Positions 1 through 37,713 of a stretch of DNA of 37,713 nucleotides are shown piece by piece. Position numbers and translations under genes: made by a program. The notes under the pieces were generated by a model. The model ran no database searches, was not told where the DNA came from, and worked only from the letters and a program-made list of their open reading frames with translations. The DNA comes from Candidatus Gastranaerophilales bacterium (GTDB lineage Bacteria > Cyanobacteriota > Vampirovibrionia > Gastranaerophilales > Gastranaerophilaceae). The stretch covers positions 1 through 37,713 of the forward strand of contig CALUTK010000015.1 of assembly GCA_944323675.1 (NCBI GenBank), in the 5' to 3' direction. Position 1 is the stretch's first letter. Every line of letters starts with the position of its first letter.

Positions 1-69
1 TAAAATCCAATGGGATATTATGGTATAAATTTTTGTGTTATTAGGAACTATATTAAACTGGAGGTTATG

Positions 70-414
70 ATGGCGGAAGAAATGACTAAAAAACATAAAT
101 ATTCAATAACTTTGCTGCTTGCTATGTTTTTAGGCGGACTTGGGGTTCACAGATTTTATACAGGATATATCTTGATTGGAATTGCACAAATTGTACTAAT
201 GCTTCTCAGCGGTCTGGGAGCAATATGGGTATTAATCGATTTAATATCACTTTTGACAAATAATTTTAAAGATGCAAAAGGTCAAATGCTTGAAGGCTAT
301 GATTCAACGTTAAGCAAAGTATTACGCACCTTTATCATTGTCATTTTCACACTCGGAATTTTAGGTGTAATTGCAGCGATAATTATGCCAACATTAATAA
401 GGATATCTTCATAA
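70..414 (+). CDS. TM2-domain membrane protein
   Basis: A 114-residue integral membrane protein. The TM2 domain fills residues 9-70: a first hydrophobic helix (about 12-24), the diagnostic turn GVHRFYTG (25-32), a second helix (34-62), then the polar stretch after NNFKDAKG. A third hydrophobic helix follows at about 87-110 and ends GILGVIAAIIMPTL. TM2 proteins are widespread and mostly of unknown function. The start at 70 is chosen because GGAGG lies at 60-64, five bases upstream; the ATG at 67 would be only two bases away, and the in-frame ATG at 10 has no ribosome site. The gene is convergent with pgk and shares a terminator with it. The C-terminal helix resembles the hydrophobic segment of type IV pilins but has no prepilin peptidase site. 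Confidence 0.85.
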   Translation: MAEEMTKKHKYSITLLLAMFLGGLGVHRFYTGYILIGIAQIVLMLLSGLGAIWVLIDLISLLTNNFKDAKGQMLEGYDSTLSKVLRTFIIVIFTLGILGVIAAIIMPTLIRISS

Positions 415-417
415 AAA

Positions 418-447
418 AAGAGCCATATTTCTATGGCTCCTTTTTTA
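418..447. terminator. Bidirectional terminator between the TM2 gene and pgk
   Basis: An 8-bp perfect stem, GAGCCATA (420-427) with TATGGCTC (432-439), has a 4-base loop. An A-run lies on its left and a T-run (441-446) on its right, so it can terminate transcription from both converging genes. Confidence 0.85.
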
Positions 448-458
448 TTTTTTTATTT

Positions 459-1661
459 CTACTTGTCATCCAAAGCAGCAACGCCAGGGAGAACTTTTCC
501 TTCGATAAATTCCAGAGAAGCTCCGCCGCCTGTTGATACGTGAGTGAAATCTTCTGCTTTACAGAATTTCTTAGCAGCTGATACAGAATCGCCGCCGCCA
601 ATTACTGATACTGCACCGTTTTTAGTTGCATCAACGATTGCTTCCAATACAGCTTTTGTACCTTCTGCAAATGCAGGATTTTCAAACGCACCTACAGGAC
701 CGTTCATCAAAATTGTTTTTGAATTTTTTATTACTTCGGCAAACGCTTTTCTTGAATCAGGGCCGGCGTCAACACCTTCAAATCCGTCAGGAATTTCGTC
801 AATTTTAACGAATTTGTTTGTGCCGTTGCCAGAGAAATCATCAGTTGCAAGAACATCTGTTGCCATAACTAATTTAACGCCTTTATCAGCAGCTTTCTTT
901 TCAATAGCTTTTGCAACTTCAAGCTGGTCATCTTCGCAGATTGAATTGCCGATTTTGCCGCCGTTAGCTTTTACGAATGTATAAGCCATACCGCCGCCGA
1001 TAATCATATTATCAACTTTATCGAGTAAGTTTTCCAGAACACCAATTTTTGAAGAAACTTTAGCACCGCCGACTACAGCTGTAAACGGTCTTGTCGGATT
1101 ATCAAGTGCCTGAGAAAGACATCTGATTTCTTTTTCCATCAACAAACCTGATACTGCAGGTTTCAAAACTTTTGCTAACTTAGCAGTTGATGTGTGGTTT
1201 CTGTGAGCTGCACCGAATGCATCGTTTACATAGAAATCACCGAGTTTTGCAAGTTCATTTGCAAAAGTCATGTCATCATCTTTTGCTTCTTCAGCTTTAT
1301 AGAAACGGATGTTTTCCAATAAAGCAACCTGACCGTCTTTCAATGCTTCCAATGCTTTATCAGCGCCTTCGCCAACAGGTTCTTTTACGAATAATACATC
1401 TTCACCGAGAACTTTAGATAAATATTTTGCAACAGGTTCAAGTGAAAATTCAAGGTTCCATTCGCCTTTCGGTCTGCCAAGGTGTGCCATCAAAATAATT
1501 TTAGCGCCCTTTTCTTTCAAAGCTTTTACTGTCGGGATAATAGCCTGAATTCTTGTATCGTCAGTAACATTTTTGTCAGCGTCTAAAGGTACGTTTACGT
1601 CAACTCTGACCAATGCTCTTTTACCTTTAACGTCGCCTAAATCTTTAATTGATTTTTTCAT
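459..1661 (-). CDS. pgk: Phosphoglycerate kinase
   Basis: A 400-residue cytosolic glycolytic/gluconeogenic enzyme that transfers phosphate between 1,3-bisphosphoglycerate and ADP. The N-terminal RVDVNVPLD and HLGRPKG motifs bind the phosphoglycerate. The C-terminal part carries the nucleotide-binding GGGDSVSA and the closing STGGGASLEFIEGKVLPG block. The length is normal for the family. The start is supported by AAGGAG nine bases upstream. A promoter (TTGAAA, 17 bp, TAATAT) lies in the short gap before it, so it is probably transcribed alone and ends at the shared terminator. With ppdK further along, it fits a pyrophosphate/ATP-flexible central pathway. Confidence 0.98.
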   Translation of the reverse strand: MKKSIKDLGDVKGKRALVRVDVNVPLDADKNVTDDTRIQAIIPTVKALKEKGAKIILMAHLGRPKGEWNLEFSLEPVAKYLSKVLGEDVLFVKEPVGEGADKALEALKDGQVALLENIRFYKAEEAKDDDMTFANELAKLGDFYVNDAFGAAHRNHTSTAKLAKVLKPAVSGLLMEKEIRCLSQALDNPTRPFTAVVGGAKVSSKIGVLENLLDKVDNMIIGGGMAYTFVKANGGKIGNSICEDDQLEVAKAIEKKAADKGVKLVMATDVLATDDFSGNGTNKFVKIDEIPDGFEGVDAGPDSRKAFAEVIKNSKTILMNGPVGAFENPAFAEGTKAVLEAIVDATKNGAVSVIGGGDSVSAAKKFCKAEDFTHVSTGGGASLEFIEGKVLPGVAALDDK

Positions 1662-1695
1662 ATATGCGTCTCCTTCTTAAATTTACCGCAACTTC

Positions 1696-1724
1696 ATATT
1701 ACCTAAAACAAAATTTCATTTCAA
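1696..1724 (-). promoter_or_regulatory. pgk promoter
   Basis: Minus strand: -35 TTGAAA (1724-1719), 17-bp spacer, -10 TAATAT (1701-1696). The predicted leader is about 27 nt and contains the AAGGAG ribosome site. Confidence 0.65.
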
Positions 1725-1732
1725 GACAGCAG

Positions 1733-1756
1733 AAAACCGGCATTTCTGCCGGCTTT
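1733..1756 (-). terminator. prs terminator
   Basis: A GC-rich hairpin (CCGGCA with TGCCGG, 4-base loop, extended by a G-U and A-U pairs) followed on the minus strand by TTTTC. It lies directly after the prs stop codon. Confidence 0.75.
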
Positions 1757-1785
1757 TCATCTTTTTTATCTTCCAGTTATTAAAG

Positions 1786-2796
1786 TTAAACTTGCATTTC
1801 TTTTTCAAAACCAAATAATGAACTTACGGATTCATCATCGTGAATTCTTGAAATTGCCTGCCCCAAAAGCGGAGCAACAGAAAGCTGTTTAATATTCGGA
1901 GGCATTTTGTCCATATCAAGAGGAATTGTATTTGTAACAATACATTCTTTGATAGGAGCGTTTGAAATTCTCTCTACTGCAGGACCTGAAAATACTGGAT
2001 GAACAGCACAGACATAAACATCTTTTGCTCCTTCTCTTTTTAATAGTTTTGCAGCTTCACAGATTGTACCTGCAGTATCAATCATATCATCAAACATGAC
2101 ACAAACTTTATCTTTGACATCGCCTATGACATGAGAGGCAATAGCTTCATTGTGTTTGTCACGACGTTTGTCAATAATCGCTAATGAGCAGCCGACAGCT
2201 TTTGCGAAATGTCTTGTTCTTTGTACGCCTCCCGTATCAGGGCTTACAGCAACCATATCATCAGGATTGATGTTTAAACTTTTGATGTAATTTACAAGAA
2301 TTGGTGTTGCAAAAATATGGTCAACAAGGATATTAAAGAACCCTTGAATTTGTCCTGTATGCAAGTCCATTGCAAGAACTCTATCAGCACCGGCTGTTGT
2401 CAAAAGATCAGCAACGAGTTTTGCGGTAATGGCTTCACGACCTGAAGTTTTTCTGTCCTGTCTTGCATAACCATAATACGGGATTACAGCAGTAATAGTT
2501 TTTGCACTTGCACGTTTAAATGCGTCAATTATAATCAATAATTCCATCAAATTTTCATTGACAGGATTGCACAACGGCTGGATAATAAAAACATCGTCGC
2601 CGCGGACGCTTTCTTTAACCTGTACATAAATTTCGCCGTCAGCAAAATTTTTCACAACCATCGGTCCGATAGTAGTACCGAGATAATCAGCGATTTCCTG
2701 TGCAAGTTTAGTATTTGAACGACCGGCAAAAAGTCTTATATCATGGGTCGGATTAATTGCACGTTCCAGCTGAGGAAAAGCCATTTCTAAAACCAT
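1786..2796 (-). CDS. prs: Ribose-phosphate pyrophosphokinase (PRPP synthase)
   Basis: A 336-residue class I PRPP synthase that makes PRPP from ribose 5-phosphate and ATP for nucleotide, histidine, tryptophan and NAD synthesis. Visible motifs are the N-terminal RLFAGRSNTKLAQEIA, the YARQDRK ATP loop, the SPDTGGVQRTR segment and the ribose-phosphate loop DDMIDTAGT. The protein is about 20 residues longer at the N terminus than many bacterial forms. Met5 is an alternative start, but AAAGGG lies 11 bases before the first ATG. It has its own promoter and terminator, so it is probably monocistronic. Confidence 0.97.
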   Translation of the reverse strand: MVLEMAFPQLERAINPTHDIRLFAGRSNTKLAQEIADYLGTTIGPMVVKNFADGEIYVQVKESVRGDDVFIIQPLCNPVNENLMELLIIIDAFKRASAKTITAVIPYYGYARQDRKTSGREAITAKLVADLLTTAGADRVLAMDLHTGQIQGFFNILVDHIFATPILVNYIKSLNINPDDMVAVSPDTGGVQRTRHFAKAVGCSLAIIDKRRDKHNEAIASHVIGDVKDKVCVMFDDMIDTAGTICEAAKLLKREGAKDVYVCAVHPVFSGPAVERISNAPIKECIVTNTIPLDMDKMPPNIKQLSVAPLLGQAISRIHDDESVSSLFGFEKEMQV

Positions 2797-2834
2797 TTTT
2801 ACAATTACCCTTTCAGTTACTCACTGCATGGATT

Positions 2835-2863
2835 ATTATAATCCCGCTATATACAAATTTCAA
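2835..2863 (-). promoter_or_regulatory. prs promoter
   Basis: Minus strand: -35 TTGAAA (2863-2858), 17-bp spacer, -10 TATAAT (2840-2835). This near-consensus housekeeping promoter gives a leader of about 32 nt that includes AAAGGG. Confidence 0.75.
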
Positions 2864-2932
2864 TATTAATTTTAAGTAATATTAAAAATTTGGTACGTAT
2901 GGAGTAAAACTCTAAAAAAATTTTTTTTGCTA

Positions 2933-4300
2933 TTAATTATTTAAACTGTGAATCGGAGCTGGGATGCGTCCGCCGCGATTTACAAAGCCTGCAGATGAAA
3001 GCGTGTTCACCGGCATAATAGGAGCTTCACCCAGAAGTCCGCCGTAAGAGACTTTGTCGCCGACAGTTTTTCCGTAAGCCGGAATTACCCTGACAGCCGT
3101 TGTCTTTTTATTTATCATCCCGATTGCCATTTCATCAGCTATCATTCCCGCAATTGTACTTGAAGGTGTATCTCCCGGAATAGCTATCATATCAAGGCCG
3201 ACAGAACATACACACGTCATTGCTTCAAGTTTGTCAAATGTAAGATATCCTTTTGTTGCAGCCTCTATCATTCCGGCATCTTCTGATACCGGAATAAATG
3301 CACCGGAAAGTCCTCCGACATGTGAACTTGCCATTATGCCGCCTTTTTTTACAGCGTCATTCAGCATTGCAAGTGCGGCGGTTGTTCCGTGTGCGCCGGC
3401 GTGTTCAAGCCCCATTGCCTGAAAGATTCCGGCTACGCTGTCGCCTTCCGCCGGCGTCGGCGCAAGTGACAGGTCTATAATACCAAACGGAATATCCAGT
3501 TTTTTTGCTAATTTACGTCCTACAAGCTCTCCTGTTGACGTAATTTTATAAGCTATCTGTTTAATCTTATTTGCAAGTTCCGATAAGTCCGCGTCTTTTG
3601 GCATAGATGCTATTGCGGCTCTCACAACCCCTGGCCCTGAAACTCCAACATTCAGCGCGCATTCCGGTTCGCCTATACCGCAAAAAGCCCCAGCCATAAA
3701 CGGGTTGTCGCTTGCAGAGTTACAGAAACATACTAATTTTGCAGCACCTATCCCGTCGCGGTCTTTAGTGAGTTCTGCCGATTTTTTTATTATTTCAGCC
3801 ATTTTTAAAACAGCATCCATATTAATTCCGGCTTTTGATGAGGCAAGGTTTACTGATGAACAGAGTCTTTCCGTTTGTGCTAAAGCTTCAGGAATGCTTT
3901 CTATTAGGAGTTTGTCGCCTTTTGTGCAGCCCTTTTCCACAAGCGCGGAAAATCCGCCGATAAAATTCACCCCGACTTCTTCTGCCGCTTTATCAAGAGT
4001 TTTTGCGATTTTTACGTAATCCGGATTCTTGCAGGCTTCTCCCACAAGCGAAATCGGGGTTACTGCTATCCTTTTATTTATAATCGGGATGGAATAGTCA
4101 TTTTCCAGTTCGTCTGCGTATTCAACAAGATTTTTCGCGTAATGTCTAATCTTGTTATAAATATTATCGCAAACTACATTGACATCGCTATCCATACAAT
4201 CTCTCAAACTCAAGGCCAGCGTTACCGTCCTGATATCGAGGTTGTACAGTTTTATCATATTAATTGTTTCAAGTATAAAATTTTCGTTAATAACCGCCAA
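2933..4300 (-). CDS. UPF0210 / DUF711 (PFL-like fold) protein
   Basis: A 455-residue protein of the UPF0210 family, which has a fold related to pyruvate formate-lyase but no established reaction. It is full length, from the typical N-terminal block (about residues 10-45, with [11 protein letters not shown]) to the conserved end [20 protein letters not shown]. No glycyl-radical loop was seen. In many bacteria this gene sits beside a small ACT-domain gene (UPF0237). Here that partner is absent, and its start overlaps the end of the ZorB-like gene by 14 bp, so it is likely translated by coupling as the last gene of the stator operon. Downstream there is only an A7T8 tract (2914-2928), not a clear hairpin. 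Confidence 0.9.
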
Positions 4301-4991
4301 AGTTTAACCCGAACATTCTTGATATGTTCTTTGCCTTTACTCTTAATTTTAATTCTACACGACGGCTTTTTGTTAAATCTTCTTTTCCGTCAGCCGTTAA
4401 GACGGGTTCTGAAAAGCTTTTTCCTTCTACAGTAAGCATTTTTCTTAATGTGGCATCATACTGTCTGTTATATGCTGTTTTAAACATATATTCTTCGACA
4501 GCATGTGCGCGCATTAAACTGAGTTCCATATTTTTTACAAACTGTTCATTCGGTGATTTAAGCCCTTTAAACATCTGTGAATCAGTGTGTCCCTGCACAA
4601 CTACGTTTACAACATTTTCATATAATGCAGGGTTGGAAAAAATAGTATTTATATAAATCGGAACAAATTTATCAAGGTAACGTTTCCCTTTTTCTGTCAG
4701 GGTATAGCTTCCGACATCAAAAAGCTGAAGATCAGAAATTTTTACGTTACCTGTAAGTTTATCAACTTCTGCGTCAATATCGGCCTCTTTAAGCCGTTCA
4801 GCCATCTGTTCGGAGGCTTTAATCTGGTTCTGCTGCAGTTCTACCGTTTCCTGAGTAAAACCTGTCATGGCAAGTACGAACAGGGTCATAAAGATGATTG
4901 CCAAACCTAACATAAGGTCGGACATCGTCGTCCAGAATACGTTATTATCGTTTTCTTCTGTATGTTTACTTTTACCTGCCAGAATTCCCAA
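4287..4991 (-). CDS. ZorB/MotB-like stator subunit with OmpA-type domain
   Basis: A 234-residue inner-membrane protein with one transmembrane helix (about 20-42) and a periplasmic OmpA/MotB-like peptidoglycan-binding domain (GHTDS at 134-138, and the late [15 protein letters not shown] helix). The helix begins [16 protein letters not shown], so an aspartate (D25) sits where MotB and ZorB proteins have the ion-carrying Asp. The WxxxSDLM context is closer to ZorB than to flagellar MotB, judged from memory of these families. The start codon is TTG, chosen because GGAGG lies six bases upstream. It follows the ZorA-like gene by 12 bp and overlaps the UPF0210 gene. No flagellar or Zorya effector gene is nearby. 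Confidence 0.8.
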
Positions 4992-5003
4992 GTTTTTCCT
5001 CCG

Positions 5004-5909
5004 TTAGAATAAATCGTCAACAGCGTCTGACTTAGTTGCCTTTGCCATTTCTTTCATTTGTTTGTTCATCAGGTTCATACCGAAAATAAGGTTTTCCAGA
5101 TACGGAACAAGGTTGCCTGCAATACCGGAATTCAGCGCAACCTTAAAATGGTTAGGCAATTCGGTTATAAGATGCTGCAGGGCATTGTTTTGAATTTTTG
5201 TTTCTTTCAGAAGTTCCAGCAAGAATTTTTCGGACGAAATGTTATCAAATAATTTTCCAATGACATCAATAACTCTTGCAAAAGGTCTGTGACACCAGAT
5301 TGCATAGGCGAATTTTTCATAGATGATGAATAACAGTGAAGCACACAATGCGAATACTGATACCAGCGCAGCGATCTGCATGGAACTCATCAGGTTTGCA
5401 ACGGATGCGATAGTTGCTTCCTGGCTTGAAAAGTCAATTTTACCGAACGCGATTGCAATGTTCAAGAACGTAAACAACGGGCCTAAACCTGTAAGGATTG
5501 TCGGCCAGGAAACCATCAGCTTGTTATTAAATTTCCCTGTGACTAATGATTCTTCATTAAAAAAGTATGCAGGATCAACCGTTGTTTGAATATTCTGAAT
5601 GGTAGAAGAAACTTCTTTGTAAGTCAGAGTATTATTTTGGCCTTTCAACGCTACGGATTCAGAAAATACTAAAGTATTCTTGAATTCCATCCAAATAGCG
5701 GATACATAAGGATTTAAAGACATCCACTCATCAATTTCTTTAAACCGGTAGTTCAAGTCACTCTTTTTAAAGTTACTTGTAAACATATAAAGTATATTAA
5801 GGTTCTTTTTTACTCTGTTGTACATAATTGTACAATATGTCATTGCTGAAATGAACGCAAAGATTACAACCAGAATAGGCGGGTCGGTTAATATATGTCC
5901 TAAATTCAT
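5004..5909 (-). CDS. ZorA/MotA/TolQ-like proton-channel stator subunit
   Basis: A 301-residue membrane protein with three hydrophobic helices: about 12-30, 132-155 and 176-197. Helix two carries WPTILTGLGPLFTF (135-148), matching the P-x-x-x-(T/L)GLG-x-x-x-T-F signature of the MotA/TolQ/ExbB superfamily. The cytoplasmic loop (31-130) and the tail (about 200-301) are helical. The tail is far shorter than in described ZorA proteins. It starts at ATG with GGAG eight bases upstream and is first in an operon with the ZorB-like and UPF0210 genes. It most likely forms an ion-driven complex with the next gene; what it drives is unknown. It is not ExbB/TolQ proper, because its partner has a peptidoglycan-binding domain. 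Confidence 0.78.
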   Translation of the reverse strand: MNLGHILTDPPILVVIFAFISAMTYCTIMYNRVKKNLNILYMFTSNFKKSDLNYRFKEIDEWMSLNPYVSAIWMEFKNTLVFSESVALKGQNNTLTYKEVSSTIQNIQTTVDPAYFFNEESLVTGKFNNKLMVSWPTILTGLGPLFTFLNIAIAFGKIDFSSQEATIASVANLMSSMQIAALVSVFALCASLLFIIYEKFAYAIWCHRPFARVIDVIGKLFDNISSEKFLLELLKETKIQNNALQHLITELPNHFKVALNSGIAGNLVPYLENLIFGMNLMNKQMKEMAKATKSDAVDDLF

Positions 5910-5933
5910 ACTATTTTCTCCATTCTGATAAAA

Positions 5934-5962
5934 ATTCTAACATAGTTTACATTTAAGTGCAA
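5934..5962 (-). promoter_or_regulatory. Promoter of the stator operon
   Basis: Minus strand: -35 TTGCAC (5962-5957), 17-bp spacer, extended -10 TGT-TAGAAT (hexamer 5939-5934). The leader is about 17 nt and includes GGAG. Confidence 0.7.
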
Positions 5963-6218
5963 AAGTTTTACATAATGAAAACAAAATTCTCATACGTTTG
6001 GAGGATATTTTAGTTTTTTTATTAAAGAAAAATTTTTCTCTTCCGAATAAAAAAACATAATTAAATACAAGAGCATAGTTCTTGTATTACCTCCCCAAGT
6101 CTGGTAGCCGTTCTTATCTAAGACGGCTTTTTTTTATCTCTGCGCTTCTGCGCGGCAGAATTGATTATACGAAAAGCGGCGACGCTAGGTTAAATGATAA
6201 AATTTCCTGATTATAGCG
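5963..6218. other. Intergenic stretch between stator operon and fucosyltransferase
   Basis: There is no convincing protein gene. The right half holds the candidate small RNA (6064-6135). The left half is AT-rich, with a lone GGAGG on the plus strand (near 6000) and no start codon after it. A short GCGC-TTCT-GCGC hairpin lies near 6142-6155 and has no T-run. Confidence 0.5.
6064..6135 (+). ncRNA. Candidate two-hairpin small RNA with anti-Shine-Dalgarno linker
   Basis: Seen in the sequence: a 9-bp perfect hairpin (AATACAAGA 6064-6072, TCTTGTATT 6080-6088); a linker with ACCTCCCC (6089-6096); and a terminator hairpin (AGCCGT, bulged T, CTT, paired with AAGACGGCT, 6106-6128) ending in eight T. 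No protein gene precedes the terminator on this strand, so it most likely ends a short RNA. A possible promoter is TTTTTC (6033-6038), 17 bp, CATAAT (6056-6061), giving a start near 6067. The exposed CCUCCCC could pair with GGAGG ribosome sites. The layout, two hairpins around a CU-rich single strand, is that of cyanobacterial Yfr1, but homology is not shown. Confidence 0.5.
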
Positions 6219-7121
6219 TTAAAAACGATACATAATTTTTTCACGATTTACAATATCTTTTTCAAAAGGTTCATTTCCGCTTTCAATTATGCTGTATAAA
6301 AATTCTTCAAGCTGTTTCTCTCGTTCTTCAGGATTAAACAGTAACGGTGGCTGACTCAGCATTTCAAGATAGAGTTGTTCATTGTTATCAAGTAATTTTA
6401 TATATTCAATAACAGAGTCTAATGAATCAAAGTCATTACAATTTATAAAAGCCTTAGGGTTAAATTCTTTGCAGACAAGCGGATTACCCCAGTAAATTGG
6501 AATTGATGAAGCCATAAATGCATCTGTTAATTTTTCTGTGGTGTAACCATTCCCAATTGTATTTTCAAAAGCAATTGTAAATTTATAATTGCTTAGAAAT
6601 TTAATTTTATCTTCATCAAACCACCAGTTTTTTCTGGGTGGAATCGGGTTATCCATATTATTTAAAACAGTTGATGGGCAGTCTATATGTTTATATTGAG
6701 CAAGATCTCTGCAGAATTGCTGGCGCAAAAGCGCTCCTGACCCAAGAGTATAATTCCGGTATACAAAGTTGCAGAATTTACGATTTTCGGGAGAATTTAA
6801 ATGCTTTATTCTTAGTTTTTCGTTGTAATAATACAATGGAAAACGAAAATGCCTGTTATCAAAAGTTATATAATTCGGACTTATTGCGTAGTCACATTTG
6901 TTAAAATTCGGGACAAGATTTTCTCCAGTGACAAATATTTTTGTACAACTAGTGTAGGATGTGTTTTTATTCCCGAAACAAGAATAAAAAATAAAGTCAG
7001 GTTTATCAGTGTTGATTTCAAGATGATATTTCTTTTTCAGAATTTTATACAATAAACTTTGTTCAATTATAAAACCACGCCAAAAATCACAGAAATTTAT
7101 TTTTATAACTTTATCTTTCAT
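6219..7121 (-). CDS. Alpha-1,3-fucosyltransferase (GT10 family)
   Basis: A 300-residue glycosyltransferase of CAZy family GT10, which moves fucose from GDP-fucose onto GlcNAc or glucose of surface glycans. The diagnostic C-terminal block is clear: FTIAFENT near residue 192, then GYTTEKLTDAF and SIPIYWGNP, the GDP-fucose site. The N-terminal acceptor half is divergent, as usual. There is no transmembrane segment, so it is probably cytosolic or peripheral. It stands alone and no GDP-fucose synthesis genes are in view. The upstream region has a consensus -35 (TTGACA) and a -10 only seven bases before the ATG with no Shine-Dalgarno, suggesting a leaderless message. Low GC and isolation hint at acquisition by transfer. 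Confidence 0.85.
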   Translation of the reverse strand: MKDKVIKINFCDFWRGFIIEQSLLYKILKKKYHLEINTDKPDFIFYSCFGNKNTSYTSCTKIFVTGENLVPNFNKCDYAISPNYITFDNRHFRFPLYYYNEKLRIKHLNSPENRKFCNFVYRNYTLGSGALLRQQFCRDLAQYKHIDCPSTVLNNMDNPIPPRKNWWFDEDKIKFLSNYKFTIAFENTIGNGYTTEKLTDAFMASSIPIYWGNPLVCKEFNPKAFINCNDFDSLDSVIEYIKLLDNNEQLYLEMLSQPPLLFNPEEREKQLEEFLYSIIESGNEPFEKDIVNREKIMYRF

Positions 7122-7128
7122 AATATAT

Positions 7129-7156
7129 AAAATAGATTAATTTTATATTTTGTCAA
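7129..7156 (-). promoter_or_regulatory. Fucosyltransferase promoter, probably leaderless
   Basis: Minus strand: consensus -35 TTGACA (7156-7151), 16-bp spacer, -10 TATTTT (7134-7129). The start codon begins 7 nt after the -10, and there is no purine-rich ribosome site in between. Confidence 0.5.
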
Positions 7157-7201
7157 ATTATATAAAAAAGTTAATATGATTGTAATATACCCTGCGTATA
7201 C

Positions 7202-7230
7202 TTCACACCTTCCTTGTAATATGCTATAAT
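7202..7230 (+). promoter_or_regulatory. Histidine kinase promoter, leaderless
   Basis: -35 TTCACA (7202-7207), 17-bp spacer, extended -10 TGC-TATAAT (hexamer 7225-7230), then six bases and ATG at 7237. Transcription starting about seven bases after the -10 would begin on the start codon itself. Confidence 0.75.
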
Positions 7231-7236
7231 AACTCT

Positions 7237-7968
7237 ATGAACGACATTGAAAAAAATTACGAGGATTTTATTTCAACGGTGAGCCATGAATTACGCACCC
7301 CTCTCACTTCAATCAGAGGATTTGCGCAAACAATGCTTGCCTCATGGGATAAAATTGATGATGAGAATAAGAAAAAATTCCTCAAAATAATTGAAGATCA
7401 GTCAAACAGGTTAATTAACCTTGTTGAAAATATGCTCTCCGTATCAAAACTTCAATCAGGGAAGGAAGCTCTTGTGTTTAAAGAAACTGATCCCGCGCCT
7501 GTTATTAATATTGCTGTTTCTGTTGTTAAAAGCCAGTATACTAACAGAAACTTTGAGGTCAATATTGACCCGAAAACACCCTCTATTCTTGTAGATAAAG
7601 ATAGATTTATGCAGATTATGACAAACTTAATTGAAAATGCCGCAAAATATTCTGATGAAAATTCTACGGTTAAAATAACTACCGCCTACGCGCAAAACTG
7701 TGAATTTGTGTCAATAAAGGTTTCAGATACCGGTATCGGAATTGCGGAAGAAGATTACGAAAGAATTTTTACAAAGTTTTCAAGAATTGATAATCCGCTT
7801 ACAAGAAAAGTTCAAGGAAGCGGACTCGGACTCTATATTACAAAAAATCTGGTTGATAAGATGAACGGGAAAATTACCGTACAATCCTCCGGCAAAGAAA
7901 CGACTTTTGAAGTTCTTTTTCCTGTTTGCAATTTAGAAACACTTGCGAGGGAAAAATGCAGACAGTAA
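7237..7968 (+). CDS. Soluble histidine kinase without sensor domain
   Basis: A 243-residue protein made of only a dimerisation/phosphoacceptor domain and an ATPase domain. The H-box SHELRTPLTSI has the phosphorylated His at residue 17. The N-box NLIENAAKYS, G1 DTGIGI, F-box FTKFSR and G2 GSGLGLYI follow, so catalysis looks intact. There is no transmembrane helix and no PAS, GAF or HAMP domain before the H-box; it must sense through a partner or act in the cytosol. Its 3' end overlaps the next gene, a double-receiver regulator, by 13 bp, so the two are very likely a cognate pair. There is no Shine-Dalgarno; the promoter -10 ends six bases before ATG. Confidence 0.93.
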   Translation: MNDIEKNYEDFISTVSHELRTPLTSIRGFAQTMLASWDKIDDENKKKFLKIIEDQSNRLINLVENMLSVSKLQSGKEALVFKETDPAPVINIAVSVVKSQYTNRNFEVNIDPKTPSILVDKDRFMQIMTNLIENAAKYSDENSTVKITTAYAQNCEFVSIKVSDTGIGIAEEDYERIFTKFSRIDNPLTRKVQGSGLGLYITKNLVDKMNGKITVQSSGKETTFEVLFPVCNLETLAREKCRQ

Positions 7969-9254
7969 CCTTAATCATAGATAAAAGACGTGAACTCTCC
8001 GTCAAATATAAAAAATTATTGGAAAATCAGTATTCAAGTGTTCTGATTTCAAAAAATCTTATTTCTGCAATCAAGACAATTCAGGATAAGGAACCTGATT
8101 TGATAATAATATCTGACAGTATCGACAGCGACCTGTCGGATTATTGCAGAAAAATACGTGCGCTTACATATAATATGCGCCCGATTATTGTTGCAATGTC
8201 AAAGTCTGCTGAACTTGAGGATAAATTAAAGGTGCTGGATAGCGGTGCCGATGATTTTATAAGCGAACCTGTGAATTCAGATGAATTTGTTATGCGGATA
8301 AAGGCGCACTTGAGACGGGAATTTGAATCTAATCTTGATACTAAAAAGATGCTTCCGAATAAAAACTATTCAATGCGCGCCTTGAAACGTACAGTTACTT
8401 CAAACCGTCCGTGGGCATGCCTTTATATAACTGTAGAAAATTTTAAAAATTACACCGAAAACTATACAGAACTTGCGTCCGACAAACTATTGCAGACTTA
8501 TTCCGCGATAATTTCTTCTTCACTGAATGAAAAAGATTATCTCGGCTCCCTTGCCGAAAATGAATTTTTAATTGTGACCGACCCTTTAAAAGCTGAAAAA
8601 GTTGCTAATTTTTTAACCTTTGCGTTTGATACGGTAATCCAAAAATTTTACTCGCCGCAGGATTTAAAGCGCGGGTATATGATTACGCATGGAGATGAAC
8701 TGGCCGGAAGGCGTTCCGAATTTATGCATACAACTATCGGGATAGTCACTAACGATTATAAAAAATATAATGATCCAAAAGACCTTCTCAATGCTCTCGG
8801 GAATATTCATTCGCTGGCAAATCTACCTTCAAAATCAAACTATCTGATGGAACGGGCAAAGATTTCTGCCGCAGATGCAGTTCAGGAGAAAACTATTAAC
8901 AAGAGAATTACAGTTATTGAAAAAGATGAAGCAATGAACCTCCTTCTATCCACAATTCTGGGTATGCAAGGGTATGAGGTTAATACCTTTGAGCATTTTG
9001 ATGAAGGAGCCTCGATTCCCGCAATAATAATCCTTGATGCGGGCGATGTCATTGAGAAAGCCGGACTTGCCCTCTGCCGTAAAATAAAAAAGAATCCGAA
9101 GTTCAAAGATACAAAACTGATAATTACATCGGTGTTTCACGATAAAGAACTTGTGCTCAATACCGGTGCCGACCTCTATTTGCCGAAACCTTTTGAAATT
9201 GCAAGTCTTGTCAAATGGGTGGAAATTTTTATTAAAGAAGCGAACAATTTATAG
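7956..9254 (+). CDS. Response regulator, REC - degenerate GGDEF - REC
   Basis: A 432-residue cytosolic regulator. Residues 1-120 form a receiver domain that looks degraded: the position of the conserved Lys reads ISEPV instead of TKP, and the phosphoacceptor Asp is displaced (ISDS, 52-55). The middle (about 135-300) has a GGDEF fold, but SLAENEF replaces GGDEF, so cyclase activity is unlikely. The last 120 residues are a complete receiver: acidic EKDE, phosphoacceptor in IIILDAGD, Ser in IITSV, Lys in LPKPF. The ATG at 7956 is chosen over the upstream in-frame TTG at 7926 because GAGGG lies four bases before it. It overlaps the histidine kinase gene and is presumably phosphorylated by that kinase on the C-terminal receiver. 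Confidence 0.88.
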   Translation: MQTVTLIIDKRRELSVKYKKLLENQYSSVLISKNLISAIKTIQDKEPDLIIISDSIDSDLSDYCRKIRALTYNMRPIIVAMSKSAELEDKLKVLDSGADDFISEPVNSDEFVMRIKAHLRREFESNLDTKKMLPNKNYSMRALKRTVTSNRPWACLYITVENFKNYTENYTELASDKLLQTYSAIISSSLNEKDYLGSLAENEFLIVTDPLKAEKVANFLTFAFDTVIQKFYSPQDLKRGYMITHGDELAGRRSEFMHTTIGIVTNDYKKYNDPKDLLNALGNIHSLANLPSKSNYLMERAKISAADAVQEKTINKRITVIEKDEAMNLLLSTILGMQGYEVNTFEHFDEGASIPAIIILDAGDVIEKAGLALCRKIKKNPKFKDTKLIITSVFHDKELVLNTGADLYLPKPFEIASLVKWVEIFIKEANNL

Positions 9255-9499
9255 AGTTACTAAGATCCTAAGCAGGAAATGATGTCCTAAGGACAGGAGA
9301 GGGTGTTAAGTTGTGAAAACGCGGTTCTTCATAAGGGGTGGGGGCGGGAGTGTCATTGCGAGCGTTAGCGAAGCAATCCAGCTTTTGGAAAAGTGAAGAA
9401 TTAAGTGACAGCTTATTTTTTTATTGAACTACTCACCCTTCACCTTTCACTCTTATTAACCCCTCACTTCATTAGTACCATCCTCGGTCACGTCAATAC
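9255..9499. other. Gene-free repeat-bearing stretch
   Basis: No protein gene. It holds a 13-base palindrome TGTCCT-A-AGGACA (9283-9295), a G-rich stretch (9296-9350) that may be a decayed copy of the repeat at 32750-32797, and a half copy of the MITE-like repeat (9351-9470). Confidence 0.6.
9351..9470 (+). repeat. MITE-like repeat, left arm, degraded copy
   Basis: It begins TGTCATTGCGAGCG, with the small hairpin GC-GTTA-GC, then GAAGCAATCCAGC-TTTTGGAA and a GTGAAGAATTAAGTGA tail. After about 15 bases come partial complements of the tail (CACCCTTCACC, CCCCTCACTTC). The right-hand terminal hairpin found in the complete copy at 18537 is missing. Confidence 0.7.
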
Positions 9500-9530
9500 A
9501 AAGGCGGATCGTAAATATACGTCCGCCTTT
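9500..9530. terminator. Strong hairpin terminator after the RHH gene
   Basis: AAAGGCGGA (9500-9508) pairs with TCCGCCTTT (9522-9530), and after one bulged T, CGTA pairs with TACG around a 4-base loop. It lies just past the stop of the minus-strand RHH gene and may also stop plus-strand transcripts. Confidence 0.8.
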
Positions 9531-9565
9531 AAATTTGTTTGTTGTAAAGATAAATTTTTAAAACT

Positions 9566-9754
9566 TTAACCTAAAAGATTTTCTAAAATTTTTGCATTAT
9601 CCAGAGCTTTTCTGGACTGACTGACAGTTACTCTGCGCATATATGTGCGGAGAGCTTCCCGGATAAGTTCACTTCTTGTCCGCTGTTCGTCATTTGCAAG
9701 ACCATCTACTTTATTCAGAAATTCGTCAGGCATAGTTACTAAAATTTTGGCCAT
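9566..9754 (-). CDS. Ribbon-helix-helix DNA-binding protein (CopG/MetJ-Arc type)
   Basis: A 62-residue small DNA-binding protein. The N-terminal strand AKILVTMPDEFLNKVD followed by helices with RTRSELIREALRTYMRR is the ribbon-helix-helix fold, which dimerises and reads short operators. Such proteins are often antitoxins, but no toxin-like gene adjoins on either side, so an orphan transcriptional regulator is more likely. AGGAGG nine bases upstream supports the start. A TTGNNNCAA site (9-bp inverted repeat in total) lies at each side of its promoter, which suggests autorepression. A strong terminator follows. Confidence 0.9.
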   Translation of the reverse strand: MAKILVTMPDEFLNKVDGLANDEQRTRSELIREALRTYMRRVTVSQSRKALDNAKILENLLG

Positions 9755-9771
9755 TTTACTAACCCTCCTAA

Positions 9772-9838
9772 TTGATACAATTACATTTTAACATATCTTT
9801 TATATTTCCGCAATATCTATTTTAAACATTTGTATCAA
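9772..9838 (-). promoter_or_regulatory. RHH promoter flanked by paired candidate operators
   Basis: Minus strand: -35 TTGCGG (9813-9808), 17-bp spacer, extended -10 TGT-TAAAAT (hexamer 9790-9785). On the plus strand TTGATACAA lies at 9772-9780, over the predicted start of transcription, and its perfect inverse TTGTATCAA at 9830-9838, upstream of the -35. The arrangement fits two dimers of a small regulator bracketing the promoter. Confidence 0.6.
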
Positions 9839-9854
9839 AAATTTATCAAATATT

Positions 9855-9981
9855 TTTTGTTTAAGAGTTCTGTATTGTATAATAAGTCTGCAATAAAGCT
9901 TAAAATATCACTCTATTGCCGTATTTAAGCAATTATCCTGTCGGGCTATAGACAACTTTTACACATTTGAAATATTATAAT
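9855..9981 (+). promoter_or_regulatory. Candidate promoters of the Hsp20-like gene
   Basis: Two -10 hexamers precede the gene. One is TATAAT at 9878-9883 with TTTTGT at 9855-9860 (17-bp spacer), giving a leader of about 120 nt. The other is TATAAT at 9976-9981 with no clear -35, giving a leader of about 23 nt. The long leader contains a 7-bp inverted repeat, GCTTAAA (9898-9904) and TTTAAGC (9924-9930). Confidence 0.4.
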
Positions 9982-10010
9982 TTTTGTAAATTTAAGAAAG
10001 GAGTTTTTAG

Positions 10011-10535
10011 ATGGACGAACACAACTACCATGATGACTGCTTTTTATGCAGACATCCGATTTTACGTCATACTTTGATAGGTATTCTGGTATTTTTAGGT
10101 GCATTTGCCGCATTTTACGTTGTAACAGACTGGCATTTCAAAAGAATGCTTGATCCCGGTGTTCAGATGAGAAAAATGGAAAAAATGATGCTTCGTGATC
10201 AAAAGCGTATGGACAAAATGATTAGGCGCGAAGCAATGCAGGACTTTAACTTTCAAAGAAAAGCCGAAAACTTTATCCGTGTTGAAAAAAATCCGGACAA
10301 TTACAAGATTATAATTGACCTACGTCCGTTTGATAACGACGAAAAAAATGTCGAAGTTAAAACAAACGGCAATATGTTAACGGTTACCGCTGCGGGAGAA
10401 ACAAAAAAACACGGACACGAAATGATTACGAAAGTTTCCCAGAACTTTATGTTTGATGAAAATGTTGATTTGAATAAAATCAATAAAATCCGGGAAGGAA
10501 ATGACTACATTATTTTTGTTCCGATAGAAGAATAA
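10011..10535 (+). CDS. Membrane-anchored Hsp20/alpha-crystallin-like protein
   Basis: A 174-residue protein. The short N terminus has two cysteines (C10, C13), then one transmembrane helix (about 21-38). A charged Met/Lys/Arg-rich helix (about 45-85) leads to an alpha-crystallin-like domain (about 90-172). That domain has YKIIIDLRPFD, VEVKTNGNMLTVTA, the QNFMFDENVDLNKI block (where small heat-shock proteins have F-x-LPENVD-x-x-KI) and a final strand YIIFVPIEE. Small heat-shock proteins bind unfolding proteins and are usually soluble, so the membrane anchor is unusual. AAAGGAG seven bases upstream supports the start. It is likely transcribed alone and ends at the hairpin at 10558. Confidence 0.75.
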   Translation: MDEHNYHDDCFLCRHPILRHTLIGILVFLGAFAAFYVVTDWHFKRMLDPGVQMRKMEKMMLRDQKRMDKMIRREAMQDFNFQRKAENFIRVEKNPDNYKIIIDLRPFDNDEKNVEVKTNGNMLTVTAAGETKKHGHEMITKVSQNFMFDENVDLNKINKIREGNDYIIFVPIEE

Positions 10536-10557
10536 TTTGGATTAAATAACGGAAAAC

Positions 10558-10580
10558 GCCCGGTTTAATATCGGGCATTT
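10558..10580 (+). terminator. Terminator after the Hsp20-like gene
   Basis: GCCCGG (10558-10563) pairs with TCGGGC (10571-10576), 7-base loop, followed by ATTTTCTGTTT. The promoter of the next gene begins immediately after it. Confidence 0.7.
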
Positions 10581-10588
10581 TCTGTTTG

Positions 10589-10597
10589 TGATAAAAT
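10589..10597 (+). promoter_or_regulatory. Extended -10 of the REC gene, leaderless
   Basis: TG-A-TAAAAT with the hexamer at 10592-10597, then six bases to ATG at 10604. No convincing -35. The 13-mer TTTGTGATAAAAT is identical to the one before ribE. Confidence 0.65.
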
Positions 10598-10603
10598 TTG
10601 GTT

Positions 10604-10987
10604 ATGAAAAGAATTCTGATAGTGGACGATTCCGAAAAATGGGTTCAATACCATGAAACGGCGCTTAGAATGTTGTTTAAAGACGGCATAGCCATTGACA
10701 CGGCAAATTCTGCGCGCGAAGGGGTTGATAAGTTGATGTTTTCACTGAATGAGCCCTATGATATTATTTTAACGGATATGCAGATGGAACCTGATTTTTT
10801 GCCGCTTCTGGCAGGGGAATGGTTCATTAGACAAATTCAAATGTTTAAAGAGTACAAAGATACAAAAGTGGTGATAATTTCTGCATCGCCGGATATAAAA
10901 TCAATTGCTGAAAAATACGGTGTTGATTATATTCCGAAATACAGCTGCAGAAGTGAAGAGAGTTATAAGAGGATTGGAGAATTATGA
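10604..10987 (+). CDS. Single-domain response regulator (receiver only)
   Basis: A 127-residue receiver domain with no output domain, like CheY or Spo0F. Acidic residues in ILIVDDSEK, phosphoacceptor Asp in DIILTDMQME, Ser in VVIISAS and Lys in YIPKYS are all present, so it should accept phosphate. A ten-residue insert after the phosphorylation site (PDFLPLLAGE) is larger than usual. The in-frame TTG at 10598 is part of the promoter, so ATG at 10604 is chosen. The stop overlaps the next start (ATGA), which couples it to an exported parvulin. No kinase is adjacent; the kinase at 7237 is a candidate partner. Confidence 0.88.
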   Translation: MKRILIVDDSEKWVQYHETALRMLFKDGIAIDTANSAREGVDKLMFSLNEPYDIILTDMQMEPDFLPLLAGEWFIRQIQMFKEYKDTKVVIISASPDIKSIAEKYGVDYIPKYSCRSEESYKRIGEL

Positions 10988-11346
10988 TTAAAAACTTAAC
11001 AAAAATACTGGCAGTACTGGTTTTATTGACCGGAGTAACCTTTGCGGCGGAAGAAGCTGCACAAGAGGTTACACAGGTTTGTGCAAGCCACATTCTTGTA
11101 AAAACAGCAGCGGAAGCGGTACAGATAAAAAAAGATTTAGATAACGGCGGAGATTTTGCATATTATGCACAGTTATATTCACTGTGTCCTTCAGGCCGGA
11201 ACGGCGGAGATTTAGGGTGCTTTGGCAGAGGACAGATGGTGCCGTCATTTGAGAAAAAAGCATTTTCTATGAATGTCGGAGAAGTCTCAGACCCTGTAAT
11301 GACTCAGTTTGGCTGGCATCTGATTAAAATTAACGATAAAAAGTAA
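10984..11346 (+). CDS. Exported parvulin-type peptidyl-prolyl isomerase
   Basis: A 120-residue protein with an N-terminal signal peptide (positive IKNLTK, hydrophobic ILAVLVLLTGVTFA, probable cleavage after Ala21/22) and one complete PpiC/rotamase domain. The domain has ASHILVKT, the GGDLGCFGRGQMVPSFEKKAF core and the final FGWHLIKI. It catalyses proline isomerisation during folding outside the cytoplasm. It lacks the SurA/PrsA chaperone helices, so it is a minimal form. Four cysteine or histidine positions near the active site include C in LYSLCPSG and LGCFG. It is translated by ATGA coupling from the receiver gene, with GGAG four bases upstream. Confidence 0.9.
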   Translation: MIKNLTKILAVLVLLTGVTFAAEEAAQEVTQVCASHILVKTAAEAVQIKKDLDNGGDFAYYAQLYSLCPSGRNGGDLGCFGRGQMVPSFEKKAFSMNVGEVSDPVMTQFGWHLIKINDKK

Positions 11347-11419
11347 GCTATATTCAAAAATCAATAGTTACCTGTTCTTACTTTTATTCATAAGTCCTGA
11401 AAAATTTTTCAAGTATTTG

Positions 11420-11428
11420 TGATAAAAT
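11420..11428 (+). promoter_or_regulatory. Extended -10 of ribE-ribBA, leaderless
   Basis: TG-A-TAAAAT, hexamer 11423-11428, then six A/T bases to ATG at 11435. No -35 of quality and no room for an FMN riboswitch within the transcript. Confidence 0.65.
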
Positions 11429-11434
11429 AAAAAT

Positions 11435-12076
11435 ATGTTCACAGGGATTATAGAAGAAATCGGAATAGTCAAAGGATTTACTAAAAAAACTCACGGTGCT
11501 GATATTGTTGTGGAGTGTTCAAAAGTATTAAAGGACACCACGACAGGCGACAGTATCGCGATTAACGGCTGCTGCCAGACAGTTACGGAACTGGATGAGT
11601 GTTCTTTTACCGCAAATGTAAGCGATGAAACTTTAAAAATTTCAACCCTCGGGAATTTCAAATCCGGCGACAGGGTAAATCTTGAACGTGCGCTTACCCC
11701 GTCAAGCAGAATGGGCGGGCACATTGTTCAGGGACACATTGATTGCAGGGGGAAATTCCTGCGGTTTGAAAAACTCGCTGATTTTTATAATATGACATTT
11801 GAAATTCCGCACACAGAAAGCAAATATGTGGTTTACAAAGGGTCAATTGCCGTTAATGGCGTAAGCTTAACGGTAGCAGACATAAGAGATCATATTTTTA
11901 CCATTGCAGTAATACCGCACACATACCAAAATACAACCCTTAACACCCTAAAAAGCGGAGACTTTGTAAACATTGAAACAGATATTTTAGGCAGATACAT
12001 TGAAAAATTTTTGTCTGTGAACGATAATAATAGCAAACTTACAGAAGATTTTTTAAAGGAGAACGGATTTATATAA
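11435..12076 (+). CDS. ribE: Riboflavin synthase, alpha subunit
   Basis: A 213-residue enzyme that dismutates two 6,7-dimethyl-8-ribityllumazines to riboflavin, the last step of riboflavin synthesis. It shows the family start MFTGIIEEIG and two lumazine-binding repeats: the first with SIAINGCCQTV and FTANVSDETL, the joining GGHIVQGHID, the second with SIAVNGVSLTV and TIAVIPHT. It is complete and of normal length. It overlaps ribBA by one base (TAATG), so the two are an operon. No Shine-Dalgarno is present and the -10 ends six bases before ATG. Confidence 0.97.
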   Translation: MFTGIIEEIGIVKGFTKKTHGADIVVECSKVLKDTTTGDSIAINGCCQTVTELDECSFTANVSDETLKISTLGNFKSGDRVNLERALTPSSRMGGHIVQGHIDCRGKFLRFEKLADFYNMTFEIPHTESKYVVYKGSIAVNGVSLTVADIRDHIFTIAVIPHTYQNTTLNTLKSGDFVNIETDILGRYIEKFLSVNDNNSKLTEDFLKENGFI

Positions 12077-13284
12077 TGGAAGATTTCAAATTTGATTCAA
12101 TAGAAGAGGCTCTAAAGGATTTTGCGGCAGGGAAACCGTTAATAGTCGCAGATGATGAAGACCGCGAAAACGAAGGGGATTTAATCTGTTCAGGCCAGAT
12201 GGTTACACCAGAAATCATAAAATTTATGGCAGAAGAAGCAAAAGGGTTAGTGTGCCTTGCAATATCAAAAGAAATTGCTCAAAAACTCGACCTTCCGCAA
12301 ATGGTTGAACAAAATTCAGAAGGGATGAAAACAGCTTTCACAGTAAGTATTGATGCTGCGGAGAAATACGGTGTAACGACAGGGATTTCGGCGTTCGACC
12401 GTGCAAAAACCATAGAAGTTGCAATTGCACCGGATGCGCTTCCGTCAGATCTTCGCCGTCCGGGGCATATGTTTCCGTGCGTGGCAAGAGAGGGCGGCGT
12501 CCTCACAAGAACAGGCCATACAGAAGCCGTTGTTGATTTAGCAAAACTCTGCGGTCATATTCCGGCCGGCGCAATGTGCGAAATTATGGATTCCGACGGA
12601 CATATGATGCGCCGCGATAATTTGAGAAAATTTGCTGACAAACACGGTATTAAATTCATCTCTGTTGCAGAACTCATCGCTTACCGCCTGAAATCCGAAA
12701 AATTCGTAACCCGCGAAGCTGAAGCCGATCTCCCGACAAAATACGGACATTTTAAGATTTACGGCTACAGGAATAACCTCACAGGACAAGAACACGTGGC
12801 GCTTGTAAAAGATGACGGAAGCGATAAAATTCCGCTTATCCGGGTTCACAGTGAGTGCCTGACAGGCGATATTTTCCACAGTTTAAAATGCGACTGCAAT
12901 TCACAGCTCCACGGAGCACTCAGAAAAATCGAAGAATACGGCAAAGGTGCTCTTATCTACATCAGAGGCCACGAAGGCCGCGGAATCGGACTCATTAATA
13001 AAATAAAAGCCTATCACCTGCAGGAATGCGGACAGGATACGGTTGAGGCAAATATTTCACTCGGGTTCAAACCGGATTTGCGCGACTACGGCGTCGGCGC
13101 CCAGATTATCCTTGATTTGGGATTTAATAACTTTAACCTTATTACAAACAACCCGAAAAAAATCGTCGGATTGAAAGGTTACGGCTTAACAATTCATGAC
13201 ATTGTTAAGCTTGAATCTGAAATAACATGCTATAATAGACGTTATATGGAAACAAAAAAACAAAAAATGCAGCATATGCTATAA
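12076..13284 (+). CDS. ribBA: Bifunctional DHBP synthase / GTP cyclohydrolase II
   Basis: A 402-residue fusion that starts both branches of riboflavin synthesis. The N-terminal RibB half (about 1-205) makes 3,4-dihydroxy-2-butanone 4-phosphate from ribulose 5-phosphate and has the acidic DDEDRENEGDL loop and GHTEAVVDLAKL. The C-terminal RibA half (about 206-395) opens GTP and has the zinc cysteines in SECLTGDIFHSLKCDC, the catalytic GHEGRGIGL and YGVGAQI. Both active sites look intact. AAAGGAG lies 15 bases before its ATG inside ribE, and the one-base overlap points to translational coupling. The last dozen codons contain two extended -10 elements for the downstream gene. Confidence 0.97.
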   Translation: MEDFKFDSIEEALKDFAAGKPLIVADDEDRENEGDLICSGQMVTPEIIKFMAEEAKGLVCLAISKEIAQKLDLPQMVEQNSEGMKTAFTVSIDAAEKYGVTTGISAFDRAKTIEVAIAPDALPSDLRRPGHMFPCVAREGGVLTRTGHTEAVVDLAKLCGHIPAGAMCEIMDSDGHMMRRDNLRKFADKHGIKFISVAELIAYRLKSEKFVTREAEADLPTKYGHFKIYGYRNNLTGQEHVALVKDDGSDKIPLIRVHSECLTGDIFHSLKCDCNSQLHGALRKIEEYGKGALIYIRGHEGRGIGLINKIKAYHLQECGQDTVEANISLGFKPDLRDYGVGAQIILDLGFNNFNLITNNPKKIVGLKGYGLTIHDIVKLESEITCYNRRYMETKKQKMQHML

Positions 13285-13285
13285 T
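13277..13285 (+). promoter_or_regulatory. Extended -10 of the GNAT gene
   Basis: TGC-TATAAT, hexamer 13280-13285, gives a leader of about 32 nt with a GAGG ribosome site. A second TGC-TATAAT lies at 13228-13236 inside ribBA, 49 bp upstream. Confidence 0.6.
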
Positions 13286-13323
13286 ATTTTATTATATGTC
13301 GTTTAATTGAGGAATTAAGAAAC

Positions 13324-14301
13324 ATGACTAAAATTTTTCAGGCAAAACCGCTAACTGAGAACGAATACAGGGCATTTGAAAGTGTTTACAACGACTTCCG
13401 CGACAGGGCAAAACGAGAATACAAATTTGAACTGGAACCGCTGGATTACAAAGGGTTTATAGATGCAATAAGAAAAGAACTCATTCAATGCATAGTGCTT
13501 TTGGAAGACAGTATTCCGACTGCGTTTTTGATTTATACAACATCAATATCGGAAGCTGTCGAATTAAACATCATCCACTGCTGCAATATGGAAAACATAG
13601 AAGAACGCAGCAGGTATTTAATAAAAGAATTCCTTAATGAAACTGAAGAAACCCGCGAAGATAAAGTCGTATGCTATCCGATGCTCGGCGCACAAAAAGA
13701 GCTTATACACGAAGTTGCAAAATACGGATTTAAATTCATCGGAATAGTGGTCTTGCGATTTATGATGTTCGGAACAAATTCCAAAGAAATTTTTAAGATG
13801 TATGAACCTGAACCTCTGCCGGAAGGCTATACCCTGAGCGGATGGGATAATAAATATTTTGACGATGCGGTAAAAGTTGTGAATGAAGCATTTGAAAATA
13901 GTGCGGATGCGTTGTTTGACCCGAGGTTTAAAACTGAAGAAGGCACCAATGACATTATCCATAAAATTGTTGAAAATGTTTATGCGGAATTTCTTCCGGA
14001 AGCAACAACAGTTCTTCTCTATAACGGAAAACCGGCAGGCTTTTGCTTTATGAATCTGACAGGCGGACGAATTGCAAACATTCCGATATTCGGACTGCAA
14101 AAAGAACATCAGGGGAAAGGGTTATCAAAATTAATGCTTGCAAATTCGCTGAAAGAACTGATTAATATGGAAGAAACAGGGAAACGACCTCTGACAGAGG
14201 TAAATACAACAACAGAGACAAATAATTTTCAGGCATTAAAGCTATACAGACACCTCGGCTTCAAAGAAGATTACAACTATCCGCAGGCGTATCTGGCATA
14301 G
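13324..14301 (+). CDS. GNAT-family N-acetyltransferase, probably two-domain
   Basis: A 325-residue protein. The C-terminal half (about 165-320) is a clear GNAT acetyl-CoA transferase: the substrate strand TTVLLYNGKPAGFCFMN, motif A IFGLQKEHQGKGLSKLML (pyrophosphate loop Q-x-x-G-x-G/S), and motif B NFQALKLYRHLGF. The N-terminal half has similar alternating strands and helices (VLLEDSIPTAFLIY, AKYGFKFIGIVVL) and looks like a second, degenerate GNAT fold. The substrate cannot be told. GAGG ten bases before ATG supports the start. It is separate from ribBA but lies only 39 bp after it. Confidence 0.85.
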   Translation: MTKIFQAKPLTENEYRAFESVYNDFRDRAKREYKFELEPLDYKGFIDAIRKELIQCIVLLEDSIPTAFLIYTTSISEAVELNIIHCCNMENIEERSRYLIKEFLNETEETREDKVVCYPMLGAQKELIHEVAKYGFKFIGIVVLRFMMFGTNSKEIFKMYEPEPLPEGYTLSGWDNKYFDDAVKVVNEAFENSADALFDPRFKTEEGTNDIIHKIVENVYAEFLPEATTVLLYNGKPAGFCFMNLTGGRIANIPIFGLQKEHQGKGLSKLMLANSLKELINMEETGKRPLTEVNTTTETNNFQALKLYRHLGFKEDYNYPQAYLA

Positions 14302-14312
14302 AGTTTTTCAAA

Positions 14313-14348
14313 TCTAATCCGGTCGCTTTCGTCCGGTTTCTTGGATTT
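14313..14348 (+). terminator. Weak terminator after the GNAT gene
   Basis: CCGG-TCGCTTTCGT-CCGG with outer AAATC/GATTT pairs. The T-run is short, so this may be only a stabilising hairpin; the stronger stop is at 14362. Confidence 0.4.
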
Positions 14349-14361
14349 ACAATATAGAAAT

Positions 14362-14393
14362 AAAAAAGAGATGACAAAAATCATCTCTTTTTT
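14362..14393. terminator. Bidirectional terminator
   Basis: A 13-bp perfect stem: AAAAAAGAGATGA (14362-14374) with TCATCTCTTTTTT (14381-14393), 6-base loop. It sits between the converging GNAT gene and the minus-strand gene ending at 14397. Confidence 0.85.
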
Positions 14394-14396
14394 ATC

Positions 14397-14840
14397 CTAA
14401 AACATTTCTCTAAGTTCCTGCGGGGTCTTGCCTAGGGCTTCAGCGAGGTCTTTTTCGCTTATATTTATGTACCTTGTGCCATCAGGCCCCATTGGAGCTT
14501 TACAATTCAAATCCGTACCGCCGCCTATGATATTATCCATAACCATTTCGGGCGACAAGCCCATTTTACGGCAGAAATCATTCAAAGTTTCATTATCGCC
14601 GACTTTAAAATTATAGCTGTTACTTAAATTCAAAAAACTTTTTTTATAGGAGACATTACCGTCTTTCATCGCATTGTTAAAGTATTCGTTGCCGACCTCG
14701 TTAACAGGTTTACCGCTACCTGCCGTATTATAGCCGTTGCCAAAGACACTGTTTAACTTCGTCTCCTGCGTTTCACCGGTTATGTTTTCTTTTTTTCCAA
14801 AGGGGTTGACTCCGTTCACACCATTGACTTCTAAAGACAT
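14397..14840 (-). CDS. Unrecognised 147-residue protein, possible degenerate LysM-like segment
   Basis: I do not recognise this protein. The N-terminal 70 residues are polar and rich in Asn, Gly and Lys (VNGVNGVNPFGKK), probably disordered. Residues about 80-110 read YNFKVGDNETLNDFCRKMGLSPEMVMDNI, which has the spacing of a LysM peptidoglycan-binding motif (Y-x-V-x-x-G-D-T-L-x-x-I-A) but lacks several conserved residues. The C terminus is a charged helix (ISEKDLAEALGKTPQELREMF). No signal peptide is seen, so an exported role is not supported. GGAG seven bases upstream fixes the start. A 10-bp perfect palindrome lies just before it. Coding potential is good, since it is bounded by a regulatory site and a terminator. 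Confidence 0.7.
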   Translation of the reverse strand: MSLEVNGVNGVNPFGKKENITGETQETKLNSVFGNGYNTAGSGKPVNEVGNEYFNNAMKDGNVSYKKSFLNLSNSYNFKVGDNETLNDFCRKMGLSPEMVMDNIIGGGTDLNCKAPMGPDGTRYINISEKDLAEALGKTPQELREMF

Positions 14841-14856
14841 GATAGCTCTCCTTGTG

Positions 14857-14882
14857 TTATATAAGTTCTCTTACTTATATAA
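14857..14882 (-). promoter_or_regulatory. Palindromic operator or leader hairpin
   Basis: TTATATAAGT (14857-14866) and ACTTATATAA (14873-14882) are perfect inverse copies with a 6-base spacer, 17-42 bases before the ATG at 14840. Possible -10 hexamers (TATATA/TATAAG) lie within the arms, so a repressor bound here would block transcription; alternatively it is a leader hairpin upstream of the ribosome site. Confidence 0.5.
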
Positions 14883-14932
14883 AAAATTCCAGAGTTAAAG
14901 GATTTCAGAAAAGCATATAATTCGTTACAAAC

Positions 14933-15550
14933 TTAACAATCTTCTAAAAGTTTTAAAATTTTATTTACAGGTTCAATTAACTCTTCAACAGGGCAATTTT
15001 CATCGAGTTCAAGCGTAATTGTCGGGATTCCATGCTCAATCCCTGCGTATGTTCCGAAACTTCCGGGGGTCGGGTATCCGATTGAAGCTTCTACTGGATA
15101 ATTTATAATCTCTGCGATTTTTTCACAAATTTCTTTTGCGTCCCCGTCGTAGTTTACAACCTTAAAAGGAGCGTGGAGAGTGAGAATAAGTTTCGGATGG
15201 TATTTTTCAATTATAGAAACGACAAACTGAGTTTCTATCTCACTTGCAGGTTTTTCACCTCCAAAAAATTCGTTTTTCTCGGTTAATTTCCAATTTTCTG
15301 CCGGAAAATTTCTGTTTAAATCAACCCCGTTTGAATTTGTACGAACACCCACAGCCATTCCGTCAGGGTTTAGGCACGGAATAAAAAGGAGATTACTTTC
15401 GTTATTTTCCAGATAATTTTCTATTAAAAAATTTCCCTGCGGCTCATCACCGTGAAACACCCCGATAACTAAAATATTTTTCGCGGTTCTGCCGCCTTTC
15501 AGGACAATTTCTCTACCTTTAGCGGATTTAGTTTTTTCAAGAATTTCCAT
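14933..15550 (-). CDS. M14-family zinc carboxypeptidase, MpaA-like murein peptide amidase
   Basis: A 205-residue metallopeptidase of the M14 superfamily. Zinc ligands are in GVFHGDEPQ (HxxE) and in LTLHAPF (second His). The substrate loop is NPDGMAVGVRTNSNGVDLNRNFP, and the catalytic Glu is in ITLELDE. The GVDLNRNFP motif and short length resemble MpaA, which cleaves murein tripeptide between gamma-D-Glu and diaminopimelate in recycling. There is no signal peptide, which fits a cytosolic recycling role. The in-frame TTG at 15553 is rejected; ATG at 15550 shares one base with the ftsY stop (TGATG), so the gene is translated after ftsY. Substrate assignment is inference. Confidence 0.82.
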   Translation of the reverse strand: MEILEKTKSAKGREIVLKGGRTAKNILVIGVFHGDEPQGNFLIENYLENNESNLLFIPCLNPDGMAVGVRTNSNGVDLNRNFPAENWKLTEKNEFFGGEKPASEIETQFVVSIIEKYHPKLILTLHAPFKVVNYDGDAKEICEKIAEIINYPVEASIGYPTPGSFGTYAGIEHGIPTITLELDENCPVEELIEPVNKILKLLEDC

Positions 15551-16464
15551 CAATTAAAAAGCGCCTCAATAAATTCTTCTGAATCAAAGTCTTTCAAATC
15601 TTCCATCTTTTCGCCGACACCGATGAGTTTTACAGGAAGCTTCAGTTCTTTTGCAACAGCAATCACAATTGCGCCTTTGGCGGAGCCGTCGAGTTTTGTG
15701 AGGGCAACTGAGGTGAGATTTACAGCTTCTGTGAAAACTTTTGCCTGCTGCAAACCATTCTGACCTGTGTTGGCATCAAGAACAAGTATACATTCTCTTA
15801 AACTTTCAGGCGCGTTTTTGTCTATTACGGATTTAATCTTTGACAGTTCTTCCATAAGATTAAATTTATTCTGCAGACGCCCTGCAGTATCGACAAGAAC
15901 AACATCATAGTTTTCACTCTTTGCTTTCTGGATTGCCTCATAAACAACAGAAGCGGGATCCGCCTTGTCGCGGCGGACAATATCAGCACCCGCACGCTTT
16001 GACCAGATATCAAGCTGTTCTTCGGCAGCGGCACGGAAGGTATCGCCTGCCGCAATAAGAACTCTATTCCCTTCATTTTTAAATTTATATGCTAGTTTCC
16101 CGATAAGTGTAGTTTTACCCACACCGTTTACGCCCGCAATAAAATAGATATTCAGGGCACCAGCAGTATAATTTAAATTATTGCTGCCAGCCGCTTCCAG
16201 AGTTTTTAAAAATTCGGATTTCAGATAATTTTTAACATCTGAGGGCTTAATTTTATTCTGGTCACGGAGGTTATCAACGAGTTCTGCCGCGTAATTTACG
16301 CCTAAATCCGCACTTATCAGCATATCTTCCATATCATCCAGAACGAATTCCGAAAATTCATCTTCCTGCTCGACAGAATTTACGACATTTCCGACAAGTG
16401 CCTGTGCCGTATTCGAAACAGCCTTTTTTAAATTATTAAACCCTTCCGAGAAAAATTTAAACAT
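15550..16464 (-). CDS. ftsY: Signal recognition particle receptor FtsY
   Basis: A 304-residue SRP-receptor GTPase that brings ribosome-nascent chain complexes to the translocon. A short N-terminal region is followed by the N domain (about 25-95) and the G domain: P-loop GVNGVGKTTLIGKLA, DTFRAAAEEQL, DTAGRLQ, TKLDGSAKG and the closing FDSEEFIEALF. The acidic A domain found in E. coli FtsY is absent, as in many bacteria, so membrane contact depends on the short N-terminal helix. The gene overlaps nusB by one base (TAATG) and the M14 gene by one base, giving a tight three-gene operon. nusB-ftsY adjacency is also known from cyanobacteria. Confidence 0.97.
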   Translation of the reverse strand: MFKFFSEGFNNLKKAVSNTAQALVGNVVNSVEQEDEFSEFVLDDMEDMLISADLGVNYAAELVDNLRDQNKIKPSDVKNYLKSEFLKTLEAAGSNNLNYTAGALNIYFIAGVNGVGKTTLIGKLAYKFKNEGNRVLIAAGDTFRAAAEEQLDIWSKRAGADIVRRDKADPASVVYEAIQKAKSENYDVVLVDTAGRLQNKFNLMEELSKIKSVIDKNAPESLRECILVLDANTGQNGLQQAKVFTEAVNLTSVALTKLDGSAKGAIVIAVAKELKLPVKLIGVGEKMEDLKDFDSEEFIEALFN

Positions 16465-17123
16465 TATTGAAGTCCGTTTTCAACAATTACCTTAGCAAGA
16501 ATACCGTTGATAAAAGATGCACTGTCATCTGTTGAATATTTCTTTGCAAGTTCAAGCGCTTCATCAACAACAACCTTCATAGGCGCATCTTTAATATACA
16601 GAAGTTCCACAATCGCAATTCTTAAGATATCCTTATCCATCTTAACAAGACGCTGTAAATCCCAATTTCTTGCGTGTTTTTGGATAATATCGTCGATTTC
16701 TTTATGATGTTTCTGGAACTGTTCTGCGATTTCAATTGCATACTCTTTTACTTCATTCTGGGAATCGAGTGTGGTAAATTCAGCAATTTCCAGAGCGAGC
16801 ATAGCTTTTTCCGCAATATCAATCATCTCGTTAATTCTGCCTGTCATATCCGATGTCATCGGGAGAGGTACCGGAATATTCGCAACTCCGATTGGTCTAT
16901 TTAAATTTGTTTCGTGTTCAGCCTCATATGTATCAATTTTGTCGCGCATATCAATTAACGCACCGAGTGCAATTTTCAATTCATCGCTTGCGTTGCTTGT
17001 CAAAATTCTGACTGATTTCAATATAATATCCTGCAAATCATCTTTTGAATAATTTGCTATTTTTTTATCAAACTGTGAAAAAAGTATAAATGCTAATTCT
17101 CTTGCGGCTCTGCGGGCTTGCAT
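16464..17123 (-). CDS. nusB: Transcription antitermination factor NusB, extended form
   Basis: A 219-residue NusB, which binds boxA RNA with NusE and keeps RNA polymerase going through rRNA operons. Many NusB proteins have about 140 residues; this one has an extra stretch of about 70 (roughly residues 50-125, with the AEHETNLNRPIGVANIP segment). The N terminus MQARRAARELAFILFSQ and the C-terminal WDLQRLVKMDKDILRIAIVELLY, KVVVDEALELAKKYSTDDSASFINGIL are canonical. The long form and the MQARR start are features of cyanobacterial NusB. GAGGT five bases upstream supports the start; TATAAT about 12 bases further up is a plausible -10. Confidence 0.95.
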   Translation of the reverse strand: MQARRAARELAFILFSQFDKKIANYSKDDLQDIILKSVRILTSNASDELKIALGALIDMRDKIDTYEAEHETNLNRPIGVANIPVPLPMTSDMTGRINEMIDIAEKAMLALEIAEFTTLDSQNEVKEYAIEIAEQFQKHHKEIDDIIQKHARNWDLQRLVKMDKDILRIAIVELLYIKDAPMKVVVDEALELAKKYSTDDSASFINGILAKVIVENGLQ

Positions 17124-17206
17124 AAATTTACCTCATAATTATAATCTACAAGAGGAATGCTAACATGAAAAAATCTGCAGTACAAGAGGAAGGATTTTAA
17201 TAACCG

Positions 17207-18049
17207 CTACAAAAGTTCTGCGGCGCGGTAGGAGCTTCTGACAAGCGGCCCTATCTGAAAATATTTAAACCCTACCTTATGAGCAAGCTTTTGCAAAGAT
17301 TCGTATTCTTCGGGAGTGTAATATTTGGCAACCGGGAGATGCGCTTTAGAAGGCTGTATATACTGACCTATTGTTAAAATATCAACACTCGCTTTTTTTA
17401 AATCACAAAGCGTTTCTTCAATCTGCAAGGGAGTTTCTCCAAGCCCTATCATAAGCCCTGATTTTGTCGTGAGATTTCCTCTCTCTTTTACATATTTTAA
17501 AACTCTTAGAGATAAATCGTAATTTCCCTGCGGACGGGCGGTTTTAAAAAGTTCCCTGACTGTTTCTATATTATGATTAAAAACATCGGGATGTGCTTTT
17601 ATAATCTTATCCAGAGCAATAGTATCCCCTTTAAAATCCGGAGTTAGAATTTCGATTTTAGTATCAGGGTTAAGTGTTCTTATCTCTTCTATACAGCGGA
17701 CAAAGTGTTCAGCCCCGCCATCGGGCAGGTCATCGCGGGTCACGGAGGTTAAAACAGCATACTTTAACCCTAAATCTTTTATAGCTTCTGCAACATGGCG
17801 CGGTTCCTTTTCATCAAGCGGTTTCGGCCGTTCAGAGGAAATATTGCAGTAGCGGCAGTTCCGAGTACAGACATTTCCCATAATCAAAAATGTTGCTGTA
17901 TTTTTTGTATAACATTCATTCTTATTCGGACAGCGTGCATTTTCGCAGACTGTAGTCAAGCACCTGTCTTTCAGTATCCGGCGGACGTTTCGGGTGGTAT
18001 CAGTATCTATTATCGGTCTTTTTAAATACTCTGGCAGTCTCTCTCTCAT
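17207..18049 (-). CDS. lipA: Lipoyl synthase
   Basis: A 280-residue radical-SAM enzyme that inserts two sulfurs into protein-bound octanoyl groups. Both clusters are visible: the auxiliary cluster cysteines C35, C40, C46 and the radical-SAM motif C61-x3-C65-x2-C68. The C-terminal Arg-Ser-Ser-Tyr supplies the serine ligand. A TTG 15 bases upstream is in frame, but the promoter -10 (TATAAT) lies inside that extension, so ATG at 18049 is the start and the message is probably leaderless. No lipB or lplA is in the window. The Lpd-like protein encoded at 18970 belongs to a lipoyl-using enzyme class. Confidence 0.96.
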   Translation of the reverse strand: MRERLPEYLKRPIIDTDTTRNVRRILKDRCLTTVCENARCPNKNECYTKNTATFLIMGNVCTRNCRYCNISSERPKPLDEKEPRHVAEAIKDLGLKYAVLTSVTRDDLPDGGAEHFVRCIEEIRTLNPDTKIEILTPDFKGDTIALDKIIKAHPDVFNHNIETVRELFKTARPQGNYDLSLRVLKYVKERGNLTTKSGLMIGLGETPLQIEETLCDLKKASVDILTIGQYIQPSKAHLPVAKYYTPEEYESLQKLAHKVGFKYFQIGPLVRSSYRAAELL

Positions 18050-18055
18050 AAACTT

Positions 18056-18084
18056 ATTATACAATAATTTGCGGGAATATTGAA
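18056..18084 (-). promoter_or_regulatory. lipA promoter, leaderless
   Basis: Minus strand: -35 TTCAAT (18084-18079), 17-bp spacer, -10 TATAAT (18061-18056), then six bases to ATG. The -35 overlaps the -35 of the divergent gene. Confidence 0.6.
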
Positions 18085-18108
18085 AAATTTTACAAATATA
18101 TTTATAAT
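18080..18108 (+). promoter_or_regulatory. Promoter of the small exported protein
   Basis: -35 TTGAAA (18080-18085), 17-bp spacer, TATAAT (18103-18108). The leader is about 19 nt with AAAGGAG at 18118-18124. Confidence 0.7.
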
Positions 18109-18133
18109 ATATAGTATAAAGGAGATGAAAAAT

Positions 18134-18457
18134 ATGAAAAATATAGCAGTTTTATTATGTTTGTTAACATTTGCCTCCGGTGCGTTTGCTGCAGGAACTG
18201 AAATTATTATGCCGGAAGGTGGATTTCAGGCACTTGACAACCCTGTTTTGACAGAATCCGAGTACAAAGAGTCTCTTCGTAACAGTTCTAAAAAGAAAAC
18301 ACAAAAAGTTGAACCTCAGGAAACAAAAACTTACGAAAGAAAAGTTAAGTTTGGTTCTCAAAACTTGAACACACCGAATGCTTACTGGAACCATGGCAGA
18401 GTAAACTTTGGTACAGGCAACTTCGGCAACGGCGCAGCAGGTCTGAACCGCTGGTAA
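18134..18457 (+). CDS. Small exported protein of unknown function
   Basis: A 107-residue protein with a classical signal peptide: MKNIAVLLCLLTFASGAFA, cleavage probably before AGTEI. The mature part is polar and basic, with a Lys-rich stretch (SSKKKTQKVEPQETKTYERK) and a Gly/Asn-rich end (GRVNFGTGNFGNGAAGLNRW). It has no cysteines in the mature part and no recognised domain. The ATG at 18134 is chosen because AAAGGAG is nine bases upstream; the ATG at 18125 overlaps that site. The gene diverges from lipA with overlapping -35 boxes. No terminator hairpin with a T-run is seen; repeats start soon after the stop. Confidence 0.75.
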   Translation: MKNIAVLLCLLTFASGAFAAGTEIIMPEGGFQALDNPVLTESEYKESLRNSSKKKTQKVEPQETKTYERKVKFGSQNLNTPNAYWNHGRVNFGTGNFGNGAAGLNRW

Positions 18458-18489
18458 TTACAACCATTGAAACAATATAGGTATTTTTG

Positions 18490-18509
18490 TTGGGCAGGTA
18501 TGCCCAACC
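18490..18509. repeat. Hairpin repeat, copy 1
   Basis: GTTGGGCA-GGTA-TGCCCAAC, a perfect 8-bp stem. A nearly identical direct copy lies on the other side of the 152-bp palindrome. Confidence 0.8.
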
Positions 18510-18536
18510 GACAGAACCGCAGGGAGAGAAACATGT

Positions 18537-18688
18537 GTCATTGCGAGGCGTTAGCCGAAGCAATCCAGCCTTTTATGTGAATGGTGAGTAGTGAATGGCT
18601 CAACAAAGATTAGTCCCTTCACTCTTCACTCATTACTCTTCATATTCCAAAAGCTGGATTCTTTCGGGCTGAAGCCCTCAGAATGACG
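18537..18688. mobile_element. 152-bp MITE-like palindromic element, complete copy
   Basis: The left arm starts GTCATTGCGAGGCGTTAGCC, then GAAGCAATCCAGC, then GTGAATGGTGAGTAGTGAATGG. Read on the other strand, the right arm starts GTCATTCTGAGGGCTTCAGCC, then GAAAGAATCCAGC-TTTTGGAA, then ATGAAGAGTAATGAGTGAAG. The two arms are about 60 bp and imperfectly inverted around a short centre. Half copies lie at 9351-9470 and 32622-32717. There is no coding capacity, so any movement would need a transposase from elsewhere. Confidence 0.7.
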
Positions 18689-18709
18689 TAAAATTCCATA
18701 GCGTCTTAG

Positions 18710-18730
18710 TTTGGCAGGTATGCCCAACCT
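18710..18730. repeat. Hairpin repeat, copy 2
   Basis: GTTTGGCA-GGTA-TGCCCAACC differs by one base from copy 1 in the left arm and stands in the same orientation about 220 bp away. Confidence 0.75.
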
Positions 18731-18969
18731 ACCTCACTCCTCGCCCCTTGCGGGATACAAAGGGAGCTGGCGAGGAACGAGCCTTGCGACCCTGTATGCC
18801 TTGTGCTGAGGGAGGAATTTCTTAGCGAACAATGGTGAGCTTAGAAATTCGGGGGATGGGTATGATAACCGTTATAAAGATGCTAAGGAAAGCTATGCGG
18901 AATCGCATTATCGTCGAATGCAACGGCAAAGCGATTGCGGGTTGTAGCCCGCAATGACGATAATGACTA

Positions 18970-20208
18970 TCATAGTTTAAACAAGCATTCATAAATTCCT
19001 TCGGAATACGTAGGATGCGCAAAACATATCTCTTTCAGTCTGCTGACAGAAATATTGTTTTGTATCGCAATAAGAATTTCCTGAATCATAGCCGAGGCCT
19101 CTTTTGATACAATGTGCGCACCGACAATTTTATCCTCCTGTGATAAAATCTTTATAAATCCGTCCGTTGAATTGTCACAGTGGGATTTCCCGAGTGCGGA
19201 GATTAAAAGCGAGGCTTTTTTATATGTCCCTTCTTCCAGATCCTGTTCTCTTTTCCCTGCCCAGGCAATTTCAGGATTACCGTAAATTACAGACGGAACA
19301 AGATTTTTATCAAACGGGATTTTATCAATATGTTCAATTGCCTGTTTTGAGGCAAAATGCGCCAATTGAATTGCACCGCAGACATCTCCGATAAATGTCA
19401 CACCGTCAATTTTTGAAACTTCACAAGCTTTTCTCCCGATTGCAATAAGAACGCATTCCGGCTGTAAAATTTCTCCGTTTGTCAAAAGTACTTTTTTATC
19501 GTCGATTTTTTCCACTCCGACGCCTGTAAAGAATTTAATTTTTTTAGTCTTAAATATTCGCTCGACACGTTTGGAAACGTCTACATCTGCAAGCGGAAGT
19601 AATTTTTCAGCAAGTTCGACAACTGTTACCTCAACCCCGAATGCCGCAAAAATTCTCGCCCATTCAACTCCTATTGCGCCCGAGCCGACAATCAGAATAC
19701 TTTTTGGAAGTTTTTCAAGATTTAAGACATCATCGGAAGTTAAGATAAATTTTCCGTCAGCTTCCATACCTTTGAAACTGCGGGGTTCTGCACCGGAGGC
19801 CGCTATAATTTCGCCGCACTCAAAAATCTCACCTGCGGCTTCAATTTGATTTTTGGAAAGAATTTTCGCTTCTGCGTTTATGACATTTACTTTAGAATTT
19901 TTCAAAGAAAGCTCCAGATTTTTGCGCAGTTTTTCGACAATTTGATTTTTGTGCTCCATAATTTTTGAAAAATCAAAGTTAACATTTTCAGCACAAATTC
20001 CAAGAGATTCGCAGGACTTTAATTCTTCATATATTTCCGCGGAATGCAAAATCGCTTTGGTAGGAATACAGCCTTTATTAAGGCAGACTCCGCCGACTTT
20101 GTCTTTCTCAAACATTACAACGGATAATCCATTTGCGGCAGCGTGAAATGCCGCAGTATATCCGGCCGGCCCGCTTCCGATAATTCCTATATCATAATTT
20201 TGCGCCAT
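18970..20208 (-). CDS. lpd: Dihydrolipoyl dehydrogenase-like flavoprotein
   Basis: A 412-residue FAD/NAD(P)-dependent disulfide oxidoreductase. FAD site GIIGSGPAGYTAAFHAA (9-25), redox pair C42/C47 in GGVCLNKGCIPTK, NAD site ILIVGSGAIGVEWARIF, second FAD segment TFIGDVCG, and the catalytic His/Glu in FAHPTYSEG. Dihydrolipoyl dehydrogenase reoxidises lipoamide in 2-oxoacid or glycine-cleavage complexes. It is about 50 residues shorter than most family members, mostly in loops of the central and interface domains. No E2 or H-protein gene is nearby. It follows alr by 12 bp with GAGGGG before ATG, so the two are co-transcribed. Another member of the family (for example a mercuric- or thiol-reductase relative) is possible. 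Confidence 0.85.
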   Translation of the reverse strand: MAQNYDIGIIGSGPAGYTAAFHAAANGLSVVMFEKDKVGGVCLNKGCIPTKAILHSAEIYEELKSCESLGICAENVNFDFSKIMEHKNQIVEKLRKNLELSLKNSKVNVINAEAKILSKNQIEAAGEIFECGEIIAASGAEPRSFKGMEADGKFILTSDDVLNLEKLPKSILIVGSGAIGVEWARIFAAFGVEVTVVELAEKLLPLADVDVSKRVERIFKTKKIKFFTGVGVEKIDDKKVLLTNGEILQPECVLIAIGRKACEVSKIDGVTFIGDVCGAIQLAHFASKQAIEHIDKIPFDKNLVPSVIYGNPEIAWAGKREQDLEEGTYKKASLLISALGKSHCDNSTDGFIKILSQEDKIVGAHIVSKEASAMIQEILIAIQNNISVSRLKEICFAHPTYSEGIYECLFKL

Positions 20209-20220
20209 TAAACCCCTCTC

Positions 20221-21342
20221 TTATCTTGTGTAAACACGCGGCAGACGAACCTTCAAACGGCAGGTAAGTTCATAATTGATTGTCCCGAGGATATTTGCCC
20301 AGTTATCGACAGTATTTTTCTCGTCTATGAGTGAAATAATGTCCCCGATATTAGCCTCAACCCCGGTTATATCAAACATCATCTGATCCATTGTAATGTT
20401 TCCTACCTGCGGAACCTGTTTTCCGTTCAAGGTGCCGAAAATTTTATTTGACAAACAGCGTGAAACACCGTCAGCATACCCGATTGGAATTGTCGCAATG
20501 ATTCTGTCGCCGTTTGCGATAAATTTATGCCCGTAGCTTACGCCCTCACCGTTCTTTGCCGTATGAATATTAACAATTCTTCCTTTTAAAGACATAACAG
20601 GTTTTAAATCAGGACGAAAGCCTTTATCATCCGGCATATCTGTCCATAACCCGTAGAGTGCAATCCCAACACGGCGCATATTGGATTTCGGGATATCATA
20701 ACACATTGTGCCGACTGTATTTTGAATATGCAGTAATAATCCCGTTGTATCAATTTGTGATAAGATTTTATTCCACTTATCTATCTGCAATTGAGTCTTT
20801 TCACGGTTTTCAGCATTGGCAAAATGGGTAAAAATTCCGAGAAGATTTAAGTAGTCTGCCTTTTGTGCTTCCCTGATAAAATCAACAGCCTCATCTGCGG
20901 AAACCCCTATTCGATTCATGCCTGTATCGAGTTTTATATGAACTTTCGGTTTAATCCCCGTTCTTTCAAAAGCTTGCTTACAGGCGGCAAGGTGTTCTTT
21001 TGAAAATATTGAAATAGCAAGATCCGCATTGACTGCACTTTCAACCGCCCACACAGGAACTGCTCCGAGAACGAGAATATCTGCGGTTATTTTTGCATTT
21101 CTCAAATCAACACCTTCGTCAATTGAGGCAACCCCGAGCATATCAAACCCCGATGCCAGAAGTGTCGGCGCAAGCATTACAGAACCGTGACCGTATGCGT
21201 CGGCCTTCACAACGGCAAGAAGTTTGGTATTTAAAGGAACATTTTTTCTTATTTCTTTTGCATTATGTGCAAGGTTTCCTATATTAATCTCAACCCAGGA
21301 ATCCCTGTGAATATTTACTTTAGTTTGTCTTATGTTTTTCAT
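20221..21342 (-). CDS. alr: Alanine racemase
   Basis: A 373-residue PLP enzyme that makes D-alanine for peptidoglycan. The PLP lysine is K46 in AVVKADAYGHG, and the second catalytic base is the Tyr in GEGVSYGHKF. GVASIDEGVDLR, HIKLDTGMNRIG and the final YELTCRLKVRLPRVY are all typical. Length is normal, with about 12 extra residues at the N terminus. It is the first gene of alr-lpd. The -10 (TATAAT) ends nine bases before ATG with no Shine-Dalgarno, so the transcript has almost no leader. It diverges from the ROK kinase gene. Confidence 0.97.
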   Translation of the reverse strand: MKNIRQTKVNIHRDSWVEINIGNLAHNAKEIRKNVPLNTKLLAVVKADAYGHGSVMLAPTLLASGFDMLGVASIDEGVDLRNAKITADILVLGAVPVWAVESAVNADLAISIFSKEHLAACKQAFERTGIKPKVHIKLDTGMNRIGVSADEAVDFIREAQKADYLNLLGIFTHFANAENREKTQLQIDKWNKILSQIDTTGLLLHIQNTVGTMCYDIPKSNMRRVGIALYGLWTDMPDDKGFRPDLKPVMSLKGRIVNIHTAKNGEGVSYGHKFIANGDRIIATIPIGYADGVSRCLSNKIFGTLNGKQVPQVGNITMDQMMFDITGVEANIGDIISLIDEKNTVDNWANILGTINYELTCRLKVRLPRVYTR

Positions 21343-21351
21343 GGCGTAAAT

Positions 21352-21380
21352 ATTATATAACAGAAAATCCGACGGAGCAA
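21352..21380 (-). promoter_or_regulatory. alr promoter, near-leaderless
   Basis: Minus strand: -35 TTGCTC (21380-21375), 17-bp spacer, -10 TATAAT (21357-21352), nine bases to ATG. Confidence 0.6.
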
Positions 21381-21407
21381 TTTTATTACGGCAAGCAATT
21401 TGCTGTA

Positions 21408-21436
21408 TTTACTAAACGGAAATTTTCATATATAAT
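21408..21436 (+). promoter_or_regulatory. ROK kinase promoter, near-leaderless
   Basis: -35 TTTACT (21408-21413), 17-bp spacer, -10 TATAAT (21431-21436), eight bases to ATG at 21445; no Shine-Dalgarno. Confidence 0.55.
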
Positions 21437-21444
21437 ATCAGTGT

Positions 21445-22392
21445 ATGAAAAAGTTTTCTATAGGAATAGATTTAGGCGGGACTAAAATCCTCATCGCTCT
21501 TGTGAACAAAGAAACAGGAGACGTCATTCATTACGTAAAGAAGAAAACCAAAAAAGATAAAGGCCCGCAGAATATTATCCGAAAAATGGTCAGCGGAATT
21601 GAAGAACTGCTTGAAGAGAGTAAATTCAAACCGGAAGATATTGACTCAATCGGAGTCGGAGCGGCAGGTCAGGTTGACAGGGAAAACGGGATTATTATAG
21701 GCGCACCGAACCTCGATTGCTATGATTTGAATATTAGGGAACATTTGACAAGCCACTTTAATCTGCCCGTATATCTCGGCAATGACGTTGAGATTGCGGC
21801 AATGGGCGAGATGAAATTCGGCGCGGCAAAAGGCTGTGACGATTTTGTCTGCGTATTTGTGGGAACAGGCGTCGGCTCATCCATTGTAAAAGACGGAAAA
21901 ATTATCCATGGTGCCACCGGAACCGCCGGCGAAATCGGACACATGATTGTTGATTTGAACGGCAGGCAATGCGCCTGCGGAGCACACGGGTGTCTTGAAG
22001 CTTACGCCTCCCGCTCGGCTATTGAAAAACGTATTGAAGGTGCACTTAGAAAAGGCCGACATTCTGCAATTCTTGATTATATAGAAACAGGAAAATCAAT
22101 AAGTTCAAGTATGATTCAAAAATCCATAGAACGCGAAGATGAACTCGTAATCCAATGTGTAAATGAAGCTGCGGAATATTTATCGGGCGGGCTTGCCAGC
22201 ATAATTAACTTTATCAATCCGAAATTAATAATCCTCGGCGGAGGTTTGATTGAAGCTGTTGATTATTTTTACAAAACCACAATCAAAAAAGCGCGTGCAA
22301 AATGTCTTCCTGTTCCAGCAACAAAAATAGAGTTTAAAAAAGCGCAGCTGGGCGACTATTCGGGCGTTATAGGCGCTGCTTTTCTGGAATAA
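21445..22392 (+). CDS. ROK-family sugar kinase, probable glucokinase
   Basis: A 315-residue ATP-dependent sugar kinase. Phosphate-1 motif GIDLGGTKI, sugar-binding GAPNL and LGNDVEIAAMGE, phosphate-2 VFVGTGVGSSIV, the ROK zinc motif with His in GEIGHMIVD and cysteines in CACGAHGCLEAYAS, then the adenosine segment LIILGGGL. All catalytic elements are present, including the base Asp in GND. It has no N-terminal helix-turn-helix, so it is an enzyme and not a NagC/XylR-type repressor. Glucose is the most common substrate for such bacterial ROK kinases, but N-acetylmannosamine or others cannot be excluded. It stands alone between divergent alr and the GGDEF gene. Confidence 0.92.
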   Translation: MKKFSIGIDLGGTKILIALVNKETGDVIHYVKKKTKKDKGPQNIIRKMVSGIEELLEESKFKPEDIDSIGVGAAGQVDRENGIIIGAPNLDCYDLNIREHLTSHFNLPVYLGNDVEIAAMGEMKFGAAKGCDDFVCVFVGTGVGSSIVKDGKIIHGATGTAGEIGHMIVDLNGRQCACGAHGCLEAYASRSAIEKRIEGALRKGRHSAILDYIETGKSISSSMIQKSIEREDELVIQCVNEAAEYLSGGLASIINFINPKLIILGGGLIEAVDYFYKTTIKKARAKCLPVPATKIEFKKAQLGDYSGVIGAAFLE

Positions 22393-22394
22393 TC

Positions 22395-22422
22395 TTGAAA
22401 ATTCCCGAAAATATAGTATAAT
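22395..22422 (+). promoter_or_regulatory. Promoter of the GGDEF/HD-GYP gene
   Basis: -35 TTGAAA (22395-22400), 16-bp spacer, -10 TATAAT (22417-22422). The leader is about 18 nt with a weak AGGG site. Confidence 0.6.
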
Positions 22423-22446
22423 AAATACAAAACACAGGGTCTTTCA

Positions 22447-24339
22447 ATGAAATTCTTTGATAAAATAAACGAAATACGACGAAAAATTTCCGAAGTAGAA
22501 AACAATATCTATAGCGGAAAACAAGACTATCTGGAAATTTACGAACGTAACCTTCAGTTAGAGAAAGAAATAGAAGAACGCACACACGAGCTTAATGTAG
22601 CAAATAAAAGAATGCTAACAATCCAGCACATCTGGGATATGATGAATTCTTCAAAACCGCTTGTAAGCGTAATGGAGACAATCGTAAACACAATTCAGGG
22701 AGAACTCGGATATCTCCATTGCACCATTATGCGAAAACTCACGGATGAAAATGGAGATTATCTTACTGTTCTTGCAGAAGCGCAGGATGTCACGATTAAG
22801 CGGGCAGATATGGTATTAAAAGACCCTATTCAGACCAGACGCCTTGCTTATACTAAAGAATCAATCTTTGCAAAAACTCTTGAGAACCGAGAGATCAATC
22901 AAACAACAGATATAGCAAGCACCCTCTATGCAATCATGCCGGATATTTCAGAGGAATTAGTCCAAAAGGTTCTCGAGGATAAATCAGTCAAATCAATTAT
23001 TACAATTCCGCTTTATTCAAGAGAAAAACCATTCGGTATCTTCGGAGTATTCTCATCCCGTGAAGAACTTGCAAAATCGGAAACAGATTTTCTTTCAATG
23101 TTCGCGCAGCAGATAGAAGTTGCGATAACTGTTGCGGATTTGTTTGAAGCTGTAAAAGAACAGGCTGTAACTGACGGACTTACCGGATTATATAACAGAA
23201 GATTTTTTGAAGATTACATAAAAAAAGAAGTAACCCGTTCCCTGCGTAACAACCAGCCGTTCAGCTTAATCGGACTTGATTTGGATTTTCTGAAACATAT
23301 TAACGACAAATTCGGACATGCATACGGGGATATTGCTATTAAAACCGTTGCTGATGTTTTAAAGAAAAATGCTCGTTCAATAGATATTGCCGCAAGAATG
23401 GGCGGGGAAGAATTCAATATTCTACTCCCTGGTATCGGTTCTGAAGGTGCAATGGTTGCGGCCGAACGTATCAGAAAAGCCATTGAAGAAAGAGAGCTTG
23501 ATACAATAGGTCATATCACGGCAAGTATCGGGGTCGCAACGTTTCTGGAGCACTCCGACAACCTTGAAGAACTTATGGAACTCACCGATCAGGCAATGTA
23601 TAATTCCAAACGCAACGGAAGAAACAGAGTAACGCTTGCAAGCACAGCCTCTGAAATTTCGTGGCAGGAAATTGCGGTTAATACCTTCACTGATATTTTA
23701 TCAAAACACAATATGCCTATTCCGCAGGCTCTTTGTGATGAACTTTGCGAAAAACTGAAAAATAACCAGTCGCAAAAAGAAATCCTTTATTCCGTTGCAG
23801 ATATCCTGACACAAACCTACAACCCGCTCCACGAAAACGGGCTGGTTAAATCTAAACTTCTCACGGCAGTAAGCCTTGCAAAAAGATTTGACCTTCCGAA
23901 AGAGGAAATTGACAAACTTAAAATTGCCGTTCTGCTCTATGATATCGGCAACCTTATGCTGCCTAAAGAATTGCTTTTAAAGACTACGCCGCTTACAGAA
24001 GATGAGAAAAACCATATAAAAGAACACCCGCTTATTGCGGCAAAAGAAATTCTCCAGCCGATTTCATACATTCAAGATATCATTCCGATAATTGAACACC
24101 ACCACGAAAACTGGGACGGAACAGGTTATCCTGCAAAAATTGCCAAAAATGAAATTCCGCTGACATCTCAAATTATTCTGATAGTTGACGCCTACTTTGC
24201 ACTCACAGAACAGAGAACCTACAGAAGCAAACTTTCTCCGCAGGAAGCACTTGAAGAAATAAAAAAAGACTGCGGCAAAAAATGGAATGAAACTCTTGTC
24301 AATGAATTCATTACACTTATTGAACACGATATAAATTAG
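22447..24339 (+). CDS. Cytosolic GAF - GGDEF - degenerate HD-GYP protein
   Basis: A 630-residue signalling protein without transmembrane segments. A coiled coil (about 5-60) leads to a GAF-like sensor domain (about 70-235). The GGDEF domain (about 240-400) has GGEEF at 319-323 and an inhibitory I-site R310-S-I-D313, five residues before it, so it should make cyclic di-GMP under product control. The C-terminal domain (about 440-625) is HD-GYP-like: HHHENWDGTGYP (551-562) is intact, but the metal-binding HDIGK reads YDIGN (498-502) and the later DAYDALT reads DAYFALT. Loss of the first His and an Asp suggests it binds but no longer hydrolyses the nucleotide. CAGGG eight bases upstream is a weak ribosome site. 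Confidence 0.9.
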   Translation: MKFFDKINEIRRKISEVENNIYSGKQDYLEIYERNLQLEKEIEERTHELNVANKRMLTIQHIWDMMNSSKPLVSVMETIVNTIQGELGYLHCTIMRKLTDENGDYLTVLAEAQDVTIKRADMVLKDPIQTRRLAYTKESIFAKTLENREINQTTDIASTLYAIMPDISEELVQKVLEDKSVKSIITIPLYSREKPFGIFGVFSSREELAKSETDFLSMFAQQIEVAITVADLFEAVKEQAVTDGLTGLYNRRFFEDYIKKEVTRSLRNNQPFSLIGLDLDFLKHINDKFGHAYGDIAIKTVADVLKKNARSIDIAARMGGEEFNILLPGIGSEGAMVAAERIRKAIEERELDTIGHITASIGVATFLEHSDNLEELMELTDQAMYNSKRNGRNRVTLASTASEISWQEIAVNTFTDILSKHNMPIPQALCDELCEKLKNNQSQKEILYSVADILTQTYNPLHENGLVKSKLLTAVSLAKRFDLPKEEIDKLKIAVLLYDIGNLMLPKELLLKTTPLTEDEKNHIKEHPLIAAKEILQPISYIQDIIPIIEHHHENWDGTGYPAKIAKNEIPLTSQIILIVDAYFALTEQRTYRSKLSPQEALEEIKKDCGKKWNETLVNEFITLIEHDIN

Positions 24340-24347
24340 CAGAACCT

Positions 24348-24360
24348 GCCTTATAAAGGC
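24348..24360 (+). promoter_or_regulatory. Small hairpin over the thiL ribosome site
   Basis: GCCTT-ATA-AAGGC includes the AAAGG that would serve thiL 11 bases downstream. Folding would hide it. No TPP-riboswitch core is seen. Confidence 0.3.
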
Positions 24361-24370
24361 TTAAAAAATT

Positions 24371-25264
24371 ATGAAAGAAAAAGATTTCATACAAACAATA
24401 AAAACCATTCTCAATTCAGAATACATAGGCGATGATTGTGCCTGTTTAAAAGATTTTGGAATTGTAGTGACTCAGGACAGCCTTGTGGAAGATATTCATT
24501 TCAGACGGGATTTTGCGACCCCTTATCAGATAGGTTACAAATCCGCAATGGTGAATATTTCAGACGTCTGCGCAAGCGGAGCTGAGCCTAAATATCTTAC
24601 CGTTGCTCTTTCTCTTCCAGAAAATATTACAAAAGAATTTGTGGAAGAATTTTATAAAGGAATGAAAGACGCCTGCGGCAATATTAAAATTGTGGGCGGA
24701 GATATCACTGGAAGCGATAAAATATTCATCTCTATAACCGCAATAGGTAAAACTGCAGGGCGTAGAATTTCCTCCAGAAAAAACGCAAAACCGGGACAAA
24801 AAATTGTAGTGTCAGGCTCTCACGGCTCAAGCGCGGCAGGGCTGCAAGAACTTTTAAGCGGCAAACGCGGCGGGGAATTTATAAAAAAACATCTCATGCC
24901 GGAAGCACAATTGGAATTTTCTAAAAAAATATCCTCAAATATTCAGGAGGATTATGCTATGATGGATACATCGGACGGGCTTATGGATGCACTGTCGCAA
25001 ATAGCTGAGGCAAGCGGAGTCTTGCTGGATATTGATTTCAATAAAATCCCGTACGATAAAGAGATTGAGAAATTTGAAAATTACAAAGACCTTATACTCT
25101 TTGGCGGCGAGGATTACCAGCTTGTCGCAGCACTTACTGACCCGCAGGATTTCACGGTAATCGGCGAGGTTAAAGAAGGCAGAGGAGTTAAAATAGGTCA
25201 AAAAATTTACACAAAAGACGAAGTTGAAAAACATTTGTTTAACCACTTTGAGGAGAAGAAATGA
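24371..25264 (+). CDS. thiL: Thiamine-monophosphate kinase
   Basis: A 297-residue kinase of the PurM/SelD/HypE superfamily that makes thiamine diphosphate from thiamine monophosphate. Metal/phosphate motifs: IGDDCA near residue 19, VTQDSLVEDIHF, MVNISDVCASGAEP, VGGDITGS, and MMDTSDGLMDAL in the C-terminal half with LFGGEDYQLV. All the acidic metal ligands expected for ThiL are present. It ends ATGA over the start of ispD, so the two are translationally coupled. The product is the cofactor of the 2-oxoacid oxidoreductase at 33.3-35.9 kb. Confidence 0.95.
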   Translation: MKEKDFIQTIKTILNSEYIGDDCACLKDFGIVVTQDSLVEDIHFRRDFATPYQIGYKSAMVNISDVCASGAEPKYLTVALSLPENITKEFVEEFYKGMKDACGNIKIVGGDITGSDKIFISITAIGKTAGRRISSRKNAKPGQKIVVSGSHGSSAAGLQELLSGKRGGEFIKKHLMPEAQLEFSKKISSNIQEDYAMMDTSDGLMDALSQIAEASGVLLDIDFNKIPYDKEIEKFENYKDLILFGGEDYQLVAALTDPQDFTVIGEVKEGRGVKIGQKIYTKDEVEKHLFNHFEEKK

Positions 25265-25908
25265 AAACCAACGCAATAATAACCGCAGGCGGAACCTCAT
25301 CCCGCTTCGGCAATAAAAATAAATTACTCGAAAAAATTAACGGCAAAGAAGTGATAAAATATACTGTTGACGCTTTTAGATATGCGAATGTCGATAATAT
25401 AATAATTTGCACAAATCCTTCCATAATGGAGGAAATGCAGGAACTTTTTAAAGGCTATGAAAACATAAAAATAATAGAAGGCGGAGCCACAAGACAGGCA
25501 TCAGTTTATAACGGGCTGAAATTTGATACCTGTGATTATGTGGTAATCCACGACGGCGCAAGACCTATCATTTCAACGGAACTTATCAATATATGCATTG
25601 AAATGGTGAAGGAAGTAAAAGCAATATCTGTTATGACCAAAACCATCGACACGATAAAAGAAGTCGAACACGGGAAAATCGTAAGAACAATTGACCGTTC
25701 AAAGTTATACAACACCCAGACCCCGCAGGCTTTTGCTTATGATTTAATACTGAAAGCCCACGAAAAATTTGCAGGAAAAAACTTCACAGATGACGCCGGT
25801 ATGGTAGAAGAACTCGGGCAAGATGTATATATTATTGACGGAAGCTACAAAAATATTAAAATTACAACCCAGAATGATATTGACCTTGCTAAAATATATT
25901 TGAGTTAA
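25261..25908 (+). CDS. ispD: 2-C-methyl-D-erythritol 4-phosphate cytidylyltransferase
   Basis: A 215-residue enzyme of the MEP isoprenoid pathway that joins CTP and methylerythritol phosphate. The nucleotide loop ITAGGTSSRFGNKNKLL at the N terminus replaces the usual AAGxGxRMxxxxPKQ and still carries the Arg and Lys. HDGARP, QTPQAF and TDDAGMVE follow, as does IKITTQNDIDLAK at the end. The ribitol-phosphate cytidylyltransferase relative (TarI) is less likely, since no teichoic acid genes are near. GAGGAG precedes the ATG, which overlaps the thiL stop by four bases. Confidence 0.92.
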   Translation: MKTNAIITAGGTSSRFGNKNKLLEKINGKEVIKYTVDAFRYANVDNIIICTNPSIMEEMQELFKGYENIKIIEGGATRQASVYNGLKFDTCDYVVIHDGARPIISTELINICIEMVKEVKAISVMTKTIDTIKEVEHGKIVRTIDRSKLYNTQTPQAFAYDLILKAHEKFAGKNFTDDAGMVEELGQDVYIIDGSYKNIKITTQNDIDLAKIYLS

Positions 25909-25987
25909 TAAAAGTTATTATTAATAGCAATTTTTTCTTTTTCTGTTTTTAATATAGTTAGTTTCCCAAAATGTGTAGGAAAGTAAA

Positions 25988-27304
25988 ATGACAGAACAAA
26001 TACAACGCTCCGGGTTTACAACAATTAATTACGTAACAAAAGACGGTGAACACTGTACAGCGGCAAAAAATAACGGAATTGTCACTATTGTAAGTAATAA
26101 AAATGGAATAAGACAGCTTACGCCTGGTAAATTTATGAAAGAGTTTATTGAAAATTTGCCGAAAAAGCGTCTGGAAAATACACCCTCCAGAGATACCGTA
26201 ACCTTCTCTGGAAACGAGGAAACTACAGCACAAAAAACAACAACAGAACAACCGCAAGCAAAAGAAAATAACCGCCCGTCTAAAACTCTAAAGACTTGGC
26301 TTGCAATTGCCGGTGCCGCCTTAATTGCAGCAGGAATTTATTTCCTCACCCGAGGAAAAGGTAAATCTGCAGCACAAAAAACAGCACAGGAACTTTCCGG
26401 AGAAACTAACAGAGTTATTCCGGATGCTGAAACAGGATTAAACAATGCAGAAAGAAAAGTTAATCTAAATGAGAAACCCGAAAATAAAAACCCAAAAGCT
26501 GCAAACGAAACTAACGGGAAGGATTCTTCCGGAACAAATAAAGATACAACAGCAAAAAATGAAGAACAAGAACCGGAAGTCCTCTTTCCGGATAGAATTA
26601 TAATACCTGAAAAACCTCCAAAATCCAACGGGAAACGAAACAATAAACAGAAACCGCAAATTATTGTGCTTGAGGATAACGTTAAACCTGAAACTCCAAA
26701 ACAAACTGCAAATCCGGCTAAAAAAACAGAAGGCACCACTGCAAAAACAGATAAAAAAACTGCAGAAACTCCAAAACAGCAAGATTCAACTCAATCAAAA
26801 CGGATGCAGCAGGATGACGTTTTAGAACAGCTAAAGACTCAGCAAGATGAGATTGATAAACAAAATCAACAAATAATTGATGATGCAAACAACCTTGTTG
26901 CGGCACTCCTTGTGGAAGAGGCATTGACAGGCGGCGGCAAAAAAGCCGCTGAAACCGCAAATGATGTTATTGCAGATATTTCTAAAAAATTTAAAGAGAA
27001 TATGGATGAAGCTGCCGCCTGGATAGAGGATGTCGCACACAGAAAGCCTGCGGATGAAGTACGCCCAAAATCCACCGACAATTTATTTACAGAGTCTTCT
27101 GATGATTCATTCGGACTGACAGATAATTACAAATCAGATTATAATAATTTAAATAATCAAATAGATGATATAATTGATGATTCATACGACAGTATGAGAA
27201 CTGATCTTCCCGATAATGAAATGTATAACAATGACTATTTAACCTCACCTATTGATGATTTCAGCAGCGGATTTGACGGCTTCGATGACTTTGGAATTAT
27301 GTAA
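25988..27304 (+). CDS. Unrecognised membrane protein with long charged tail
   Basis: I do not recognise this 438-residue protein. Residues 1-75 form a small, possibly folded domain (TTINYVTKDGEHC, KNNGIVTIVSNKNGIRQLTPG). One transmembrane helix follows at about 101-118 (TWLAIAGAALIAAGIYFL). Residues about 125-285 are low complexity, rich in Lys, Asn, Glu, Thr and Pro. A helical segment (about 285-345) has VLEQLKTQQDEIDKQNQQ and Ala-rich stretches. The last 80 residues are acidic and rich in Asp, Asn, Ser and Tyr, ending FDGFDDFGIM. Without a signal peptide, the long tail could lie on either side of the membrane. AGGAAAG precedes ATG. It and the next gene may form a pair; both look lineage-specific. 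Confidence 0.75.
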   Translation: MTEQIQRSGFTTINYVTKDGEHCTAAKNNGIVTIVSNKNGIRQLTPGKFMKEFIENLPKKRLENTPSRDTVTFSGNEETTAQKTTTEQPQAKENNRPSKTLKTWLAIAGAALIAAGIYFLTRGKGKSAAQKTAQELSGETNRVIPDAETGLNNAERKVNLNEKPENKNPKAANETNGKDSSGTNKDTTAKNEEQEPEVLFPDRIIIPEKPPKSNGKRNNKQKPQIIVLEDNVKPETPKQTANPAKKTEGTTAKTDKKTAETPKQQDSTQSKRMQQDDVLEQLKTQQDEIDKQNQQIIDDANNLVAALLVEEALTGGGKKAAETANDVIADISKKFKENMDEAAAWIEDVAHRKPADEVRPKSTDNLFTESSDDSFGLTDNYKSDYNNLNNQIDDIIDDSYDSMRTDLPDNEMYNNDYLTSPIDDFSSGFDGFDDFGIM

Positions 27305-27399
27305 ACATTCATATATCTTAATATATGTTCTTTATAATAGCAAATTTTCAACTTTAAACACCTTACAATATATAGAAAATAATAAAAGGGGAAAATAAT

Positions 27400-28818
27400 A
27401 TGGGTTCACTGGCCGTAGGCATGAAGATGATTTATAGCGGAGTAAAAACTATTTTTAAAAAAGGCAGTAATGTAGAAAAAGCCGCAGCGAATTTACAATC
27501 CGCACCAAAAACAACATTTGCAAAAGATCCTATAACAGGAATTGAAACAATGCAAAGAGAATTCCTCACAAAAACGAAACACGGTGATGATGTTTATAAA
27601 CTTGTTAAAGTAGAATCGGAAGTACTGGATAACGGGACAAAATCAACAAGAACACATGTTTGGACAAGATGGCCCGGACAGGAATATCATTTTGGTTTCG
27701 GCGGAGACGCTGCCGATAGAGTAAAAACAATTTCCATTAAACCTGAGGGCATCCTCGGCGGCAAGCAGATTACAATCAACAAACAATACCGCGAAACTAT
27801 GGGAATGTCCGCCCGCACAGAAAATTTAGTAAAAGAATACAACGCAAAAGGAGAGCTTGAACATAAAAGTCTTGACTACAGCAACAATAACGGTTATCAG
27901 ATTAAGGCGACACAGGATAGAGTCTATGATGAATACCCTCTAAATTCTTCTGTCAAAAGTATGTATGAAAATTCTAAGAAAGATTTAAACTACAAACATA
28001 CAATATCCAGAAAACGTCCGGATGACGAATATTTTCGAACAGAATATTCAAACTACGGCAACTTTAAAGATAAAGGAACACATTACTCAAGAGCAATAGA
28101 AGCGAAAGAAAATGCGATAAAAGCAGAAGCCGCCGCAAAAGAGGAAGCTGCAAAAGCAGCAAAACTCGCCGCAGAAAAGGCTGCAAAAGGACTTCCTCGC
28201 ATAAATGTCGCAAAAGTCCTAAATGGACTCAACATTGAAGAATTAAAAGTTATTGAAAAAGTTCAGCCGAATGGCGGGGTAAAACGCTATTACTTCCTCC
28301 CTGAAACAGGCACCGGAAAACGAAAACCCGTAATTACGACTTATGACTATAGAAGCCTCCATCAGGAATGGATTCATAACGGAAAAGCAGATGTAATTTA
28401 CCTGAAACAACTCGGTAAAGAAGAACCTTATATCTATATGCAAAAAGGCAATTATAAACAAATCCACTCAAAAGATGAAGACGGACGCATAATTGATGAA
28501 CAGTATTATACAGACGGTTCTAACAAATACTACAGAAAAGGACCTGATTATAACTATTATTACGAAGGTGAAATGAAAAACCCTAATTACGGAAATCATC
28601 TTTATGATGATTTTCAAAATCCGATAGCAAAATTCCATTCACATCGTAGAGATATTATTAATGAATGTAGGCCTCCTGTATTATCAAAAGAGCCTAAATA
28701 TTATATAAACAGCGGTTATGTGCCAAAAGCTGACGAACAAAAAATGCTAAGAGTTAAATCCGATGCAGAAAATGAATTTGTTGATTTAATGGATTTACTA
28801 AAACCTTATGAAGCTTAA
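27400..28818 (+). CDS. Unrecognised 472-residue protein, Tyr/Lys-rich
   Basis: I do not recognise this protein. The N terminus has a short hydrophobic/amphipathic helix (GSLAVGMKMIYSGVKTIF) that may touch membrane but is not a clear signal. Residues about 50-140 are beta-rich (HVWTRWPGQEYHFGFGGD). An Ala/Lys/Glu helix lies at about 235-265. The last 200 residues contain tyrosine-rich strand-turn units (YYFLPETGTGKRKP, EQYYTDGSNKYYRKG, NYYYEGEMKNPNYGN) that recall YD- or MORN-type repeats but do not match either. AGGGG eight bases upstream supports the start. It follows the previous gene by 95 bp. Its stop lies only five bases from the stop of the converging glycosyltransferase-like gene, with no terminator between them. 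Confidence 0.7.
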   Translation: MGSLAVGMKMIYSGVKTIFKKGSNVEKAAANLQSAPKTTFAKDPITGIETMQREFLTKTKHGDDVYKLVKVESEVLDNGTKSTRTHVWTRWPGQEYHFGFGGDAADRVKTISIKPEGILGGKQITINKQYRETMGMSARTENLVKEYNAKGELEHKSLDYSNNNGYQIKATQDRVYDEYPLNSSVKSMYENSKKDLNYKHTISRKRPDDEYFRTEYSNYGNFKDKGTHYSRAIEAKENAIKAEAAAKEEAAKAAKLAAEKAAKGLPRINVAKVLNGLNIEELKVIEKVQPNGGVKRYYFLPETGTGKRKPVITTYDYRSLHQEWIHNGKADVIYLKQLGKEEPYIYMQKGNYKQIHSKDEDGRIIDEQYYTDGSNKYYRKGPDYNYYYEGEMKNPNYGNHLYDDFQNPIAKFHSHRRDIINECRPPVLSKEPKYYINSGYVPKADEQKMLRVKSDAENEFVDLMDLLKPYEA

Positions 28819-28823
28819 ATTTA

Positions 28824-29762
28824 TTATAACTTAGATAAATCAATTCTTTCAAACGCATCAATAGCAGATGGATTTGTTGCATTATATATTTTTGCTCCCA
28901 TATATTTAGAATAGTCTTCTAAATCTTCGTATGATTTAAATACTGATACTTCAGCCTGGAGTTCTTCTGCTATAGTCATATCTGGCAAATACCTTCTATT
29001 TTCTTTATCATCTTTATCATAACAATGTTTATCATTTATATATAGTTGATTATTTTCATCTACTCCGATATATTTAAACCATGAATTCTCTGCACCCATA
29101 AGATAAATAGATTTATAACCAACATTAATTGCAAAATATAAACAACCGACTAAAACTGTTTGAACTTTAGGAGAATACATATTGATTTTATACAGAAGAT
29201 TTTTGTGTCCAGCATGATAAAAGGGAGTCGAATTTATATCTATATGTCTTGTATTAATATATATCAAATTTATATTTGGGTTGCTTTTAGGAATATCCAT
29301 TAGGACATTCCAATCTCTAGCTATCTCTGGTAATATTATATTAAGTTTCCAATCTACTTTTTCAATAACAGACTTTACCGATTGATTTAATTTAATTAAA
29401 TATTCATCATTTTTATTTGCTTCCTTATCGCAAATTGCAGGATCCAAATAGATATAATACTTTGGTTTTAATTCAAAGAAATTTCTCATTAAAGGAAAAC
29501 CATTAACACAAATCACATCAGCATTATTTAAAAATTTCTTTATATGTTCATTTTTTAATTCATTTTTTATTAATGGAGCATTACCCAAAACCACACAGTT
29601 TCTATTTGCATTACAACTCACGCCCCAATTTTGAGTGAAATTGGCCGCCATATTTTTTAGCTTCCGTACTTTAAAAACTTTTTCTAATTTATCAACTTCC
29701 CTACAAAGAAACAATGGTAAAATATCCCTTGATGTTTTTTTTATAAATTTACAAAACCCCAT
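28824..29762 (-). CDS. Putative glycosyltransferase, DUF115 / GT42-like Rossmann fold
   Basis: A 312-residue protein, notably AT-rich. The N-terminal nucleotide-binding part reads NCVVLGNAPLIKNEL, then ADVICVNGFPLM and KPKYYIYLDPAI, a pattern shared by DUF115/MptE-like proteins and GT42 sialyltransferases (which begin VIIAGNGPSL). The second half has TVLVGCLYFAINVGYKSIYLMGAENSWF, as in those families, where it forms the substrate pocket, and ends YNATNPSAIDAFERI. It probably modifies a surface glycan or flagellin-like protein; the donor sugar is not known. AAAGG precedes ATG. It stands just after ppdK and may have been acquired. Family assignment is by memory of motifs only. Confidence 0.5.
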   Translation of the reverse strand: MGFCKFIKKTSRDILPLFLCREVDKLEKVFKVRKLKNMAANFTQNWGVSCNANRNCVVLGNAPLIKNELKNEHIKKFLNNADVICVNGFPLMRNFFELKPKYYIYLDPAICDKEANKNDEYLIKLNQSVKSVIEKVDWKLNIILPEIARDWNVLMDIPKSNPNINLIYINTRHIDINSTPFYHAGHKNLLYKINMYSPKVQTVLVGCLYFAINVGYKSIYLMGAENSWFKYIGVDENNQLYINDKHCYDKDDKENRRYLPDMTIAEELQAEVSVFKSYEDLEDYSKYMGAKIYNATNPSAIDAFERIDLSKL

Positions 29763-29787
29763 AAATACTTCTGCCTTTCATAAATTA

Positions 29788-29822
29788 GCACAAGCGACTC
29801 TTAGCTAAAGAGTCGCTTGTGC
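29788..29822. terminator. Long hairpin after ppdK
   Basis: A 15-bp perfect stem: GCACAAGCGACTCTT (29788-29802) with AAGAGTCGCTTGTGC (29808-29822), 5-base loop. The minus-strand T-run after it is poor (TAATTTAT); the plus-strand side has five T. It probably reduces read-through from ppdK into the glycosyltransferase-like gene. Confidence 0.7.
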
Positions 29823-29834
29823 AATTTTTAATAT

Positions 29835-32483
29835 CTATTTTTTTGCTTCAACAACAGCCTGAGCTGCTGCAAGTCTTGCCTGCGGAATTCTGAACGGTGA
29901 GCAGGATACGTAATCCAAACCAATTCTGTGTGCAAATTTAACAGAATCAGGATCTCCGCCGTGTTCGCCGCAAACACCGCCGACAAGTGAAGGATTTACC
30001 TTCTTGCCTTTTTCCATTGACATTTCAATCAACTGACCAACACCTTTTGTATCAAGTGTTTCAAACGGGTTGGACGGTAAGATTTTCTGTTCAACGTAGT
30101 TTTTCAGGAACTTACCTTCAGCGTCGTCTCTTGAATAGCCGAATGTCATCTGAGTAAGGTCGTTTGTACCAAATGAGAAGAATTCTGCGTACTCTGCGAT
30201 TTCATCGGCAGTTAATGCTGCACGAGGAATTTCAATCATAGTACCGAATTTGTAATCAACTTCTACACCTTTTTCAACCATAACTTCTCTTGCTACACGG
30301 ATGAGAATTTCTCTGGCTGTTTTAAGTTCGTTTACGTGACCGATAAGAGGAACCATTACCCAAGGTTTTACTGCAACGCCTTCTTTTTTCAAGTCACAGC
30401 ATGCTTCAAAGATTGCTCTAACCTGCATTTCGTTGATTTCAGGATAAGTCAATCCCAGACGGCATCCGCGTAACCCCATCATAGGGTTAGATTCTGAAAG
30501 GCTTTCTACTACGTGAAGTAATTCTTCTTTTTCAGAAGCGTCTTTACCCTGAGCTTTCAATGTTGCAACTTCTGCAATCAATGATTCTTTATCTGGTAAG
30601 AATTCGTGTAAAGGCGGGTCGAGAAGTCTTACTGTCAACGGTTTGTCGCCCAATGCTTTGAACATTGCATAGAAGTCTGAATACTGCATAGGAAGTAAGT
30701 GTTCAAGAGCTTCTTTTCTTGCTTCCGGAGTACCTGCAATAATCATTTTCTGTACCCAAGGGAGTCTGTCCGGATCCATAAACATGTGTTCCGTACGGCA
30801 GAGACCTACACCTTCAGCACCGAATTTCAATGCATTTTCAATGTCTTTCGGAGTATCAGCGTTAGCTTCAACTTTCATTTGTTTAATTTCATCTACCCAT
30901 GTAAAGAATTTGTTCCAGTTGTCGTCAATTCTTGCGTCAACAAGTTTGACGGCACCCTGCATAACAAGACCTTTACCGCCGTCAAGTGAAATTACATCGT
31001 CTTTATGGTAAACAGTACCGTCAGCACCGATTAAGATTTCTTTATCCATATCGATTTTTAAATCTTCACAGCCTGAAACGCATGGTTTACCCATACCTTT
31101 AGCAACAACTGCTGCGTGGGAAGTAGCGCCGCCTCTGAGGGTTAATACACCCTGAGAAACTGCCATACCGTGAATATCATCCGGACAAGTTTCAACACGT
31201 ACGAGGATAACTTTTTCACCGGCAGCACCGCGGGTTGCAGCTTCTTCAGTATCAAATACGATTTTACCAACAGCCGCACCAGGAGATGCGTTTACACCGT
31301 GGCAAATCTTGTGTGCTTCTTCAAGAGCTTTTGCATCAAAGCAAGGAAGCAATATCTGGTTAACTGTATATGGATCAACCAATTGGATTGCTCTTTCTTT
31401 TGAAATAATACCTTCTTCGCACATATCAACGGCAATTTTAACAGCTGCAGCTGCAGTTCTTTTACCGTTACGTGTTTGAAGGATGTACAATTTACCTTTT
31501 TCAATAGTGAATTCCATATCCTGAACATCTTTGTAACCGAGTTCAAGTTTTTTAGCAATATCAACGTATTGTTTGTACAACTCAGGCATTTCGTGTTCAA
31601 GTTCAGCGATAGGTTTTGGAGTTCTGATACCTGCAACAACGTCTTCACCCTGAGCATTTGTCAAATATTCACCGTAGAATTTATTTTCGCCTGTAGCAGG
31701 GTTACGTGTGAATGAAACACCTGTTGCGCAATCGTCGCCCATATTACCGAATACCATTGATTGAACGTTTACTGCGGTACCGAAATTGTGGTCGATTTTG
31801 TTCATGTTTCTATAAGCAACCGCACGCGGAATATTCCAGGATCTGAATACAGCCTCAATTGCTTCCTGCAATTGAACGTATGGATCCTGCGGGAATTCTT
31901 TTCCGGTAACTTCTTTAATAGTTTGTTTGTAGATAGGAATCAAAGATTTCCAGCCTTCTGCTGAAACTTCCGTATCTGAAGAAACGCCTTCGCGAGCTTT
32001 AACTTTTTCAACTTCTGATTCAAAGTATTTTTGTCTGTCCATTTCCCATGCAACAGAACCGAACATTGTCAAAAATCTTCTGTACGAATCATAGCAGAAT
32101 CTAGGGTTATTTGTTAATTTAACCATAGCTTCAACTGTTTCATCATTCAAACCTAAGTTAAGGATAGTTTCCATCATACCAGGCATGGAAACTCTTGCAC
32201 CTGAACGAACTGAAACGAGAAGCGGATTTTCGGAATCTCCGAATTTCTGTCCTTTTTGTTTCTCAACGTCTTTCAAAGCTTCTTTAACTTCATCCATTAA
32301 CCCTTCCGGCATCTTGTTCCCGTGGTTGATGTAATCCATACAAGTTTCTGTTGTAATGGTCAAACCAGGAGGAACAGGCAGTCCTAAATTGGTCATTTCA
32401 GCAAGGTTAGCACCTTTACCGCCCAACAAGTTGCGCATATTGGCATTACCCTCTCTAAATAACCAAACACGTTTTTCTGTCAT
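29835..32483 (-). CDS. ppdK: Pyruvate, phosphate dikinase
   Basis: An 882-residue enzyme that interconverts pyruvate, ATP and phosphate with phosphoenolpyruvate, AMP and pyrophosphate. The ATP-grasp N-terminal domain begins VWLFREGNANMRNLLGGKGANLAEM. The central phosphohistidine domain has the catalytic His in GGATSHAAVVAKGMGKP with the nearby TLRGG. The C-terminal PEP/pyruvate barrel has EGVGLCRTEHMFM, GLRGCRLG, and the catalytic Cys in VGGVCGEHGGDP. Full length. AAAAGGAG eight bases before ATG and an extended -10 promoter support the start. In anaerobes it often replaces pyruvate kinase or serves gluconeogenesis; with the ferredoxin oxidoreductase near by it ties PEP to amino-acid and pyruvate use. 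Confidence 0.98.
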   Translation of the reverse strand: MTEKRVWLFREGNANMRNLLGGKGANLAEMTNLGLPVPPGLTITTETCMDYINHGNKMPEGLMDEVKEALKDVEKQKGQKFGDSENPLLVSVRSGARVSMPGMMETILNLGLNDETVEAMVKLTNNPRFCYDSYRRFLTMFGSVAWEMDRQKYFESEVEKVKAREGVSSDTEVSAEGWKSLIPIYKQTIKEVTGKEFPQDPYVQLQEAIEAVFRSWNIPRAVAYRNMNKIDHNFGTAVNVQSMVFGNMGDDCATGVSFTRNPATGENKFYGEYLTNAQGEDVVAGIRTPKPIAELEHEMPELYKQYVDIAKKLELGYKDVQDMEFTIEKGKLYILQTRNGKRTAAAAVKIAVDMCEEGIISKERAIQLVDPYTVNQILLPCFDAKALEEAHKICHGVNASPGAAVGKIVFDTEEAATRGAAGEKVILVRVETCPDDIHGMAVSQGVLTLRGGATSHAAVVAKGMGKPCVSGCEDLKIDMDKEILIGADGTVYHKDDVISLDGGKGLVMQGAVKLVDARIDDNWNKFFTWVDEIKQMKVEANADTPKDIENALKFGAEGVGLCRTEHMFMDPDRLPWVQKMIIAGTPEARKEALEHLLPMQYSDFYAMFKALGDKPLTVRLLDPPLHEFLPDKESLIAEVATLKAQGKDASEKEELLHVVESLSESNPMMGLRGCRLGLTYPEINEMQVRAIFEACCDLKKEGVAVKPWVMVPLIGHVNELKTAREILIRVAREVMVEKGVEVDYKFGTMIEIPRAALTADEIAEYAEFFSFGTNDLTQMTFGYSRDDAEGKFLKNYVEQKILPSNPFETLDTKGVGQLIEMSMEKGKKVNPSLVGGVCGEHGGDPDSVKFAHRIGLDYVSCSPFRIPQARLAAAQAVVEAKK

Positions 32484-32541
32484 AGTTTTTTCTCCTTTTT
32501 CTTACAGAATTAAACGAATAATGAATTATTCTTCTGACTAA

Positions 32542-32571
32542 ATTTTAGCATAAAGAAAATTTTTTTTACAA
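32542..32571 (-). promoter_or_regulatory. ppdK promoter
   Basis: Minus strand: -35 TTGTAA (32571-32566), 18-bp spacer, extended -10 TGC-TAAAAT (hexamer 32547-32542). The leader is about 52 nt with AAAAGGAG. Confidence 0.6.
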
Positions 32572-32621
32572 TCCGCCGTTAAAATGATGACAATTCAGGC
32601 ATGACAAATTAAAAATTTTTC

Positions 32622-32717
32622 AAAAGTGAAAAGTGAGAGGATGCAATAAAAATCAGCAGTAACTTCACTCCTCACTTTTCCAAAGGCTGGATTGCTTCGC
32701 TATTGCTCGCAATGACG
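32622..32717. repeat. MITE-like repeat, right-arm copy
   Basis: CAAAAGTGAAAAGTGAGAGG, a 28-base centre, then CTTCACTCCTCACTTTTCC-AAAGGCTGGATTGCTTCGC and the terminal GCTCGCAATGACG. The inner inverted repeat is kept, but the outer left hairpin is missing, so it mirrors the half copy at 9351. Confidence 0.7.
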
Positions 32718-32749
32718 TATACGTTCCCGTCACTTGTGGAGGACAACAT

Positions 32750-32797
32750 CGCCCCCTCACCCGGCACTACGTGCCACCCTCTCCCAGAGGAAGAGCG
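32750..32797. repeat. Second repeat type, CCCTCACCCGGC...CCACCCTCTCCC
   Basis: CCCCCTCACCC-GGCAC-TAC-GTGCC-ACCCTCTCCC, with a 5-bp hairpin in the centre and direct CCCTC pieces on both sides. A decayed relative may lie at 9291-9350, in the same position relative to the MITE-like arm. Confidence 0.55.
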
Positions 32798-32884
32798 GAT
32801 TAAAAGGAAACACTTCAACAAAATTACCCTATCACCCTTCACTTAATTTCACTTAAAGGCACATTTAGCGCCTGCGCAACATTC

Positions 32885-33115
32885 TTACTTTCTAAAATAG
32901 TCGCATATACGCGTCTTTTTAAACGGGAACAAATATCTCACTTTATCAGCAAATTTACTTTTTTCTAAATCATCCAGTTGTTTTTTCAAAATAGCTTTTT
33001 CTAAAACGACCTTGTTATATAATTCGGAGCAGATAACACTTCTGTCAACATGTTCTTTTAATTTTGCAAGTTGTTCTTCTTTCTCTTTTATTGATTTAAT
33101 TAACTCTTTCTTCAC
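32885..33115 (-). CDS. Small coiled-coil protein of unknown function
   Basis: A 76-residue protein. Residues 1-52 form a charged helix with heptad-like Leu/Ile spacing (KSIKEKEEQLAKLKEHV, YNKVVLEKAILKKQLDDLEK), so it is probably a coiled coil. The C-terminal tail is basic and aromatic (VRYLFPFKKTRICDYFRK). Two or three cysteines and no signal peptide. The start codon is GTG, with GAGG ten bases upstream. It lies alone between the repeat region and the oxidoreductase operon, and no partner is apparent. Coding is supported by composition and a ribosome site, not by homology. Confidence 0.6.
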   Translation of the reverse strand: MKKELIKSIKEKEEQLAKLKEHVDRSVICSELYNKVVLEKAILKKQLDDLEKSKFADKVRYLFPFKKTRICDYFRK

Positions 33116-33186
33116 GACAAAAAAACCTCTTTTAAATATTACGGTTATATAAATCCTTTTTTATTCAGCGACAATTACGCCGTCCG

Positions 33187-33220
33187 GCGGGCATATATAT
33201 TTTGCATTGGAGTTGCCCGC
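33187..33220. repeat. Inverted repeat, 7 bp
   Basis: GCGGGCA (33187-33193) and TGCCCGC (33214-33220), 20-base loop, downstream of the oxidoreductase operon. No T-run follows on either strand, so it is not a classical terminator. Confidence 0.4.
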
Positions 33221-33283
33221 GCTTCATTATTAGGATAATCGTAATTTGAAAGTTTTAAATCATTTTTTTAGGTGATTTTGAAA

Positions 33284-33832
33284 TTATACCGGCAATAAAT
33301 CATACTCATAGCCTATTTTTAAAGCTTTTAAATTTAAAGGCAATAAATGTTTTCTGTGAGCCGGAATAACATTATCAAGGGCTTCCGATAAGGTTTCAAC
33401 AGAAACGAGCTTGCTCACTTTAGCAAGAATTCCAAGCGCCAAAATATTTGCCATCTTAATGTTGCCGACACTTTCTGCAAGTTTTGTAACAGGTGCAAAA
33501 AGATAATTTATGTCCGCTCTGGTTTTTATTTCTTTCGCAAGAGTGGAATTTGCAATCATCCATCCGCCTTTTTTGATTTTAGAGATAAACCTGTCAAAAG
33601 ATGCCTGATTCAATGCAATAACAAAATCTGCCTCTTTTTTGTTAACAGCGCTGACTTCCTCTTCAGTATTCATAACAATTTCACAGTTAACAGTTCCGCC
33701 GCGCATTTCAGCACCGTAGCAAGGGTACCATGTAACCTGATTACCGTTAATCATAAAGGCATTTGCGAGAACTTCTCCCGCAAGCAATACGCCCTGTCCG
33801 CCAAATCCTGCAATTATAAAATTCTTTTCCAT
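33284..33832 (-). CDS. korC: 2-oxoacid:ferredoxin oxidoreductase, gamma subunit
   Basis: A 182-residue subunit of the ferredoxin-dependent 2-oxoacid oxidoreductase. It starts with the family signature FIIAGFGGQGVLLAGEVLA, then YPCYGAEMRGGTVNCEIV, which help bind CoA and close the active site. The ATG at 33832 is preferred over the GTG one codon upstream because AAGGA lies nine bases before it. It is the last gene of the four-gene operon, 24 bp after the beta gene. Whether the substrate is 2-oxoglutarate (Kor) or branched-chain 2-oxoacids (Vor) cannot be decided from sequence. Confidence 0.92.
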   Translation of the reverse strand: MEKNFIIAGFGGQGVLLAGEVLANAFMINGNQVTWYPCYGAEMRGGTVNCEIVMNTEEEVSAVNKKEADFVIALNQASFDRFISKIKKGGWMIANSTLAKEIKTRADINYLFAPVTKLAESVGNIKMANILALGILAKVSKLVSVETLSEALDNVIPAHRKHLLPLNLKALKIGYEYDLLPV

Positions 33833-33856
33833 CACCTTTATTCCTTAATTCTAATT

Positions 33857-34618
33857 CTATTTATTTACTGTTATATCCTTATATATTCCCGGTTCAAAGA
33901 TTTTCATCATCTCTTCTCTGACTCTTACGTGCGCCTGCTGCGGAGTCATTTTCCAGTTGGTCGGGCAGGTGCTTAAGATTTCTACAAACCCGAAACCCAA
34001 CCCCTGCAATTGAACTTCAAAAGCCTTTTTAATAGCCTGTTTAGCCTTACGGATATTCTGCACGGTATCCAGCGAAACCCTTGCAGAAAATGCGGTTCCG
34101 TCGCAAAGCGCCACATGTTCCGCAATCTTAATCGGATATCCGTAGTATTCAACGTTTCTGCCTGTCGGAGAAGTCGTTGTAATCTGTCCCAAAAGAGTAG
34201 TCGGACCAAGCTGTCCGCCTGTCATACCGTAAGTTGTGTTATTAATACAGATTGCGCTTAAATTCTCTCCGCGCAAAGCTGCATGCAGGCTTTCTGCAAG
34301 CCCGATTGACGCAAAATCACCGTCGCCCTGATAAGTAAAGACAAATTTATCAGGTCTGGCTCTTTTGACCCCTGTTGCTTCTGCCAGTGCTCTTCCGTGA
34401 GGTGCTTCAATAGAATCAACATCCAAAAAATCATACGCCGTAACCGAACATCCAATTGATGCCGCAAGAATTGCTTTTTCCCGCAAGCCCAATTCGTCAA
34501 GGCATTCTGCAACAAGTCTGATTGCGACCCCGTGGTCACAACCGGGACAAAATGAATATTTTATCCCTTTACGTAATGATTCCGGTATTTTAAAAGTTTG
34601 TGTAAGTGTCGTTGTCAT
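33857..34618 (-). CDS. korB: 2-oxoacid:ferredoxin oxidoreductase, beta (TPP-binding) subunit
   Basis: A 253-residue subunit that binds thiamine diphosphate and magnesium. The cluster/cofactor motif FCPGCDHGVAIR is at the N terminus, and the TPP motif is GDGDFASIGLAESLHAALR with NNTTYGMTGGQ closing it. ILSTCPTNWKM near the C terminus is typical of this four-subunit class. There is no extra ferredoxin domain, which agrees with the separate delta gene. It follows the alpha gene by 16 bp in the same operon. Confidence 0.95.
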   Translation of the reverse strand: MTTTLTQTFKIPESLRKGIKYSFCPGCDHGVAIRLVAECLDELGLREKAILAASIGCSVTAYDFLDVDSIEAPHGRALAEATGVKRARPDKFVFTYQGDGDFASIGLAESLHAALRGENLSAICINNTTYGMTGGQLGPTTLLGQITTTSPTGRNVEYYGYPIKIAEHVALCDGTAFSARVSLDTVQNIRKAKQAIKKAFEVQLQGLGFGFVEILSTCPTNWKMTPQQAHVRVREEMMKIFEPGIYKDITVNK

Positions 34619-34634
34619 CGTTTTCCTTTTAAAT

Positions 34635-35708
34635 TTATTTTATTAATTTCTTTATTTCACTGATAATATCATCAACTTCAGGCGGGTTGCCGACCGGTCT
34701 GTTAAAGAACTCTACAGGAACTTTTCCGTTCACCGCAAGTTTAACATCCTTGAGCATCTGTCCCATATTAACTTCAATATCAAGGAATATCTTCGCTCTT
34801 GATGCGAGTTCTGAAATTCTCTTTGAAGGGAACGGATATAACGTAATCGGTCTAAGCATACCGACTTTCAAACCTTCTTTGCGGCATGTTTTTATGGCAG
34901 AACGAACATTTCTTGAAGGGCTGCCAAAACATGTAATTATTAAATCCGCATCTTCCGTTTCAAATTCTTCCCAATCAACTTCGTTTTCCTCAATTTGTCT
35001 GTATTTATCAAACAGCTTATTCAGGAAAACGCACTGATTATCTGCAAGCGGAGCGTAAGAACGGATAATTCTGCCCGAACGGCCTTTTGCGCCTGTCAAT
35101 GCCCATTCTGAATTATCAATTTCCGGATAAGGATATTCGCCGAATTCCACAGGTTCCATCATCTGTCCCAACAAGCCGTCTGCAAGAAGCACGGTAGGAT
35201 TTCTGTATTTATGGGCAAGGTAGAAGGCTTTATATGTCAAATCAACGCATTCCTGAACTGTTGACGGCGCAAGTACTATTAAATGATAGTCGCCGTTTCC
35301 GCCGCCTATAGTTGCCTGATTGTAATCCCCTTGAGAAGGATAAATATTGCCTAACCCCGGACCACCTCTCATTACACTCACAAGAACAACAGGAAGCTGG
35401 TCTGAGGTTGCATAAGAAAGGGCCTCCTGCATCAATGATACAGCGCATGAAGAAGATGATGTCATTGCTTTGGCGCCTGTTGAACATGCTCCGATAACCA
35501 TATTTATAGCAGCGAGTTCACTTTCTGCAGAAACATATCCGCGGTGAAGCTCCTGCATTTTTCCGCTCATAAATTCCCCGATTTCGCTCTGAGGAGTGAT
35601 AGGATAACCAAAATAGCATTCACAGCCTGCAATAACAGCAGCATTCGCTATCGCATAATTACCTTTCATTAAAACTTTTTTATTTGGTTTTACTAAACAT
35701 TCTGTCAT
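34635..35708 (-). CDS. korA: 2-oxoacid:ferredoxin oxidoreductase, alpha subunit
   Basis: A 357-residue subunit that carries the pyrimidine side of the TPP site and the 2-oxoacid pocket. KVLMKGNYAIANAAVIAGCECYFGYPITPQSEIGEFM is split by the active-site turn GYPITPQ; SSSSCAVSLMQEAL and PTVLLADGLLGQM follow. This start block is typical of proteins annotated VorB/KorA. An upstream in-frame extension is rejected: ATG at 35708 has AGAGG five bases before it and begins one base after the ferredoxin gene's stop. The substrate may be 2-oxoglutarate or branched-chain 2-oxoacids. Confidence 0.94.
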   Translation of the reverse strand: MTECLVKPNKKVLMKGNYAIANAAVIAGCECYFGYPITPQSEIGEFMSGKMQELHRGYVSAESELAAINMVIGACSTGAKAMTSSSSCAVSLMQEALSYATSDQLPVVLVSVMRGGPGLGNIYPSQGDYNQATIGGGNGDYHLIVLAPSTVQECVDLTYKAFYLAHKYRNPTVLLADGLLGQMMEPVEFGEYPYPEIDNSEWALTGAKGRSGRIIRSYAPLADNQCVFLNKLFDKYRQIEENEVDWEEFETEDADLIITCFGSPSRNVRSAIKTCRKEGLKVGMLRPITLYPFPSKRISELASRAKIFLDIEVNMGQMLKDVKLAVNGKVPVEFFNRPVGNPPEVDDIISEIKKLIK

Positions 35709-35709
35709 A

Positions 35710-35922
35710 TTAACCTCTGTAAACTTCCGTAATAGCCAGATCAGGACAACGGGTTGCACACATAGCGCAGCCTATACACTGATGTTCGGGATCGCAGAAT
35801 TCTACATAGTGATCCCCGAGTTTATTTGTCTTTTCACTAATTTTTATTAGTTTTTTAGGACATTCTTCAATACATAAGTAGCATGCTTTGCATTTGTCCG
35901 AATCTATAACAATATGGCTCAT
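35710..35922 (-). CDS. korD: 2-oxoacid:ferredoxin oxidoreductase, delta (ferredoxin) subunit
   Basis: A 70-residue ferredoxin-like protein with two complete [4Fe-4S] motifs: CKACYLCIEECP and CIGCAMCATRCP. It passes electrons from the TPP subunit to free ferredoxin. First gene of the operon delta-alpha-beta-gamma. AAAGGAA eight bases upstream supports the start. Confidence 0.95.
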   Translation of the reverse strand: MSHIVIDSDKCKACYLCIEECPKKLIKISEKTNKLGDHYVEFCDPEHQCIGCAMCATRCPDLAITEVYRG

Positions 35923-35953
35923 TTAGCTTATTCCTTTCCCATGTCTGGGCAAT

Positions 35954-35962
35954 ATTATACCA
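35954..35962 (-). promoter_or_regulatory. Extended -10 of the korDABC operon
   Basis: Minus strand: TGG-TATAAT (hexamer 35959-35954). No good -35. The leader is about 25 nt and includes AAAGGAA. Confidence 0.6.
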
Positions 35963-36018
35963 CTTTAATACAAAAAAATCCTTTTATCTTTACAATTGTA
36001 ATAAATTTAGTTAACATT

Positions 36019-36047
36019 TTGCGCTTATATCATTAATTTGGTAGAAT
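36019..36047 (+). promoter_or_regulatory. Promoter of the coiled-coil repeat gene
   Basis: -35 TTGCGC (36019-36024), 17-bp spacer, extended -10 TGG-TAGAAT (hexamer 36042-36047). The leader is about 35 nt and contains the purine run AAAGTAGAG. Confidence 0.55.
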
Positions 36048-36088
36048 AACAACAGGTATGTGTATTTTTAAAAAGAAAGTAGAGATTA

Positions 36089-37713
36089 ATGACTCCGAAT
36101 GCAGATGACTTCAATAATATTTTAAACGAAATTAACTCAAAACTTGATTATATGTCGTCTCACAACGACAGACAAGCTATTGATGCGCTTAAGAATCAAA
36201 TCAGCACGCTTGAAAAAACTTTTAACGAACAGATTCTAAATTTTAATTTTGAAAAAGAAGCTGTTTTGGAAAATATTCAAAAAGAGATTTCTGCAATTAT
36301 TGAAAAATCAGCAATTTTAAAGGACTTATTTCCACAGGATAATAACGAGAAATTTCAAAGCGTCGAAAATACCATAAATGCAAATCTCGCAAGAGTTCAC
36401 TCCGAACTAACAGAAACCGTTAAACAGGATTTTAATCAGGTAGCACAAGGAATCGGAGCTTTATATGCACGTATTGAACTATTGAAAAACAATGTAGGAA
36501 ATAAAGAGGAATTTGAATCTCTAAGATCGGATATTAATCAAATCGTAAGTCATATGTCAGAAATTCAGGAGGTTCTTAATCAGTCTCTCGGGCAAAATCT
36601 TAATGCCGTTATTGAAAATCTGTCAATCAGCCAGAACAAAATAGCAGAAGTATATGAAGGCTTAAAACAAAATTCCGATGAAAATTTAAATACTATTATA
36701 GAGAATATTAATAAAAGTGAACGTACAATCAACGAAATCAGTGAAGAATTAAGAGAAATTGCCGGCGGAAATATTTCATCTGTTATTGAAAATCTTAATC
36801 AAAATGAACAGATTCTAAATAATATCAGGGATGAATTAAGTGGAATTTCGCACGGAACTCTTACCGCTGTAATCGAAAAAATTACAAATAGTGAACGTAA
36901 TATCACTGAAATTCGCGATGAATTAAGAGAAATGGTTGAGGAAAACATTTCCTCGGTAATTGAAAACATTTCCCAAAACGGACAGACTATCACAACGACC
37001 GGTAATGAAATAAAAGATATTGTAAGAGAAAGCCAGTTATCGGTTATAGATACTATCTCAAAAAATGAGGATGTGATTAACAATATTCGTGATGAATTAA
37101 GACAAATAGTTGAGGAAAATATTACTTCAACGCTTGAAAATATTCAAAAAAACGGACAGAGTTTTACAAATGCACATAATGAATTGAAAGAAATTGTCCA
37201 GGATAACCGGGATGTCATTATTGATTCTATAAGCCAAAATGAAATCGCTATTAGCGGAATACGTGATGAATTAAAAGAAATTGTCCATGAAAATCTTTCA
37301 TCTTTTATCGACAATCTAGCACAAAATGAACTTACTCTAAAAGGCACCCGCGATGAATTAAGACAAATTATCAAAGAAAACCTTTCGACTTTTGTTGATA
37401 ACATTGCAAAAAATGAACTTTCAATCAACGGTGTCAGCGAAGAAATTCGGGAAATTATACAGGATAATATTTCTGCCGTAATCGAAAATATTATTAAAAA
37501 TGAACTTGCGATAACTAATGCTCATGACGAATTAAAAGAAATCGCAAATGATAACCGCACAGCTATTATTGAAAATGTTAACCTGAACGGATTGGCTATC
37601 AATAATGTCCGTGACGAATTAAAAGAAATTGCAAATGATAACAGAACCGCTATTATTGATAACCTTGCTATGAATGGCTCCGCTATCAACAGCATTCGCG
37701 ACGAATTAAAAGA
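36089..37713 (+). CDS. Long coiled-coil protein of 29-residue tandem repeats, partial
   Basis: The reading frame is open from ATG 36089 to the window end (541 codons, no stop), so the C terminus is missing. I do not recognise it. Residues 1-158 are predicted helical and Asn/Glu/Ile-rich. From residue 159 the protein is a tandem array of exactly 29 residues per unit: 13 full units and part of a 14th. The consensus is IRDELREIVxENxSxVIENIxxNExxIxx. No transmembrane helix or signal is seen. Twenty-nine is four heptads plus one residue, so each unit adds a stutter to a coiled coil. It could be a filament, scaffold or surface protein. The frame is unusually Asn-rich. AAAGTAGAG precedes ATG. Confidence 0.85.
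   Translation, partial: MTPNADDFNNILNEINSKLDYMSSHNDRQAIDALKNQISTLEKTFNEQILNFNFEKEAVLENIQKEISAIIEKSAILKDLFPQDNNEKFQSVENTINANLARVHSELTETVKQDFNQVAQGIGALYARIELLKNNVGNKEEFESLRSDINQIVSHMSEIQEVLNQSLGQNLNAVIENLSISQNKIAEVYEGLKQNSDENLNTIIENINKSERTINEISEELREIAGGNISSVIENLNQNEQILNNIRDELSGISHGTLTAVIEKITNSERNITEIRDELREMVEENISSVIENISQNGQTITTTGNEIKDIVRESQLSVIDTISKNEDVINNIRDELRQIVEENITSTLENIQKNGQSFTNAHNELKEIVQDNRDVIIDSISQNEIAISGIRDELKEIVHENLSSFIDNLAQNELTLKGTRDELRQIIKENLSTFVDNIAKNELSINGVSEEIREIIQDNISAVIENIIKNELAITNAHDELKEIANDNRTAIIENVNLNGLAINNVRDELKEIANDNRTAIIDNLAMNGSAINSIRDELK
36563..37713 (+). repeat. 87-bp tandem coding repeat, 13 units plus partial
   Basis: Units start every 87 bp from 36563 (36563, 36650, 36737 and so on to 37694). 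The best-kept part is (I/V)(R)DEL(R/K)EI at the unit start and (V/I)I(E/D)N(I/L) in the middle. Units 11, 12 and 13 share long DNA identity (GAATTAAAAGAAAT), which suggests recent duplication near the window end. Confidence 0.9.

Follow-up and report, generated by a model that had tools for sequence, protein, structure and literature searches.

A predicted small RNA of the Gastranaerophilales with a conserved anti-Shine-Dalgarno linker and a sigma-28 type promoter

The Gastranaerophilales (Melainabacteria) are a non-photosynthetic sister lineage of the Cyanobacteria, common in the gut and known almost solely from metagenomes, and we found no described small RNA from this order in the open-access literature. 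Described RNAs from other bacteria provide the points of comparison. The cyanobacterial Yfr1 (RF01116) is defined by the ultraconserved unpaired undecamer ACUCCUCACAC (PMC2190773), which lies in an architecture of a 5' stem-loop, an unpaired linker of 16–20 nt and a terminator stem-loop, 54–69 nt in all, and in Nostoc Yfr1 acts on cell-wall genes (PMC6974561). The alphaproteobacterial anti-Shine-Dalgarno sRNAs comprise alpha-r8 (MmgR/suhB, RF00519, and SisA-D) and alpha-r14, to which NfeR1 with its CCUCCUCCC motifs belongs. NfeR1, which displays CCUCCUCCC, silences ntrB, with occlusion of the ribosome binding site being supported (PMC10746234), and MmgR is Hfq-associated (PMC12559287). A third group is tied to the regulon of the flagellar sigma factor: the sigma-28-dependent sRNAs UhpU, MotR, FliX and FlgO of E. 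coli are UTR-derived and act on flagella synthesis (PMC10578931), as do the flagellar sRNAs of Campylobacter (PMC11187230).

The locus described here lies in a stretch of 37,713 nt (the window), corresponding to contig C15 in a draft genome of 1.8 Mb; close relatives of the ZorA-like gene in the window are from Candidatus Gastranaerophilales. The locus is intergenic and on the + strand, between two genes that are both on the − strand. Its parts and neighbors are as follows.

5004–5909, − strand: ZorA-like gene, its start facing the sRNA from the left
5987–6008, no strand assigned: imperfect dyad element TTCTCATACGTTTGGAGGATAT, just 5' of the promoter, centered at about −60 from the predicted start
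6023–6027, + strand: −35 element TAAAG of sigma-28 (FliA) type, with matches in the upstream regions of relatives
6043–6050, + strand: −10 element CCGAATAA of the sigma-28 type promoter, 15 nt past TAAAG
6057–6135, + strand: predicted small RNA gene of about 79 nt, matching covariance model R1 at 86.3 bits, its start deduced from the promoter
6064–6088, + strand: 5' hairpin of 11 bp, kept in structure and variable in sequence
6089–6105, + strand: single-stranded, CU-rich linker ACCUCCCCAAGUCUGGU of 17 nt, the predicted seed
6090–6096, + strand: CCTCCCC (CCUCCCC in the RNA), within the linker
6106–6135, + strand: intrinsic terminator, a hairpin AGCCGU...ACGGCU and a run of eight T
6106–6128, + strand: hairpin of the terminator
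6128–6135, + strand: run of eight T
6219–7121, − strand: fucosyltransferase-like gene, its end facing the sRNA from the right

The segment 6033–6135 has a folding energy of −22.2 kcal/mol, as compared with −11.7 ± 2.7 kcal/mol in dinucleotide shuffles (z −3.9; 0/200). An earlier note on this DNA, made from the letters alone, had described a hairpin, an open linker and a terminator hairpin with eight T, and all of these are found where it placed them. Of the extent it gave, 6033–6135, the end stands and the start does not, as 6033 falls within the promoter. The transcript most likely starts near 6057, and therefore the RNA would be about 79 nt in length. The conserved unit also exceeds that description, since it includes the sigma-28 type promoter (6023–6050) and the upstream element (5987–6008).

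A DNA search of 59 relatives returned close matches throughout the genus of the window; beyond the genus, including in other families, similarity extends from the start of the linker to the end of the terminator. In an alignment of 30 loci from 30 genomes, CCUCCCCAAGUCU is unchanged in every sequence and the terminator core AGCCG is invariant, while the sequence of the 5' hairpin varies; each of the 30, folded singly, forms a hairpin, a mostly open linker and a terminator. The linker reads CCUCC(UCC)CCAAGUCU in 30/30 genomes, taking the form UUACCUCCCC in the subgroup of the window. The family consensus, and commonest linker, is CCUCCUCCCCAAGUCURGU, and CCUCCCC(A/G)AGUCU is almost unvarying across the family. 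RNAalifold reports double changes at 9/15 pairs. When 49 distinct sequences are aligned with the model, 94.9% of structural cells pair and 90 cells are changed on both sides, as compared with 23.5 ± 3.8 in shuffles (0/500); aligning with the model biases the result toward it, but the differences from shuffled and slid controls are large. In the 5' stem, double changes occur at 8/8 pairs with 92% of cells paired. In the slid controls, with the partner strand shifted by one to three columns, pairing falls to 40–58%. A strongly conserved unpaired seed with a covarying flanking stem, as looked for in an anti-Shine-Dalgarno sRNA, is therefore present. The earlier note had suggested a covariance-model comparison, a contrary outcome being a linker that drifts and hairpins that disappear among close relatives; the linker is conserved, the 5' stem covaries, and no such drift and loss are seen.

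Covariance model R1 was then applied to 382 genomes of the class, of which 276 have matches. These are found in 266/276 genomes of the family of the window, nearly always as a single copy, and in 10/10 genomes of the order that belong to other families, with one to three copies; genomes of the class outside the order have none (0/96). In one distant genome the gene is present three times in tandem, at a spacing of ∼362 bp (L218 1491–2260, G050:C16), with the linker variant CCUCCCCGAGUCU and with a separate TAAAG...CCGA sequence and terminator for each copy.

The locus could in principle be a cis element, either the terminator or 3' UTR of a neighboring gene or the leader of a downstream one, and the intrinsic terminator at its end would suit such a role. 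However, no + strand gene reads into the sRNA here, and it has a conserved promoter of its own. The ZorA-like gene is found beside the copies in the genus of the window only, and the sRNA is kept elsewhere, so that it is conserved independently of this neighbor. The tandem copies in one genome, each with its own promoter-like sequence, also argue against a cis element, which we consider highly improbable. On the basis of the sequence data, it is close to certain that 6057–6135 (+) is a genuine small RNA gene.

In E. coli, the sigma-28 (FliA) promoter has the architecture TAAAGTTT-N11-GCCGATAA. Among 52 distinct regions upstream of the sRNA, 33 contain TAAAG-N14,17-CG[AT], as compared with 0.9 (maximum 5) in dinucleotide shuffles, and the matches are tightly placed, 59–73 nt upstream of the seed. 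In many of the remaining regions the promoter comes close to this pattern, as in AAAAGTTT-N11-GCCGATAA, and in a few it is degenerate. The genome of the window encodes FliA (G000:C1:42627-43289; 247 bits against a cut-off of 189.6), which is also above the cut-off in 53/59 relatives. A promoter of the TAAAG-N15-CCGATAA type is thus conserved with the sRNA and FliA is encoded, as would be expected of a member of the sigma-28 regulon, and we consider it very likely that the sRNA has a sigma-28 (FliA) promoter, TAAAG-N15-CCGA. In the same genome, TAAAG-N15,16-CCGATA occurs 11 times, as compared with 0 for the reversed control, with several of the 11 matches located 30–60 nt upstream of the start codons of uncharacterized proteins. 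The genes right behind sigma-28 type promoters in this genome, which lacks a flagellin match (L121, L123, L126 and L127 of G000), encode several proteins of unknown family and one that weakly matches EF-hand, and possibly form a non-flagellar FliA regulon. The dyad at 5987–6008 is in the same place in most relatives and is a perfect palindrome in L016 (ATCTCCTCCAAATGGAGGAGAT) and L131 (ATATCCTCTATTTAGAGGATAT). It may be an activator site; in E. coli, CRP is reported to activate a sigma-28 promoter from about −49.5 (PMC2859248).

The earlier note had seen in this locus a functional analog of Yfr1 with an exposed anti-Shine-Dalgarno linker, and this is backed by the architecture, the covariation, the conservation of the linker and the conserved complementary ribosome binding site described below. 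The sRNA has the three-part architecture of Yfr1, at an inferred ∼79 nt being somewhat longer, and the two RNAs are alike in their two hairpins, CU-rich single-stranded linker, intrinsic terminator and lineage-wide conservation, as well as in predicted pairing at ribosome binding sites and in targets of envelope type (for Yfr1, in Nostoc). They differ in the linker, CCUCCUCCCCAAGUCURGU rather than ACUCCUCACAC, in the sigma-28 type promoter of the sRNA, in its lack of an Rfam Yfr1 match, and in being found in sister classes. The further suggestion of that note, perhaps a distant homolog of Yfr1, found no support. The undecamer is absent from the linker in 30/30 aligned genomes, and in 50 genomes the sRNA is never matched by RF01116 (cut-off 38 bits), a model to which Synechococcus elongatus responds and which exceeds its cut-off in 1/14 control genomes. 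Elsewhere in the 50 genomes only subthreshold matches to RF01116 occur, the best of which (G104) has no Yfr1 motif on reading. True homology, by descent from an ancestor shared with the Cyanobacteria and with divergence of the linker, would account for the shared architecture and similar length in a sister lineage, for the CUCCUC common to the linker and ACUCCUCACAC, and for cell-wall genes also being targets of Nostoc Yfr1 (PMC6974561). With the defining undecamer missing, RF01116 silent at the sRNA, and no family member in the 96 genomes elsewhere in the class, where intermediates would be expected, we regard homology as improbable.

A scan with Rfam of the window and 14 relatives found no family over threshold at the sRNA locus. 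Membership in MmgR/suhB (RF00519) was considered and rejected, as the window scores 22.6 bits and the best locus (L022) 25.5 bits against a cut-off of 41, with no match at the other tested loci. The alphaproteobacterial sRNAs carry nearly the same CCUCCUCCC seed in unpaired regions, whereas the sRNA described here belongs to another phylum, has a different promoter and regulation, and extends the seed by AAGUCU. The sRNA is thus a new family, one that works like Yfr1 and the alphaproteobacterial anti-Shine-Dalgarno RNAs and is a member of neither. If true, the parallel with Yfr1, alike in shape and target type and different in seed and promoter, would represent a clean case of convergence between sister classes.

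In an unbiased target screen, 59 genomes were searched for TTGGGGAGG ahead of ATG with the sRNA gene itself excluded. The screen returned one orthologous gene in 8 genomes, in which the site is kept and the spacer to the ATG varies; among the screened sites, this gene alone recurs widely. In the genome of the window it is G000:C5:13308-14510, and its product (P0001, 401 aa) carries a single hydrophobic stretch in its N-terminal part, together with a Beta-lactamase2 domain (PF13354, E 1e-58) that has SIIK, SDN and KTG motifs. P0001 scores 108 bits against the class A beta-lactamase cut-off of 200 bits, so that it is equally likely to act like a cell-wall peptidase or to hydrolyze beta-lactams. 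The leader of the hydrolase mRNA pairs with the linker at −19.1 kcal/mol and ranks first of 319 gene starts (background −8.2 ± 3.2 kcal/mol), which were called by a simple script, a few of them wrongly, in the window and ∼370 kb of sampled stretches of its own genome. These starts sample roughly one quarter of the genome, so there may be further strong targets. The sequence UUGG(G)(G)AGG occurs in just 2/319 gene starts. For 17/23 hydrolase orthologs, at most 2 of the 319 background genes pair as strongly, and the remaining 6 rank between 6 and 34, with weaker pairing in several more distant genera; these orthologs are related by descent, and the Shine-Dalgarno-like sequence that each of them has is in itself enough to pair with CCUCC. 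Among the 17, the sites are not identical (GAUUGGGGAGG, AGAUUUGGAGGA and AGAUUUUGGGAGG, for example). As a control, 30 ZorA-like orthologs average −9.4, with 0/30 in the top 3. In many of the predicted duplexes, AAGUCU of the linker pairs with GAUU or AGAUU, beyond what a Shine-Dalgarno sequence needs, which would also account for the conservation of the linker 3' of CCUCCCC. One cofold check gave a gain of 18.2 kcal/mol; the other duplex energies are calculated without full accessibility.

GGGGAGG-ATG as a class is not enriched in the genome of the window (10 compared with 8 for the reversed control), so the linker does not pair with strong Shine-Dalgarno sites in general. The targets proposed in the earlier note, the TM2, ZorB-like and RHH genes, are unremarkable, at ranks 73, 28 and 105 of the 319 starts. 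A conserved complementary ribosome binding site, as looked for in the target of an anti-Shine-Dalgarno sRNA, is thus found in the predicted target, most strongly within the genus. The mRNA of P0001, a membrane-anchored hydrolase of the class A beta-lactamase-like serine type, is the best-supported predicted target of the sRNA and a likely one. In two close species of the genus (L193 and L208), a 74-aa protein (MDYSQEKTVYPMTNGEISSS...) has CTTTTGGGGAGGAG before its start codon and is a possible second target.

The sRNA might instead mainly bind a protein, or partner another RNA as Yfr2 does Yfr1, with the anti-Shine-Dalgarno complementarity being secondary. The invariant CCUCCCCAAGUCURGUAGCCG exceeds a minimal seed and enters the terminator stem, which could reflect protein binding. 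Against this, there is a complementary ribosome binding site that is conserved and uses AAGUCU-AGAUU pairing beyond CCUCC, and no Yfr2-like partner was noticed, though not by a systematic search; we judge such a primary role unlikely. The reading we favor, and hold to be probable, is a stand-alone, trans-acting sRNA gene of about 79 nt, started by FliA, whose linker would block ribosome binding sites, that of the hydrolase mRNA foremost, probably without classical Hfq. Sigma-28 (FliA) RNA polymerase would initiate near 6057 and the intrinsic terminator would end the transcript at about 6135, with the two hairpins protecting the RNA and keeping the CU-rich linker open. The linker would pair with (A)GAUU(U)GG(G)(G)AGG ahead of the start codon in a small set of mRNAs, covering the Shine-Dalgarno sequence, extending upstream through AAGUCU-AGAUU and keeping the ribosome off. 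With the hydrolase mRNA (G000:C5:13308-14510) as the foremost target, the RNA would link the activity of FliA to enzymes of the envelope, probably ones acting on peptidoglycan. In this scheme the gene, its structure, its conservation, the promoter sequence and the complementarity are computed, and we infer transcription, dependence on FliA and repression. No classical Hfq was detected in any of 21 genomes with a model that also misses the divergent cyanobacterial Hfq (Synechococcus control), and the sRNA probably works without it. The Gastranaerophilales thereby gain a well-defined sRNA family, together with a likely sigma factor and a testable target.

Functional flagella have been reported as lost in part of the Gastranaerophilales (PMC4040986). 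Flagellin (PF00669) was not found in 13/13 genomes of the genus of the window, nor in 29/59 relatives, and the sRNA is present in 27 of these 29; of the other two, G015 has FliA and no match to the RNA, and G058 is outside the order and has neither. Therefore, the RNA and its promoter persist without the usual FliA product. As flagellin was the sole flagellar gene examined, residual flagellar genes may remain. The E. coli and Campylobacter sRNAs, likewise linked to the regulon of the flagellar sigma factor, act on flagella in flagellated bacteria, whereas the sRNA described here stands alone, is kept without flagellin and has a predicted envelope hydrolase target. We tentatively suggest, at somewhat less than even confidence, that an order-wide sRNA that was once part of the flagellar sigma-28 regulon persisted after loss of the flagellum, and that the flagellin-less gut Gastranaerophilales retained FliA and an Hfq-independent anti-Shine-Dalgarno RNA that was rewired to envelope enzymes and converged on Yfr1 in form and function. 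This raises the question, open to testing, of why FliA is retained in animal-gut lineages without flagellin, which may be explained by a few non-flagellar genes under FliA, the sRNA being one of them.

Finally, the neighboring genes at 4287–5909 (−) form a ZorA/ZorB-like stator pair, with PADLOC E values of 5e-23 and 3e-51 and matches below the NCBIfam cut-offs. The ZorA of the window is short, at 301 aa, and shows ∼70% identity across many Gastranaerophilales genomes; it looks like a housekeeping gene rather than part of a Zorya defense system.
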